NCBI GenBank assembly: GCA_014801945.1
Contig: JAAVDF010000030.1
Location: forward strand, 16,933 to 71,959
Origin: Bacteroides sp.
GTDB lineage: Bacteria > Bacteroidota > Bacteroidia > Bacteroidales > Muribaculaceae
Length of the DNA stretch: 55,027 nt
Reading direction: 5' to 3'
Position 1 is the stretch's first letter, and every line of letters begins with the position of its first letter. The notes below the pieces were generated by a model that had not been told where the DNA came from, ran no database searches, and worked only from the letters and a program-made list of their open reading frames with translations. Of this stretch, positions 1 to 55,027 are shown piece by piece. A program made the position numbers and the translations under genes.

Positions 1-20
1 AAAATATCCTGCTGCAAATC

Positions 21-51
21 CTTGCGGATTCGGAAAAAAGTCGTACCTTTG
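21..51 (+). promoter_or_regulatory. Promoter of SRP RNA
   Basis: The -7 box TACCTTTG lies at 44-51 and a CTTG (one mismatch to TTTG) at 21-24, spaced 19 nt. The RNA would start about 6 nt downstream, where the SRP RNA stem begins. This is the usual Bacteroidota housekeeping promoter form. Confidence 0.75.
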
Positions 52-56
52 CAGTC

Positions 57-153
57 GGGTAAGTTCTACACGACCAGCTCCCTGAGAACTCCGCCAGGTC
101 TTGATCGAAGCAACGGTATCAGGTTGTAGCGGTGCGATGTAGCCAGCTTACCC
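57..153 (+). ncRNA. ffs: Small signal recognition particle RNA (4.5S type)
   Basis: RNA scaffold of the bacterial signal recognition particle; it binds Ffh and directs ribosomes making membrane proteins to the membrane. The ends GGGTAAG (57-63) and CTTACCC (147-153) are perfectly complementary. The conserved core is visible as CCAGGTC (94-100) and GAAGCA (107-112), with GCGATGTAGCC on the 3' side. Length of 97 nt fits the short, Alu-less bacterial class. The apical sequence between the core strands reads TTGATC, so a textbook GGAA tetraloop is not evident. A T7 run follows immediately. Confidence 0.93.
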
Positions 154-160
154 TTTTTTT
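147..160 (+). terminator. Terminator T-run after SRP RNA
   Basis: The closing stem strand CTTACCC (147-153) is followed directly by seven T residues (154-160). The long SRP RNA helix itself therefore acts as the terminator hairpin. Confidence 0.7.
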
Positions 161-219
161 GTGCCCGTATATTTCCTGTATTTGCTACGGCGGAACGGGT
201 TCAATGTCAATAAAAACGA

Positions 220-317
220 TTGTATAGCCTGCGCCCGCACCGGCCGAGTTACATGCGATAATTGATTGATTATCACAAATACTTGAAACTCGGCCGGTGC
301 GGGCGCAGGCTATACAA
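220..317. repeat. 31-bp perfect inverted repeat with structured loop
   Basis: The arms 220-250 and 287-317 are perfect reverse complements over 31 bp. The 36-nt loop itself holds a smaller hairpin (GATAAT 257-262 with ATTATC 269-274). The element lies between convergent transcription units, the SRP RNA and the porin gene. On the minus strand the last arm is followed by TCGTTTTTATTG, so it may end porin transcription, but the stem is much longer than a usual terminator. No second copy was seen in the window. Confidence 0.85.
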
Positions 318-394
318 CCGGGGGGGATTTTAATTATTTTGATGCGACTTCCGGCTGCTTATAGGGCGTTTCATGACAAATGTTAGACGCTCTC

Positions 395-1426
395 TTAGAA
401 GCGGATGACCATTTCCGCGCAGATCTTGTCTCCAGCACCGACGGCTACTAAAGCGTCGTGGTGGTAGAAGTATTTCTCATAGTCGAGACGCAGATCGCAG
501 TGGACGGCCTTGTAAGTATAGGTGAGAGTTCCGCCGACGGTCACGCGGTTGCGTGCGTCGTTGGTAGTGGTTAGTTTGCCGAGTGAGTTTCGGATGCCGT
601 TACTGTAGTCAGTCATACCGTCGAAGCGCGTCTGCACCGAAGCGCGGTTGAACACTCCTGCTTTCACGGGGAAACCGTAGTCGATAAAGAAGTTATAGCC
701 GTGGGCGGTCTTGTAGGCGTGGTTGACGTAGTGTTTGTTGATATATTCGCCTTCGACTGTCCATCCTCCGTGAGTCCAAGTCGCAGAACCGGTGACTGAG
801 TTGATGCGGATTGAATCGGGTATGAGGGTCTCCGCACCGGCTGAGAGCTGAACGTTACCTACGGTATAGTGGGCCTTACCGGCGTATGCGAGTTTCTTGA
901 CCCACACGTTTTGCTCGCTCATTACCGTAGGGTTGAATGCTCCGGCTTCGAGAAGGAGCGAGGAGCTTTCGGGCAACGCAAATTCATAACTGAGTTTCGC
1001 ACCGACACCGCGGACATTGTTCATCGTACCGCCAATGAATGAGCGGTTGGCAAAGATATAGTTGAGCGGTGCGCGGAAACAGTCCGTGCCGAATGGCAGA
1101 CGGAATTGGCCGGCCTGAAGTTTGAGGGCGGGGGTGAAGGCTATGCGTCCCCATCCGTCGAGAAAGAGGATTTTTCCGCGGTCACAGAAATTTGTCTGGA
1201 AGAAGTAATCGATTTCGGGGGCGAGCTTACCGTTGATGGTGACGCGCGCATCGCGCAGCTGAAAACGACTCTCGCCACCTTTGGTATCCATCTCCCAGCG
1301 CGGGCGGATCACGCCGTGGATCTGCGGGACGATGTTGACTTTTTCCGTCTCTTCGGCGGATGATGTAAGCGGGATTATAGAAAGAAGCAGAAGGAGGATA
1401 GAGGAGCGTAATCGGATAGCGGACAT
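395..1426 (-). CDS. Phosphate-selective porin O/P-like outer membrane protein
   Basis: Predicted 343-residue outer membrane beta-barrel of the OprO/OprP-like porin family. A signal peptide (hydrophobic residues about 6-22, cleavage near SSAEE) leads into the family pattern: an opening phrase with HGVIRPRWE, then SRFQLRDARV, GKLAPEIDYFFQ and QFRLPFGTD. It ends in ...EMVIRF, a terminal aromatic residue typical of BAM-inserted barrels. At 343 residues it is shorter than many family members (about 400). Substrate cannot be told from sequence; phosphate is only the namesake. It stands alone, with the sigma-factor gene and its terminator upstream. No clear promoter was found in the 131-bp upstream gap. 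Confidence 0.82.
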   Translation of the reverse strand: MSAIRLRSSILLLLLSIIPLTSSAEETEKVNIVPQIHGVIRPRWEMDTKGGESRFQLRDARVTINGKLAPEIDYFFQTNFCDRGKILFLDGWGRIAFTPALKLQAGQFRLPFGTDCFRAPLNYIFANRSFIGGTMNNVRGVGAKLSYEFALPESSSLLLEAGAFNPTVMSEQNVWVKKLAYAGKAHYTVGNVQLSAGAETLIPDSIRINSVTGSATWTHGGWTVEGEYINKHYVNHAYKTAHGYNFFIDYGFPVKAGVFNRASVQTRFDGMTDYSNGIRNSLGKLTTTNDARNRVTVGGTLTYTYKAVHCDLRLDYEKYFYHHDALVAVGAGDKICAEMVIRF

Positions 1427-1557
1427 GGATTGATGAAATGGAATGGATCTGAATTGATGTTGTGTATGAGACGTGAGGAGTGGGGGATAAGTGTGGGAAC
1501 GGAATGAACTGACTGCAGCTTCAGGAGACGGACAGGGTACGCGCTGCGATGTACCAT

Positions 1558-1599
1558 AAAAAGCGTTGGCCGCCTGACCTGAGGTCAGATGGCCAATGC
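1558..1599 (-). terminator. Rho-independent terminator of the ECF sigma gene
   Basis: A 17-bp stem (1563-1579 with 1583-1599, three mismatches) starts inside the last codons of the sigma gene. On the minus strand it is followed by TTTTT (A run at 1558-1562). Confidence 0.8.
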
Positions 1600-2175
1600 A
1601 ATATTGTTTTCAGCTGCGATGCGGCGCATGTTCATTATCGCGTAGCGCATACGTCCGAGAGCGGTATTGATACTGACGGATGTGGCTTCGGCAATTTCCT
1701 TGAACGACATGTTGCGGTAGAAGCGCATCACGAGCACTTCACGCTGAGCGTCGGGAAGAGCCATTACTATGCGGCGGAGATCCTCGTCAATCTGGGTGCT
1801 GACGAGTGCGTCCTCGATATTGCCTTCGCAGAGATCGCGGCGGTTGAGGATGTCAGATCCTTCTTCATCGGCCGAAATGGCATTCTCGGTTTTCTCCTGA
1901 CGGAAATAATCGATGATGAGGTTGTGGGCTATACGTGTGAGCCAGCCGGAAAATTTCCCGTGCTCCATATAGCGGCCCTGCTTGATTGTCATGATGGCCT
2001 TTACGAAGGTTTCCTGAAAGATATCGTCGGCGACATCCTTGTTTTTCACAATGTGTAAGATATAGGAATATACTTTTTGCTGATGACGTTGCAGAAGCAC
2101 GTCGAAAGCCTCATTGTTGTTATTGGCGTAAGCGGCGACCAGTTCACGGTCCGCAAGCTTAGTCAGTTGTTCCAT
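1585..2175 (-). CDS. RNA polymerase sigma factor, ECF/sigma-70 family
   Basis: A 196-residue alternative sigma factor. Region 2 covers about residues 8-80 (AFDVLLQRHQQKVYSYI, then DIFQETFVKA and FSGWLTRIAHNLIIDYFR). Region 4 covers about 130-185 (LPDAQREVLVMRFYRNMSF, then a helix-turn-helix with SINTALGRMRYA). An in-frame TTG upstream at 2211 would add 12 residues, but the ATG at 2175 matches where family members usually begin and fits a promoter about 110 nt upstream. No anti-sigma gene is adjacent, so it resembles the widespread Bacteroidales housekeeping-type ECF factors rather than SusCD-linked ones. Its regulon cannot be read from the window. Confidence 0.9.
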   Translation of the reverse strand: MEQLTKLADRELVAAYANNNNEAFDVLLQRHQQKVYSYILHIVKNKDVADDIFQETFVKAIMTIKQGRYMEHGKFSGWLTRIAHNLIIDYFRQEKTENAISADEEGSDILNRRDLCEGNIEDALVSTQIDEDLRRIVMALPDAQREVLVMRFYRNMSFKEIAEATSVSINTALGRMRYAIMNMRRIAAENNIALAI

Positions 2176-2290
2176 TTTGTTCGTTTGATTGGTTAGAGTA
2201 GATATAGTCAATAGGCAACGAAGATTGGTTAAAAATATTAAAAATTTAAAATTTCAATGTCTGGCACACAATAAATTGAACTTACCTATG

Positions 2291-2322
2291 CAAAAGTACC
2301 AAATTCCATGCATTTTTCCAAA
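2291..2322 (-). promoter_or_regulatory. Promoter of the ECF sigma gene
   Basis: On the minus strand TTTG (2319-2322), a 20-nt spacer and TACTTTTG (2291-2298) match the Bacteroidota consensus exactly. The predicted start near 2285 leaves a leader of about 110 nt. Confidence 0.8.
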
Positions 2323-2475
2323 CGGGTTTGCATAATTTAACCACTGAAAAATCAGCGTTGACACAATAAAATCGATCCAAGTCAGTAGCGGCTGATGCGT
2401 CAGGCGTGGTTCCGGTATTGTCCGGTCCGTGAAATGCTGCAAGCGGAGGGCATTTGATCAACGCTGCCAATCTTA

Positions 2476-2512
2476 TAAAATAAAATCAGGCTACTCTCAC
2501 GAGTGGCCTGAT
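2476..2512 (-). terminator. Minus-strand terminator in the sigma/M3-peptidase gap
   Basis: A 12-bp stem (2485-2496 with 2501-2512, one G-U pair, 4-nt loop) is followed on the minus strand by a T-rich stretch (TTTTATTTTA). It could end the long minus-strand operon that stops at 2760, or a separate small RNA starting near 2640. Confidence 0.75.
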
Positions 2513-2647
2513 CATAACCTATGATTCACTTATTAGTTAACGTAGGTTGATTTTCTAACATATGCAATAGTTTAGAATAATACGTTATACATTTTGTGAA
2601 TTTCAGGGTCTTGCAAATTGTTATGTATCCGATTTAATTGCTTGTGC

Positions 2648-2682
2648 AAAGGTAGGCTTTTCTTGCGAGAAAGCCTACCTTT
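2648..2682. repeat. 13-bp perfect hairpin with embedded TACCTTTG
   Basis: The arms 2648-2660 and 2670-2682 are perfect reverse complements with a 9-nt loop. No T-run follows on either strand. One arm contains a minus-strand TACCTTTG (2647-2654), the form of a Bacteroidota -7 box, but no TTTG sits at the expected -33 position. The rest of the 2513-2759 gap holds no recognisable gene. Confidence 0.6.
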
Positions 2683-2759
2683 ACCGGTATGTTAAAAAGC
2701 ATATAGGGCTTCTTTTAACAATTATTCAGCATTGTGTATGCGCTTGTTTCGCGCATCGG

Positions 2760-4937
2760 TTATTTTCCACCGGGGGTGTTGATGTCGCCACCCTTGGCTC
2801 CTTCCGGACGCGGAGTGAGGCCGTGTGCGCGGAGGAGGGCATCGACTTTAGGCTCATGTCCGCGGAACCGCTTGAAGAGGGTCATGGGATCTTCACTACC
2901 GCCCATTTCGAGGATGTTTTCCTTGAATGACTTGGCTGTTGCGGGGTCGAATATTCCCTTTTCGCTGAAAAGCTCGAATCCATCGGTGTCAAGCACCTCC
3001 GCCCACATGTAGGTGTAGTAACCTGAGGCATAACCGTCGCTGCCGAATATATGTTTGAAATAGGGCGAGCGGTAACGATACGCGATCTGCGAGGGCTTGT
3101 CGAGTTTGGCGGCCACCTGCTCTTCGAAAGCATCAACGTCAATTTTGTCACTGTCGGCAGGATTGAGCTCACCCCATTCGAGGTCAAGAAGAGCGGCGGT
3201 GACGCGTTCGGTCATCTCGAAGCCCTGATTGTGGGTGGATGCGGCCTGTACCTTCTTCACGAGGCTTTCAGGGATGGGCTGACCGGTCTTGTAGTGGAAG
3301 GCATATTCCTTGAGCAGTTCGGGTTCGAGAGCCCAGTGCTCGGTGATCTGCGAGGGAAGTTCGACGAAGTCGCGGTCAACATTTGTGCCGGCCTGACTGC
3401 GGAGCTTGGCCTTGGTGAGCATACCGTGGAGACCGTGGCCGAACTCATGGAACATGGTGGCTACTTCATCAAGTGTGAGGAGGGCGGGAGTGTCGGCAGT
3501 CGGACGGGTGAAGTTCCCGACGTTATAGACAATGGGGCGTGCCGATGTGCCGTCGGCGTCTTCATACGCACTTCTGAATTCGCTCATCCATGCGCCCTGA
3601 CGCTTTGAGGGACGCGGGAAATAGTCGGTCATGAAGACAGCCACGTGATTGTTGTCCTTGTCCTTGACTTCATAGACCTTGACTTCGGGATTGTACTTTG
3701 GTGCGTCGGGCAGTTCGGTGAAAGTGACGCCATAGAGACGTTCAGCAAGGGTAAAGATACCTTTGCGGACATTATCGACAGAGAAGTATGCGCTGACTTC
3801 GTTCTCGTCAAGATCAAATTTCTTCTGGCGCACCTTTTCCGCATAATAGTAGTAATCCCACGGAGCGAGGGTGAATTTCTCGCCAGACTGATCGATGTAG
3901 GTCTGCATTTCAGCGACCTCCTCCTTAACACGATCCTTGGTCGGACCCCAGATCTGAAGGAGTAGATTGCGGGCGGCATCGGGGGTCTTGGCCATTACAT
4001 TGTCGGTCATGTAGGCTGCGAAGGTGTCATAGCCGAGAAGATGAGCTTTCTTGGCGCGTGCCTTTACGAGCTTTTCAATGACGGGACGGTTGTCGTAGGG
4101 GGCGGTGGATGCAAGATTCATGTAGCCCTGATACATCTTTTCGCGCAGGTCACGGTTGTCGGCATACTTCAGTACGGGCAGACGGCTCGGTGCATGGAGG
4201 GTAAACACCCATTTGCCGCTCTTGCCACGCTTGTTTGCCTCCTCGGCTGCTGTGGCTACGATGCCGGCGGGAATACCTGCGAGCTGTGCGGGATCATCGA
4301 CCACGATTTCGAAACTGTTGGTCGATGCGAGGAGATTCTTGTTGAATGTCAGGAAGAGAAGTGAAAGTTCATTGTTGAGGGCTTTCAGTTCTTCTTTCTT
4401 TTCGGGTGAGAGGAGTGCGCCGTTGCGGGTGAAATCCTTGTAGGCGAGTTCGAGGGCACGTTTCTGCGGGCCCTCGAGTCCGAGCTGATCGCGGCGGTCA
4501 TAGAGATATTTCACGCGCTGGAACAGCTTGTCGTTCATCATGATCTCGTCAGAAGCGGCCGACACCATGGGATAAGCCTTCTCGGAGATGGCGAGCATCT
4601 GCTCGTTGTTGTCAGTCTCGTCGAGAGCTCCGAACACGAGCATGACGCGTTGGAGAAGATCACCGCTCTTTTCCATCGCAAGGATGGTGTTGTCGAATGT
4701 CGGAGTCGCGGGATTGTTGGCTATGGCCTCGATCTCGGCTCTCTTGTCGGCTATGCCTTTCTCGATGGCAGGCATGTAGTCCTCGTAGGAGATCTGCTCA
4801 AAGGGAGGAATCCCGAACGGAGTCTCGTATGGGACCATGAAAGGATTCTGGCGTGTCTGTGCGATCATGTCGTTGGGAGTGCTGAGTGCCACCGGCAGGA
4901 GCAGTGCTCCGAGGGCGGCTGTTACTAATTTGTTCAT
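2760..4937 (-). CDS. dcp: M3 family metallopeptidase (peptidyl-dipeptidase Dcp-like)
   Basis: A zinc metallopeptidase of family M3 that would remove C-terminal dipeptides from short peptides. The zinc site HEFGH is at residues 497-501. The third ligand region lies about 28 residues downstream, in a stretch including DFVELPSQITEHW. The 725-residue length fits Dcp plus an N-terminal signal peptide (hydrophobic residues about 4-20, ending near MIAQT), implying a periplasmic enzyme, unlike cytosolic E. coli Dcp. The last 20 or so residues (PRPEGAKGGD...) are a polar extension. It is the last gene of the rhomboid-EEP-M3 operon, 18 bp after the EEP gene. Confidence 0.93.
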   Translation of the reverse strand: MNKLVTAALGALLLPVALSTPNDMIAQTRQNPFMVPYETPFGIPPFEQISYEDYMPAIEKGIADKRAEIEAIANNPATPTFDNTILAMEKSGDLLQRVMLVFGALDETDNNEQMLAISEKAYPMVSAASDEIMMNDKLFQRVKYLYDRRDQLGLEGPQKRALELAYKDFTRNGALLSPEKKEELKALNNELSLLFLTFNKNLLASTNSFEIVVDDPAQLAGIPAGIVATAAEEANKRGKSGKWVFTLHAPSRLPVLKYADNRDLREKMYQGYMNLASTAPYDNRPVIEKLVKARAKKAHLLGYDTFAAYMTDNVMAKTPDAARNLLLQIWGPTKDRVKEEVAEMQTYIDQSGEKFTLAPWDYYYYAEKVRQKKFDLDENEVSAYFSVDNVRKGIFTLAERLYGVTFTELPDAPKYNPEVKVYEVKDKDNNHVAVFMTDYFPRPSKRQGAWMSEFRSAYEDADGTSARPIVYNVGNFTRPTADTPALLTLDEVATMFHEFGHGLHGMLTKAKLRSQAGTNVDRDFVELPSQITEHWALEPELLKEYAFHYKTGQPIPESLVKKVQAASTHNQGFEMTERVTAALLDLEWGELNPADSDKIDVDAFEEQVAAKLDKPSQIAYRYRSPYFKHIFGSDGYASGYYTYMWAEVLDTDGFELFSEKGIFDPATAKSFKENILEMGGSEDPMTLFKRFRGHEPKVDALLRAHGLTPRPEGAKGGDINTPGGK

Positions 4938-4955
4938 TGGCTGATCGGTATGTAA

Positions 4956-6167
4956 TTACGGTATATGATTAGTCGTTGAGTCGGTTGGCTCTGCTGTTGG
5001 CATATCGTAACGTTTTGGGGCCGGGATGACACCTTTGTCAAACAGGAAGGTGGTGAGAAGCGGGTTATGGTCGCTCGAATCGATGTCGCCGCGTTCGGTA
5101 TCGATGGCCTTGAACGGGCCGCGGTAGAGCACTTGGTCAATGCGGAAATAGAAGCGGTCCGCGTGATAGGTGATTGTGGGGCCGAAAGCGGCGTCCGCGT
5201 ATGCGTCATGCATGTCTTTGCCACGTATTGTCCGGACGGCATAACAGTCGGGGATATCGTTGAAGTCACCGGCCACGATGAACGGTCCGCCGATTGAGTC
5301 GATGATATGGCGTATGGCATGAGCCTGCTGCGCACGGATTTTGAATGCCTCGGCAAGTTTGGACAGCAGCTGCGATTTCACCTCCTTTATCTCGCGTTTC
5401 AGTTCGCCCTTGGTCTGGGGGACAGCAAGAGCCTCCTTGTAAAGTTCCTTGTCCTCGTCGGTCAGACCGATGGATTTGAGATGAAGGTTCAGGAGATGGA
5501 CTTCATGGCCTTGTATGTCGAGACGGAAGCCCATGGCAGGAAGCTGACTGAACTGCTTGAGACCGATGTCGATCGGCTGGAAAGGATATTTCGAATAAAG
5601 GGCGTAGCTTAGATAACGGGATTCGTAGCGGTGTGGATAGCGCGCGTAAAGTGAATCTATCTGAGCCTGCATGATTTTCCACGGACCCGTGGTATCGAGC
5701 ACGTCATATTCCTGAATGCTTACGATGTCCGGGTCGGTGTCGAGTATGTAGTCAAGTGTGGCGTTTTGCGTCACGCCGGGATGATTCTCGCCTCGGTAAT
5801 CCCAGAAATGGAGCACATTGTAGGTCATGAATGTGAACGAGTGTTTGCGCTGTTCGGCTGTGAGGGTCGGTTTCCAGCCGTTGAGAGGTGCGAACACTCT
5901 GATAGATGGTGCGGATATGGCCCATCCTGCAATAAGGATGAGTACGAGACGGCGGTCAAAGAATAGATTGATGATAAAGAGCAATCCACCCGCTATCAGA
6001 AGCAGAGGAAGCACCATGGCGGCCATCGCCGCTATGACACGCTCTTCAGGATCAAACATTCCTCCGTATGCCGAAAATACCGTCAGCATGGCCACAAAGA
6101 GATTCAGCCCTACTCCTATGGCGAGCACGGTTGATCTGACGGGTCTATGTCGTTTGGGAAAATTCAC
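4956..6167 (-). CDS. Membrane-anchored endonuclease/exonuclease/phosphatase family protein
   Basis: A 403-residue protein with three N-terminal transmembrane segments (about residues 12-32, 45-65, 70-90) and a C-terminal EEP domain. EEP landmarks are TYNVLHF near residue 113, IQEYD near 150, AGDFND near 298 and SDHNPL near 365, covering the metal and catalytic positions of this DNase/phosphodiesterase superfamily. The catalytic domain probably faces the periplasm. The substrate (nucleic acid, phospholipid or other phosphodiester) is unknown. Its ATG overlaps the stop of the upstream rhomboid gene by 4 nt and it precedes the M3 peptidase by 18 bp, so the genes are almost certainly co-transcribed. 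Confidence 0.9.
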   Translation of the reverse strand: MNFPKRHRPVRSTVLAIGVGLNLFVAMLTVFSAYGGMFDPEERVIAAMAAMVLPLLLIAGGLLFIINLFFDRRLVLILIAGWAISAPSIRVFAPLNGWKPTLTAEQRKHSFTFMTYNVLHFWDYRGENHPGVTQNATLDYILDTDPDIVSIQEYDVLDTTGPWKIMQAQIDSLYARYPHRYESRYLSYALYSKYPFQPIDIGLKQFSQLPAMGFRLDIQGHEVHLLNLHLKSIGLTDEDKELYKEALAVPQTKGELKREIKEVKSQLLSKLAEAFKIRAQQAHAIRHIIDSIGGPFIVAGDFNDIPDCYAVRTIRGKDMHDAYADAAFGPTITYHADRFYFRIDQVLYRGPFKAIDTERGDIDSSDHNPLLTTFLFDKGVIPAPKRYDMPTAEPTDSTTNHIP

Positions 6168-7105
6168 TTTATCTTACGGCTTACGTCGAAGAGACGCTGA
6201 CGCTCTTCGGGTGTGAGGGCCGAATAGCCCGATTTCTTTATCTTATCGAGAATGTTGTCAAGGGTCTCGCGGTCGGCCTTAGAGCAGTTGGGCCTTTCTC
6301 TGCCGGAGTCCGTCGAAGTGGCTGTACGTTGCGGGTCGATTTTAGTTTTGGGTATCCGTGATGAGGAAAACATTCCGCTGACGAAGCATACAAGACCTCT
6401 CCACAGGTTGGCAATGTGGTCGAACGCATTGTTCAGCGGGCGCGTGATATCGTGGCCGCGTTTCATGCGCAGACCGTAGATCGCGCCGACGGCGATACCT
6501 CCTATGTGTGCGATCTCACCACCGGCATTGTTACCAGTGACACCTATCAGCACAAGCACTATCGTGGCGATTGCTATCCATTTCAATGATATCGGCCCGA
6601 TGAGCAGCAGGTGCATCCTGAAATCGGGCATGAGGATAGCCGTGGCGGTGACTATGGCTATAACCGAAGCTGACGATCCGATAAGCACCGCGCTCCTGTA
6701 GGCAAATGCAGGGAGCAGGGCATAGCTCAGCAGGAACAGGGCCGCACCGCCGAGACCGCCGAGCAGATACAGGGCGAATAGCTGACGCCTCGTGGCCACC
6801 ATCATGAACAGAGTGCCGAACCAGTAGAGCCACAGGAGATTGAACAGAATATGGAGCACATCGTACTGGGCAAACATGTAGGTCACGAGTGTCCAAGGAT
6901 GGGTCAGCAGCGAGGGCAGTGAACTGGGCAGTTGCACATAGGACATTATGGTGATCAGGAAGGCGGGATTGCCTGCGAATACGCAGATTATGGCTGCCAG
7001 ACGCAGCAACACGAATACTGCGATGTTCACCCAAATAATCTTCATCAGCGTCGATGAGGCGTCAAACGAACGCCACATCCGCCTGACGGTATCAGTAAGT
7101 CCCAT
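6164..7105 (-). CDS. Rhomboid family intramembrane serine protease (second copy)
   Basis: A 313-residue polytopic membrane protease predicted to cut transmembrane helices. The catalytic dyad is visible as Ser145 in GSSAS and His200 in AHIGG; HILFN (residues 85-89) is the conserved loop/helix-2 motif. A cytoplasmic C-terminal tail of about 80 residues ends in a charged segment with LTPEERQRLFDVSRKIK, common in Bacteroidota rhomboids. It overlaps the first rhomboid gene by 14 nt and the EEP gene by 4 nt. The two rhomboids differ greatly in sequence, so this is an old pair and not a recent duplication. Confidence 0.94.
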   Translation of the reverse strand: MGLTDTVRRMWRSFDASSTLMKIIWVNIAVFVLLRLAAIICVFAGNPAFLITIMSYVQLPSSLPSLLTHPWTLVTYMFAQYDVLHILFNLLWLYWFGTLFMMVATRRQLFALYLLGGLGGAALFLLSYALLPAFAYRSAVLIGSSASVIAIVTATAILMPDFRMHLLLIGPISLKWIAIATIVLVLIGVTGNNAGGEIAHIGGIAVGAIYGLRMKRGHDITRPLNNAFDHIANLWRGLVCFVSGMFSSSRIPKTKIDPQRTATSTDSGRERPNCSKADRETLDNILDKIKKSGYSALTPEERQRLFDVSRKIK

Positions 7106-7856
7106 GGAATGTGCCTTTCTTTTTCCAGTAGAGGATTATCAGGAAGCCGAATATCATGCCTCCGAGATGGGCGAAGTGGGCCACTCCGTCGGCTTTGCCT
7201 GCCGATTCGCTTAGTCCGATGAGGAGTTCGATCGCACCCATGCCGATCACCATCCACTTGGCCTTGATGGGTACAGGAATAAAGAAGAGATAGAGCGGGG
7301 CATTGGGAAAGAGCATACCGAAAGCGAGAAGAACGCCATATACTGCGCCTGATGCACCGATGGTGATGAATATGTTCATGTTTCGCGCCAGCCATTCCTT
7401 TCCTTCGGCTGAAGCGGTCATCTGTTGCAGATATTCCCTGGCTTCAGGGAAGTCAAGATGGAAATTGGTTGATAAGAGGCGCACGAATGTATCTTCCCAT
7501 GTCAGCATCCAGATGAATTCCTGAACGAGTGCCGCTCCCACACCGCATGAGATGTAGTAGAAAAGAAAACGTGCACTGCCGAGGGTGCGTTCGAGCGTCA
7601 TACCGAACATCCACAGGGAGAACATATTGAAAAATATGTGGGCGAAGCTCTGCGTCGAGTGCATGAACATGTAGGTGATCAGCTGCGCGGGATTGAAGTC
7701 GGCAGCATGAAAATAGTGGAGACCTCCGTAATTTTCGAGTCCTACGCCCAGTCGTCCGGGCAGGATAAACATCGCCAGCCATACGATCAGATTGATGATG
7801 ATCAGATTCTTTGTTACCGGCGGAATCTGTGAAAAAAATGATGTACCGTTTTGCAT
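7092..7856 (-). CDS. Rhomboid family intramembrane serine protease (first copy)
   Basis: A 254-residue rhomboid protease. Catalytic Ser169 lies in GASGAVYG and His230 in AHLGG; HIFFN at 73-77 is the helix-2 motif. An insertion of about 45 residues (about 118-162, with LDFPEAREYLQQ) precedes the catalytic serine helix. The start at 7856 (MQNGTSFF) is chosen over an in-frame upstream codon at 7898. A TAAATTTG, the form of a -7 box, ends 6 nt before this ATG, so the transcript may be nearly leaderless; no good -33 TTTG is seen. It heads the operon rhomboid-rhomboid-EEP-M3. Confidence 0.93.
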   Translation of the reverse strand: MQNGTSFFSQIPPVTKNLIIINLIVWLAMFILPGRLGVGLENYGGLHYFHAADFNPAQLITYMFMHSTQSFAHIFFNMFSLWMFGMTLERTLGSARFLFYYISCGVGAALVQEFIWMLTWEDTFVRLLSTNFHLDFPEAREYLQQMTASAEGKEWLARNMNIFITIGASGAVYGVLLAFGMLFPNAPLYLFFIPVPIKAKWMVIGMGAIELLIGLSESAGKADGVAHFAHLGGMIFGFLIILYWKKKGTFHGTY

Positions 7857-8003
7857 AAGTGCAAATTTACGAAATCCACGTTGAATAATCCCTCTCACCT
7901 ATGGTGAAATTTTATTTTATGGCGCGTATGGTCTCCGATAAATTTGAAAATAAGGCTAAAAATGAGCTATTAACTTTAATTAACCATTAAATATCCTCAT
8001 AAA

Positions 8004-8035
8004 TTTGGTCAGTAATTATAAAATATCTACCTTTG
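8004..8035 (+). promoter_or_regulatory. Promoter of initiator tRNA
   Basis: TTTG (8004-8007), a 20-nt spacer and TACCTTTG (8028-8035) match the Bacteroidota consensus perfectly; the tRNA begins 18 nt downstream. Confidence 0.85.
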
Positions 8036-8052
8036 CACCACGAAAATGACAC

Positions 8053-8124
8053 CGCGGGGTGGAGCAGTGGTAGCTCGTTGGGCTCATAACCCAAAGGCCG
8101 CAGGTTCGAGTCCTGCCCCCGCCA
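8053..8124 (+). tRNA. Initiator tRNA-Met (CAT)
   Basis: The cloverleaf has anticodon loop CTCATAA closed by TTGGG/CCCAA, i.e. three stacked G-C pairs, an initiator hallmark. The acceptor strands CGCGGGG and CCCCGCC leave the first pair unpaired (C1-C72), the other initiator signature. The T arm is GCAGG-TTCGAGT-CCTGC. CCA is not encoded. It is a single tRNA with its own promoter and terminator. Confidence 0.93.
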
Positions 8125-8129
8125 CTAAG

Positions 8130-8165
8130 AAGTGAGATCCGGATTCCGGGTCTCACTTTATTTAT
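8130..8165 (+). terminator. Terminator after initiator tRNA
   Basis: A 13-bp stem (8130-8142 with 8146-8158, one G-U pair, 3-nt loop) is followed by a T-rich stretch (TTATTTATAT). Confidence 0.75.
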
Positions 8166-8173
8166 ATCGTTAT

Positions 8174-8896
8174 TTATTCGATTAGTTTTAATAGCCTTGA
8201 TTGCGGCGCGTCAGGAAACAGGGATAATAAATGGCTGAGGATACGCTGTCGCGACTCATCGGGGCTACGCTCTTCGCAGTTCGACAGAAGTTCTTCGCCA
8301 TAAAGGGCTTCAGGAGTTGTGTAGCGGGCTATACCCCAGCCGTATGGCTCGCCCGATCGGGAAATGTTGTATTCAAAATCCGCGATAACGATACGCGTTG
8401 CCATCTGGAGTCCGGTCAAGGCCGGTTCAAGACCTCCCCGCCGGCGGTTTTTGGTGACAGGGATAGGTTCAAGAGTGTCGATGAGGTCAAATGAACGGCG
8501 TCGGCGTTTTGATGTCAGTCCGCAGAGATCTTTCAGTTCCTTGGACAGCAGTGATTCATGTGCCCTGACTGTTTCAAGGATCATTTTTTCGCTTATGCCT
8601 GTCTCCGGATCGGCTACCGTGGAAGTGACCGGATGAAGAGCGCGACGGTGATTGGCAAAGTCGGGAAACCAGTCGAGGCTGATATACCCGGCTTTGCCGT
8701 TGAAGAATTTACCGTAGGCGCAATTCAGATTGCGTATCACCTGTCCTTTCCACTCCCAAGGACCTTCTTCCTCTGAAAACCAGAGACGTGGATCGACCAT
8801 TTCCTCAATGGAAAAACCACGCACGGAGTTACGGAAGAATGGTAGGAAACCGAGTTCAAGCACGTAGGCCTCAAGATCGGAAGCGGAACGGAGCAT
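8174..8896 (-). CDS. AlkZ-related protein
   Basis: A 240-residue soluble protein of a family annotated in Bacteroidota as AlkZ-related (winged-helix proteins distantly related to the DNA glycosylases AlkZ/YcaQ). I recognise it from the pattern PWEWKGQVIR, YGKFFNGKAGYISLDWFPDF and YGWGIARYTTPE. The tract GLTSKRRRRSFDLIDTL corresponds to the DNA-contacting winged-helix part. A role in DNA repair or base sensing is a family-level suggestion only. No catalytic residue assignment is attempted. It is a single gene between the tRNA terminator and a nucleoside phosphorylase; the 69-bp gap upstream shows no clear promoter. Confidence 0.75.
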   Translation of the reverse strand: MLRSASDLEAYVLELGFLPFFRNSVRGFSIEEMVDPRLWFSEEEGPWEWKGQVIRNLNCAYGKFFNGKAGYISLDWFPDFANHRRALHPVTSTVADPETGISEKMILETVRAHESLLSKELKDLCGLTSKRRRRSFDLIDTLEPIPVTKNRRRGGLEPALTGLQMATRIVIADFEYNISRSGEPYGWGIARYTTPEALYGEELLSNCEERSPDESRQRILSHLLSLFPDAPQSRLLKLIE

Positions 8897-8965
8897 GTTT
8901 TTTTGTTTAGTGTCTATTGTTTGAGAGTAGGATGCATTAACCTGATCACAGGATCACGATTGACG

Positions 8966-9841
8966 TCAAATGCGTTCGAGGACTGTGGCCACGAGATCCT
9001 GAACGGCTGTCTTGTAATTGGGATTCGCATCATTGTTCATGCGGTTGGCGATGATGGAGCATACGGTCATCGCACGGTGTCCCATGAGACGTCCGAGGCC
9101 TTGGAGCGGGGCCGATTCCATCTCATAGTTGGTCACCTTACGACAATTGTGACGGAACTCCTCGATGCGGCGGTTGAGATCGGGATTAGCGAGAGGCAGA
9201 CGGAGCTTGCGCCCCTGAGGTCCGTAGAAACCGACGGCTGAAATGGTGTTGCCGCGCACCATGTCGTCACGGCCGATCTGATTGACAAGTTCCTCATCGG
9301 CATTAACCACGTATGGCTTGGCCCAAAGCGGATTCCACCCGACGGCCTCACAGAAATCATGTTCGAATTCGAGATCAGCCACGAGGTCGCGTCCGGCATA
9401 ATAGTTGAGCACGCCGTCAAATCCTATAGCCTTCTCGGCAATGACGGGAGTGCCCAATTTCAGTTCCGGCTGGAGTGCGCCGGAGGTACCGATGCGCACG
9501 AGTGTGAGCCGGCGTTTCTCGTCCTTGACCTCACGGGTCTTGAAATCGACGTTAGCAAGTGCATCAAGCTCATTGATCACGATATCGATGTTGTCAGGAC
9601 CGATGCCGTGTGATAGACACATGATAGGTTTGCCGTTGAAAGTACCGCCGATGGTATGAAATTCACGCGAAGACACCTCAAAATCAGTGGTGTCAAAAAA
9701 CGATGCCACCATGTTGACGCGGCCGGGATCACCGACAAGGATCACACGGTCGGTGAGCTGTTCGGGACGGAGATGGAGGTGAAACACTGACCCGTCAGGG
9801 TTGATGATGAGTTCGGAGGGTGGTATTATTTGTTTTTCCAT
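8966..9841 (-). CDS. Nucleoside phosphorylase (uridine phosphorylase-like)
   Basis: A 291-residue enzyme of the PNP/UDP phosphorylase family, which reversibly splits nucleosides with phosphate for salvage. Family marks include ILVGDPGRV (phosphate-binding start, near residue 36), SHGIGPDNIDIV, RIGTSGALQPE and NYEMESAPL, the last carrying the ribose/base-contacting Met-Glu pair. It is longer than E. coli Udp (253), as is usual for Bacteroidota members. The exact base preference (uridine, or purine) is not settled from sequence. It is a single gene downstream of dprA on the same strand, with an 84-bp gap. Confidence 0.9.
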   Translation of the reverse strand: MEKQIIPPSELIINPDGSVFHLHLRPEQLTDRVILVGDPGRVNMVASFFDTTDFEVSSREFHTIGGTFNGKPIMCLSHGIGPDNIDIVINELDALANVDFKTREVKDEKRRLTLVRIGTSGALQPELKLGTPVIAEKAIGFDGVLNYYAGRDLVADLEFEHDFCEAVGWNPLWAKPYVVNADEELVNQIGRDDMVRGNTISAVGFYGPQGRKLRLPLANPDLNRRIEEFRHNCRKVTNYEMESAPLQGLGRLMGHRAMTVCSIIANRMNNDANPNYKTAVQDLVATVLERI

Positions 9842-9925
9842 GATAGTGGTATTTTTTATGTGTGTCTTTATACAGAAGTAGTTTTTTGAATGGTGGAAGT
9901 ATGATACAGTAGCCGTGAATCCTGA

Positions 9926-11035
9926 TCACCGCAGGCGATAGCGGCCACCGGGGATATTCATGATCAGTGACCGGAATTCCATGTCGATCAGCATTGCCAT
10001 AAGGCGTGGGATAGGCATGTCTATGCGGCTGCTGAGTTCGGGAAGCGTGACTTCGCCGCGCGCGGTCATTACATCGATCACAGCTTCCTCTTCGGGAGTC
10101 AGGGTAGGGAAGAGGCTTGGAGTCTCGGCATTTGCATCGGCCATCTGCCATCCGAGATGTCGGCATAGATCCTCGGCAGAGGTGATGAGTGCCGCCGTGT
10201 TTTCGGCGATCAGTGCATTGCATCCTGCCGAATATCGGTCGGATGTGCGGCCGGGGAGCGCGAACACATCGCGGTTATAGCCGGCGGCAAGACGGGCGGT
10301 GACGAGCGCGCCACCCTTGGACGCGGATTCGGCTACCACAAGCGCGTCGGACATACCTGCTATGATACGGTTGCGTGCAAGGAAATTACCTTTGTGAACC
10401 TGAGCTGACGATGGATAATCAGTCAGCAGCATTCCACCGCTGCGTATGATCTCCACGGCGGTCTGGCGATGCTGCGCCGGGTAGATGGTATTGAGGCCGT
10501 GGGCGAGCACACCGATGGTAGGAAGTCCGGCATTCAGTGCGGCCCTGTGGGCGGCGATGTCTATTCCGTAGGCAAGCCCGCTGACAATTATCACTTTTTC
10601 AGGAATGAGTGCCGACAGATCCTCGACAAGACGGTTGACAAAATCAACGCCGTAAGCCGTGGCATGGCGGGTACCTACGATCGAGACGAAGCGCGAATGG
10701 TTAAGGTCACAGTCACCGAGGCCGTAGATGATCAGAGGGGCATCGTCACATTCCAGCAGACGGTGCGGATAGTCATGGTCGCGGAAGTAGGTGGCGGAGA
10801 TTGAATTTTCAGTTATGAAGCTGACTTCCGTCTTTGCGGCTTCAAGAGCCTCGGAGCGGGTGGATGATTTGAAGAGGCGGTTGGAAAAGCCCATCATGGC
10901 TGACAGTTGTGACTCCGAGAACTCAAAAAAGTTCTGTTCCGATCCGGCGCGGTCGAGGATCGACGTTGCAAGAGCGGGAGTCAGCGATCGCAGGGATGCG
11001 AAAGCGATGCGGTATGTCAGCTCATCCGTATTCAT
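9926..11035 (-). CDS. dprA: DNA-processing protein DprA
   Basis: A 369-residue DprA/Smf protein, which loads RecA on incoming single-stranded DNA during natural transformation and is also kept in species with no known competence. The Rossmann-like core is clear: SGLAYGIDIAAH near residue 155, then LLTDYPSS, FLARNRIIAGMS and GGALVTARLA. A C-terminal winged-helix domain (about residues 305-369) follows. The ATG overlaps the stop of the upstream thioesterase gene by 4 nt, so the two are translationally coupled. Confidence 0.95.
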   Translation of the reverse strand: MNTDELTYRIAFASLRSLTPALATSILDRAGSEQNFFEFSESQLSAMMGFSNRLFKSSTRSEALEAAKTEVSFITENSISATYFRDHDYPHRLLECDDAPLIIYGLGDCDLNHSRFVSIVGTRHATAYGVDFVNRLVEDLSALIPEKVIIVSGLAYGIDIAAHRAALNAGLPTIGVLAHGLNTIYPAQHRQTAVEIIRSGGMLLTDYPSSAQVHKGNFLARNRIIAGMSDALVVAESASKGGALVTARLAAGYNRDVFALPGRTSDRYSAGCNALIAENTAALITSAEDLCRHLGWQMADANAETPSLFPTLTPEEEAVIDVMTARGEVTLPELSSRIDMPIPRLMAMLIDMEFRSLIMNIPGGRYRLR

Positions 11036-11427
11036 GTCAGATATTCGCGGAACGCTTCGGCAAGGAGGTCGCCACGTGACAGACGGCCATTCTCCAGACA
11101 GACCACCGTCACGAGAGCATGGACCACATGTGCTCCCGTAGCGGCGTTATAGATGTCCTGAACGAAGATGAAACGCGCACCTTCGCGCTTCATGCTCAGG
11201 CGTGATGTCATTGTCTCGCCGAGCGTCAGTGACGTGAGGTATTCGATTTCTATTTTTCTCACTACCGGATCGAGACCCTGTTCCTGCATTGCGCGGAAAG
11301 AAGTCCCGGCATATTCACAGAAATCATGTCGGGTTATCTCAAGGTAGTGCAGATAGTTCGCGTTGTTGACTATTCCTTGTGAGTCAACCTCATAATCGCG
11401 GACTTTTATCTTTAATTCATAATCCAT
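11032..11427 (-). CDS. Acyl-CoA thioesterase, 4-hydroxybenzoyl-CoA thioesterase (hotdog) family
   Basis: A 131-residue single hotdog-fold thioesterase that would hydrolyse acyl-CoA thioesters. The family motif VRDYEVDSQGIVNNANYLHY (residues 9-28) carries the active-site aspartate region. The length is normal for YbgC/FcbC-like proteins. It is coupled to dprA by a 4-nt overlap. The preceding gene is an acyl-CoA ligase on the same strand 129 bp upstream, so the two could act on the same acyl pool, though that is inference. Confidence 0.9.
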   Translation of the reverse strand: MDYELKIKVRDYEVDSQGIVNNANYLHYLEITRHDFCEYAGTSFRAMQEQGLDPVVRKIEIEYLTSLTLGETMTSRLSMKREGARFIFVQDIYNAATGAHVVHALVTVVCLENGRLSRGDLLAEAFREYLT

Positions 11428-11556
11428 ATCGGGTCAATTCATAATGCACAATACATAATTCATAATATTTGGTTGATGGGCGATGCATCCATAATTGTCA
11501 GAGGCATCGGCAGTTGATTGCGTCGGCCCAATATGAATTATGCATGAAAAAAAGAA
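11428..11556. repeat. AT-rich intergenic repeat with ATAATTCAT/ATTATG words
   Basis: The gap holds several loose copies of a 9-10 nt word (CATAATGCA, CATAATTCATAAT, CCATAATTG, ATGAATTATGCATG) in both orientations. Such AATTATGAATT-type low-complexity spacers occur between Bacteroidota genes. No gene, promoter or terminator is evident here. Confidence 0.45.
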
Positions 11557-13224
11557 TTAAGCATTATATAAGTAGCGTTTGATCGAACGTTTAGGGGTCT
11601 TTTCAAACTCGTTGGCGATCAATTGGATGCGATCGATACGCTCGTAGGGAGCGACAAGTTTGTTGAGATCCGTGCGAACCTGCTCCATGATCTCAGGAAG
11701 TTTCTCGTTTGTGATCTTGTCGCGGTCCATGGCCTCATAGTCGGGATATACAAGGGCTATGAGATGCTTTCCACGCTCTACGACGAGACTCTCCGCAACG
11801 TAGGGCATATTGTTGAGCTTAGCTTCGATCTCTTCGGGATAAATGTTCTGTCCGCTTGCACCAAGAATCATGGTCTTGTAGCGTCCACGGATGAATATTG
11901 TTCCGTCGTGTGAGATCGTGCCCATATCGCCCGTGTGAAGCCAGCCTTCAGCATCGAGCACGGCCTCCGTCGCTTCGGGATTCTTGAAGTAGCCTTGCAT
12001 CACGTTTTCACCTCTGACACAGATTTCGCCGGGGATACGCTCCGGATCATTGCTGTCGGCAATCTTGCTTTCCATATTTGGAAGTGTCCGGCCTGATGAT
12101 CCGATGAGGAATTTACGCCAAGGAGTGTAACTGATAAGCGGGCCGCATTCAGTCATGCCATAGCCTACCGTGAAGGGGAATTTGATGCGGTGGAGAAATT
12201 CTTCCACTTCGTGGTTCAACGGCGCACCGCCGACAATCACTTCCTCAAACTCTCCACCGAAGGCTTCGATGAGCTGCGAACGGATCTTACGGAAGATGAT
12301 GGTCTTGAGTCCGGGTATCTTGAGCGAACGGCGTATAGCCGGTTTGTCGAGAATCGGACGCAGCTTGTTGCGGTAGATCTTCTCAAGGATCAACGGCACA
12401 CAGAGGATGAGGTTGGGCTTTACCTCGGCAAAGGCTTTGAGAAGGAGTTTGGGTGTCGGGAGTTTACCGAGGATGGTGATATGCGTACCGGTAGCGAGGG
12501 GTGTCAGCATGTCGAACGCGCATCCGTAGGCATGGGCCAGCGGAAGGAATGAAAGTGCACGTGAACCGCGATAGTGCAGACGCGAACGAATACCGAAACG
12601 CACGTTGCCGCCGAGATTTCCGAGCGTAAGCATCACGCCTTTTGAAAACCCGGTGGTTCCGGATGTATAGTTGATCTCCGCCAGCTTGTCTTCGCTGATC
12701 TCAGGATAGTCGATGTCGGCGGTAGTGAATCCGTGAGGATAAGTGCGCCGCATTTTTTCCGGTAGTTTGGCAAGGAATTTTTCTGCGACACGGTTAGTGA
12801 CGGGATGTTCGGCAAGCACAGCGCGCCGGTCAAGCGACAGTACTGACTTTACTTTCGGGATCTTTTCAAACTCCATGCTGTCAAAGATACTCTCGTTGAT
12901 GAAGAGCATCACGCTGTCAGAGTGGTTGATGATATGCTGGGCATCCTGAATATTGAAATCGTTCAGCACAGGCACGACAACAGCACCGTAGGTGAGAGTG
13001 GCCATATAGACCACCACCCAAGAGAATGAGTTCTTACCCATGAGGGCTATCTTGTCGCCCTGACGGATTCCGCTTTCCTTGAACAGGAGATGTAGCGCGG
13101 CAATCCTGCGGGCAAGATCAGCGTAAGTCATCGTCTGGCCCATACCGAACTCCGAAAGAGCCGGAAGCTCCCAGTTTTTGCGGAAACTTGCAGCGTATAT
13201 ATTGAGTAGGTTATCGTTGCTCAT
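11557..13224 (-). CDS. AMP-binding long-chain acyl-CoA ligase
   Basis: A 555-residue member of the adenylate-forming enzyme family that activates a fatty acid with ATP and CoA. Motifs are YTSGTTGFSKGV (P-loop-like A3 motif, near residue 182), TVGYGMTECGPL (near 355), GWLHTGDMG (near 430) and a C-terminal catalytic-lysine region with KTPKRSIKRYL. The start at 13224 (MSNDNLLN) is preferred over an upstream in-frame ATG at 13263. Unlike AMP ligases of nonribosomal pathways it has no carrier domain. The specific acyl substrate is unknown. Confidence 0.9.
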   Translation of the reverse strand: MSNDNLLNIYAASFRKNWELPALSEFGMGQTMTYADLARRIAALHLLFKESGIRQGDKIALMGKNSFSWVVVYMATLTYGAVVVPVLNDFNIQDAQHIINHSDSVMLFINESIFDSMEFEKIPKVKSVLSLDRRAVLAEHPVTNRVAEKFLAKLPEKMRRTYPHGFTTADIDYPEISEDKLAEINYTSGTTGFSKGVMLTLGNLGGNVRFGIRSRLHYRGSRALSFLPLAHAYGCAFDMLTPLATGTHITILGKLPTPKLLLKAFAEVKPNLILCVPLILEKIYRNKLRPILDKPAIRRSLKIPGLKTIIFRKIRSQLIEAFGGEFEEVIVGGAPLNHEVEEFLHRIKFPFTVGYGMTECGPLISYTPWRKFLIGSSGRTLPNMESKIADSNDPERIPGEICVRGENVMQGYFKNPEATEAVLDAEGWLHTGDMGTISHDGTIFIRGRYKTMILGASGQNIYPEEIEAKLNNMPYVAESLVVERGKHLIALVYPDYEAMDRDKITNEKLPEIMEQVRTDLNKLVAPYERIDRIQLIANEFEKTPKRSIKRYLYNA

Positions 13225-13411
13225 AAATAAAAGTTGACTTTTTAATGAAGTATGTTCACACACTTCTAACGCTGATTACGAGACCATTGTTTTTGGCTGA
13301 CAGCTCTTTTGAAACGTGAATCCATAAGGATGATACAAAATAACTAAAAAACGCCCGAATATCCAAATCTCATTTTCCGTTTGTGTCGCTTCCCAGTGAT
13401 GACCGACTGGT

Positions 13412-13466
13412 AAAAAGCAAACCCGGAACTGCGTTGCGGTGTTCGCATCCGTCAGTTCCGGGTTTG
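13412..13466 (-). terminator. Terminator of the TPR protein gene
   Basis: A 14-bp perfect stem (13418-13431 with 13453-13466) is followed on the minus strand by CTTTTTA. It lies just after the TPR gene stop. The rest of 13225-13411 shows no gene. Confidence 0.85.
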
Positions 13467-13507
13467 GTGTGGGTTGAATGAATGTTACGGCATGTCAGCC
13501 GCAGTCA

Positions 13508-15136
13508 TTAAAACTTTTTGAGATATTCGCGGAGAGCCTCGTTTTCGGGATCTACTTCAAGGAACTTCTCGAAGTATGCGCGGGCCTGCTCCTTGTCACC
13601 TGCCTTGAGGTAATAGTTGGCGAGGTTGTTGTATGCGCTCTTGTAAGCGTCGGCATACTTGGTCTTGTTCTCAGGATTCTCATCGTAAGCTGCAAGCATC
13701 TGCTGATAAGTCTCAACGAGATCAGGAGTGATTTCAGCACCGTCGCGGATCATCATGAGAGTGGCCTTGTTGCGGTAGAGGGGACCCTTGTTGGCAGCTG
13801 ACTCGATGGCAAGTTCCACATACTTGATACCGTTGTTGGCGGCTTCTGCACGTTCGGGAGATCCTTCGGGGAGTGACACACCGAGGTTCTTGTAACGGTT
13901 CGAGAGAAGGAAGTAGTCATTGAGCGATGCATCGCCGGCATCCACATATTTCTGCATGAACTCAGCAGCCTTCTGGTAGTCCTCAAGATCGGTGTACATG
14001 GACGAGATGTTGGCAAGGATCTGCTTGTTCTTTTCAGGGTTGAGCTCGTAAGCCTTGGTGTAGGCCTCGACAGCTTCCTGCGGACGCTTGAGTTCGCCGA
14101 GGATATCACCGTAGGTAGTGTAGTCCGTAGCTGTGAACTTGGCATTGGTATGAGCGAAGAGCTTCTTGGCTGCTTCCTCTGCGCCGGCGTAGTCATTGAG
14201 GGCTGCCTTGTTGAGCATCACCATGCGCTGCATGTATTCGTTGTCGGGGTCAGCTGCAAGCACCTGATTAGCCACGTCGAGTGATTCCTGATACTTTTTG
14301 CCGAAGTAGAGGAGACCTGAGTAACGCTGCTCGTCACCTTGGAAGTGGTTGGGGTTCTTGATATATTTGCCGTACTGCTCTGCAGCCTTGGTGAACTGGT
14401 TGCCGTCATAGTACTTCTCGGCGAGCTCGCTCTGTGCGAGGGCTGAATTGGGGAGCTTCTGGTTGAGCTCGACGAGCTTGCCGATAGCGAATTCAGGATT
14501 TACTTTGTTGTAAAGGTTGGCATACTTCACGTAAGCCTGCGGATTGATGTCGCCACCTTCCTCGTCATAGATGATGGCCTGCTCGTAGAAACCGGCAGCC
14601 TGACCGATGTCAGAACCCTTGGCCATGTCACCCTTGAGGACGTAGATCTGTGCTTCCTTGTTTTTGGAAACTTTCATCGCGTTGGCGATGTACTTGTCGA
14701 TCTCTTTTGCGTATGTGGTGGGATCTACGTTGAAGTAAGCGCGTGCGATAGCTGCCATGAGCGATGCATCCTTCTTGTTTGACTCGAAAGCCTGCTTGAA
14801 GTTGCGCTCGGCCTCGCTCTTGTTGCCGTTTTTGAGGGCGATCTGACCGAGACCTACATAGTTATAACCATAGGCGGGATTTGCCTGCACACCTTTGTTG
14901 AAGAAGTCGGCGGCTGCAGATGCATTGTTGTTGTCAAGTTCGAGTGAACCGAGGTAGAAATAGGATACAGCCTTGTCGGTCGAGGGGTCGTTGAGGGTTT
15001 TCTCAAGAATGGTTTTAGCTTTTTCAAAACGCTCGGCGTTGTAGTAGTCAACGCCGTCCTGATAACCGCCGCCCTGTGCGAAAGCGGTCATGGCCATACC
15101 TCCGAGGACGAAGGAAAAGAATGTACGGAATTTCAT
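13508..15136 (-). CDS. Tetratricopeptide repeat protein, secreted
   Basis: A 542-residue protein with a signal peptide (residues 1-20, cleavage near AFAQGGG) followed almost entirely by TPR helices. Repeat-like units recur from YYNAERFEKAKTILEKTL (near residue 31) to YLKAGDKEQARAYFEKFLEV near the C-terminus. It is probably periplasmic and scaffolds protein contacts. In Bacteroidales a similar TPR protein often follows TonB/ExbBD genes and a PstS-like lipoprotein; here the PstS-like gene is next upstream, but a strong terminator (15350-15402) separates them. No consensus promoter was found in the 360-bp upstream region. Confidence 0.85.
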   Translation of the reverse strand: MKFRTFFSFVLGGMAMTAFAQGGGYQDGVDYYNAERFEKAKTILEKTLNDPSTDKAVSYFYLGSLELDNNNASAAADFFNKGVQANPAYGYNYVGLGQIALKNGNKSEAERNFKQAFESNKKDASLMAAIARAYFNVDPTTYAKEIDKYIANAMKVSKNKEAQIYVLKGDMAKGSDIGQAAGFYEQAIIYDEEGGDINPQAYVKYANLYNKVNPEFAIGKLVELNQKLPNSALAQSELAEKYYDGNQFTKAAEQYGKYIKNPNHFQGDEQRYSGLLYFGKKYQESLDVANQVLAADPDNEYMQRMVMLNKAALNDYAGAEEAAKKLFAHTNAKFTATDYTTYGDILGELKRPQEAVEAYTKAYELNPEKNKQILANISSMYTDLEDYQKAAEFMQKYVDAGDASLNDYFLLSNRYKNLGVSLPEGSPERAEAANNGIKYVELAIESAANKGPLYRNKATLMMIRDGAEITPDLVETYQQMLAAYDENPENKTKYADAYKSAYNNLANYYLKAGDKEQARAYFEKFLEVDPENEALREYLKKF

Positions 15137-15344
15137 ATTGATTGTCTATTATTATATTTCTATGGTTTATAATTAAGTCTTTATGATTTGATTTTTAGAT
15201 GTCTAAGTAATACGAGAGAGTTTCCTGAGAGGCCAATGATCAGACCTTGGGACATGACGAAGTCACGGCTTGTGTGAGCCTGCATTAGATTTCATAACGC
15301 AAAATACGACATTTTATTTACAATATGCAAGAATCTGCCTGAAA

Positions 15345-15402
15345 AAATTAATACATCGGGAGCGCGTTTAACAATAATTTTTAAACGCGCTCCCGATGTA
15401 TT
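15345..15402 (-). terminator. Strong terminator after the PstS-like gene
   Basis: A 22-bp perfect stem (15350-15371 with 15381-15402, 9-nt loop) is followed on the minus strand by TAATTTTTTC. It fits as the terminator of the PstS-like gene about 95 bp upstream. Confidence 0.8.
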
Positions 15403-15458
15403 GTTGAATCCGATTTATTTATAGCCTGTCTTCGGACTTGTTGAATTCGATTTATTTA
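15401..15458. repeat. Pair of 21-bp direct repeats, period 37
   Basis: The units 15401-15421 and 15438-15458 are identical except for one base (TTGTTGAAT[C/T]CGATTTATTTA). They lie between the terminator stem and the PstS-like stop codon. The function is unknown. Confidence 0.7.
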
Positions 15459-15496
15459 CAGTCAGTCTCCTGACTGCTATGCCGGCGGAGTGATCG

Positions 15497-16474
15497 TCAT
15501 TCCACCTGTACCATGCGCGGGCGCAGTGTGGCCGGCAGGATACCTGTCATCTGTATCAGTTTCTGACCTTGGAAACCAGTCACGAAACTGTAGAAGCGGT
15601 GGGTTGTGGTTCCACCCGGCGCGGTGGTGACCATATAGACCGAGCGGAAAAGCGGATAACTTCCGTCGAATATGTATGCCTGATAGGGCTTGTAGGCTTG
15701 CACTACGTCCTTGCCACGGATTTTGAGCACCTTCACGTCGTCCTTGAAATCAAGCATGGTGGTGTCGCTCTTCTCCACGGCCTGTGCGAGCTCTTCGACC
15801 GACTGTTCGCGGCCCTTCATGTCGCTTGACACCCAGCTTACGCCTATGATGCCCATTGCGTTTTTGTTTTCGGCCACAGCCTTGAATACTTCGGGATTTG
15901 TCTTTACGGCGGAGACATTCGGACCGAAGGGACGGCCGTCGAGGATCGAATCGCGCATATATTTCACAGTCGATGAGCCCTGATGGTCGAAGATCACCGA
16001 GATCTCGCCCAGTTTCGACGGCTCAACCTGATCCCAGCGGGTCACGTCACCGGAAAGAATCTCGGCGAGGTCCTTGCATGAGAGGATTTCCACCGGGTTT
16101 TCCGGATTGACAATGATCGCAAGCGCATCGACTGCTATACGCTGCTGATGTACGAGCTTCTTATTGCTGCGAAGATAATTGACTTCCTTTTCGGTCAGAG
16201 GACGTGTTATTACGGCTGATTTTACTCCGCCCATAGCCATGATGGAGTCGATACAATCATTTTCAGGGAGATAATAGGCGACGACATCTTCCTTAGGATA
16301 GATGTATTCAAACACGTTGATCTCCTGTTCCATTATGCTTTCAAACGATTCATCGCAGGCCACTTTGGCTAATGGGGTGGGTTGCTGCGACGACGACTTC
16401 TTGCCACATCCGCTAAGGAGGGCAAGAAGTGCGAATGCCGTGACAGCTGCTATACTTTTGAATGCTGTTGTCAT
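15497..16474 (-). CDS. PstS-like substrate-binding lipoprotein
   Basis: A 325-residue periplasmic binding protein of the PstS-like family. The lipobox gives Cys23 (LLSGC). The core contains AITRPLTEKEVNYL, DALAIIVNPENPV, IFDHQGSSTVKYM (phosphate-loop-like serine/threonine cluster) and GIIGVSWVSSD. No PstCAB transporter genes are adjacent, so a role in ABC uptake is not supported by context. In related species such proteins are linked to TonB/ExbBD clusters. A small membrane protein gene lies 70 bp upstream on the same strand. Confidence 0.85.
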   Translation of the reverse strand: MTTAFKSIAAVTAFALLALLSGCGKKSSSQQPTPLAKVACDESFESIMEQEINVFEYIYPKEDVVAYYLPENDCIDSIMAMGGVKSAVITRPLTEKEVNYLRSNKKLVHQQRIAVDALAIIVNPENPVEILSCKDLAEILSGDVTRWDQVEPSKLGEISVIFDHQGSSTVKYMRDSILDGRPFGPNVSAVKTNPEVFKAVAENKNAMGIIGVSWVSSDMKGREQSVEELAQAVEKSDTTMLDFKDDVKVLKIRGKDVVQAYKPYQAYIFDGSYPLFRSVYMVTTAPGGTTTHRFYSFVTGFQGQKLIQMTGILPATLRPRMVQVE

Positions 16475-16544
16475 CGAAATTATTTTAAATATTAAATGGA
16501 TGCGAAAATTTCACCCGGTAAGAAGATTCCTTGCGGTCTGTCAG

Positions 16545-16793
16545 TCAATCGGGGTCGTTACCGTAACCGGGATCAATACCTTTGAACTGACGGTATGCGC
16601 GCCAGATACCGTAGGCAGTGAAAATGCCTCCGCCGACCCAGCGTACCCATTCCCATGATTCGGTATATACTACGCCTTCGAAAACGCCACAGAAAAACAT
16701 GATACCTACTCCGACATAGATGATTATCATGATGATGCCGAAGATGTTGCGCATTGTGGCGGGCGTGCCTGTTGAATTTCGTTGAGCACTCAT
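16545..16793 (-). CDS. Small two-helix membrane protein, unknown function
   Basis: An 82-residue protein with two transmembrane segments (about residues 15-35 and 45-62) and a polar tail ending GIDPGYGNDPD. The start at 16793 (MSAQRNST) is preferred over an upstream in-frame codon at 16901, because the upstream 36 residues are basic and low-complexity. It lies on the same strand just upstream of the PstS-like gene and may be co-transcribed. I do not recognise a named family. Confidence 0.65.
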   Translation of the reverse strand: MSAQRNSTGTPATMRNIFGIIMIIIYVGVGIMFFCGVFEGVVYTESWEWVRWVGGGIFTAYGIWRAYRQFKGIDPGYGNDPD

Positions 16794-17032
16794 AGTTGTA
16801 TAGTTTAAAACGTTAATTTTATTGTATTTATAATTTTTATTCAGGGTTGACGGCCGTAGGGATGGCGGAGTGTTTGTCCGCATATCGCTTACCGTTGTCA
16901 TTGTTATAATTTTAACAATTCCTGATAGCGAAAGTTCGCATTATTTTTCCCAAAAATGCGACTTAGCCGTAAAATTAACAAAAAAATCTTAATCGTTAGT
17001 GCTGAGCAGGGATGAATTCCGGAAAAGCTCTG

Positions 17033-17995
17033 TCAGACAGCTGTGATTCCCGTGCGACAAGGAATCTTATTCCAGTCGAACATCTCGGTCAGTTCATCGA
17101 GTCCGCACGGCCGCATTTCGGGCAGGAGACTGGCCATGAATCCGACGCGTCCGATTATCTCTTCCGGCGAATAGATCTTGCGCAGTTCTTCCATGCTTAG
17201 CGAACTGTCGCGTTTCGACAGCCGTTGCATCCGCTCGTTGCATATCAGGGGTAGATGGGCATAGGCAGGTGGACTGAAGCCCAACAGACGGTAGAGATAG
17301 AGTTGCTGTGCTACCGAGAGCAGTAGATCCGAGCCTCTGACGATCTCCGTGACACCCATGAGGGCGTCATCGACAACCACGGCAAGCTGATAGGCCCATG
17401 CGCCGTCGGCGCGCTGGAGCACGAAATCGCCGCATTCCTCCGTCAGATTGCATCTCTGTGGCCCGAATACGCGGTCGGTGAAGCAGATATCCTCGTCGGG
17501 CACGTAGAGTCTCGTCGCGTGTCTGAAATCCGGGATCGCCGTCTCACCGCAGTCGGGAAATCCTTTCGGTCGGCAAGTGCCCTGATAGATTATCCGTCCG
17601 TCGGACTGATGGGGGGCCTGCGTCGCCATTATGTCGGCGCGTGTACATGTGCAGGGGTAAGTCAGACCTGTCCTGCGGAGTTTTTCAAGATAGCGTGCAT
17701 AGATGTCGCCGCGCCGGCTCTGACTGTAGGGGCCGTTAGGGCCTTTGTCATCCACACCTCCCTCGTCCCATGTCAGGCCAAGCCACAGGAGATCATCCTC
17801 AAGCGTCCGGGCATATTCAAGACGTGAACGCTGCGGGTCGAGATCTTCGATGCGCAGTATCCATTTTCCTCCTGCCTTGCGGACAGAGAGCCATGAGATG
17901 ACGGCAGTGAACACATTGCCAAGATGCATCCGCCCCGTGGGCGACGGTGCGAAACGTCCTACCGGTGGCTGACCGTTGTTTTCTGCGGATTCCAT
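17033..17995 (-). CDS. gluQ: Glutamyl-Q tRNA(Asp) synthetase
   Basis: A 320-residue truncated glutamyl-tRNA synthetase paralogue that transfers glutamate to the queuosine base at position 34 of tRNA-Asp. The class I signatures are present: HLGN as the HIGH motif at residues 24-27 and LSKRDSS as the KMSKS equivalent. The anticodon-binding domain of GluRS is absent, as expected. A cysteine motif (YPCTCTRADI plus GTCRPKG) matches the zinc site of the family. It follows btuC on the same strand after 98 bp, with a possible own promoter. Confidence 0.92.
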   Translation of the reverse strand: MESAENNGQPPVGRFAPSPTGRMHLGNVFTAVISWLSVRKAGGKWILRIEDLDPQRSRLEYARTLEDDLLWLGLTWDEGGVDDKGPNGPYSQSRRGDIYARYLEKLRRTGLTYPCTCTRADIMATQAPHQSDGRIIYQGTCRPKGFPDCGETAIPDFRHATRLYVPDEDICFTDRVFGPQRCNLTEECGDFVLQRADGAWAYQLAVVVDDALMGVTEIVRGSDLLLSVAQQLYLYRLLGFSPPAYAHLPLICNERMQRLSKRDSSLSMEELRKIYSPEEIIGRVGFMASLLPEMRPCGLDELTEMFDWNKIPCRTGITAV

Positions 17996-18036
17996 AATGG
18001 ATTTTTCGGTATGATGTCTTGATTGAATATCATCCG

Positions 18037-18044
18037 CAAAGTTA
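18037..18044 (-). promoter_or_regulatory. Possible -7 box for gluQ
   Basis: TAACTTTG on the minus strand, 42 nt before the gluQ ATG. No TTTG is found at the -33 spacing, so the call is weak. Confidence 0.4.
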
Positions 18045-18093
18045 GGTAATTTATGCGATAGGCGGTAGTGTCAGCTGCAAAATATCAGTTAGC

Positions 18094-19092
18094 CTAACCT
18101 TTCCTTCGGTTGCGCAGGAGTATCCAGAGGACTACCGGTGCGCCGAACAGAGGGGTGACGGCGTTGACCGGAAGCACAGAGTCGGAGGGTAGGACACACA
18201 CGAGGTTGCAGCAGAGCGTCACTCCTGCGCCGGTGAGAAGTGTGGCGGGGAGGAGCGTCCGGTGGTTGTCACTGCGGAATATCAGGCGGGCTATATGGGG
18301 GACAGCCAGACCGAGAAATGATACCGGCCCGCAGAAGGCTGTGATGGTGGCTGTCAGGAGTCCGGTGGCAAGCAGCAGCAGATTTCTGACGCGCCGGATG
18401 TTAATGCCGAGATTGCGGGCGTAGCCGTCGCCGAGCAGGAGCAGGTTGAGAGGCTTGACAAGTGTAAGAGCGATGATTAGTCCGGTGGCTACGAGTCCGC
18501 CGAAGAGCGGAAGTTTATCCATGGCCACACTGTTAAAGGTGCTCATGCCCCACATCACATAGCCTTGTATTCCTTCCGCACTCGCTGCATAGTTAAGCAG
18601 CATTATGGCCGACGAAACGAGATAACCTATCATTATGCCTGTGATAAGCAGCATGAGATCGTTTTTCAGTATGCTTGACAGCGAGAGGAGTATTCCCATG
18701 ATCAGCAGGCTTCCTGCAAACGCTCCTGCGACAACTGCCGTATAGCCTCCGAGCGTGAACACTCCTGCCGATACTGTCCCGCCGAACAGGAGCATCACCA
18801 CTGCCACGCCAAGACTCGCACCGGAACTTATGCCGAGTATCGACGGCCCGGCGAGCGGGTTGCGGAAGGCTGTCTGGAGCATGAGTCCGGAGGCCGCAAG
18901 ACCCGCTCCGGCGAGAGTGGCGGTTACGGCCATAGGCAGACGGCTTCCGAGCACAATGAATTCAGCCGTACCGCCTCCGCCGTTGCCTGTGAGTATAGCC
19001 AGTACGTCGGACGCGGGCAGATTGACCGATCCGATGAACAGATTCAGCAGAAACAGAATGATTACGGAGATGACGGTTACGGTAAATTTCAT
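18094..19092 (-). CDS. btuC: Vitamin B12 ABC transporter permease (FecCD family)
   Basis: A 332-residue permease of the FecCD/BtuC family with about ten transmembrane helices. Family motifs include SRLPMAVTATLAGAGLAASG near residue 50 (MQ-loop region), NPLAGPSILGISSGASLG near 77 and PVSFLGLAVPHIARL near 256, the coupling-helix region that contacts the ATPase. Placement in the riboswitch-controlled btuB operon supports cobalamin as the substrate rather than iron-siderophore. It is the last gene; no ATPase follows. Confidence 0.88.
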   Translation of the reverse strand: MKFTVTVISVIILFLLNLFIGSVNLPASDVLAILTGNGGGGTAEFIVLGSRLPMAVTATLAGAGLAASGLMLQTAFRNPLAGPSILGISSGASLGVAVVMLLFGGTVSAGVFTLGGYTAVVAGAFAGSLLIMGILLSLSSILKNDLMLLITGIMIGYLVSSAIMLLNYAASAEGIQGYVMWGMSTFNSVAMDKLPLFGGLVATGLIIALTLVKPLNLLLLGDGYARNLGINIRRVRNLLLLATGLLTATITAFCGPVSFLGLAVPHIARLIFRSDNHRTLLPATLLTGAGVTLCCNLVCVLPSDSVLPVNAVTPLFGAPVVLWILLRNRRKG

Positions 19093-19145
19093 TCGGGGGA
19101 GATCTATCGAAGATGATAAAATGAGGGTAGAGGGGAGGAGAATGA

Positions 19146-20288
19146 TCAGGGTGTGAGGAGTGAGAAGTAACGCGGAGCTTCCACGCCGGTTTCAAGTTCA
19201 GGATGGCAGATCATAATGAGGTCGCGTAGCATCCAGTGAGGGTGGAAAGGCATTTCCTCATAATAATTCACACGGTCAGTGTTGCAGCCATAGACCTTTT
19301 TCAGCTTGAATGCCTTGAACTGGCCGTAGAGCGGATGGTCGGCCGAGAGTTCGCGCAGAGTCTTGTCGGAATCCTGCGCGTAGCGTATGAGCCAGATGTC
19401 GGCATCCCCGGCTTCATGGAGCACCTGTTCGCCCGCAAGAGCTACGCTTCCGGCCTTACCCTTGTCAGCAAAAGGGTTCACTGCACCGGCGTCATGCAGA
19501 TATGCTCCGGTAGTCGAATTGGATGTCGGCACGTACCAGCTGTTGCCATAGAGACGGTCGATCAGCACCTTTGGGCGTGATGTCACGGTATCGGTTAGGG
19601 CTTTGAGACGGTTATATTCATTTTCGATCGATCCGAACATTTCGTTTGCCTTGTCAGTGCGGCCGAACAGAATGCCGTAGAATTTCATCCACTCCGCGCG
19701 TCCGAGCGGGGTACTTTCCATATAATCGGCACATTCGATCAGAGGTATGCCCATCTGTCCGAGCTTGCCATAAGTGCCTGAATTTTCGTAGGGTGACAGG
19801 ATGACTGCATCAGGGCTCAGCTGTATGATACGCTCGATATTCGGCGTATTGCTGTTGCCGCAATCCGTCACTTTACCGTCCGATATCCGTTGGAGCAGTT
19901 CGGGATTGTGGATGTATTGCAGATCGCAGATCCCGCCGATGGCATCCATAGCTCCCAACTCACCTATGAGCGACTGATGGACGGTCGAATAGACGAGCGC
20001 GTTTTTCAACGGGACTCTCACTACTGTGCCTTCGGGCAGTGCGGCGGGTAGTTCCGTGCTGTCGGGGACGAGGATATATGTGTGGAGAATCCGTGTCGTG
20101 TCCCACGGATTGCTTATGGTTGCTGTCGTGAATGCTCCGTGATCTTCGAGTGTAAGGTAGCGGGCATGGTCGAGGTGAAGGGTGTCGCCTGACGTTTGCG
20201 CTGAAACAAGGCTGTTGCCCCCTTTGCACGACGGCATAAGGGACAACAGCAGGGCAGCTATAAAAGATAGAAAAATTGATTGTCTCAT
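19146..20288 (-). CDS. btuF: Cobalamin-binding periplasmic lipoprotein (BtuF/FecB family)
   Basis: A 380-residue ABC-transporter substrate-binding protein of the class III (BtuF/FhuD) fold. The start at 20288 (MRQSIFLSF) gives a proper lipoprotein signal with lipobox LMPSC. An upstream in-frame start at 20324 lies inside the preceding gene and is not favoured. Recognisable parts are IIQLSPDAVILSPYENSG and LIRYAQDSDKTL. The substrate is assigned from context: riboswitch, BtuB and BtuG-like neighbours. The gap to the btuG-like stop is 1 nt and to btuC 53 nt. Confidence 0.85.
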   Translation of the reverse strand: MRQSIFLSFIAALLLSLMPSCKGGNSLVSAQTSGDTLHLDHARYLTLEDHGAFTTATISNPWDTTRILHTYILVPDSTELPAALPEGTVVRVPLKNALVYSTVHQSLIGELGAMDAIGGICDLQYIHNPELLQRISDGKVTDCGNSNTPNIERIIQLSPDAVILSPYENSGTYGKLGQMGIPLIECADYMESTPLGRAEWMKFYGILFGRTDKANEMFGSIENEYNRLKALTDTVTSRPKVLIDRLYGNSWYVPTSNSTTGAYLHDAGAVNPFADKGKAGSVALAGEQVLHEAGDADIWLIRYAQDSDKTLRELSADHPLYGQFKAFKLKKVYGCNTDRVNYYEEMPFHPHWMLRDLIMICHPELETGVEAPRYFSLLTP

Positions 20289-20289
20289 T

Positions 20290-21369
20290 TTAGAAAACCA
20301 GACATGATGCACCGATGCCGGCATTATAACTCTTGAGGAAAGATCCGGATGCCGTGTATTCGTTCACCATACATGGATCTGACCATCCGTTTTCAACAGA
20401 ATAGCTTGAGATAAAGATATGACCTGATTTCGGCTCGACACCGATGGCAATCGGTTGGATGATATTCTCAAGCTTGAGGTCGGTTTTCTTCTTGGAAGTG
20501 ATGGAATAGACTGAGTAGGTCGGTGCGGTCAGTTCCAAGCTTCCCCAAGTGGCGGGTGCGTTGACGGTGTAGAGGTTGTTACCGCTGATGGTCATGAGAG
20601 TTGCGCCGAAAAGACTCTCCACGCTGTCATCGGCAGTGTTGATGCGCATGAGTGTGGCGGGATTCTGCGCGCTGTAGTCACCCATGCATATTACGAAGAC
20701 ATCGCTTCCGTTGGAGACAGCTTTGGTCGGATTCATTCCGACAGTGATTTTCTTCTCTTCCGTAAAAGTCGAGAGATTGATTTTTGATACGGAGAATCCG
20801 TCGGCATATCCGTTAAGGTAGTTCATGCCGTCGGAGTTGGTTACATAGAGATAATCACCTGCAATGGCAATTTCATCAGGGTTGGGGCCTACCTTGATCG
20901 TCTTGTCAATCTCAAGTGTGCGGGTGTCGATACGGCTGACATAACCGTCAAACATTGACACATACACGTAGTTGCCTTTGCCTGCCATGTAGCGGGGTTG
21001 TGTGCCTGTTCCGGTTAGTGTGATTGTCTTTTCAGATTTTAAAGTCGTTTTGTTGACAATCTCAATGGTGTTGGACATATAGACCGCTATGTACATTTTG
21101 TCTCCGAAAATTAATGCACTCTGGGGAGTATCGCCGAGTACACGTTTGTTTGCGGTCCTGAATGCGTTCTGATAGGCCTCTCCGATCTCATAGTCTATGT
21201 TGGTAATGCTACCGGGGATGTTGTTGCCCTGATTTCCTTGATTGATTGTGAAACCGCCATAATACTCACCTTCTGTTCTGCCGAAGGTGATATCCTTATC
21301 ATCGTCATCGCTACAAGCGGTTAATGCGAGGGCGCAGAGAGCAATAGCAAAGATTTTTCTAAATTTCAT
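20290..21369 (-). CDS. btuG: BtuG-like surface lipoprotein, beta-propeller (DUF5074/YncE-like)
   Basis: A 359-residue lipoprotein with lipobox LTAC followed by SDDDDKD, an acidic stretch that acts as a surface-export signal in Bacteroidota. The rest is a repeated beta-propeller pattern (YVYVSMFDGYVSRIDTRTLE, then YLYVTNSDG and VFVICMGD) as in YncE-like proteins. In Bacteroides, BtuG binds B12 at the cell surface with very high affinity and passes it to BtuB; position directly after btuB under a cobalamin riboswitch supports the same role. The start at 21369 (MKFRKIF) is chosen because the upstream extension from 21510 has no signal peptide and overlaps btuB. Confidence 0.85.
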   Translation of the reverse strand: MKFRKIFAIALCALALTACSDDDDKDITFGRTEGEYYGGFTINQGNQGNNIPGSITNIDYEIGEAYQNAFRTANKRVLGDTPQSALIFGDKMYIAVYMSNTIEIVNKTTLKSEKTITLTGTGTQPRYMAGKGNYVYVSMFDGYVSRIDTRTLEIDKTIKVGPNPDEIAIAGDYLYVTNSDGMNYLNGYADGFSVSKINLSTFTEEKKITVGMNPTKAVSNGSDVFVICMGDYSAQNPATLMRINTADDSVESLFGATLMTISGNNLYTVNAPATWGSLELTAPTYSVYSITSKKKTDLKLENIIQPIAIGVEPKSGHIFISSYSVENGWSDPCMVNEYTASGSFLKSYNAGIGASCLVF

Positions 21370-21442
21370 GATTAAAAAACTTCGTTTCGGATTAATGATT
21401 AGATGGTTACTTTTGTGTATGATTGTGTATTTCTTTCGGATA

Positions 21443-23470
21443 TCACATAGTGAATTTGACTGAAAGTCTCCACGACCGGCCCGGCATGGGGTAGCGGGCC
21501 ACGATGGCATACTGCTTGTCGAGCAGGTTCATCAGATCGCCGCGCATTTCCAGCTGATGACCTTTCAGGTTGAAAGTCCTGTAGGCTGTAAGTCCCATGT
21601 CGGCATAGCCTCCGAGCCTTGTATCGGGAATATTGGAGTTGGTTGCGTACCGGCAGCTGACAGCCGATGTGTGCAGCGAAAGGTTGACCCAAGGATTCTC
21701 ATAGCTGACGGTAATGCTGCCCGAATGGCGGGGTATGTAGGCTATCTGCTTCTTGTACTCGTTTACCATATCAGGATTCCTCGGTTCGGCCCGCTGATAA
21801 CTGTAATTACCGGTGAAAAGTAATTTTTGATGGCGGTTGAGGCTGAACGTCGCGTTCTCGGTGATGTCGCAGCCTATTGAGCGTGTCTTGTCAAGGTTGA
21901 CCACCGTCCATAGGAACATATTGTATGGTATGGCCACGATCTTGTCCTTGACATTGTTGACATACACGTCGGCTGTGAGTTCGAGGTTCGTCAGCCACGC
22001 GAGAGGTCTGAACTGATATGTGAGGCCGAGATTGAACTGATCGGCGGTCTCAGGCTTGACGTTGGGGTTGCCGTAGTGATAGAAGTATGCCTCGTTGAAG
22101 GTCGGCATACGGAATATGTTCTTATATGAGAGTCGCACGAACAGCATCTCTCCTCCCAGCGGTTGCACCGAGATGCTGGCTGAAGGCGATAGGCGGCTGT
22201 GATCCTGCGAATTTCCACCGATCTTGGTCGAAGTGTTGTAGATCGAACCGAGTAACCTTACCATACCTGTGAACCATCCACCTCGGTAACGTGCGGTGAG
22301 CGATTGCAGTATGCTGTGACGGCGCGGATAAGTCTCGGTCGGGAGATTGCTGTTTAGATTGTTGAAAAAGTAATCGGCCGAGTAATCGACAGCCCATTTG
22401 TCGGCAGGGAGAAAGAGCAGACATGCACTGCCGTAAGCTTCACGCTGAGTGTAGTTCTGATTCAGCTTTCCGCCGGGATATTTACCATTCTCATCACGGT
22501 AGAGCGACGAGGACCAGTTGAATTTTCCATGGACTTGGAGTGACCATTGCGAGTTGAAAGCGTTGCGGTATTGGAGCTGTCCGAAGAAATTGCGGTCACG
22601 CAGCGATTCGTTGTTCGTATTGTTGTAGTAGATCACCGGACCGGGTAAGCGTCGGTCGTTGTCATAATAGTAAAGTTTAGCCTTCAGGCTCGAACGGCTG
22701 TCGGGACTCCAGATGGCGTTCATCTCACCGTGGCCGCTGTTCATGCGTGAATTGTTGCGGTGTTCCTTGTATGTATAGTCGCCGTTTTTAAGTTTGAAAG
22801 GATAGTCATTCTCCGCGTATGTGTAGTCACCGATGAGGTTCATGGAGAATTTCTCGGTGAAGGCTTTGCCGATGCGTATGTAGGGATTGACATAACCGAA
22901 CGATCCGTATTTCATCTGGGCCGTGAGGTCGAGAGGCTTGTCAGGATCAGGACTGCGGAAACTTGATATTGCGAATGAGGCGGCTGAACCGGCTATGCGT
23001 GCCGGCTGGAAAATGTCGTCGTTGTCACCTATGGTCATTGAAAGCGACTCGACATTATCGAGCGAATAGCGTGCCACATCCACCTCTCCGCTTCGGGAGT
23101 CACTCAACACTATTCCGTCATAGACAACCGCTGTGTGCGGAGCACCGAGTCCGCGGACCGACACCGTTTTCAGTCCTCCCAGACCACCGTAATCCCGCAG
23201 GTTCACTCCCGGCAGACGGTGAAGCGCATCTGAAATATCGGTAACGCCGAGACGGTTGAAATGCTTGCTGTCGAGCTGATAGACCGGAGCAGTACTTTTC
23301 AGCTGTTTCTGCGCGGCACGGCTCACGACCTGAACTGTATCAAGCTCGATCGATGAAGGCGTCTGCGAGGATATGGCTGAGGGGAACACTGCAATTGACA
23401 GTGTTCCGGCTATCAGACGCAATGATTTTAAGCGGATGTTACCTTTGGGGAAATTAATATGCCTTCTCAT
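21443..23470 (-). CDS. btuB: TonB-dependent vitamin B12 outer membrane transporter BtuB
   Basis: A 675-residue TonB-dependent receptor. A signal peptide (about residues 14-35) precedes a TonB box-like DTVQVVS (near 44). The plug domain runs from about 55 to 175 (DISDALHRLPGVNLRDYGG, TVSVRGLG) and a 22-strand barrel follows, ending in SVKFTM. The cobalamin riboswitch just upstream and the btuG/btuF/btuC genes downstream identify the ligand as a cobamide. Expression is expected to fall when cobalamin is abundant. The gap to the btuG-like gene is 73 bp. Confidence 0.92.
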   Translation of the reverse strand: MRRHINFPKGNIRLKSLRLIAGTLSIAVFPSAISSQTPSSIELDTVQVVSRAAQKQLKSTAPVYQLDSKHFNRLGVTDISDALHRLPGVNLRDYGGLGGLKTVSVRGLGAPHTAVVYDGIVLSDSRSGEVDVARYSLDNVESLSMTIGDNDDIFQPARIAGSAASFAISSFRSPDPDKPLDLTAQMKYGSFGYVNPYIRIGKAFTEKFSMNLIGDYTYAENDYPFKLKNGDYTYKEHRNNSRMNSGHGEMNAIWSPDSRSSLKAKLYYYDNDRRLPGPVIYYNNTNNESLRDRNFFGQLQYRNAFNSQWSLQVHGKFNWSSSLYRDENGKYPGGKLNQNYTQREAYGSACLLFLPADKWAVDYSADYFFNNLNSNLPTETYPRRHSILQSLTARYRGGWFTGMVRLLGSIYNTSTKIGGNSQDHSRLSPSASISVQPLGGEMLFVRLSYKNIFRMPTFNEAYFYHYGNPNVKPETADQFNLGLTYQFRPLAWLTNLELTADVYVNNVKDKIVAIPYNMFLWTVVNLDKTRSIGCDITENATFSLNRHQKLLFTGNYSYQRAEPRNPDMVNEYKKQIAYIPRHSGSITVSYENPWVNLSLHTSAVSCRYATNSNIPDTRLGGYADMGLTAYRTFNLKGHQLEMRGDLMNLLDKQYAIVARYPMPGRSWRLSVKFTM

Positions 23471-23507
23471 CCTCGAAAGAAAAACATTTATTGAAAAAGA
23501 ATGCTCA

Positions 23508-23775
23508 GGCAGGTATTCGGACTCATTCCGGAGTCAGAGCGGAGTCTCCTCCATACTCTTGTGGTAAGCTTCTCATATCCTGCACGGATATGCTTGCTCA
23601 CGTTTTTCAGCCTTACCTTCCCAAAAGCGTTGACCGCTTTCAGTGACTTGGCCGTCTCCATCTGGAAATTACCGCAGCGGGACTGTCCGGGATTCGCACC
23701 CGTGTTCCCTTTTGGATCATGTCTCCCACCCGTAAGTGGCGGACACGCATCCAAATCGCCTCGATCGGCGAACCG
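23508..23775 (-). promoter_or_regulatory. Cobalamin riboswitch
   Basis: On the minus strand the leader carries the family core: GGGAACACGGGTGCGAATCC (about 23689-23708), then GGACAGTCCCGCTGCGG (about 23675-23691), then AAGTCACTG (B12-box region, about 23640-23648), and a 3' closing strand CCGAATACCTGCC (23508-23520). The aptamer spans most of the 310-nt leader of btuB. It ends about 38 nt before the btuB ATG, so control at the level of ribosome access is plausible. Open frames of 108 codons across it on both strands are not genes. Confidence 0.93.
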
Positions 23776-23784
23776 TTGCGGAGG

Positions 23785-23815
23785 CAAAATTACAAAATAT
23801 TTCCAAACCAACAAA
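23785..23815 (-). promoter_or_regulatory. Promoter of the riboswitch-btuB operon
   Basis: TTTG (23812-23815), a 19-nt spacer and TAATTTTG (23785-23792) on the minus strand. Transcription would start near 23778, just before the riboswitch. Confidence 0.75.
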
Positions 23816-24004
23816 AATCTTCCGTGAAGTGGCCGTCAAAAATATAAACGGTTCGTATTTTGACGTATTGCTGAAATTTTAGTGAAGCTGACCTTAAACT
23901 TGTCATCCAAAGGTTCACCATGACCGGTGTGTACATTTTTCGGTTTCTTGTACCTATTTCGATGATATGATTATGCAGTGCGAACTTTTTTCGGCTAAAT
24001 TGAG

Positions 24005-24012
24005 TATATTTG
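24005..24012 (+). promoter_or_regulatory. Possible -7 box for the DUF3737 operon
   Basis: TATATTTG lies 90 nt before the DUF3737 ATG. The -33 region has only T-rich sequence out of register. The rest of 23820-24100 shows no gene. Confidence 0.4.
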
Positions 24013-24101
24013 CATATCAGATAAATGTTATGTCAGGCTCGCACTTTATGCGAGGCAGGGATGTTCTAAATAGAAAATAGAAAAACAATTAAAAAATAGA
24101 T

Positions 24102-24947
24102 ATGAAAGAAATTAAGGATAAGGAATTTGGCGGCGAGCGTCCGCTTTTTGCAACTCACGGTCTTAAACTCGTCAATGTGACCATCCACGCCGGTGAGTCA
24201 GCTCTGAAATGTTGTAGCGACATCGTCGCAGAGAAATGTCGCTTTGAAGGTAAGTATCCTTTCTGGCATGTAGATGGTTTCGAGATCCATGACTGCCATT
24301 TCACTCCGGGAGCGAGAGCCGCGCTGTGGTATTCACGTGGACTGACGATGACCGACACTATCGTTGAAGCTCCCAAGATGTTCAGGGAAATGGATGATCT
24401 CTCGCTGACCAATGTCCGTATTCCCGACGCACAGGAGACTCTGTGGCACTGCCGCGGCGTGAAGCTCCGCGATGTTGAGGTAAGCAATGCCGACTATCTT
24501 TTCATGCATTCCGACAATATTGATATAGAGGATTACCGTCAGCAGGGCAACTATTCTTTCCAGTATTGCCGCAACGTTGTCATCCGCAACGCTGTGATCG
24601 ATTCGAAGGATGCTTTCTGGAACACCGAAAACGTGACCGTCTATGATTCGGAGCTAACGGGCGAGTATCTCGGTTGGCATTCCAAGAACCTGCGTCTTGT
24701 CCGTTGCCGCATTTCAGGCACTCAGCCGCTCTGCTATTGCGAGAATCTTGTGATGGAGGACTGCGTAATGGCCGATGACGCTGATCTCGCTTTCGAGGAT
24801 TCTGTCCTCGACGCAACCATAACGTCCAACATCGTGAGTGTGAAAAATCCCCGTTCAGGCAGCATCAAGGCTCTGGCTATCGGTGAGACGATCATTGATG
24901 CCAATGTCCTTCAGCCGGCCGACTGCAAGATTCAGACCGAAGTATAA
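24102..24947 (+). CDS. DUF3737 family protein, right-handed beta-helix
   Basis: A 281-residue cytoplasmic protein of the DUF3737 family. It shows short repeated strands of a parallel beta-helix (VEVSNADYLFMHSDNIDIED, NVVIRNAVIDSKDAFWNTEN, NLRLVRCRISGTQPLCYCEN), with a periodic tryptophan/cysteine pattern such as WHCRGV and FQYCRN. The biochemical role is not established. It is the first gene of a plus-strand group with a PLP enzyme 21 bp downstream, a pairing that suggests linked metabolism, but no substrate can be named. Confidence 0.88.
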   Translation: MKEIKDKEFGGERPLFATHGLKLVNVTIHAGESALKCCSDIVAEKCRFEGKYPFWHVDGFEIHDCHFTPGARAALWYSRGLTMTDTIVEAPKMFREMDDLSLTNVRIPDAQETLWHCRGVKLRDVEVSNADYLFMHSDNIDIEDYRQQGNYSFQYCRNVVIRNAVIDSKDAFWNTENVTVYDSELTGEYLGWHSKNLRLVRCRISGTQPLCYCENLVMEDCVMADDADLAFEDSVLDATITSNIVSVKNPRSGSIKALAIGETIIDANVLQPADCKIQTEV

Positions 24948-24968
24948 CTCTCCGACATATAGAAACTC

Positions 24969-26129
24969 ATGGCTCAAGACTATAATTTCGACAAAATCGT
25001 GCTCCGCCGAGGCACGGGTTCATATAAGTGGGATTCACGTCACGACGTGATCCCCCTTTGGGTAGCCGACATGGATTTTCAGACTGCTCCGTGCATCATC
25101 GAAGCTCTCCGCCGTAGGGTGGATCACGGAGTGTTCGGCTACACTTACGTTGACGATGACTATTATGATGCGCTTATCGACTGGTTCAGCTCGCGTCACC
25201 TCTACATGTTTGACCGCCGCGACGTGATCTATGTCCCCGGTGTAGTTCCTGCAATTTCCGCCATCATCAAGGCTCTTGCCCCGGCGGGAAGCGGCGTGAT
25301 CGTGCAGACACCTGTCTATAATTGCTTCTTCTCGTCGATCCGCAACAACGGATGCCGTGTTGTCGATAATGCTCTCCTGCGCCGTGACATCTCTGCTTCC
25401 GAGTTTACCTACGATATGGATTTCGAGGGTCTCGAACGTCTTGCCGCCGATCCCTCCAATGTGCTCATGCTCCTGTGTAATCCCCACAATCCGGCCGGTC
25501 GCGTCTGGACACGCGAGGAACTGACGCGTGTGCGCGACATCTGCAAGCGCAACGGTGTGACTGTCATAAGCGATGAGATCCACAACGAGCTCACCATGCC
25601 GGGCTACCGCTACACGCCCTACGGCACTCTTGATCCCGATGCCGTGGTCTGTCTGTCGCCCTCCAAGGCTTTCAATACCGCCGGACTCCAGATTGCAAAC
25701 ATTATTTCGGCTGACGCGGATAAGCGTGCCCGGATTGACCGCGCGGTCAACATCAATGAGGTCTGCGACGTGAATCCTTTCGGTGTCGTCGCGCTCCGCG
25801 CCGCATATTCTTCGGAGGGAAGTGACTGGCTTGAGGCCCTGCGAGATTATCTCCATGCCAACTACGTCTTTTTCCGTGAATATCTCCTGAATCATCTCCC
25901 GCAGTGTCCCGTTGCCACACTTGAGGCTACCTATCTCCCGTGGGTTGATATTTCCGCTCTCGGCTCAAGTGCTGACGAACTTGAAAAACGTCTGCTTGAC
26001 GAGGCCCGTGTCTGGGTCAACTCCGGAGTCATGTATGGAACTGACGGATATGTGCGGTTCAACATAGCCTGTCCGCGCAACACTCTCGAAGAAGCACTTG
26101 AGCGTATCTGCAACGTGCTTGTGAAATGA
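24969..26129 (+). CDS. MalY/PatB family PLP-dependent aminotransferase (C-S lyase)
   Basis: A 386-residue fold-type I PLP enzyme of the MalY/PatB group, which often cleaves cystathionine or cysteine conjugates to give a thiol, pyruvate and ammonia. N-terminal landmarks are IPLWVADMDFQTAP (near residue 28) and GVFGYTYV. NPHNPAGRVW (near 174) and ISDEIHNELTMPG are cofactor and substrate regions. The PLP-binding lysine is Lys233 in SPSKAFNTAG. It lies 21 bp after the DUF3737 gene and 41 bp before the MATE gene, likely one transcript. Whether it acts as lyase or transaminase is not decided by sequence. Confidence 0.92.
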   Translation: MAQDYNFDKIVLRRGTGSYKWDSRHDVIPLWVADMDFQTAPCIIEALRRRVDHGVFGYTYVDDDYYDALIDWFSSRHLYMFDRRDVIYVPGVVPAISAIIKALAPAGSGVIVQTPVYNCFFSSIRNNGCRVVDNALLRRDISASEFTYDMDFEGLERLAADPSNVLMLLCNPHNPAGRVWTREELTRVRDICKRNGVTVISDEIHNELTMPGYRYTPYGTLDPDAVVCLSPSKAFNTAGLQIANIISADADKRARIDRAVNINEVCDVNPFGVVALRAAYSSEGSDWLEALRDYLHANYVFFREYLLNHLPQCPVATLEATYLPWVDISALGSSADELEKRLLDEARVWVNSGVMYGTDGYVRFNIACPRNTLEEALERICNVLVK

Positions 26130-26170
26130 TCTTCTGACCCTTCTTCCCGCCAAAACCAATCACACGCTAT

Positions 26171-27580
26171 ATGGCCGACATTTCACTTATCCGTTCCGGC
26201 GCACCGCTGAATTTCATGCAGCAGCTGCGGCTCACCGCCCAACTGTCGTGGCCCGCAATGATGGCGCAGCTGTCGAGCATTATGATGCAGTATATCGATG
26301 CCGCGATGGTCGGGCGTCTCGGTGCTGACGACTCCGCTGCCGTCGGTCTCGTATCTACGAGTCTCTGGCTATTCTGGGGTATATGCTCGGCCGTGACGGT
26401 CGGCTTTTCCGTACAGGTGGCTCACCGCATAGGAGCTTCCGATCATGAGGGTGCACGCCGCGTGCTCCGCCAGTCAATCATCGCATGTCTGCTTTTCAGC
26501 GTCGTTGTGGTGATCATCGGAGCTGCCATAGCTTGGCCGCTTCCCCGTTGGCTTGGCGGTACGGAGGCTGTCTGCTCAAAGGCATCGCTTTATTTCCTTG
26601 TCTTTGTCCTTGCCCTTCCGCTGCTGACCATGAACTATCTCGGCGGAGCTATGCTCCGTTGTGTCGGCAATATGAAAGTGCCGGGCGGACTCAACGTGAT
26701 GATGTGTGTGCTCGACGTGTTCTTCAACTTTTTTCTCATATTCCCGTCGCGCGACGCTATGGTGCTCGGTCATACGCTCCATCTCCCCGGTGCGGGACTC
26801 GGTGTGCTTGGTGCGGCCCTCGGAACGGTCTCGGCCGAAGTGGTGACGGCGGGTGCGATGATGTGGTATCTGTGCGTGAAGGAGAAATCCATCTGTCTTG
26901 TAGGTCATCCCGGTTCCTTCCGACCTACGCGTGGAGTGCTGTCTAAAGCCCTGCGGGTGTCAGCCCCGATGACTTTGGAACATGCCGTCATCTGCGGTGC
27001 TCAGATAGCAGTGACTGTTATCGTCGCGCCGCTCGGTGTAATGGCCATCGCAGCCAATGCCTTTGCGGTCACGGCCGAGAGTATATGCTATATGCCCGGC
27101 TACGGTATCGGCGACGCGGCCACGACGCTTGTCGGGCAGAGCTACGGTGCGAAACGTCTCGATCTTGCCAAACGTTTCGGCTATATCACTGTCGGTCTCG
27201 GTATGGTCACCATGACGGTGATGGGTGTGGTGATGTATATCTGTGCTCCGTGGGTAATGGAGCTGATGACTCCCGTGGAGGGCATACAGTCACTCGGTGT
27301 GGAATCCCTGCGCATAGAGGCTTTTGCCGAACCTATGTTTGCCGCTGCAATAGTCAGTTACGGTGTTATGATCGGTGTTGGTGATACCATCATTCCCGCA
27401 GCGATGAATTTCGGTAGCATCTGGCTTGTGCGTCTGCCGATAGCTGCACTCCTTGCCCCGACGATGGGGCTTGCAGGCGTGTGGCTGGCAATGTGCATCG
27501 AACTCTGCTTCCGAGGTGCGATATTCCTCTGGAGACTTATTTCTGGCACTTGGTTGAAGAAGGGTCTGAAAACCACCTGA
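26171..27580 (+). CDS. MATE family efflux transporter
   Basis: A 469-residue multidrug and toxin extrusion transporter with about 12 transmembrane helices in two similar halves. Typical stretches are LRLTAQLSWPAMMAQLSSIM near the start, SVQVAHRIGASDHEGARR (near residue 83) and GYGIGDAATTLVGQSYGAKR (near 310). Substrates would be cationic drugs or metabolites exchanged for Na+ or H+. It is third in the DUF3737-MalY-MATE group and is followed by a strong terminator. Confidence 0.93.
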   Translation: MADISLIRSGAPLNFMQQLRLTAQLSWPAMMAQLSSIMMQYIDAAMVGRLGADDSAAVGLVSTSLWLFWGICSAVTVGFSVQVAHRIGASDHEGARRVLRQSIIACLLFSVVVVIIGAAIAWPLPRWLGGTEAVCSKASLYFLVFVLALPLLTMNYLGGAMLRCVGNMKVPGGLNVMMCVLDVFFNFFLIFPSRDAMVLGHTLHLPGAGLGVLGAALGTVSAEVVTAGAMMWYLCVKEKSICLVGHPGSFRPTRGVLSKALRVSAPMTLEHAVICGAQIAVTVIVAPLGVMAIAANAFAVTAESICYMPGYGIGDAATTLVGQSYGAKRLDLAKRFGYITVGLGMVTMTVMGVVMYICAPWVMELMTPVEGIQSLGVESLRIEAFAEPMFAAAIVSYGVMIGVGDTIIPAAMNFGSIWLVRLPIAALLAPTMGLAGVWLAMCIELCFRGAIFLWRLISGTWLKKGLKTT

Positions 27581-27598
27581 ACTTGAATCCCATTTAGC

Positions 27599-27648
27599 AA
27601 AAGAGACGACAACGCTGACGGATAAATCATGCGTTGTCGTCTCTTTTT
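27599..27648 (+). terminator. Terminator after the MATE gene
   Basis: A 17-bp perfect stem (AAAAGAGACGACAACGC at 27599-27615 with its complement at about 27631-27647) is followed by T residues. Confidence 0.88.
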
Positions 27649-27701
27649 ACTGCTTAACCTTATTTAACCGATAATATGGGGCGTTGCGTCGATTAACTTG
27701 C

Positions 27702-27709
27702 TAAATTTG
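27702..27709 (+). promoter_or_regulatory. Possible -7 box for the 27758 outer membrane protein
   Basis: TAAATTTG lies 48 nt before the ATG. The -33 element is not clear. Confidence 0.4.
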
Positions 27710-27757
27710 TCGGCAAACCAATCCATCATAACGTTTTAACTTTATAATCTACGCATT

Positions 27758-28411
27758 ATGCAACGTATTTTACTCTCTCTGCTGCTCCTCCTTGCCGTTC
27801 AGGCTCTTAGGGGAGCTGAAAACGAATCTGCTTTATATCTTCATGAGGCCGGCAGGGACACGGTTGCCACTACCGTTCAGCATCAGGTAATGAGCCGTAA
27901 CGTATTTGCCGAACTTTTCGGCCCATCCTTTGGTGTCTCGCTCGGATTTGACTCACGTTTCCGTCCCGGATCTGTCTTGGGTTACCGTGTCGGTCTCGGT
28001 GTTACTTCCGGATCAGTTGACTATTCCTATAATCACGAATGGCGTGATCTTAGCTTCAATGGAGTCAGTATCCCTCTTGAAATCAATGCGGTTCTGGGAT
28101 CAGGGAAAAGTAAATTTGAGGCCGGATTAGGCATAACTGCATTTGTGCTTAGGCGTGATGAATGGAAAGTGTCGGGCTATTGGGAATGGGACGATGAAGG
28201 AGAGACAATTTCCGAGCCTGAGAGTAGCTTTTGGCACGGTACGCGTCCTAATATTCTCGGCACGATCAATATGGCCTACCGTTATCAGCGCGAGACAGGA
28301 TTTTTCATGCGTGTAGGTCTCACAGCCTTTATCGGAGCGTGGAGTTGTTCACCCATCGACGGGGTGATGGTTCTTCCATGCCTGTCGTTAGGCTACACAT
28401 TCAAATATTAA
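27758..28411 (+). CDS. Outer membrane beta-barrel protein, unknown function
   Basis: A 217-residue protein with a signal peptide (residues 1-19, cleavage after ALRGA) and alternating aromatic/glycine beta-strands (SFGVSLGFDSRF, YRVGLGVTSGSVDYSY, FEAGLGITAFVL), ending in GYTFKY. Its length suggests an eight-stranded barrel. No specific ligand or enzyme motif is seen. It converges on the fimbrillin operon, with 17 bp between the stop codons. Confidence 0.75.
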   Translation: MQRILLSLLLLLAVQALRGAENESALYLHEAGRDTVATTVQHQVMSRNVFAELFGPSFGVSLGFDSRFRPGSVLGYRVGLGVTSGSVDYSYNHEWRDLSFNGVSIPLEINAVLGSGKSKFEAGLGITAFVLRRDEWKVSGYWEWDDEGETISEPESSFWHGTRPNILGTINMAYRYQRETGFFMRVGLTAFIGAWSCSPIDGVMVLPCLSLGYTFKY

Positions 28412-28428
28412 ATGCCTAATCCGGTCAA

Positions 28429-29811
28429 TTATTTTCTCGGCACGGACACATCGGTCACTGAGCCAGCCTTCCATTCGGCTATATCGACGTTCACAAGCAC
28501 CCGGTCACTGATGATCGGGTCACCGGGCTTGGGATCACGGGGATCACGGATTCCGACACCGTCGGAGTAGTTGAGGGTGTATGTATAGACGTAGCCCGGT
28601 TTCCACTGGTCGCCTATCGGGAGAGCGGCCCATCCGAACGCCTTTACTTCGGCGGAATTGGCCGCAAGGTCATACTTTGACGTAAAGGTGGCATCGGTGA
28701 AGTATTCGTCACCATTCTTGTAAAGACGAGTCCGGATGGTCTTATTCGTATCCTTATCGACGGCGAAATAGATCACCTCCATACCGTCGGCATTGTCGGT
28801 GTAGGGATAGACGAGTTTTCCATCATCGTATGGAGTCCTATCGGTCACTCTTAGCAGTACGCTGAAATACATTCCGTCAGCGTTATTCTCGCCATTCGCG
28901 GCATTATCCTTGTAGCTCCATGCGGGATTGGCTGAAGGGATAAGCATGGCCGAGTTGTCATAGCCGGTTTCTCCTCCGACTTTGCTACCCATTATTGATA
29001 CAGCCTTGTCGGATGAAAGCGGTGACCCTTCTGACTTATCGAGCATAACGATATTATCGCCGCTACGGTAGATGTAATCCACACTTCCTTTTGCGACGGC
29101 CTCCCAGCTGCCGGCTTTTGAAGCATCGTCGGTATCATTCCCTGATATAAAGCTGAACACACCCTGCGTTGCGACTCCACCGAGCCTTACACCTGCAATC
29201 TCCACATCGTAGCTTTTGGAATTACCCCATGCTTTGAGTTCGATGCGGCTCAACTGATGATGGAAGTCAAGAGTGATACCCTCCTCTTCGTCGTCAAGCA
29301 GCTTTCCATAGGCTATTGCGGTGATGAAATCGATTTGCGATGCGATGTCGTTTGCGACGCGGAAACCGGAGAGTTTGTATTCGTCCGAAGCCATAGTTTC
29401 ACCCTTGACAAGTGACGGAATGGTAAAATCGGTCTCACTGAACCCTCCAGCCTGACGCATGTCCTCACACGAGGGTGCGAATGCTACGAATCTCAGACGA
29501 TCATCATTGTTGGGCCAGTAGCATTCCGGATCGTAGGACAGGAACTTGCCGGTGACACTTTTGCTGAACGTCTTGTAGAGAAAATATGGGCTGACAGAAG
29601 ATGATGTTACCGTGAAACTTGAGACACAGAAGTTCTCAAGAGTCGAACCAGTCACCTCGGTTGCGCGTGAAGAGACTTCGGGGAGCGAAGCACTGAATGC
29701 AATTCTTCCGGCTTCCGGACCGTTGTCCGAACCTCCGATCTCCTCCTGCGAACATGAGGATGAAAGCATGAGGATACTGAGGAGTGAATATGTCAGTCTG
29801 TACTTAGTCAT
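28429..29811 (-). CDS. Fimbrillin family lipoprotein (fourth paralogue)
   Basis: A 460-residue fimbrillin (Mfa1/FimA-like) subunit of a type V pilus. The lipobox SSSC gives Cys20, followed by SQEE, a surface-export-like sequence. Arg49 in VSSRAT sits where related prepilins are cut by a trypsin-like protease. The conserved middle part reads DFHHQLSRIELKAWG and VEIAGVRLGGV, and the C-terminal part YTLNYSDGVGIRDPRDPKPG then VNVDIAEW, matching the paralogues. Last gene of the six-gene operon, 30 bp after the third fimbrillin. Tip, shaft or anchor position in the pilus is unknown. Confidence 0.88.
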   Translation of the reverse strand: MTKYRLTYSLLSILMLSSSCSQEEIGGSDNGPEAGRIAFSASLPEVSSRATEVTGSTLENFCVSSFTVTSSSVSPYFLYKTFSKSVTGKFLSYDPECYWPNNDDRLRFVAFAPSCEDMRQAGGFSETDFTIPSLVKGETMASDEYKLSGFRVANDIASQIDFITAIAYGKLLDDEEEGITLDFHHQLSRIELKAWGNSKSYDVEIAGVRLGGVATQGVFSFISGNDTDDASKAGSWEAVAKGSVDYIYRSGDNIVMLDKSEGSPLSSDKAVSIMGSKVGGETGYDNSAMLIPSANPAWSYKDNAANGENNADGMYFSVLLRVTDRTPYDDGKLVYPYTDNADGMEVIYFAVDKDTNKTIRTRLYKNGDEYFTDATFTSKYDLAANSAEVKAFGWAALPIGDQWKPGYVYTYTLNYSDGVGIRDPRDPKPGDPIISDRVLVNVDIAEWKAGSVTDVSVPRK

Positions 29812-29841
29812 GGATGTGTGGTTTCAATGGTTATCAGTTCA

Positions 29842-31233
29842 TTATCTTTTGGGGACGTTTAAGTCCGATTCATAGTCATCGGCCGGAGTCCATTCCGCTA
29901 CGTTGACTGTAAACGGAATCTTACCTCTTTCGAGGATCGGGTCTCCGGGTTTGGGATCGTCAGGATCATGCCAGCCGATACCGTCCGAATAATTGAGCTT
30001 GTAGGTGTAGATCTTTCCTGCCTCCCATTTTGCAGCGACGGGAAGCGCGGCCCAGCCGAAACCGCGGATCTCCTCGGTGTCAGTCGGTGTATATTTGCTG
30101 TCGTCGCTCTTTTCTGATGAGGTATAGTAAGTTCCATCAATCTTATAGAGCCTTTTATTTATCTTGCCACTGTTGTCAACGGCAAGATAGATGACAGTCA
30201 TGTTGTCGCGGTCGTTGGGATAGGGGTATGCGATTTCATTCTCCTTATTCTTCACTCTCAGCAGAACGCTGAAATACATTTTATCGGTAGAGTAGGGGGT
30301 GGTTGCGGTAGCGGGATCGCTTTTTCCCTCCCAAGCCTCGATTTTTGCCGACATAGGGATCACCATGGCAGGGCCGGCAGTGCCCATGATGGAAACTGCA
30401 TCATCCTCCGACGCGTGGCTCTCCGCTGTCTTGCTGAGGAGCAGGATTGTCTCTCCACTTGAGAATATATGCTCTACGGATGCCTGATGGCCTGTCGTGT
30501 TGAGCCATGTCTGAGCATCTCCCTTGGGAGTTGACAATGCCGACAGATTGAAATCGCCTTCCACAAACGGATTACCGATACGCACACCGGCTATCTCAAA
30601 ATCGTATTTCTCATTCGCACTCCAAGCCGAGAGCTCTATGCGCGCCAACTGATGCTTGAAGTCAAGCGAAATGCCTGTGTTGGCATTCTCCAAGAGCGAA
30701 CCGGAAGAGTAGGCTGTGAGAAAATCCACTTGTTTTGCTATTTCTGTATTTACCTTGAACTTTTCGAGCTTATAGTCAAGGACTGCAGTTGTGTCAGTCA
30801 GTTTAGATGTATTGATAAGGTTGAAGAAATTCTCGCCTGATAATTTCTTCATGCTGTCGATGGCGGGATAGTAGGCGAAAAAGTGCAGTTTGCTTTTTGA
30901 GTCGGGCCACATGCACTTGTTGTCGCCTTGTGACAGGAAGCGGCCATTAGCATCCTTCTCAAAGCGGACATCCGTGAAAAACGGAGTAATCGCGCTTGTG
31001 GAGGAATCTATCAACGCAGTGTCTTCAGGATTGAAACACGTTACCTGACAGAAATTGAAATTGTCCGATGAGACCACTCCGGCGCGTGACTGTGTGACGG
31101 TAGGGAGATAGGTGCGGAAATAAATCCGTGTGCCGTCACCGGAGAGCTCACTCCTTGCCGGTTCATCCTGCGAACATGAGGTGAACATGAACAAAGTACC
31201 GAGAGCGAAATATGTCAGTTTTCTATTAATCAT
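29842..31233 (-). CDS. Fimbrillin family lipoprotein (third paralogue)
   Basis: A 463-residue fimbrillin with lipobox FTSC (Cys20) and SQDE, and a putative processing Arg50 in VTQSRAG. It shares DFKHQLARIELSAWS, FEIAGVRIGN, GWAALPVAAKW and YKLNYSDGIGWHDPDDPKPG with its neighbours. Sequence outside these blocks differs strongly from the other three, as expected for exposed subunits under diversifying selection. The 103-bp gap upstream has no clear promoter. Confidence 0.88.
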   Translation of the reverse strand: MINRKLTYFALGTLFMFTSCSQDEPARSELSGDGTRIYFRTYLPTVTQSRAGVVSSDNFNFCQVTCFNPEDTALIDSSTSAITPFFTDVRFEKDANGRFLSQGDNKCMWPDSKSKLHFFAYYPAIDSMKKLSGENFFNLINTSKLTDTTAVLDYKLEKFKVNTEIAKQVDFLTAYSSGSLLENANTGISLDFKHQLARIELSAWSANEKYDFEIAGVRIGNPFVEGDFNLSALSTPKGDAQTWLNTTGHQASVEHIFSSGETILLLSKTAESHASEDDAVSIMGTAGPAMVIPMSAKIEAWEGKSDPATATTPYSTDKMYFSVLLRVKNKENEIAYPYPNDRDNMTVIYLAVDNSGKINKRLYKIDGTYYTSSEKSDDSKYTPTDTEEIRGFGWAALPVAAKWEAGKIYTYKLNYSDGIGWHDPDDPKPGDPILERGKIPFTVNVAEWTPADDYESDLNVPKR

Positions 31234-31336
31234 AAAATTACTATGTTAGGGGTCTGTCATTCGATACTTGACCGCTTGATTTGCACCAACAGGGATTAGT
31301 CGGTTTTTATGCAGGGATAACGAGGATGGAAGGTGC

Positions 31337-32779
31337 TTAAGGGACAACCACATCCGGATCATAATCTTCATTTTTGGAGGCATATTCCCAGCGATCCACG
31401 CTTACGCCCCATGAAATGGTGGATTTTCCTCCGATTGGTTTACCCGGTTCGGGATCGTCAGGATCATGCAGGCCGATACCATCCGAATAATTCAGGGTAT
31501 AGACATATCGTTTTCCTGCATTCCAGTCGGCATCGACAGGCACAGCAGCCCATCCGAAATCCTTTATTTCTTCCCCTTCGGCTGCTATATATGGTTTCTG
31601 ACGATAGGGATCTGTAAAGAACGAGCCTTCTGTCTCACCGGGATATAGACGTGTGATGATCTCTCCTGAATGATCGACGGCATAATAAATGACAATCATA
31701 TTATATGGATTGTCGGGATAAGGATAGATCTTGTAACCGGATAAATCTGTAACCCTCAGAAGAATGCTGAAATACATTTTATCGGTGGTGTATGGGATGG
31801 TGGCTATGTCCGGATCAGCAAGACCTTCCCATTTCGGACTGGATGTCGGGATGACCATCGCGCAGCCTCCGAGACCCATGATGGACGCAGCCGATGCAAG
31901 GGAATTATGCTCGGAGTGGTTTATATTGAAGATCCTGTCACCTGATGCCGGAACAGTTTCAGATGCCGGAACTCCGCGGTAAAGATATTCCACCTTATCC
32001 TTGACGACGTCACCGGCATTCATCCAACATCCTGAAGAAGCCGCTGACGTTGCGTCGGAGAACACAAATGTATCTTCAACGACAGGGTTGCCCAGACGTA
32101 CGCCTGCGATCTCGAAATTATAGGCCATACCTGACCCCCAAGCCTTCAGCTCCACTTGGCTCATCTGATGACTGAAAGCAAGTTCGACACCGTTGTTGAA
32201 ATCCTTCCATCTTTCGCCGGATGCTTCGGCCGTTACAAAGTCAAATTGGCGGGAGATATCATTGTTGACACGCACGATTCCGAGCCGGTAATCGACAGCT
32301 GTGGTGGAATTGATCTCGGTAGTGCTATTGATAAGGTTGAAATACTTATAGCTGTTTGAGTCGGAGAGATAGGAATTGTCTGTCGCCATGACAGCACGCG
32401 AAGGAGAGAATGCGAAAAATTTGAGCAGGCCGCCGCCTTCAGGCCAGTCTCGCGGACCTTCGTCAGGAGATGACACATAGGTCACGCCGGCTGATGGTGT
32501 GACTCTGCGGATAAACGTAGCATCTTCGAAATAAGGGCTGATAAACCCTGCCGCATTTGTCTTGATATCACCTGTATTAAAGCATGTGACCTGAAAGGAT
32601 TCAAGATTGTCAAGCGTCATATCCTCGGCCCTTGAGGGGGCGACATCTGAGAGAGAAGTCTTGAAGTAGATCTTATCTCTCATCCAGCTATAGCCATCCG
32701 GCTCTGCTTCCTCCTTTGAACAGGAGGAAGCAGAGAGGACTGCTACAAGTGCAAAATATGTCACTTTTATTATCTTCAT
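31337..32779 (-). CDS. Fimbrillin family lipoprotein (second paralogue)
   Basis: A 480-residue fimbrillin with lipobox SASSC (Cys20) followed by SKEEAE. Putative processing Arg50 lies in VAPSRAE. Shared blocks are AFSHQMSQVELKAWG, FEIAGVRLGNPV, FGWAAVPVDADW and YTLNYSDGIGLHDPDDPEPG. It sits 56 bp after the first fimbrillin in the operon. It is likely exported to the outer membrane as a lipidated prepilin, cleaved after the arginine and polymerised by donor-strand exchange, by analogy with type V pili. Confidence 0.88.
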   Translation of the reverse strand: MKIIKVTYFALVAVLSASSCSKEEAEPDGYSWMRDKIYFKTSLSDVAPSRAEDMTLDNLESFQVTCFNTGDIKTNAAGFISPYFEDATFIRRVTPSAGVTYVSSPDEGPRDWPEGGGLLKFFAFSPSRAVMATDNSYLSDSNSYKYFNLINSTTEINSTTAVDYRLGIVRVNNDISRQFDFVTAEASGERWKDFNNGVELAFSHQMSQVELKAWGSGMAYNFEIAGVRLGNPVVEDTFVFSDATSAASSGCWMNAGDVVKDKVEYLYRGVPASETVPASGDRIFNINHSEHNSLASAASIMGLGGCAMVIPTSSPKWEGLADPDIATIPYTTDKMYFSILLRVTDLSGYKIYPYPDNPYNMIVIYYAVDHSGEIITRLYPGETEGSFFTDPYRQKPYIAAEGEEIKDFGWAAVPVDADWNAGKRYVYTLNYSDGIGLHDPDDPEPGKPIGGKSTISWGVSVDRWEYASKNEDYDPDVVVP

Positions 32780-32835
32780 ATACTTTTAATTCAGTTGACG
32801 GGGTTTTAACCCCGAACCTCTATTGCGGCAGAATA

Positions 32836-34362
32836 TTATTCCTTCGGAACGGTAGTACTGATATTCTGCTCGTCCCAGTTCACGACTGATACGGAGAATG
32901 TGATACCTGAACCGATAATGGGAGTACCGGGTTTGGGATCTTCCGGATCCTGAATGCCCACGCCGTGAGAGAAGTCAAGGGTATAGATGTATTTCTTACC
33001 ACGCTCCCAGTTGACACCTACAGGTACTGAGGCCCAACCGAATTCAACGATTTCGTTATTAGCCCCTACAGTAGCTGTCTTAGAGGGTACGCGCCCGATG
33101 ACCTTGTTTGAATTCTTCTCTTTCTCAAGATAGACCACATTCATGGTGGTGTTATTACCGTAGGGATAAATCTGCGGGGTGTTGACTTCAGAGGCTTCCG
33201 GTTTCAAGGTTACACGGAGAAGGATACTGAAGTACATGTCACCTTCAAGATTGTCGGCACTCCAAGGTTTCGGGTCTTTGCCATCAGAAGCTGCGCTGTA
33301 CTTGGGAGCGATCCAAGGATTCTCTTCGCCGGCCCATGCACCGTTTTTGGTGGGGAGCACCATTGCATTGCCACCCTTACCCATGATCGTGAGGGCGGTA
33401 GCTGCGGTAGTGTGTGCAGGAGTGGTGACTACCTGACCGCCGCTAAGGTTGTTGAAGACACCCATACGGTAGATTTCATCGCCCTCACCGTAGATATACT
33501 CTACCGGGAGTCGCTGAGGATCTTTTGAGATGCCCCATTGGCCGCCTTCGGGATTGCTTACGTTTCCGTCGGCATCACAGAAGTTGAAGATGGCAGAACC
33601 GGTATAGGGACGACCGAGTCTCACACCTGCAATCTCGATATTGAAATCCTTGTTATTTGAGAATGCTCTGAGCTCAACGTTTGAAAGCTGATGTCTGAAT
33701 TTGAGTTCGACACCTAACTTAGCGTCATCTTCACTCTTGGGAGTGGGTGCTGCGATGTGGGCTGTGATGAAGTCAACCTGCTTGGAGATATCGGTAGCCA
33801 CATAGAAGCGTCCGAGTTTGAAACCCTTATAGAGCTGGACATCTTTGAATGTGGAGTTCTGCTGACCCATAGGATCGAGAGGCACATTATCCTGACACAG
33901 GTTGAAGAATTGGATGCCCTGAGTGTAGTTCGCGAGAAGGGTGGAATAATTTTCTGCTGACTGGTCAAGTTGAGTCATGGCGGCAGACTGGATCTCATCA
34001 AGAGAAGGAGCGTAAGCGAAGAATTCCACTTGTTCGGCTACTTCCTGCGAGGGCCATTTCTGGTTACTGGTACTTGCATAGATATTTGCTCCCATCTGGT
34101 AGAATGGTTCATCCCAGAAGAGTGAGTCGGGTAGTTCTCCGTTGACGGCTTTGTGGTTGTTGGGATAAGCTGTCACGTAGAATGTCGCCGGATTAGTGGT
34201 GTAATCGAGAGCCGGATTAACACGGCTTGACACCCCGGCACGGAATGAGATGGGCAAACCATCTCCATCATTGCTCGGTTTAACCGTAGGCACTTCTTCT
34301 TGTGAGCAAGAGGCAAGAACTATAAGGCCACTTGCGATTGCGGTTAAAGAAAGTTTGTTCAT
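32836..34362 (-). CDS. Fimbrillin family lipoprotein (first paralogue)
   Basis: A 508-residue fimbrillin, the longest of the four. The lipobox LASC gives Cys19, followed by SQEEV. Arg47 in GVSSRVN is at the processing position. Shared blocks are KFRHQLSNVELRAFS, IEIAGVRLGRPY, FGWASVPVGVNWERGKKYIY and DFSHGVGIQDPEDPKPG. Insertions in the middle (residues about 120-190 and 310-380) explain the extra length. It is the gene nearest the DUF5119 gene and might be the main subunit, but nothing in the sequence proves this. Confidence 0.88.
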   Translation of the reverse strand: MNKLSLTAIASGLIVLASCSQEEVPTVKPSNDGDGLPISFRAGVSSRVNPALDYTTNPATFYVTAYPNNHKAVNGELPDSLFWDEPFYQMGANIYASTSNQKWPSQEVAEQVEFFAYAPSLDEIQSAAMTQLDQSAENYSTLLANYTQGIQFFNLCQDNVPLDPMGQQNSTFKDVQLYKGFKLGRFYVATDISKQVDFITAHIAAPTPKSEDDAKLGVELKFRHQLSNVELRAFSNNKDFNIEIAGVRLGRPYTGSAIFNFCDADGNVSNPEGGQWGISKDPQRLPVEYIYGEGDEIYRMGVFNNLSGGQVVTTPAHTTAATALTIMGKGGNAMVLPTKNGAWAGEENPWIAPKYSAASDGKDPKPWSADNLEGDMYFSILLRVTLKPEASEVNTPQIYPYGNNTTMNVVYLEKEKNSNKVIGRVPSKTATVGANNEIVEFGWASVPVGVNWERGKKYIYTLDFSHGVGIQDPEDPKPGTPIIGSGITFSVSVVNWDEQNISTTVPKE

Positions 34363-34422
34363 AGATTGGGAGAATTATAGAATTATTATTTTGATTTTCT
34401 AAATAATTTCAGATGAGTTTTG

Positions 34423-35400
34423 TCATACTTGGATATCGAAATAGTAGGTTTCCCAACTGTCGATCTCTATGCTCACTCCGCCTTCGGGAGGTGTGACCGG
34501 CTCGTCAGGAAGTTCAGGCAATTTGAGTCCGTATAGCTTGATGCTGACATTACGCGGATCGGGTGCTTGGTTCACCTGATCTGTCACATCGAAGGTGTAG
34601 AAGTTACCCGTTCGGTTTTTCAGAGCTATGTAGAGACTTATTTTGTGAGGACGTTCAGGACCTGCAGGAAGGCCAAACGTAAGGAATTCGGAACTCAGGG
34701 TTTTCAGTTCATCGTCAGCGGTAAGGGTGAATGTGTGTGATACGGCTTCCGATGTGGCCGACATCCTGCCCGGATAGTAGCCGCCCGCCAGCGACGATAT
34801 GGTAGCGTCGATACGGGTGTCGGCGTTCTGGAGATTTTCCACATCCACGAATTCCACCGAATAATGGCAGACGAGTTCTTCGGGATAGAAGGTCACCGTC
34901 TGCTGATGACTCGAAACCTTTAGCTCGATCTCACTATTCTGAGCACCGTATATCATGGTCGGGGTGATGCGTAACGGTTCATCTTCCGTACCCTCCGCGC
35001 GTGGAATGCTTGTCGTGGAGATTCCCTGACCGAGGAGGACCGACGTATTGTCAGTGTAGATCTCTATCTCATTATGTGAATGCTGGTTGCGCAGATAGTG
35101 GACGTAAGGATCATCATTGCTGTGACACACGGCGGTATGCTTGCCCGCGTATGATGTGATCAGGCCACCGTTACGGTTATTGAACCAATAGTTCATCACG
35201 TCGTGTTCCTCAGGGTAAAGGTACAGGTTCATGGACGAGACCTGTGTGTCAGGTGCCTTGCTCCAGTCAAACACCACCTCGACTTTTTCGGCGATAGTGG
35301 TTGGCGCGTCATCATTGAGATCCTTCTGGGTGCATCCTTCTGTCAGCATGAACATGCCGCCCAACAGCAGTGCCGAAGTTTTAAAGATGTATGGTTTCAT
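34423..35400 (-). CDS. DUF5119 lipoprotein of the pilus operon
   Basis: A 325-residue lipoprotein with lipobox TEGC (Cys23) followed by TQKDLNDD. It belongs to the DUF5119 family, commonly found in fimbrillin operons, where Mfa2/FimB-like lipoproteins anchor and limit pilus length. Core features are VEVVFDWSKAP, a phrase with SSMNLYLYP, and a proline-rich C-terminal linker (LPELPDEPVTPPEGG) before the last strand. An anchor role is inference from position and family. It overlaps the upstream OmpA/DUF3575 gene by 4 nt. Confidence 0.82.
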   Translation of the reverse strand: MKPYIFKTSALLLGGMFMLTEGCTQKDLNDDAPTTIAEKVEVVFDWSKAPDTQVSSMNLYLYPEEHDVMNYWFNNRNGGLITSYAGKHTAVCHSNDDPYVHYLRNQHSHNEIEIYTDNTSVLLGQGISTTSIPRAEGTEDEPLRITPTMIYGAQNSEIELKVSSHQQTVTFYPEELVCHYSVEFVDVENLQNADTRIDATISSLAGGYYPGRMSATSEAVSHTFTLTADDELKTLSSEFLTFGLPAGPERPHKISLYIALKNRTGNFYTFDVTDQVNQAPDPRNVSIKLYGLKLPELPDEPVTPPEGGVSIEIDSWETYYFDIQV

Positions 35401-36779
35401 CGGTCACCTCCTTTCCTGATGTTGGTGTTTCCGCGTCCTAAGAGCCAAACGAGTGAGATTTCGGCCTTTGTCGGCCCGAAAAATCGCATCTTGTATTCTT
35501 TCTTGCGGTAATAATCGTTGTCAAACGGGAAATACTTTATGTAATTTCCACCCAGATAACCTAATCCTATCGAGAAGTCTATGTTGAGGTGTTTGCTTAT
35601 GGGGAGAGAGTAGCCATACTCGATTCCTGAGTTCACGAGACAGCGGTCCCAGAGTGTTCCGCCGGGCTGGCCTCCCATATATCCTGTACCACCCCACTCG
35701 AAGTCGAATGTAAGCACTCCGCAATACACACCTATGTGATGTCCCGTGAGAGGTTTTTCGGCTGCCTTGTGTCCGAACCACCATCTTGCACCGAGTTCAC
35801 CTCCATAGATGCGCCAGTAGCGGTGGCGCGAATTGCTGTCCCACCACCCGTACATCCAGTTGGCAAGCACGGAGAAACGTTTACCTAAGTAGAACTCTGC
35901 ACCGATATTGGGGACTGCTGCTATGTCGAAGAGCATATTGCTGCGGAGATCCATATAGAAAGGCTTCTTCGTCACAGCTCCGATTTCGATCGGACTTGCG
36001 GCTGTTTCTGCTGTCACAGTGTCATCGACAAGTGCTTCTTCGATCTCAATGACGGTTGGTTTTGGTGATGGAGGATCTATCTCCCGATGGATGCTCTTTT
36101 CATACTCCACATAGAGATATGAGTAGCGCAGTGCGGGAAAGAGCTGACGATACATGTAAGCGTAAGGGACACCGTCTTTCAGCGTTTTGATGCGGTTGAG
36201 CAGTGTGTTGCTTTCAGTTGTGGAGAGAGCGGAGGCGGTGACTGCCGGTTGCAGCAGTGCGAGCACCTCGTTCCGTGAAGGAACGTCACTGTCGGAAGTA
36301 ACCAGATTGTATAGTCCTCTCCAGTTTCGTCCGAGATACTCGAAATCGGTTATCGAATCCGGAAGTGTGATGTGTCTGGCGAAATAATCGAACAGGGCAT
36401 GGGCACGTTGCTCTGAGAGTTGGCGGTCGATCGCTTCCGATCCCTCAGGCGAGGCTGAACCTATGATCCGCAGGGTGCTGATGACAAATGTGGAATCCTG
36501 ACCGGATACCTTTTGCAGTTGATGGATCAGGTTATCGAGTCGTTCGCCATTACCGTCAAGACCGAGATCGAGACTGGATTGCGACAGGTGGAAGTGTATT
36601 TCTGTGGAGTCGGTGGCAATTTCCCTGTCTGAAGTAGAGGGTATAACGGGGCTGGCAGCCGAACCAATGACCGCCATAAGTAGCACAATAAAACAAGTCA
36701 ATCCTCGTAGTAGATTGGTATTCAGATCGTTACCGCCTAAATGGGGGGGGGTAAAACGACGAGGTGTTGTAGCTGTCAT
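35397..36779 (-). CDS. OmpA-like/DUF3575 outer membrane protein heading the pilus operon
   Basis: A 460-residue protein. The N-terminal half contains an OmpA-like stretch (LRIIGSASPEGSEAIDRQLS, SEQRAHALFDYFARH) that could contact peptidoglycan. The C-terminal half is a DUF3575-type beta-barrel (NIGAEFYLGKRFSVLANWMY, GYSLPISKHLNIDFSIGLGY). The usual order in such operons is barrel, DUF5119, then fimbrillins. Codons 10-13 contain a run of nine C residues (plus-strand G9 at 36743-36751). With eight or ten C the frame meets a stop within about five codons. A TTG farther down (before TCFIVLL) could be an alternative start that would place the tract in the leader. Confidence 0.8.
   Translation of the reverse strand: MTATTPRRFTPPHLGGNDLNTNLLRGLTCFIVLLMAVIGSAASPVIPSTSDREIATDSTEIHFHLSQSSLDLGLDGNGERLDNLIHQLQKVSGQDSTFVISTLRIIGSASPEGSEAIDRQLSEQRAHALFDYFARHITLPDSITDFEYLGRNWRGLYNLVTSDSDVPSRNEVLALLQPAVTASALSTTESNTLLNRIKTLKDGVPYAYMYRQLFPALRYSYLYVEYEKSIHREIDPPSPKPTVIEIEEALVDDTVTAETAASPIEIGAVTKKPFYMDLRSNMLFDIAAVPNIGAEFYLGKRFSVLANWMYGWWDSNSRHRYWRIYGGELGARWWFGHKAAEKPLTGHHIGVYCGVLTFDFEWGGTGYMGGQPGGTLWDRCLVNSGIEYGYSLPISKHLNIDFSIGLGYLGGNYIKYFPFDNDYYRKKEYKMRFFGPTKAEISLVWLLGRGNTNIRKGGDR
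36743..36751 (-). repeat. C9 homopolymer in the first pilus-operon gene
   Basis: Nine consecutive C on the coding strand spanning codons ACC CCC CCC CAT. This is a classic slipped-strand mispairing site. C8 yields TAG and C10 yields TAA almost at once, so the gene would be off in both altered states. Confidence 0.85.
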
Positions 36780-36895
36780 ACGGCGCGGACATAGATTAGT
36801 TAAAATTTTACTACCAAAGTAGGATAATAGTTGGTTTAGAGATAGTTAATCGGATAAAACAATGGTTAGATTTAATAAATCAGGGGAGAATACGA

Positions 36896-36973
36896 TTAGC
36901 CCATGATCAGATGAGAAATTAGGTTATGACCCGGTGTTATATAGTGATTTGATAGACCATAATTGTCCTTCAT
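36896..36973 (-). other. Possible 25-codon leader ORF of the pilus operon
   Basis: An ATG at 36973 preceded by GGAGAA opens a 25-codon frame ending in TAA at 36896, inside the predicted long leader. It could be a leader peptide that tunes expression, or chance. There are no homologues I can name. Confidence 0.25.
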
Positions 36974-37012
36974 TTCTCCGGAAAGAGGTATTTGATTCTT
37001 CTTAATTATATG

Positions 37013-37044
37013 CAAAGTTAGCTATTTATATGATTAATTGCAAA
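37013..37044 (-). promoter_or_regulatory. Promoter of the pilus operon
   Basis: TTTG (37041-37044), exactly 20 nt, then TAACTTTG (37013-37020) on the minus strand. The predicted start near 37006 leaves a leader of about 227 nt before the OmpA/DUF3575 ATG. The rest of 37045-37218 shows no supportable gene. Confidence 0.8.
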
Positions 37045-37214
37045 ATAAATCTAAAAAAAGTAGGATGAAAAAAATAAAAAGATCGGTAAAATAATAATCG
37101 TACTTAAAGTGGATAAAGGTTGTAACGATGCTTTTAGGCGTAAAAAGATTCATAGTGGTGCCCCACTGTTGGATTTGTGTTCTGTATGGATTGAGAATGG
37201 GTGACTGTGTCAAA

Positions 37215-37262
37215 ATTCAAACGGCTGTAGGGCCAGCACTTGTGCAGGCTCTACAGCCGTTT
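37215..37262 (-). terminator. Terminator of the ilv operon
   Basis: A 12-bp perfect outer stem (37219-37230 with 37251-37262) with an inner hairpin (GCAC/GTGC) is followed on the minus strand by TTTGAATTTTG. It lies 88 bp after the ilvC stop. Confidence 0.75.
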
Positions 37263-37349
37263 ATTAATTCGATGCGGCCTCTTGAGGCGGCTGTGCCGTC
37301 TGGCGGAGTCGGCAAAGAATCTATCTGCCCTTATTGGTAGGGCTGCTTA

Positions 37350-38393
37350 TTATGCGTTTTCGGGACGGAGAGTGCGGACAGTTGCACCTGCACGCCACAT
37401 CTCGCTCTCGCGGAGTGCCTTGAGTTCTTCCTCAAGCTTTTCACGGTAGTCGGGCTGAGTATTGGAGTCGATCGAACGCTGAGCCTCGTTACCGCTCTTC
37501 ACGCTCTCGTAGAGCTGATAAACGACGGGCTTGATGGCATCATGGAACGGGCCCATCCAGTCGAGCGCGCCGCGCTGTGCGGTGGTCGAGCAGTTTGCAT
37601 ACATCCAGTCCATACCCTTTGCTGCGAAGAGGGGCATGAGTGACTGGGTGAGTTCCTCTACGGTCTCGTTGAATGCTTCGGAGGGAGTGTGGCCGTTTTC
37701 ACGGAGCACTTCATACTGTGCGAGGAGCAGACCTTGGATCGCACCCATGAGCGAACCGCGCTCGCCGGTGAGGTCGCTGACTGCTTCGCGCTGGAAAGTG
37801 GTCTCGAAGAGATAGCCTGAACCGATGCCGATACCGAGGGCGAGTGTACGTTCGAGCGCACGGCCGGTTGCGTCCTGATATACTGCGAAGCTTGAGTTTG
37901 TTCCCTTACCCTCCTTGAAGAGGATGCGGAGCATTGTGCCTGAACCCTTGGGGGCAACCATGATCACATCGACATCAGCAGGGGGGACAACGCCTGTGCG
38001 GTCGCTCCAGTTGATGGCGAAACCGTGGCTGAAATAGAGAGCCTTGCCGGGGGTGAGGTGCTTCTTGATCGTGGGCCACTGTGAGATCACGGCGGCATCA
38101 CTGAGCAGACACATGATGACTGTGCCACGCTTGCAGGCTTCCTCGATTGAGAACAGAGTCTCGCCGGGAACCCAGCCGTCGGCCACTGCCTTGTCGTAAG
38201 TCTTGCCTTCGCGCTGACCGACGATCACGTTGAAACCGTTGTCACGGAGGTCGAGACCCTGACCGGGACCCTGAACACCATAACCGATTACGGCGATGGT
38301 TTCATCTTTGAGTACTTCGCGGGCTTTTTCGAGGGGGAATTCTTCGCGGGTGATGACGGTTTCTTCAACGCCACCGAAATTTAATTTTGCCAT
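37350..38393 (-). CDS. ilvC: Ketol-acid reductoisomerase
   Basis: A 347-residue class I enzyme that converts acetolactate or acetohydroxybutyrate to the dihydroxy acids of valine and isoleucine synthesis with NADPH and Mg2+. The N-terminal Rossmann motif reads VIGYGVQGPGQGLDLRDNG (near residue 35). The knotted C-terminal domain includes DLTGERGSLMGAIQG near 220 and NCSTTAQRGALDW, which carry metal and substrate residues. It is the last gene of the operon, 83 bp after the thioesterase gene. Confidence 0.96.
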   Translation of the reverse strand: MAKLNFGGVEETVITREEFPLEKAREVLKDETIAVIGYGVQGPGQGLDLRDNGFNVIVGQREGKTYDKAVADGWVPGETLFSIEEACKRGTVIMCLLSDAAVISQWPTIKKHLTPGKALYFSHGFAINWSDRTGVVPPADVDVIMVAPKGSGTMLRILFKEGKGTNSSFAVYQDATGRALERTLALGIGIGSGYLFETTFQREAVSDLTGERGSLMGAIQGLLLAQYEVLRENGHTPSEAFNETVEELTQSLMPLFAAKGMDWMYANCSTTAQRGALDWMGPFHDAIKPVVYQLYESVKSGNEAQRSIDSNTQPDYREKLEEELKALRESEMWRAGATVRTLRPENA

Positions 38394-38476
38394 AAATTGT
38401 CAGTTTTTTAATTTATTTCTTGTTCGTTTTCTGATGTTAACTTGTGTAAGGTTGCAGGGAGATGCGTCCCCGGTTG

Positions 38477-39223
38477 TCAGCGGGTCTCGAAGCGGATGCG
38501 GGCGAGACAGCAGGGGGTCGAGTTGACCTCGATGGCCACATCGCTTATCTCCGGACTCCCCTCGTGTGGGGCGGAGACCACGTGTGCCTCCTCGTCATAA
38601 TGCGCCTCATGCTTGAACGCCACCTCGAAACGCGATGGGCGCATGGCCTCGTAGTGGTCGAGCGTCCACATGTCCGTGATCAGGTCTATGTAGCGACGGG
38701 TGGTGACGTGCCGGTTCACATCGATGTCCGAGACGGCGAAGCGGTAACTGTGTTCGCGCTCAGGATTGGTCACCGGCATGAGCTTTCCGCCTTTTTCGCC
38801 TTCGAAACAGCGGTCGGTCACGATGTCGAGCCCCTCCCAGATGGGAGTCAGATCGCCGGGACGGCGGGTGGTCATGTTGACAGCCATCCATGTTGAGTGA
38901 GCGCGCATGATCACGCGCCCCGACTCTGCGTCGGTCATCTCGAAATCGCGTTCCGAGAATAGGCGGCTCGTACTTTCGACCCATGTCGAGAGCCGGTAAG
39001 TGCGGTTGACTGTCGGAACTTCCGGCATGTCGATGGTCAGACGGCTCAACACCCATGAGATCCCCTCACGGATCATACGGTCAAAGCCTATGCCGATGAG
39101 GTTGGCATGGCAGGTAGCAGTGTCGATGAGTGTGGTGACCAGACGCGAGAGTGGCATCTCGCGCTGGGCGTTGACTTCGGACGCCGTGAGGAAAAATTCG
39201 TTTGTAAATACCTTCTGTATCAT
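38477..39223 (-). CDS. Acyl-ACP thioesterase (FatA/FatB family)
   Basis: A 248-residue double-hotdog acyl-ACP thioesterase, which would release fatty acids from acyl carrier protein. The first hotdog carries SRLVTTLIDTATCHANLIGI (near residue 25) and WVLSRLTIDM. The second carries SDIDVNRHVTTRRYIDLITD (near 165), where the Asn/His pair is typical of the active site. It is embedded between ilvN and ilvC, 19 bp after ilvN, a placement seen in other Bacteroidales. This may link branched-chain precursor supply to fatty-acid release; that link is inference. Confidence 0.88.
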   Translation of the reverse strand: MIQKVFTNEFFLTASEVNAQREMPLSRLVTTLIDTATCHANLIGIGFDRMIREGISWVLSRLTIDMPEVPTVNRTYRLSTWVESTSRLFSERDFEMTDAESGRVIMRAHSTWMAVNMTTRRPGDLTPIWEGLDIVTDRCFEGEKGGKLMPVTNPEREHSYRFAVSDIDVNRHVTTRRYIDLITDMWTLDHYEAMRPSRFEVAFKHEAHYDEEAHVVSAPHEGSPEISDVAIEVNSTPCCLARIRFETR

Positions 39224-39242
39224 TTGCCGGAGTGATGGTTGT

Positions 39243-39794
39243 TTACCTCTTCTCTGATTGCTGGCGACGCAGCTCCTGCTCTTCGAGATAGTGGGTGAAA
39301 TGTTCGGTCGGCGATTTCGTCACGCAGATGCGTCCCGAACGTATGAACTGGAGTATTCCGTACTTGGCCAGCAGTTCGTAGAGAGCCTGCGTCTCGCTCT
39401 CGTGGCCGGTCTTTTCAAGTATGGTGTAGTCACGCGTCAGCTCAAGGATGCGCGCGTTGTGGACGCGTATGATGCGTTCGAAGTCCTTCTCGTCGAGTAG
39501 CTTCTGCGTTGGCACTTTGTAGAGGGCCACTTCCTGATACACTATCTCGTCATCAGTGAAATAGTAAGCGCGGAGCACGTCGATGCAGCGTTCGATCTGT
39601 TTGATCACCTTCTCTATCGTTGCCTGATCGGACGTACACGTGAAGTTCATCTTGTGTATGCCGGGGAGCGAGCTTGAGCTTGACGAGACACTTTCAAGGT
39701 TAAGGCCGCGACGCGTGAAGATGATGGATATGCGGTTGAGAAGTCCGACTTGGTTCTCGGTAAATACCGAAATCGTAAAGAGTTTCTTGTCCAT
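39243..39794 (-). CDS. ilvN: Acetolactate synthase small (regulatory) subunit
   Basis: A 183-residue regulatory subunit of acetohydroxyacid synthase. The N-terminal ACT domain (about residues 5-80: ISVFTENQVGLLNRISIIFT, RGLNLESVS) binds valine for feedback inhibition. A second domain follows (about 85-165), with an unusually charged tail ending EEQELRRQQSEKR. It lies 21 bp after ilvB. Confidence 0.94.
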   Translation of the reverse strand: MDKKLFTISVFTENQVGLLNRISIIFTRRGLNLESVSSSSSSLPGIHKMNFTCTSDQATIEKVIKQIERCIDVLRAYYFTDDEIVYQEVALYKVPTQKLLDEKDFERIIRVHNARILELTRDYTILEKTGHESETQALYELLAKYGILQFIRSGRICVTKSPTEHFTHYLEEQELRRQQSEKR

Positions 39795-39815
39795 TATGTC
39801 CTTATGTGTCTTGAC

Positions 39816-41540
39816 TTAACCCTGATACTTAGTAGTAGGATTGATGAGTATATCGTTGACGGCCGCTCCGGGGACGATCATGGGGAACACCATATCTTCC
39901 GGATCGATGTTGACATCGAGCAGGTATGCTCCCTCATGAGCCATCATGCGGCCGATAGCCCCGTCGAGTTCCGACCGGCTTGCCACGCGTTCGGCCTTGA
40001 TGTCGTAAGCCTTGGCTATGGTCACAAAGTCGGGATTGATCATCGGGGTGGCTGAGAAGCGGTTGTTGTAGAACATCGACTGCCACTGACGGACATTGCC
40101 GAGGAAATCATTGTTCAGGATGATCACCTTTACGGCGACGTTGTAGGCGAGTATTGTTCCGAGTTCCTGCATGGTCATCTGGAAACCTCCGTCGCCCATG
40201 AAGGCAAACACCTCGCGCTCCGGACAGGCTATCTTTGCTCCGATCGCTGCCGGAAGGCAGAAGCCCATCGTGCCGAGACCTCCCGATGTGATCATGCTCT
40301 TCGGAAGAGTATATTTGAAATAGCGGGCAGCCATCATCTGGTTCTGACCCACGTCGGTGACAAGTATGCCGCTGTTGCCGGAAGCTTCGGAGATCTTGCG
40401 TATCACCTCGCCCATGCGCATGGCTCCTTCGGGGGCTATGTCATCGGGGTCAAGCTCTCGTTTCATCACCTCCTCGCGCTCCACTTCCTCCGGCCTGTCG
40501 AACGATGCGAGCCATTCCGTGTGCTTGCTTTTGTTGACGAGTGGCAGGAGTGCTTTGAGTGCCTTCTTTGCGTCGGCATGGATTGAGATGGCGGCTTTGA
40601 CGTTCTTGTTGAACTCAGCGCGGTCAATATCTATATGTATGATTTTAGCCTGCGGTGCATATTTGCTCACCACACCTGTCACGCGGTCATCGAAACGGAG
40701 TCCTACGCCGAGGATCACGTCCGCGCGGTTGGTGTTGATGTTCGGACCGATGTTGCCGTGCATACCGACCATACCTTTGTTGAGCGGATGGTCCGACGGG
40801 ATGTCCGACAGGCCGAGGAGGGTAGTGGTGACCGGCAGATCGGCCTTCTCGGCGAGGGCTATGAGTTCAGGCTCTGCGTCGGCGAGCATCACTCCGTGGC
40901 CGGCGATGATCATCGGACACTCGGCACGGTTCAGCATGGAGGCTGCTGCAAGCACGTCGCCGGGCAGCATCTCAGGATCGGGATTATAGCTGCGGATATA
41001 ATCGGTCTTCTTGTAATCCCATTCGAGAGTGCCCACCTGAGCGTCGCGGGTGACGTCGAGCACCACCGGACCGGGACGCCCTGTTGAGGCGATGTAGAAT
41101 GCACGGGCAATAGCCCAAGGTATCTCTTCGGGAGTACGGATCTGATAGGCCCATTTGGTGATCGGGAGTGTGATACCCATCACGTCGGTTTCCTGAAAAG
41201 CGTCAGAACCGAGTGAGCTGACGGCTACCTGACCCGTGATCACCACGAGCGGGGTGCAGTCGATGTTGGCATCCGCTACGCCGGTGATGATATTGGTGGC
41301 GGCGGGGCCGGAGGTGACTGTGACTACACCGACTTTGCCCGAAACGCGCGCATAGCCTTGAGCTGCATGGACAGCTCCCTGTTCATGGCGCGTCAGGATA
41401 TGGTTGAGACGGTCGGTGAAATCGAAAAGTTTATCGTAGAAAGGCATGATCTGTCCGCCCGGATAGCCGAAGATCGTATCTACGCCCTCGGCTAAAAGTG
41501 CGCGGCAGATTGCCTCTGATCCTGTGATTCGTTCACTCAT
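39816..41540 (-). CDS. ilvB: Acetolactate synthase large (catalytic) subunit
   Basis: A 574-residue ThDP-dependent enzyme that condenses two pyruvates, or pyruvate and 2-ketobutyrate. It contains IFGYPGGQIMPFYD (near residue 22, with the catalytic glutamate region shortly after in RHEQGAVHAAQGYAR), and the ThDP motif GDGGFQMTMQELGTI through NNDFLGNVRQWQ. The start at 41540 (MSERITG) is preferred over an in-frame upstream start at 41609 that would overlap ilvD. It is second in the operon. Confidence 0.96.
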   Translation of the reverse strand: MSERITGSEAICRALLAEGVDTIFGYPGGQIMPFYDKLFDFTDRLNHILTRHEQGAVHAAQGYARVSGKVGVVTVTSGPAATNIITGVADANIDCTPLVVITGQVAVSSLGSDAFQETDVMGITLPITKWAYQIRTPEEIPWAIARAFYIASTGRPGPVVLDVTRDAQVGTLEWDYKKTDYIRSYNPDPEMLPGDVLAAASMLNRAECPMIIAGHGVMLADAEPELIALAEKADLPVTTTLLGLSDIPSDHPLNKGMVGMHGNIGPNINTNRADVILGVGLRFDDRVTGVVSKYAPQAKIIHIDIDRAEFNKNVKAAISIHADAKKALKALLPLVNKSKHTEWLASFDRPEEVEREEVMKRELDPDDIAPEGAMRMGEVIRKISEASGNSGILVTDVGQNQMMAARYFKYTLPKSMITSGGLGTMGFCLPAAIGAKIACPEREVFAFMGDGGFQMTMQELGTILAYNVAVKVIILNNDFLGNVRQWQSMFYNNRFSATPMINPDFVTIAKAYDIKAERVASRSELDGAIGRMMAHEGAYLLDVNIDPEDMVFPMIVPGAAVNDILINPTTKYQG

Positions 41541-41586
41541 ATAAATAGTTTGTACGAGTTGCAGTTTTGATTTCTGTGTATATTGT

Positions 41587-43419
41587 TCAGTCATCGAGAT
41601 GACGTACACCGCCCTTGTCGGCGGATGTCACCATAGATGCGTAGGCGCGCAGTGCCTGTGACACCTTGCGGTCACGGTCGCGCGGAGTGAAAGCCTTGTT
41701 GCCGAGGGCTTCCTCCTCCTTGCGTCGCTCGGCGAGTTCCTCATCGGAAAGCCGCACGTTGATGCTGCGCGCAGGGATATCGATTTCAATTATGTCACCA
41801 TCCTTCACCAGACCGATGTTGCCACCGTTGGCTGCTTCGGGTGATATGTGGCCGATTGAGAGTCCCGATGTTCCTCCGGAGAAGCGTCCGTCAGTGATAA
41901 GCGCACACTCTTTGCCGAGGTGCTTGCTCTTGATGTAGGAAGTGGGGTAGAGCATTTCCTGCATACCCGGTCCACCCTTGGGACCTTCGTAGGTGATCAC
42001 GACGACATCACCGCTTTTCACCTTGTCGCGGAGGATGCCATCCACTGCGGCTTCCTGCGAGGTGAACACTTTGGCCGGACCGCTGAAACGGAAGATGCTT
42101 TCATCTACGCCGGCTGTCTTGACGACGCAGCCGTCCTGCGCGATATTGCCTTTGAGCACTGCGAGGCCGCCGTCCTTGACGTATGCATGGTCCATGTCGC
42201 GGATGCATCCTTTCTCGCGGTCAGTGTCAAGCTCCGAGTAGTAGCTCATCTGCTTACCGAGTTCGGTGGTACGCCTCATTCCGGGTGCGCTCTTCCAGAG
42301 CTCGTCGGCATGATCGTCGAATTTCTTTCCGCCGACTGCATAATGGTCGATAGCTTCTCCGAGAGTCATTCCATCGACGCGTTTCACCTTGGGATCAACG
42401 AGACCTGCGTCGGCAAGGATCTTCATGATCGAGAGGATGCCTCCGGCGCGGTTCACGTCCTGAATATGATAGTGGGAATTGGGTGCGACCTTACAGAGTA
42501 CCGGAGTGTGGCGCGAGAGGGCGTCGATATCATCCATCGTGAAGTCCGCACCGGCCTCATGAGCCACGGCGAGAAGATGGAGTACGGTGTTGGTCGAGCC
42601 GCCCATGGCGATGTCGAGCGTCATGGCGTTGAGCATGGCCTGACGGGTAGCTATGTTGCGGGGCAACACGCTTTCGTCTCCGTCGCGGTAGTAGGCGTAT
42701 GTGTTGCGGACAATCATCTCGGCTGCTTTCTTGAAAAGCTGGAGACGGTTGATATGCGTGGCGACGATAGTTCCGTTGCCGGGAAGTGCGAGACCGATAG
42801 CCTCGTTGAGTGAGTTCATTGAGTTGGCGGTGAACATGCCTGAGCATGATCCGCACGTCGGACAGCCTTTCTGTTCGAGCTCGGTGACTTCAGCGTCGCT
42901 CACGCTTTCGTCGGCCGCATCGATCATGATGTCGATGAGATCCACGGCGCGTCCGTTGACCTCTCCGGCTTCCATCGGGCCGCCGGAGACGAATATGGCG
43001 GGAATGTTGAGGCGCATTGCTGCCATCAGCATACCGGGAGTGACTTTGTCGCAGTTCGAGATGCAGACCATTGCGTCAGCCTTGTGGGCATTGACCATGT
43101 ACTCGATTGAGTCCGCGATCATGTCGCGCGAGGGGAGCGAGTAAAGCATTCCGTCGTGACCCATCGCTATTCCGTCGTCAATGGCTATGGTGTTGAATTC
43201 CGCTGCGAAGCATCCCTGCTTCTCAATTTCGTTCTTTACTATCTGACCGACCTCGTGGAGATGGGTATGGCCGGGGACAAACTGCGTGAAAGAGTTGACA
43301 ATTGCTATGATGGGCTTACCGAATTGCTCTTCCTTCATACCGTTTGCTCGCCATAAGGCGCGGGCGCCTGCCATGCGGCGACCTCCGGTGCTTGTTGCGC
43401 TTTTCAATGGGAAACTCAT
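41587..43419 (-). CDS. ilvD: Dihydroxy-acid dehydratase
   Basis: A 610-residue iron-sulfur enzyme that dehydrates dihydroxy acids to 2-keto acids, the penultimate step of valine and isoleucine synthesis. Cluster cysteine regions appear as [12 protein letters not shown] near residue 122 and [18 protein letters not shown] near 193. The C-terminal part has [20 protein letters not shown]. It is the first gene of the ilv operon, with a perfect promoter 32 nt or so upstream. No leader-peptide attenuator is visible in the short leader. Confidence 0.96.
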
Positions 43420-43456
43420 GTCTGTTGCGAACCTATGAATTTGTTAAAGTTATTCG

Positions 43457-43488
43457 CAAAAATACGATAATATGTTGTAAAACACAAA
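43457..43488 (-). promoter_or_regulatory. Promoter of the ilv operon
   Basis: TTTG (43485-43488), 20 nt, TATTTTTG (43457-43464) on the minus strand. The predicted leader is only about 32 nt, which leaves little room for attenuation. Confidence 0.8.
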
Positions 43489-43591
43489 TTTTGACTGAAT
43501 ATTTTAGCAATCTTTACTTTTATGCGTGAAATAATCGTCAGAACTGCACGCGCTGGGCATCAGTGTGCATGATTACGCAGCGTTTGGGATA

Positions 43592-43630
43592 TAAAAAAAG
43601 TATCACCGGTCGGTGATACCGGTGATACTT
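43592..43630 (-). terminator. Terminator of the tRNA-Glu/rpsT operon
   Basis: A 12-bp perfect stem (43598-43609 with 43619-43630, 9-nt loop) is followed on the minus strand by seven T. It directly follows the downstream tRNA-Glu. Confidence 0.88.
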
Positions 43631-43632
43631 TG

Positions 43633-43704
43633 TAGCCCATAGGAGAATCGAACTCCTCTTTCAAGAATGAAAATCTTGCGTCCTAGCCGATAGACGAATG
43701 GGCC
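43633..43704 (-). tRNA. tRNA-Glu (TTC), downstream copy
   Basis: The cloverleaf has anticodon loop TTTTCAT between CAAGA and TCTTG, giving anticodon TTC. The acceptor GGCCCAT pairs with ATGGGCT, and the T arm is GGAGT-TCGATT-CTCC-like. It is identical in sequence to the copy at 44057-44128. Confidence 0.95.
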
Positions 43705-43755
43705 ATTCCTTAACCAAGATAGCTTGTCGGAAAAATCTTCAAGAAGCCTTCCGTA

Positions 43756-44013
43756 TTAAGCGGCGAGCTTTGCGATATGATGAGCAAGCTTGCTCTTGAG
43801 GTTAGCGGCTTTGTTCTTAGAGATTGACTTCTTTGAGGCAAGACGGTCAAGCATTGCACCTACCTTGCGGAATGCTGCTTCTGCTTCAGCCTTGTCTGTG
43901 AGCTTGCGAAGATTGCGAACGGCGTTGCGTGCAGTCTTTGCATAGTAACGGTTGCGAAGTCTGCGTGATTCGGTCTGACGAATTCTCTTAAGTGATGATT
44001 TATGATTTGCCAT
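43756..44013 (-). CDS. rpsT: 30S ribosomal protein S20
   Basis: An 85-residue basic, all-helical small-subunit protein that binds 16S rRNA early in assembly. It shows the family start [20 protein letters not shown] and a C-terminal part with [20 protein letters not shown]. It is located between two identical tRNA-Glu genes on the same strand (51 bp and 43 bp away), so it is probably transcribed with them from the promoter at 44145-44176 and released by tRNA processing. Confidence 0.96.
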
Positions 44014-44056
44014 CGGTTAATTTTAATGTCTTTTGTTCTTGATTAAGTCTTGTTTG

Positions 44057-44128
44057 TAGCCCATAGGAGAATCGAACTCCTCTTTCAAGAATGAAAATCT
44101 TGCGTCCTAGCCGATAGACGAATGGGCC
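44057..44128 (-). tRNA. tRNA-Glu (TTC), upstream copy
   Basis: Sequence is identical to the copy at 43633-43704; the anticodon is TTC. It is first in the tRNA-Glu/rpsT/tRNA-Glu unit, 17 nt after the promoter -7 box. Confidence 0.95.
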
Positions 44129-44144
44129 TTCCCAAAAGCGATTG

Positions 44145-44176
44145 CAAAGTTAAGTACTAATTTTGATTCTCGCAAA
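44145..44176 (-). promoter_or_regulatory. Promoter of the tRNA-Glu/rpsT operon
   Basis: TTTG (44173-44176), 20 nt, TAACTTTG (44145-44152) on the minus strand. It is divergent from the promoter at 44191-44222. Confidence 0.85.
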
Positions 44177-44190
44177 TTTTTTAAGAAATT

Positions 44191-44222
44191 TTTGATATTC
44201 TCCCTCTTTTTATCTACTTTTG
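44191..44222 (+). promoter_or_regulatory. Promoter of the 44410 outer membrane protein/recO unit
   Basis: TTTG (44191-44194), 20 nt, TACTTTTG (44215-44222). The predicted start near 44229 gives a long leader of about 180 nt whose content is not recognised. Confidence 0.75.
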
Positions 44223-44409
44223 TATCGTTAATAACTGCTCCGTTTTGTTGGTGGAGTGCATGGGAATCTACCCATTATATATAATAAGGTGTGATCCCGT
44301 GTGCGATATGCTTTGGCGGAGATGATCTCTGACTGGATAAGTTTTATTTTTCACAAATCATTTTTTAACAATAAATCACATCATTTTCATCATTAAACCT
44401 AAAAGTGTT

Positions 44410-45177
44410 ATGAAAAAAATTCTTGCTTCACTCGTTGTCGGTCTTGCGTCGCTGGCCGGTACTGTCAATGCTGCCGAACCTTGCTGTCAGGCTCCGGCAT
44501 CTATCGGTCCGGATGCTAAATCATTCTTCGGCATTGCCAATCATCTTGGCGTTGGTCTCGGTGTCGGCACCAATGGTATCAGCGTAGAGGCCGCAACTCC
44601 TCTGACCCGTTTTGTTTCAGTGCGCGCCGGTGTCCACTTCATGCCTAATATCAAGTACAGCACCGATGTCGATGCTACTTTCATTGTGAATAATTCTGAA
44701 CAATCGACTGATGTCGATGTTGATTGCGGAATCGGTCGCACGCAGGGCTCGCTCATTTTCAACATCTATCCTTTACCCCACGGTTCATTCTTCGTTGCGG
44801 CCGGTGCATATTTCGGTGGCAATAAGCTCATCAAGCTTCATGGCCACAGTGCTGAACTCGAAGGCTACAAGGACGCAGGTATCGAGATCGGTGACTACAA
44901 GATCCCTGTTGATGAGAACGGTAACGTCCGTGGTGGTCTCAAGGTGAACGGCTTCCGTCCCTATCTCGGTATCGGTTGGGGTCGTGCAATTCCGAAACAT
45001 CTTCTCAACTTCAACATTGAGCTTGGTGCCCAGTTCCAAGGCAAGCCCAAAGTATATTCGGAGACCGGTGACCTCAAAGGTATCGACGAGATGGCCGATA
45101 ATGATTTCAAGGACTACATCAAGTATCTCAAGGTCTATCCCTGCCTCACATTCCGCCTCACCGGTAAAATCTTCTGA
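44410..45177 (+). CDS. Outer membrane beta-barrel protein, unknown function
   Basis: A 255-residue protein with a signal peptide (residues 1-21, cleavage near VNAAEP). The mature N-terminus has an adjacent cysteine pair (EPCCQAP). Barrel-like strands include NHLGVGLGVGTNGISVEAAT, FVSVRAGVHFMPNIKYS, GSFFVAAGAYFGGNKL and FRPYLGIGWGRAI; it ends LTGKIF with a terminal phenylalanine. No enzymatic motif was found. It lies 9 bp before recO on the same strand, so the two are likely co-transcribed although their jobs appear unrelated. Confidence 0.75.
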   Translation: MKKILASLVVGLASLAGTVNAAEPCCQAPASIGPDAKSFFGIANHLGVGLGVGTNGISVEAATPLTRFVSVRAGVHFMPNIKYSTDVDATFIVNNSEQSTDVDVDCGIGRTQGSLIFNIYPLPHGSFFVAAGAYFGGNKLIKLHGHSAELEGYKDAGIEIGDYKIPVDENGNVRGGLKVNGFRPYLGIGWGRAIPKHLLNFNIELGAQFQGKPKVYSETGDLKGIDEMADNDFKDYIKYLKVYPCLTFRLTGKIF

Positions 45178-45186
45178 TCCTGCGGA

Positions 45187-45906
45187 ATGAATCTCCACCT
45201 TGTGGCTCTAAAGACCACAAAATACAGCGACACCCAGACGATCCTCACGGCCTATAGCCGTGAGCTCGGACGGGTGTCGTTGACTTTGCCGGCCGGCAAA
45301 GGGAAAGGCTCTGCGCGTGCCCGTGCGCTCACGATGCCTCTCGGTCTCATCGAATGTGTGAGCGAAGTCCGTCCCGGACGTGAGATCCTCCCCATGCGTC
45401 AGCTCTCCCAGACGGTCGCATTCGTCTCGCTCCACACCGATCCGGTCAAGCAGATGATGGCGATGTTTCTTTCCGAACTTCTTTCAGTAGTGCTTCAGGG
45501 AGGAGATACCGACAGCGGATTGTATGATTTTCTTGAAATGGCAATAAGGCTGCTCGATGGAGCGGACGCTCCCCGGACAGCCAATTTCCATATCTGTTTC
45601 CTCATGAATCTCGCGCGTCATCTCGGCATAGAGCCCGACGCATCGACCTATGCTCCCGGCGCGCTTTTCGATCTTGCCGACGGGTGCTGGCGACGGACCA
45701 TGCCGCTGCATCGCAACTATCTCGCTCCCGATGCGGCCGAAGTGGCCCGAAGGTTGTCGCGTATGACTTTTGCCAACATGCACCGATTCCGTTTCAGCCG
45801 TAATGACCGGAATACTATTCTCGACACCGTACTTGAGTACTACTCGCTCCACTATGTATCGATGCGCAATCTGCGCTCGCTCGATATACTCAGGATGATG
45901 CTCTGA
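45187..45906 (+). CDS. recO: DNA repair protein RecO
   Basis: A 239-residue RecO, which with RecR helps load RecA on SSB-coated DNA. It has an N-terminal OB fold (about residues 1-80: LVALKTTKYSDTQTILTAYS, GRVSLTLPAGKGKG) and a helical C-terminal domain. The zinc-finger cysteines of some RecO proteins are not evident here. It follows the outer membrane protein gene by 9 bp. Confidence 0.9.
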   Translation: MNLHLVALKTTKYSDTQTILTAYSRELGRVSLTLPAGKGKGSARARALTMPLGLIECVSEVRPGREILPMRQLSQTVAFVSLHTDPVKQMMAMFLSELLSVVLQGGDTDSGLYDFLEMAIRLLDGADAPRTANFHICFLMNLARHLGIEPDASTYAPGALFDLADGCWRRTMPLHRNYLAPDAAEVARRLSRMTFANMHRFRFSRNDRNTILDTVLEYYSLHYVSMRNLRSLDILRMML

Positions 45907-45922
45907 TGTGAGAGCTGACGTG

Positions 45923-46123
45923 TCAACGGATATATTGCTTCGCCTCGGTCATGACCGGAGCTTCAGCGGCAGCAAGACTGCGCTCCTTGAGAGCTGCGAG
46001 AGCACGGCGGTGAGCGCGGTAAGTAAAGAAGCGGTTGATGAACATGCCGGTGACGGTCACAAGAATCACCAGTGATACGATGCCTAACCAAAGGAGAAGT
46101 GTGCGGATGTCGAGGGGTGCCAT
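45923..46123 (-). CDS. Small single-helix membrane protein, unknown function
   Basis: A 66-residue protein with one transmembrane segment (about residues 9-31, LLLWLGIVSLVILVTVTGMF) followed by a basic then mixed-charge tail (RAHRRALAALKERSL). It converges on recO with 16 bp between stop codons. I do not recognise a family. No consensus promoter was found upstream. Confidence 0.6.
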   Translation of the reverse strand: MAPLDIRTLLLWLGIVSLVILVTVTGMFINRFFTYRAHRRALAALKERSLAAAEAPVMTEAKQYIR

Positions 46124-46287
46124 ATTGAATAGTTTTTTAGTAGAAAAAAGTAGAGTGTGTGTTTTGAAATTAAAACACCTCTCCTTCCTCCGTGGTTTAA
46201 GCGTAGCGGAAATAAAATTTTTGAACCTTCAATTTTGCCGTGGAAATATCATTTCTTACAGAATACGGCGACGCGACGTAAATTTTT

Positions 46288-46319
46288 TTTGGAGGATAAA
46301 AGAAAAGTTCTTACCTTTG
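46288..46319 (+). promoter_or_regulatory. Promoter of tRNA-Pro
   Basis: TTTG (46288-46291), 20 nt, TACCTTTG (46312-46319), 43 nt before the tRNA. The rest of 46124-46287 shows no gene. Confidence 0.85.
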
Positions 46320-46361
46320 TGGTCGCAAAAGCCTCATTAGGCCAAGATGCATTATAACTTC

Positions 46362-46434
46362 CGGGGTGTAGCACAGTTGGCAGCGCGCCACGTTCGGGAC
46401 GTGGAGGTCGGAAGTTCGAGTCTTCTCACCCCGA
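46362..46434 (+). tRNA. tRNA-Pro (CGG)
   Basis: The cloverleaf has anticodon loop TTCGGGA between CCACG and CGTGG, giving anticodon CGG. The acceptor CGGGGTG pairs with CACCCCG. CCA is not encoded. It is followed by a terminator and then by accessory-looking genes. Confidence 0.94.
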
Positions 46435-46448
46435 CCCTTTAAGGGTTG

Positions 46449-46485
46449 AAAGCCTGTAAGTTTTTAAAACTTACAGGCTTTTTTA
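46449..46485 (+). terminator. Terminator after tRNA-Pro
   Basis: A 16-bp perfect stem (46449-46464 with 46466-46481) runs into a T tract. Confidence 0.88.
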
Positions 46486-46635
46486 ATTTAACTGGAACAG
46501 TATCGGGACAGGTCATTTTTACTGGCAGACGACACAAGGCTGTTGTTTGTGGTTATTCGTTCATGCTCTGAACCGTCTGGCATTGCAAGAATAGTTCAAA
46601 ACTTTTGGATTCTCCAAATTTTTAGACTGAATTTT

Positions 46636-46682
46636 CTTGGAAAATAATCAAAAGATTATTAGCTTTGCAATGTCTTAAGACA
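46636..46682 (+). promoter_or_regulatory. Promoter and palindromic operator of the 57-aa/DUF5053 cassette
   Basis: CTTG (46636-46639), 20 nt, TAGCTTTG (46660-46667). The 12-bp palindrome TGTCTTAAGACA (46671-46682) covers the predicted transcription start and ends 5 nt before the first ATG. This is the geometry of a repressor operator. The stretch 46486-46635 holds nothing recognisable. Confidence 0.6.
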
Positions 46683-46687
46683 GAGAC

Positions 46688-46861
46688 ATGAGTTCATCGA
46701 CAGGTTTAAATGACCGGATAGAAATCCTCAATGAATTGAGGTTCTATCTCCGACATGAACAGAAACTCCTCAAAGAGGGGTGGATGACCGAGTCGGACTT
46801 CTTGAAGATTGTGGAGGCTCTCATTCGAGAGTATGCTGTAATCTTGCTTACAGAGAAGTGA
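46688..46861 (+). CDS. 57-residue hypothetical protein
   Basis: A short frame beginning MSSSTGLNDRIEILNELRFY and continuing as charged amphipathic helices (LRHEQKLLKEGWMTESDFLK, then IVEALIREYAVILLTEK). The start lies just after a palindrome and promoter, which supports it being real. It has no signal peptide or membrane helix. It precedes the DUF5053 gene by 97 bp and is likely on the same transcript. The family is not recognised. Helical character and pairing with a putative DNA-binding protein would fit a small antagonist or co-regulator, but this is inference. Confidence 0.6.
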   Translation: MSSSTGLNDRIEILNELRFYLRHEQKLLKEGWMTESDFLKIVEALIREYAVILLTEK

Positions 46862-46958
46862 CAGTCATGTAGGACTCCGGCCTTGGCCGAGTCCTACCTA
46901 TCGATGACAAATCTCCAGATTAAGATGTTTTTTTGGATAACTATTAGCCCACCGATAT

Positions 46959-47360
46959 ATGAAACCAGAATTGAAGCAGTTACTTGACTCTATAGCATCA
47001 CAGTCGGATCTTGCCTCGTCATCTACGGACGAGATGATGAGCCGGGCCTTTTCTTTGACAACGAGTGACGAGGATCGCCGTGAGGCAGGGATCTATCTTG
47101 CCACGGCTATAGGAAAGCGCAAGCGTCCGGAAGTGGATGTGAAAGGAATGCTTGGAGATATGGGTGATGCCATAAATCTTTCATATATTGCCAAGCGTTA
47201 TTTCAACAAAGACCGTACATGGCTGTACCAGCGCATCAATCACACTGCGGTCAATGGGAAACCTGCCGCCTTCACACAGGCGGAACTACAACGATTGTCC
47301 GACTCGCTTGCCGAGCTCAGCAATAAACTCAACCAAATTTCTGTTCAACTTACTCATTAA
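46959..47360 (+). CDS. DUF5053 domain-containing protein
   Basis: A 133-residue cytoplasmic protein. The conserved C-terminal part (about residues 68-130) contains YIAKRYFNKDRTWLYQRINH, VNGKPAAFTQAELQRLSDSL and a terminal heptad-like helix (LAELSNKLNQISVQL). The first segment resembles a helix-turn-helix with a recognition helix, suggesting DNA binding; the family function is not established. The N-terminus is polar and helical. It is second gene of the cassette, followed by a terminator. Autoregulation through the TGTCTTAAGACA palindrome is a testable guess. Confidence 0.75.
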   Translation: MKPELKQLLDSIASQSDLASSSTDEMMSRAFSLTTSDEDRREAGIYLATAIGKRKRPEVDVKGMLGDMGDAINLSYIAKRYFNKDRTWLYQRINHTAVNGKPAAFTQAELQRLSDSLAELSNKLNQISVQLTH

Positions 47361-47382
47361 TCTTTCTTAAGACAGACACTTT

Positions 47383-47415
47383 CCCCGACATCCGTCAAGG
47401 ATGCCGGGGATTTTT
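47383..47415 (+). terminator. Terminator after the DUF5053 gene
   Basis: A stem CCCCG-A-CATCC (47383-47393) pairs with GGATG-C-CGGGG (47399-47409), one mismatch, and is followed by ATTTTT. Confidence 0.8.
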
Positions 47416-47528
47416 AGCTATGACGGATATGTCATGCATCTGTGGCGAGAATCTACAAGGGGTGTAGTCGCCGACGAACCCCAATGGATGAGTTCACAAG
47501 CTTCCGCTGATTGATAATATCTGATATG

Positions 47529-47559
47529 TTTGGCGTTAGGCGGATTATTAGTATATTTG
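47529..47559 (+). promoter_or_regulatory. Promoter of the DUF6562-like lipoprotein gene
   Basis: TTTG (47529-47532), 19 nt, TATATTTG (47552-47559). The start near 47565 excludes the first ATG of the open frame (47511). Confidence 0.7.
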
Positions 47560-47570
47560 CAAAGTGTAAG

Positions 47571-48659
47571 ATGACTGCAAAATGCGGAATCTCTCGCGAC
47601 GTCATGTTTTTCTCCACACAGATTATTGATGCCGTACCTTATTTCTTAAATACCGTGTCCCTGCTAACACAACATCCACTGCCAACATTCATCCGGTGTG
47701 CCTCGATAATGATCGTGGTAATGTTGTCATGTCTTATGGCTGGGTGCCGTAAGGGCAATGAGCCGGACGGCGGGCATGGATTGCAAGTGTCATTGCAGTT
47801 GCCTCCCGACGATATGGGACAGTTGGAAGTGAGGATCGGGCGTGGTGATATGGAATACGTGCGGCGCTGTGTGGTGGAGGTTTTTAGATCCGGTACTGCC
47901 GAGCGGGTTATGCGGCGCGTATTTACTCCGGTGGTGGATTTCGGCGGACGTTTTGACACGGCTTTCGATCTGCCTGATGGAGAATATGATTTCAGGATAT
48001 GGAGTGACTATGTCCGTGCTGACTCACCGCAGACAGATCTTTGCTACCGCACCGATGATCTTGATTATATCTGTCTGATTGATCAGCGGCCTGATGTTCC
48101 GGTCGGATTCCGTGATGCGGCATTCGGCAATCTTGAAAATGTCAGCTGTCCGTCGGTCTCCGGAAAGATCGGGCTGAAACTCACACGGGCTGTCGGGCGT
48201 TACACAGTGCTTGGTGAGAATGTGAAGAAATATCTTCTCCTTCACAAAGATATCCCTGATCACTTTCCGCCGGTAGAGGAGCTGAGATTTGAAGTCATCT
48301 CCCTATTGTTTTCTCCTACATCCTTCTGCGTTAGGGAGGGCGAGGTAAAGAATGCCGGGACGGGTATAACCTACATCTGTAATCCGTCGGTCTTGCCGGA
48401 GTGCGGTATCACTGACAACGATGAGCTGACGATGGCCGATGACATAGTTCTTGCGGGGAGCGGAGTGTCTGAACTCACCCTTAGGATCAACGTCTGGAAT
48501 GCCGAAGGGGATTATGTCGGTTTCATAAGCGGTATTCCCGTTGATGTGCGCAAGGATCGGCTCACCATCATCCGCGGCAGCTTCCTTGAGCTTGGTACGC
48601 TCGTCGATAAAATTATAATTGACGAAGAGTGGGCCGACGATATCATCATAAATTTCTGA
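47571..48659 (+). CDS. DUF6562-like lipoprotein
   Basis: A fimbria-related or surface lipoprotein. The body resembles DUF6562 proteins: LPDGEYDFRIWSDYVRA, CYRTDDLDYICLIDQ, FRDAAFGN. A hydrophobic stretch ending LMAGC is a lipobox, but it lies about 58 residues from the ATG at 47571. A nearer ATG at 47709 leaves only 12 residues before the cysteine and no positive charge. A non-ATG start (e.g. CTG near 47679) would give a normal signal peptide of about 22 residues, so the true start is uncertain. It is a single gene, possibly an orphan of a pilus-type locus. Confidence 0.7.
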   Translation: MTAKCGISRDVMFFSTQIIDAVPYFLNTVSLLTQHPLPTFIRCASIMIVVMLSCLMAGCRKGNEPDGGHGLQVSLQLPPDDMGQLEVRIGRGDMEYVRRCVVEVFRSGTAERVMRRVFTPVVDFGGRFDTAFDLPDGEYDFRIWSDYVRADSPQTDLCYRTDDLDYICLIDQRPDVPVGFRDAAFGNLENVSCPSVSGKIGLKLTRAVGRYTVLGENVKKYLLLHKDIPDHFPPVEELRFEVISLLFSPTSFCVREGEVKNAGTGITYICNPSVLPECGITDNDELTMADDIVLAGSGVSELTLRINVWNAEGDYVGFISGIPVDVRKDRLTIIRGSFLELGTLVDKIIIDEEWADDIIINF

Positions 48660-48758
48660 ACGGAGCATAAAGCTCTAAACTTTCGTTAATCCTCGTTAAT
48701 CCGTAATAATGTTAAGATAATAGGCGATATTGTTTACGGCTATTTATCATAAAAGTAT

Positions 48759-48766
48759 TATATTTG
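48759..48766 (+). promoter_or_regulatory. Possible -7 box of the redox operon
   Basis: TATATTTG lies 146 nt before the polyferredoxin ATG. A TTTA (48733-48736) is present but 22 nt away. The leader of about 140 nt has no recognised element. Confidence 0.45.
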
Positions 48767-48912
48767 CAATCCTCAAAGATTTCGTTTAAAGGGTCTTGAC
48801 CTTCACGCGGATTAAGAGAATGGATTCGGACCTGTGTCTTTGGGATCTTCCTTACACAACATAGTGGTATAACCAATCATAATCATAAATCACTCTGCAA
48901 TAAAATTTCAGT

Positions 48913-50418
48913 ATGCTAAAAAGACTGCGTCAGACAGTGGCCTTGGCCGTGATCGTGCTGATAAGCCTGCTTTTTCTTGACTTCACCGGCACTGTCCACG
49001 GATGGTTCGGCTGGTTGGCCAAGATCCAGTTTCTGCCCGCCCTCCTTGCGCTCAACTTCCTTGTTGTGGCCGGGCTGATTGTTTTCACCCTTATTTTCGG
49101 TCGTCTATATTGTTCGGTCATCTGTCCTCTTGGAATAATGCAGGACGGGTTCGGATGGCTCGGCAGGAAGGCCAAGAAGAACCGCTACCGCTACTCGCCG
49201 GCTAAAAGTGTCCTCCGCTACGTAATGCTTGCCGTAATGGCCGTGGCCATACTGCTTGGCCTCGGATCGCTTGTGGCTCTGCTTGCCCCTTACAGTGCCT
49301 ACGGACGTATAGTCCAGAGTCTCCTGTCGCCTCTCTGGCAGTGGGGCAACAATCTGCTTGCCGTATGGGCCGAGGAGCATGACAGCTACGCCTTTGCCAA
49401 TGTCGATATATGGATGCGCGGTGGTGTCACACTCGCTGTCGCTTCAGTGACTCTCGTTGTGCTCGCCGTACTCGCATGGCGCAACGGACGTACCTATTGC
49501 AACACCATCTGCCCTGTCGGGACAGTGCTCGGATTCTTCAGCCGTTTTGCATGGCTGCGTCCAGTTATCGATACTTCCAAATGCAACGGTTGCGGACTCT
49601 GCGCGCGCAACTGCAAGGCCGCATGTATCGACAGCAAGACCCACACCATAGACTATTCCCGCTGCGTCGATTGCATGGACTGTCTTGAAAAATGTCATCA
49701 GGGCGCGATCTCCTACACTCATCGCCGTCCGGTGCCCTCGACTGTCAAGCCGGTCGCTGCGGATGCAGCTGCTGTAAGCATTAAGGCAGACCCCTCGCGC
49801 CGTCAGTTCCTCGGAGCTACCGCCGCAATAGCCGTAGCTGCTACCGCCAAGGCTCAGGAAAAGACCGTCGATGGCGGTCTCGCGGTGATCGTTGACAAAA
49901 AGATCCCTGTCCGTCACACACGCATAGTCCCTCCCGGTGCACAGAGCTTGCGCAACATGGCCTCGCACTGCACCGCTTGTCAGCTCTGCGTGTCGGTGTG
50001 TCCCAACGGTGTCCTCCGGCCTTCGACAGATATGCTCACCCTTATGCAGCCGGAGTCATCCTACGAGCGTGGTTACTGCCGTCCGGAATGTACGAAATGT
50101 TCAGAAGTATGTCCCGCGGGAGCTATCCGTCCGCTCACGGTGGCCGATAAGTCTGCCACGCAGATCGGTCATGCCGTATGGGTCAAGGACAATTGCGTTC
50201 CGCTCACCGACGGTGTGGAGTGCGGCAACTGTGCCCGTCACTGCCCGGTGGGTGCCATCACGATGGTCGCTTCCGATAAGTCAGATCCCGAATCGGTCAA
50301 GATACCTGTCGTGAACACCGAACGCTGCATCGGCTGCGGCGCATGCGAGAACCTCTGTCCCTCGCGTCCATTCAGTGCCATCTATGTCGAGGGTCATGAA
50401 GTGCACCGCACCATCTGA
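48913..50418 (+). CDS. Membrane-bound polyferredoxin (NapH-like plus NapG-like), internal twin-arginine motif
   Basis: A 501-residue iron-sulfur protein. The N-terminal half is NapH/RnfE-like, with about four transmembrane segments (residues 8-24, 38-63, 101-126, 170-189) and two CxxxCP motifs (YCSVICP at 66-72, YCNTICP at 195-201). Ferredoxin clusters follow at 224-238 and 251-261. Then comes SRRQFLGATAAIAVAATAKA (295-314), a twin-arginine-type signal in the middle of the chain. The C-terminal part has four more cysteine groups (353-363, 389-400, 428-444, 472-482). It likely moves electrons between the membrane pool and a partner. It starts the operon with the aldo/keto reductase, 34 bp away. 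Confidence 0.85.
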   Translation: MLKRLRQTVALAVIVLISLLFLDFTGTVHGWFGWLAKIQFLPALLALNFLVVAGLIVFTLIFGRLYCSVICPLGIMQDGFGWLGRKAKKNRYRYSPAKSVLRYVMLAVMAVAILLGLGSLVALLAPYSAYGRIVQSLLSPLWQWGNNLLAVWAEEHDSYAFANVDIWMRGGVTLAVASVTLVVLAVLAWRNGRTYCNTICPVGTVLGFFSRFAWLRPVIDTSKCNGCGLCARNCKAACIDSKTHTIDYSRCVDCMDCLEKCHQGAISYTHRRPVPSTVKPVAADAAAVSIKADPSRRQFLGATAAIAVAATAKAQEKTVDGGLAVIVDKKIPVRHTRIVPPGAQSLRNMASHCTACQLCVSVCPNGVLRPSTDMLTLMQPESSYERGYCRPECTKCSEVCPAGAIRPLTVADKSATQIGHAVWVKDNCVPLTDGVECGNCARHCPVGAITMVASDKSDPESVKIPVVNTERCIGCGACENLCPSRPFSAIYVEGHEVHRTI

Positions 50419-50452
50419 AAAAATCTCCCCTAAAAACCAACTCAGAAAAAGC

Positions 50453-51853
50453 ATGAAACACGAAGATAAAAAAGGTCTCGACCGTCGCGGTTTTCTTAAG
50501 CGCATGGGCCTCGGAGCATCGGTGATGGGTCTCGGACTCGCCGGATGTGATTCCAAGAAGAACCCCGTGACCGGTGATCAGACCACATCAGCGGAAATTC
50601 CGGTTGACAAGATGGAGTATCGTACCAATCCCAAGACAGGCGAGAAAGTGTCGCTGCTCGGCTACGGCTGTATGCGCTGGCCTACCGTGAAGATTGACGG
50701 TAACGATGAGATTGATCAGGAGACGGTCAACCGCTTGGTCGATACGGCGATAGCTCACGGAGTCAACTATTTCGACACGTCGCCCGCCTATTGCAAGGGC
50801 CGGTCGGAACGTGCCACCGGTATAGCCCTCAAGCGTCATCCGCGCGACAAGTTCTACGTTGCCACCAAGCTTTCCAACTTCTCTCCCTCCACGTGGGGAC
50901 GTAAGGAGTCGCTTGACATGTATCACAACTCTTTCAAGGAGCTTCAGGTCGATTATATCGACTATCTTCTGCTCCACGGCATAGGCATGGGCGGTATGGA
51001 GGCCCTCAATGGCCGCTATATCGACAACGGTGTCCTTGACTATCTCCTGAAGGAGCGTGAGGCCGGACGCATCCGTAATCTCGGTTTCTCCTACCACGGA
51101 GATGTGGAGGTGTTTGACTATCTGCTGTCGAAACACGATGAATATAAATGGGACTTCGTGCAGATCCAGCTCAACTATCTCGACTGGAAACACGCCAAGG
51201 AGATCAATCCGCGCAACACCAATGCCGAGTATCTCTACGAGGAGCTTGCCAAGCGCAACATTCCCGCCGTCATCATGGAGCCGCTTCTCGGTGGCCGTCT
51301 CTCCAACCTGCATGACCATGTGGTGGCGCGTCTGAAGCAGGAGGAGCCTGAGCGCAGTGTGGCCTCGTGGGCGTTCCGTTATGCCGGAACTCATCCCGAC
51401 GTGCTTACCGTGCTCAGCGGAATGACCTACATGGAGCATCTGGAGGACAATCTCCGTACATACGCTCCTTTCAAGCCATTGACCGATGATGAGATGCAGT
51501 TTCTCTACACTACTGCCGACCTCATGATGCAGTATCCCACCATACCCTGCAACGACTGCAAGTACTGTATGCCCTGCCCCTACGGTATCGACATTCCCGC
51601 CATCCTCCTGCACTATAACAAATGTGTCAACGAGGGCAATATCCCCGAAGGATATGAAGGTGAGGCTTACCGCAAGGCGCGTCAGGCATTCCTCGTGGGT
51701 TATGACCGTTCCGTCCCGCGTCTGCGTCAGGCAAGCCACTGTATAGGTTGCAACCAGTGTGGGCCTCACTGTCCGCAGTCGATCGACATTCCGGGTGAGC
51801 TTCACAGGATCGACGGCTTCGTGGAGCAGTTGAAACAGAATGTCAAAGCCTGA
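50453..51853 (+). CDS. Twin-arginine aldo/keto reductase with ferredoxin domains
   Basis: A 466-residue protein. The N-terminus has a Tat motif DRRGFLK (residues 10-16) and lipobox-like LAGC (Cys32), so it may be exported folded with its clusters and lipidated. An aldo/keto reductase barrel follows (about 55-370), with catalytic Asp108, Tyr113 and Lys139 visible. The C-terminus carries a CNDCKYCMPCP motif and a CIGCNQCGPHCP motif for 4Fe-4S clusters. The start at 50453 (MKHEDKK) is chosen because an upstream in-frame ATG lies inside the polyferredoxin gene. The substrate is unknown; the polyferredoxin is the likely electron partner. Confidence 0.9.
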   Translation: MKHEDKKGLDRRGFLKRMGLGASVMGLGLAGCDSKKNPVTGDQTTSAEIPVDKMEYRTNPKTGEKVSLLGYGCMRWPTVKIDGNDEIDQETVNRLVDTAIAHGVNYFDTSPAYCKGRSERATGIALKRHPRDKFYVATKLSNFSPSTWGRKESLDMYHNSFKELQVDYIDYLLLHGIGMGGMEALNGRYIDNGVLDYLLKEREAGRIRNLGFSYHGDVEVFDYLLSKHDEYKWDFVQIQLNYLDWKHAKEINPRNTNAEYLYEELAKRNIPAVIMEPLLGGRLSNLHDHVVARLKQEEPERSVASWAFRYAGTHPDVLTVLSGMTYMEHLEDNLRTYAPFKPLTDDEMQFLYTTADLMMQYPTIPCNDCKYCMPCPYGIDIPAILLHYNKCVNEGNIPEGYEGEAYRKARQAFLVGYDRSVPRLRQASHCIGCNQCGPHCPQSIDIPGELHRIDGFVEQLKQNVKA

Positions 51854-51866
51854 CGGGGGTACGCGC

Positions 51867-52310
51867 ATGGAATTAATGTTTTATCCTTGGAATTGCCGTG
51901 AAGCCATCAGGAGGCTTCACGAGGGACAATGCTCATGCGTAATCTATTCGGGTGGCTCTTACATCGAATGTCATGAGCGCGGAGTCAAGGACCTTTACCG
52001 TCTGCTGACCACTGACCCGGAAGTGCTTCATGGCTCTTTCGTGGCCGACAAGGTGATAGGCAAGGGTGCTGCTGCGGTCATGGTTGCCGGAAAGGTAGGA
52101 GCTGTCTATACGGATGTCATCAGTCGTCCGGCTCTTGCACTTCTGCAATCCGCCGGTATCGAGGTTGATTTCAAGGACTGCGTGGATAACATAATCAACC
52201 GCGCAGGCACTGGCATCTGTCCGGTCGAGCAGCTTTGTGCCGACTGCGCGACAGCCGAGGAATGCATTCCGCTGATCGGACAGTTTCTTGAATCGATGGC
52301 GAAGCGTTGA
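51867..52310 (+). CDS. DUF1893 domain-containing protein
   Basis: A 147-residue soluble protein of the DUF1893 family (fold related to cytidine deaminase-like proteins). Visible features are YSGGSYIECHERGVKDLYRL, ADKVIGKGAAAVMVAG (near residue 65), AVYTDVISRPALALLQSAGI and a cysteine-rich C-terminus (GICPVEQLCADCATAEEC) that might bind metal. The function is unknown. The start at 51867 (MELMFYPW) is preferred to an overlapping one at 51840. It lies 13 bp after the aldo/keto reductase, so it belongs to the redox operon. Confidence 0.85.
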   Translation: MELMFYPWNCREAIRRLHEGQCSCVIYSGGSYIECHERGVKDLYRLLTTDPEVLHGSFVADKVIGKGAAAVMVAGKVGAVYTDVISRPALALLQSAGIEVDFKDCVDNIINRAGTGICPVEQLCADCATAEECIPLIGQFLESMAKR

Positions 52311-52381
52311 CGTTAGGTTTTTGACGCAGCATCAAATCTTATTTTGAACAGAATAATATTGAATAAATAAAAATCAAAAAT

Positions 52382-52894
52382 ATGCAGACCACATTACAAC
52401 TCCGTTCACTTCAGTTCGATGATTCACGGACTTATCTTGCCGCAACAATTTTTGTGATCGGCAATATCCTTCTTCCGCAGCTGTGCCACCTCATACCCCA
52501 AGGGGGACTGACATGGTTGCCGATCTATTTCTTCACTCTCGTCGGAGCTTACAAATACGGATGGCGTGTCGGACTTCTGACCGCGCTCGCCTCACCGGTG
52601 ATCAATTCGCTCTTTTTCGGTATGCCTCCTGTAGCCGCACTTCCTGCCATCATGATCAAGTCAGTGCTTCTCGCACTTTTTGCCGGATATGCCGCCTCGA
52701 CTTACCGTAAGGCAAGCCTTCTGATTCTTGCATCCGTTGTCATTGCCTATCAGTGTGTCGGCACGCTTGCTGAATGGATCATCAAAGCCGACTTCATCGC
52801 CGCATGTCAGGACTTCCGCATCGGCATCCCCGGAATGCTCCTCCAGATCCTCGCTGGCTGGTTCTTCATCAACAAAGTCAACCTCTCAAAATAA
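52382..52894 (+). CDS. ECF transporter S component-like membrane protein
   Basis: A 170-residue protein with about five to six transmembrane helices, resembling substrate-specific S components of energy-coupling-factor vitamin transporters (ATIFVIGNILLPQLCHLIPQ, then TWLPIYFFTLVGAYKYGWRV, and MPPVAALPAIMIKSVLLALF). No EcfA/EcfT genes are adjacent, so it would use a shared module encoded elsewhere, or act alone. It is the last gene of the redox operon, 71 bp after DUF1893. The ligand is unknown; a cofactor needed by the operon's enzymes is a reasonable guess only. Confidence 0.8.
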   Translation: MQTTLQLRSLQFDDSRTYLAATIFVIGNILLPQLCHLIPQGGLTWLPIYFFTLVGAYKYGWRVGLLTALASPVINSLFFGMPPVAALPAIMIKSVLLALFAGYAASTYRKASLLILASVVIAYQCVGTLAEWIIKADFIAACQDFRIGIPGMLLQILAGWFFINKVNLSK

Positions 52895-53071
52895 TCAGAC
52901 TGGAAAAATAGCCCTCCGGACGAGTAAAATACCCCACACCATCAATCCGATCATGGTTGTAGGAACTGGCATCAGCAAATAATCCGCCCCTCCGATCGCT
53001 CACGGTGATTGGGAATCGTATCCATCCTATCCATTCAATCGTTTGCGGTTGTTGGAAATAACACTCGCAAA

Positions 53072-53178
53072 ACCGCGAAGCGGTGATGCAATCATAGCCC
53101 CGTCACGACCGAGCGCAGGCAAGACAAAAATTGACAGTAGGGAAATTTTTGTCAACCTGCGGCGAGGGAGGCACGGGG
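53072..53178. repeat. Palindromic mosaic element in the 52.9-53.3 kb gap
   Basis: Several nested inverted repeats occur: ACCGC/GCGGT (53072-53084), CCCCGT/ACGGGG (53098-53103 with 53173-53178), GCAGG/CCTGC (53115-53119 with 53156-53160) and the 10-bp stem GACAAAAATT/AATTTTTGTC (53123-53132 with 53144-53153). The overall fold resembles a REP-type or decayed repeat element. No gene is supported between 52895 and 53326. Confidence 0.5.
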
Positions 53179-53326
53179 TTAAATTGATCCCAACCAATAT
53201 CGGCGTCGAAGACGTCGGACAAAGAAACGATTACTATCTGATATTCTTGCACTGCGGCCTTAAATTTCAATATCCTTTTGCATTGATGAGGGCCGGTTTT
53301 TGGGGATACCATTACATTCATCCGTA

Positions 53327-55027
53327 TTATCTCATAGAACCGGGAACGCAATCCCAATCCTCCCATTTTGATTTGCTACAGCCATATTCTGCACGAATTT
53401 CCCGCATTTGTTTCTGTATTTTCTTAAGATAAGCTTTGTCGCTCTGATAACTGTATTTATTAGGATAAAAACTGTATTTGTCAGGATAATCATGATATGA
53501 CCGTAAGGTCGCTTCAAATTGGCGATAATTGCTTAATGCAAAAGTTTTAGTCGTGCTTTGAGTTCGTTCCGATCTCTGTTTGAGCGTTGACATCCGTGCT
53601 TCATGTCGTTGCTTCTGTTTGGCGTCTTGGATGTTGGTATATCTTTCCCATTCGCTCTCTGATATATAATTATTACCGGCTCTTCTTTTTGCATTGAGCC
53701 ATGCAATACGTTCATTCCAGTCTGAAATAGCGGGTTTAGCATCGCGTTCACCGACTGTTTTTATCATCCTGACTTTATATTGCTCATATTCTGATATTAA
53801 GCTGGATATGGAGAGCATCTTTTCATCGTTTGCCATCCGGTTGTTCTGTGTGGCATTGGAAGATGAGGATGTACGGCTCACGGATGTACTGTTGGTTTCG
53901 TTAAGCGATTTATCCATCTTATCGAGACCGTCGCCTACAACGTCCATCACCTCTCCGACTTTGTCCATGATTCGATCAAACTTGCTCTTTCTCTTAACAG
54001 GCTGCGCATTGGCTACCGTGCGGTTAGCGGCTGCTCTTTGAGCCGCCACTTCTTTCTCCTGATTGACCTTTGCTACGTACTCGATGGCTTTCTTATCACC
54101 ATTAGCCGCCGCCTTTTCATACCAGTCGTTTGCCAAGTATTTGGAACCATGCTTGGAATAAAGCTCGGCTAATGCCGTCATCGCAGGAATATATTTGTCA
54201 TTAGCTGCTTTTTTGTAATATAGGGTTGCTAATTTTGTTTGACCACTTTGCTCGTAATCCTTTCCGATACGGAAGGCCTCCTTATTTTTTGCCGGAAGAT
54301 TCGGGATGAGATGTTCCAATGTTGAAAATGCATTATCATAGATATAATTATGGAGGTTATCCTTAGGATTTTTCTCTTTAATCATGCGTTCGTAAATGGC
54401 GATTGCTTTTAAAGTGTCGATCTGTACGCCTCCGAACCCTTTGAGATAATCACGTGCTCGATCATAGAGAGCTTCAGGATGGCCTTCTCTGATAAGCTCC
54501 TCATTCCATTGTTGGACTGTTGTTTTATCAGGGAAATCCGGATGGCTGGTTGTTGATGAATAGCTGGATTCATAGCAAATCCTCCATCTCGCTTCAGGAT
54601 AACCGTTCCGGGCCGATAGAAAAAGCATTTTCATTGCTTTTTCTTGATCTTCCTTGATCTCTTTATAAATTTTTCCAGAGTAAGCATATTTATAATATTC
54701 ATATTGCGCTGCCGAATGTCCGTTTTCAGCTGCACTGATCAGCGCAGCAGCGGCAGCACGCCGGATCGATTTATCTTTGGAGAAACTGTTATTCACCCAA
54801 TAATTATAGTCCTTTTCAGCCTTATCTTTATTAAACACGGTGGAAGATGTAGGAATGTTTGCTGTAGTTTTTACAGTCTTGGCCGTTTTCGTCTCTTTTT
54901 TATCAGGTGAAGGATCGGGGATATTGATTATGACACCGCTTACAAACACGCGGACTTGACTGTTGGCCGCTTTGATCTGCTCCGGAGTCACGCCGTAGAG
55001 GGAGGCAATGCTTTCCAATGTTTCGTC
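53327..55027 (-). CDS. LysM and Sel1-repeat protein, 5' end outside window
   Basis: A partial gene: the frame runs through the window edge, so at least 566 C-terminal codons are present. It opens in a LysM-like domain (TLESIASLYGVTPEQIKAAN, then VFVSGVIINIP), which binds peptidoglycan. Sel1-like helical repeats follow (AAALISAAENGHSAAQYEYY, AMKMLFLSARNGYPEARW, ATLYYKKAANDKYIPAMTAL, YLANDWYEKAAANGDKKAIE). A basic, serine-rich linker and a long charged helical region rich in Arg/Lys and Trp make up the C-terminal third. It is probably a periplasmic or envelope scaffold. The true N-terminus and any signal peptide lie beyond 55027. Confidence 0.8.
   Translation of the reverse strand, partial: DETLESIASLYGVTPEQIKAANSQVRVFVSGVIINIPDPSPDKKETKTAKTVKTTANIPTSSTVFNKDKAEKDYNYWVNNSFSKDKSIRRAAAAALISAAENGHSAAQYEYYKYAYSGKIYKEIKEDQEKAMKMLFLSARNGYPEARWRICYESSYSSTTSHPDFPDKTTVQQWNEELIREGHPEALYDRARDYLKGFGGVQIDTLKAIAIYERMIKEKNPKDNLHNYIYDNAFSTLEHLIPNLPAKNKEAFRIGKDYEQSGQTKLATLYYKKAANDKYIPAMTALAELYSKHGSKYLANDWYEKAAANGDKKAIEYVAKVNQEKEVAAQRAAANRTVANAQPVKRKSKFDRIMDKVGEVMDVVGDGLDKMDKSLNETNSTSVSRTSSSSNATQNNRMANDEKMLSISSLISEYEQYKVRMIKTVGERDAKPAISDWNERIAWLNAKRRAGNNYISESEWERYTNIQDAKQKQRHEARMSTLKQRSERTQSTTKTFALSNYRQFEATLRSYHDYPDKYSFYPNKYSYQSDKAYLKKIQKQMREIRAEYGCSKSKWEDWDCVPGSMR

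Follow-up and report, generated by a model that had tools for sequence, protein, structure and literature searches.

A run of nine C near the start of the first gene of a fimbrillin operon raises the question of whether changes in its length switch the operon between expression states, or whether the run is of no consequence for the cell. The locus was examined within the window, i.e., the whole stretch of DNA that was analysed (55,027 nt), and in related genomes. We give a probability of roughly 0.6 to the tract being a homopolymer contingency locus with two nested start codons, placed at the 5' end of the gene that opens a type V pilus-type operon. Its frames are best read as two readable states and an off state.

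Gene content of the operon

Six genes lie on one strand (Table 1), and the six-gene fimbrillin operon described in the sequence-only reading was recovered by Pfam, which finds a DUF3575 gene, a DUF5119 gene and four Mfa_like_1 genes; the 4-nt overlap between gene 1 and the DUF5119 gene (ATGA) is also there. The DUF5119 gene and the four Mfa_like_1 genes bring fimbrillin- and anchor-type genes together, as expected of a type V pilus operon. From spacing and strand we infer that genes 1-6 are co-transcribed. The N-terminal half of gene 1 is weakly OmpA-like, its NCBIfam matches being far below cut-off, and inspection by eye revealed lipobox-like N-termini with Cys among the translations of the operon, as well as ilvC, ilvD and others among its upstream neighbours.

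Table 1. Coordinates of the operon genes, start codons, leader and tract in the window.
Feature	Position	Strand	Remarks
Gene 1, signal-peptide-like N-terminus, C-terminal DUF3575	35397..36779	-	DUF3575 at residues 276-447 (Pfam)
Gene 2, DUF5119	34423..35400	-	start overlaps the stop of gene 1 (Pfam)
Gene 3, fimbrillin-like (Mfa_like_1)	32836..34362	-	Pfam
Gene 4, fimbrillin-like (Mfa_like_1)	31337..32779	-	Pfam
Gene 5, fimbrillin-like (Mfa_like_1)	29842..31233	-	Pfam
Gene 6, fimbrillin-like (Mfa_like_1)	28429..29811	-	Pfam
ATG1, conserved upstream start codon	36790..36792	-	13 nt upstream of ATG2, in another frame
ATG2, start used in the sequence-only reading	36777..36779	-	in frame with C9
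AT-rich leader upstream of ATG1	36793..36849	-	CTTTGGTAGTAAAA.TTTAACTAATCT common to a 76%-identical relative (alignment)
C9 homopolymer tract	36743..36751	-	G9 on the + strand; context TTTTA-CCCCCCCCC-ATTTAG
TAA ending the ATG1 frame when the tract is C9	36730..36732	-	

A GGAGGT motif is located shortly upstream of the DUF5119 ATG (35406-35411, minus strand), and its GGAGG core is kept in all five close orthologues (GGAGGT in four of them and GGAGGC in L003). It may be due to a coding constraint (KGG), or it may be a Shine-Dalgarno-like signal; such signals are rarely used in the host group. The motif might permit independent initiation of gene 2, which would weaken polarity. Elsewhere in the window, two near-identical copies that look by eye like tRNA-Glu genes occupy positions 43632-43709 and 44056-44132; the small ORF between them resembles ribosomal protein S20 (by eye), and the arrangement is also present in the related genome G018.

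Reading frames across the tract

Counted from ATG2, the tract makes up codons 10-13 (ACC CCC CCC CAT), just as the sequence-only reading had it, of an ORF that encodes 460 aa, so that a G/C tract exceeding the length of about 7 taken as the minimum for a homopolymer switch stands in the 5' coding region. The frame arithmetic given there for ATG2 is likewise right: loss of one C makes the following codons ATT TAG, and with one C gained a TAA comes four codons later. The further claim that either single slip cuts the protein short is not supported, as that reading worked from ATG2 and overlooked ATG1. Loss of one C need not destroy the protein, because C8 joins the gene to this conserved upstream start, as in the natural allele L107. 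In the window, C9 joins the gene to ATG2, while the ATG1 frame reads MSAPYDSYNTSSFYPPPFRR and then meets a stop; in the remaining phase (C7 or C10), the gene is out of reach of both ATGs. A change of a single unit shifts the reading frame, two of the three phases reaching the gene and one not. The tract is intragenic, and no -7 box follows it.

Six alleles share a common 5' end (the window, L107, L108, L109, L110, and L003). ATG1 is present in all of them, ATG2 in five and both in five, so at least two start codons in different frames precede the tract. The ATG1 frame is the best conserved of the three, with a mean pairwise BLOSUM score of 35.4 vs 22.2 and 18.2 (five distinct sequences, 39 nt), and its pairwise differences number 29, 20 and 50 at codon positions 1, 2, and 3, respectively; the conserved N-terminal peptide is MS..YD....(T/S)SF. 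As the stretch is short, this conservation supports ATG1 as the older start without proving it. The AT-rich leader belongs to ATG1, whereas ATG2 is preceded by a GC-rich stretch, and for this reason we expect C8 to be the more strongly translated allele. RNA folding of the leader was no better than that of shuffled sequences (z 0.25).

Positions 36600-37400 were searched for inverted repeats, and no pair around the leader was strong or conserved. The region holds a terminator-like hairpin and two weak inverted pairs (13 nt, 85%, and 11 nt, 91%). The 13-nt pair spans the leader, but it was not found at the same locus in L107 and L108, which carry a different AT-rich inverted pair of 76-81%; an invertible promoter was therefore set aside as unlikely.

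Length alleles in related genomes

The comparison covered 21 related loci from GTDB 220 contigs, in metagenome-assembled genomes (MAGs) titled Bacteroides sp., Muribaculaceae, Porphyromonadaceae, Bacteroidales, Barnesiella, and Butyricimonas. Tract length is not constant among orthologues: C6, C7, C8, C9 and an interrupted tract were found. All these alleles come from assemblies, in which homopolymer length can be wrong. L107 and L108 come from two strains binned together in MAG G018 (JAAVCM) and occupy the same locus; L107 has C8 and is open from ATG1, and L108 has C9 and is open from ATG2. L110 (C6) and L003 (interrupted tract) are open from ATG1. In L109 (C7), the downstream frame is reached by neither ATG, yet it is intact for 472 codons.

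The two versions, on contigs C21 and C30 of G018, are collinear over at least 36.7 kb; therefore, this 'genome' is a strain mixture. The collinear region falls into two blocks, one of 27.8 kb with 194 single-nucleotide polymorphisms (SNPs) and one of 9.0 kb with 73 (positions with N excluded), a divergence of about 0.7%. C8 and C9 thus occur as a strain-level polymorphism, as seen in assemblies and in two strains of one species. Two further G-run indels between these strains, near 1201 and near 8152 of C21, were not used as evidence; the former is at the margin of a 217-218-codon ORF that has no known role, and no clear gene was found at the latter.

After the tract, dN/dS is 0.11-0.24 in 8 of 15 pairs of alleles, with dS above 2 in two of the eight and saturated in the other seven pairs. 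These values indicate that the gene body is under purifying selection. The computable pairs of the out-of-frame L109 give 0.24 and 0.14, so that its gene is not decaying. From the proposed on/off switch, variation in length between strains and orthologues, together with an allele out of frame from both starts, is retained; the plain alternation of on and off gives way to two readable states and one unreadable state.

Proposed mechanism

Replication slippage, presumably acting within clones, would change the number of C residues. With C8, gene 1 would be translated from ATG1, probably in the strong state, given the conserved leader and the conserved N-terminal peptide of this start. With C9, it would be translated from ATG2, in a weaker or differently processed state, and with C7 or C10 it would be reached from neither ATG and be off. 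Unequal use of the two starts would then make expression differ between alleles. Where gene 1 is untranslated, genes 2-6 would probably be lowered through coupling at ATGA, possibly also through Rho polarity, with a presumed effect on the pilus; GGAGG before gene 2 may soften this polarity. It is equally conceivable that the nested pair of start codons masks slippage.

Chance, tolerance and recurrence in the genus

It is rather unlikely that the tract is a tolerated accident, i.e., a mutation-prone run that drifts in length unselected and without function. Since the two ATGs cover two of the three frames, most single slips would stay readable, and C8 and C9 are indeed both readable. The run is also not needed for the gene: no C/G run of at least 6 was found at the coding start in any of the 15 more distant homologues listed, whose N-termini differ. 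One of these homologues, L121, carries runs of C7 and C6 at 131-197 nt ahead of the match, and no tract was found in L125, which has a shorter N-terminal part.

Nor does rarity speak for a function. A first-order model of 55 kb expects 0.07 C9 and 0.11 G9 runs or longer, about 0.18 together; in the window, the C/G runs next in length are a single run of 7 and two runs of 6. The 2.6-Mb genome (79% complete) contains seven C/G runs of at least 8, four of them of at least 9, which is no excess over the model and agrees with an accident. All four runs of at least 9 are preceded by TTA. One is in this pilus gene, one in the 5' part of a TonB-plug (SusC-like) gene, one 123 nt before the first ATG of a TonB-plug (SusC-like) gene, and the fourth (L037) is intergenic, where an ORF that by eye is outer-membrane-receptor-like has its first ATG 201 nt away. 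The C9 run is unusual, not extraordinary, and its length alone is weak evidence. The argument from rarity was abandoned, as the first-order model does not make C9 rare; the case consequently rests on position, length variation, and recurrence across the genus.

This recurrence would not be favoured if the tract were purely neutral. Across 27 genomes of the genus, TTACCCCCCCC was counted 149 times and its mirror image 26 times. A TTA-C8 or longer tract is found at most 1.5 kb upstream in 16 of 67 DUF3575 places, with 0.21 expected from density, and in 13 of 64 when the three seed loci that led to the search are left out; within 1.5 kb downstream, none of the 67 has one. The DUF3575-linked tracts are located partly in leaders or promoters, partly in the coding start. 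At two other DUF3575 loci (L133 and L134), a C9 run without the TTA pattern lies shortly upstream.

The second point against an accident is that surface genes broken in frame at a tract and otherwise open recur in the genus. In a pilus-type gene of G042 (L232), G8 in the signal-peptide region coincides with a frame break between the signal peptide and the remainder, which is open for 401 codons. Five SusC-like genes are out of frame at the tract with an upstream signal-peptide-like start: L157, L198, L195 and L192 were detected by script (L157 and L198 being called SusC-like by eye), and L040, which fell below the hydrophobicity threshold of the script, by alignment; another SusC-like gene, L182, is in frame. 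L040 (G10, G000:C34:43903-43912) and L192 (G8, G018:C20:73119) are related SusC-like genes with the run at the same 5' coding position. Some of the genomes may be long-read assemblies, so that these frame breaks carry a risk of homopolymer error.

Besides pilus genes, SusC-like, surface-polysaccharide and phage-tail-like genes have such tracts. For a broader view, 146 of the 149 sites were examined (one was not fetched, and sites with identical flanks were dropped). Of these, 45 lie inside ORFs according to a simple caller, 13 of them within 150 nt of the start vs 8.5 expected, a weak excess. Pfam was run on 30 of the 44 ORFs with tracts outside the window. Sixteen comprise four acyltransferase-3 proteins (one below cut-off), three glycosyltransferases, four TonB-plug receptors and one each of EpsG, cytidylyltransferase, hexapeptide transferase, DUF1919, and a sulfatase-fold protein. 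Seven others are an OPT transporter, FecR, a hybrid sensor, an InlB-repeat protein, an M6 peptidase, DUF6056, and a fusion of sigma-70 regions with a beta-barrel. The remaining seven, L169 and six phage-like proteins, have no Pfam match; tail or host-range families of PHROG were matched by six of seven phage-like proteins. Among neighbouring phage-tail-like genes (L102, L149, and L209), G8-G9 runs come after a GGRNLL-type motif, which makes these genes candidates for tail-protein variation.

Assembly errors and other explanations

Assembly or sequencing errors in MAGs are an improbable source of the length differences. Homopolymers are error-prone, annotated G-tract lengths can be wrong according to the available text of one report (PMC9187656), and the C9 contig of G018 has many N, 388 in the 40 kb compared, none of them within 80 nt of the tract. 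One probable artefact was met and its length difference set aside: in G008:C2, the 2.5-kb copies L150 and L151 differ by seven gap openings, including C9 vs C10, and by no mismatches. The G018 strains present another picture, with real SNPs around the tract. Of the 15 gap openings in their two blocks, none but the tract falls in the segment of contig C21 from 11.1 to 27.1 kb, about 15.9 kb that contain the whole operon. Moreover, the orthologues span C6 to C9, and five of the six alleles fit one of the two starts.

We regard it as quite improbable that translation starts downstream of the tract, which would then belong to a 5' untranslated leader and have little effect. An in-frame TTG and a later ATG do follow the tract in the window, and the gene of L109 is intact with neither ATG1 nor ATG2 in frame. 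Against this stand the conservation, as protein, of the ATG1 frame before the tract and the position of the first in-frame ATG downstream, which in the window and in L107/L108 falls, by eye, within the hydrophobic stretch of the signal peptide, so that a start there would lose the signal.

Finally, long homopolymers can in principle cause RNA polymerase to slip, and mixed mRNAs, from which any DNA allele would yield some full-length protein, would make the C run a buffer instead of a switch, but known cases are mostly A/T runs, and we consider this very improbable.

G runs in promoters

Besides the intragenic tracts, the 146 sites include two promoter architectures. In 24 sites, read on the G strand, a TAnnTTTG box follows the G run at 18-20 nt (at exactly 19 nt in 19 of them), and in these sites TTAAC begins 19 nt ahead of the run 16 times and 9 nt ahead of it 14 times. 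In a second class of 27 sites, the box is at 11-15 nt, given also as 12-13 nt. In the opposite direction, six boxes were found in the 146 sites, and these were unclustered. The pattern of repeats plus four G occurs at 25 places in 15 of the 27 genomes vs none in mirror controls, with G runs of 4 to 9, most commonly 8 (11 of 25). The conserved architecture can be described as direct TTAAC repeats, then the G run followed by TAA, then TAnnTTTG as the -7 box (e.g., L079, L081, L085, L144, L175, and L248-L272), and such promoters precede secreted-protein, SusC-like and pilus genes. The G run in them may be a tunable spacer. TTA-C8 as a universal switch marker was rejected as too simple, because 24 and 27 of the 146 sites belong to these two architectures; the window tract is in neither.

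A wider reading, which we put forward tentatively and consider on balance doubtful, is that the genus runs a repertoire of C/G-tract switches with an intragenic and a promoter class, the window operon being a two-start, three-state member. The former would comprise frame-switched pili, SusC receptors, surface-polysaccharide enzymes and phage tail proteins, and the latter G6-10 at fixed distances between TTAAC direct repeats and a -7 box, where slippage would tune the spacing between regulator and RNA polymerase.

Comparison with known systems

The lic2A gene of Haemophilus influenzae, a lipooligosaccharide (LOS) gene, carries a tetranucleotide repeat, whereas here a C run stands in a pilus operon. 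Several initiation codons in different frames with different translation rates are reported for lic2A (Dixon et al., 2007, cited in PMC4235727), and, as far as that citing text describes it, the likeness to the window consists in a repeat at the 5' end, more than one upstream start codon in different frames, and a potential for several expression levels.

In Bifidobacterium breve UCC2003, sortase-dependent pili (bbr_0113 and bbr_1889) are switched by an intragenic G tract (PMC9187656). According to the available text of that report, here too a gut commensal has a G/C tract in the first gene of a pilus cluster, the joining of ORFs depends on tract length, and downstream polarity is proposed; other tracts in promoter spacers are mentioned. 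B. breve differs in phylum and in pilus type, no second start codon is described in that text, and its length mixtures were measured by deep sequencing (PMC9187656), while the window tract is known from assemblies.

Surface genes of Bacteroidales, including fimbrillin-family genes near invertons, undergo phase variation through invertible elements, as stated in the accessible parts of two papers (PMC12632263, PMC11892184). Variation of fimbriae and surface molecules is common to these systems and to our reading of the window; however, invertons are driven by recombinases, and the window leader has no strong or conserved inverted-repeat pair. The poly-G promoter of porA in Neisseria meningitidis, in which the length of the G tract is tied to expression of a surface protein, is relevant to the promoter-type tracts of the genus, but the window tract is intragenic with no -7 box behind it (PMC3639595, as far as its available text goes). 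In B. fragilis, slippage was suggested for an acetyltransferase gene with an extra C (excerpt of PMC3090145). Neither for a Bacteroidales pilus operon nor for Muribaculaceae was a homopolymer switch found in the parts of the open-access literature that were accessible, which is weak evidence of absence. The class of mechanism is known; the host group and the pilus type would be new, as far as this literature shows.

Biological implications

The tract is probably a slippage switch of the sort already known from other bacteria, as its length differs between close relatives and changes the usable start codon. Its state would be readable directly from deep metagenomes by counting tract lengths. 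If the switch is real, gene callers may misplace the starts of such genes, and some surface genes scored as broken in MAGs would be intact genes in the off phase. A repertoire in the genus, if true, would mean slippage switches in bacteria described mainly as using DNA inversion. For gut Bacteroidales, a switch at this locus, together with kindred ones in other surface genes, would constitute a second, recombinase-free route to heterogeneity of the cell surface.
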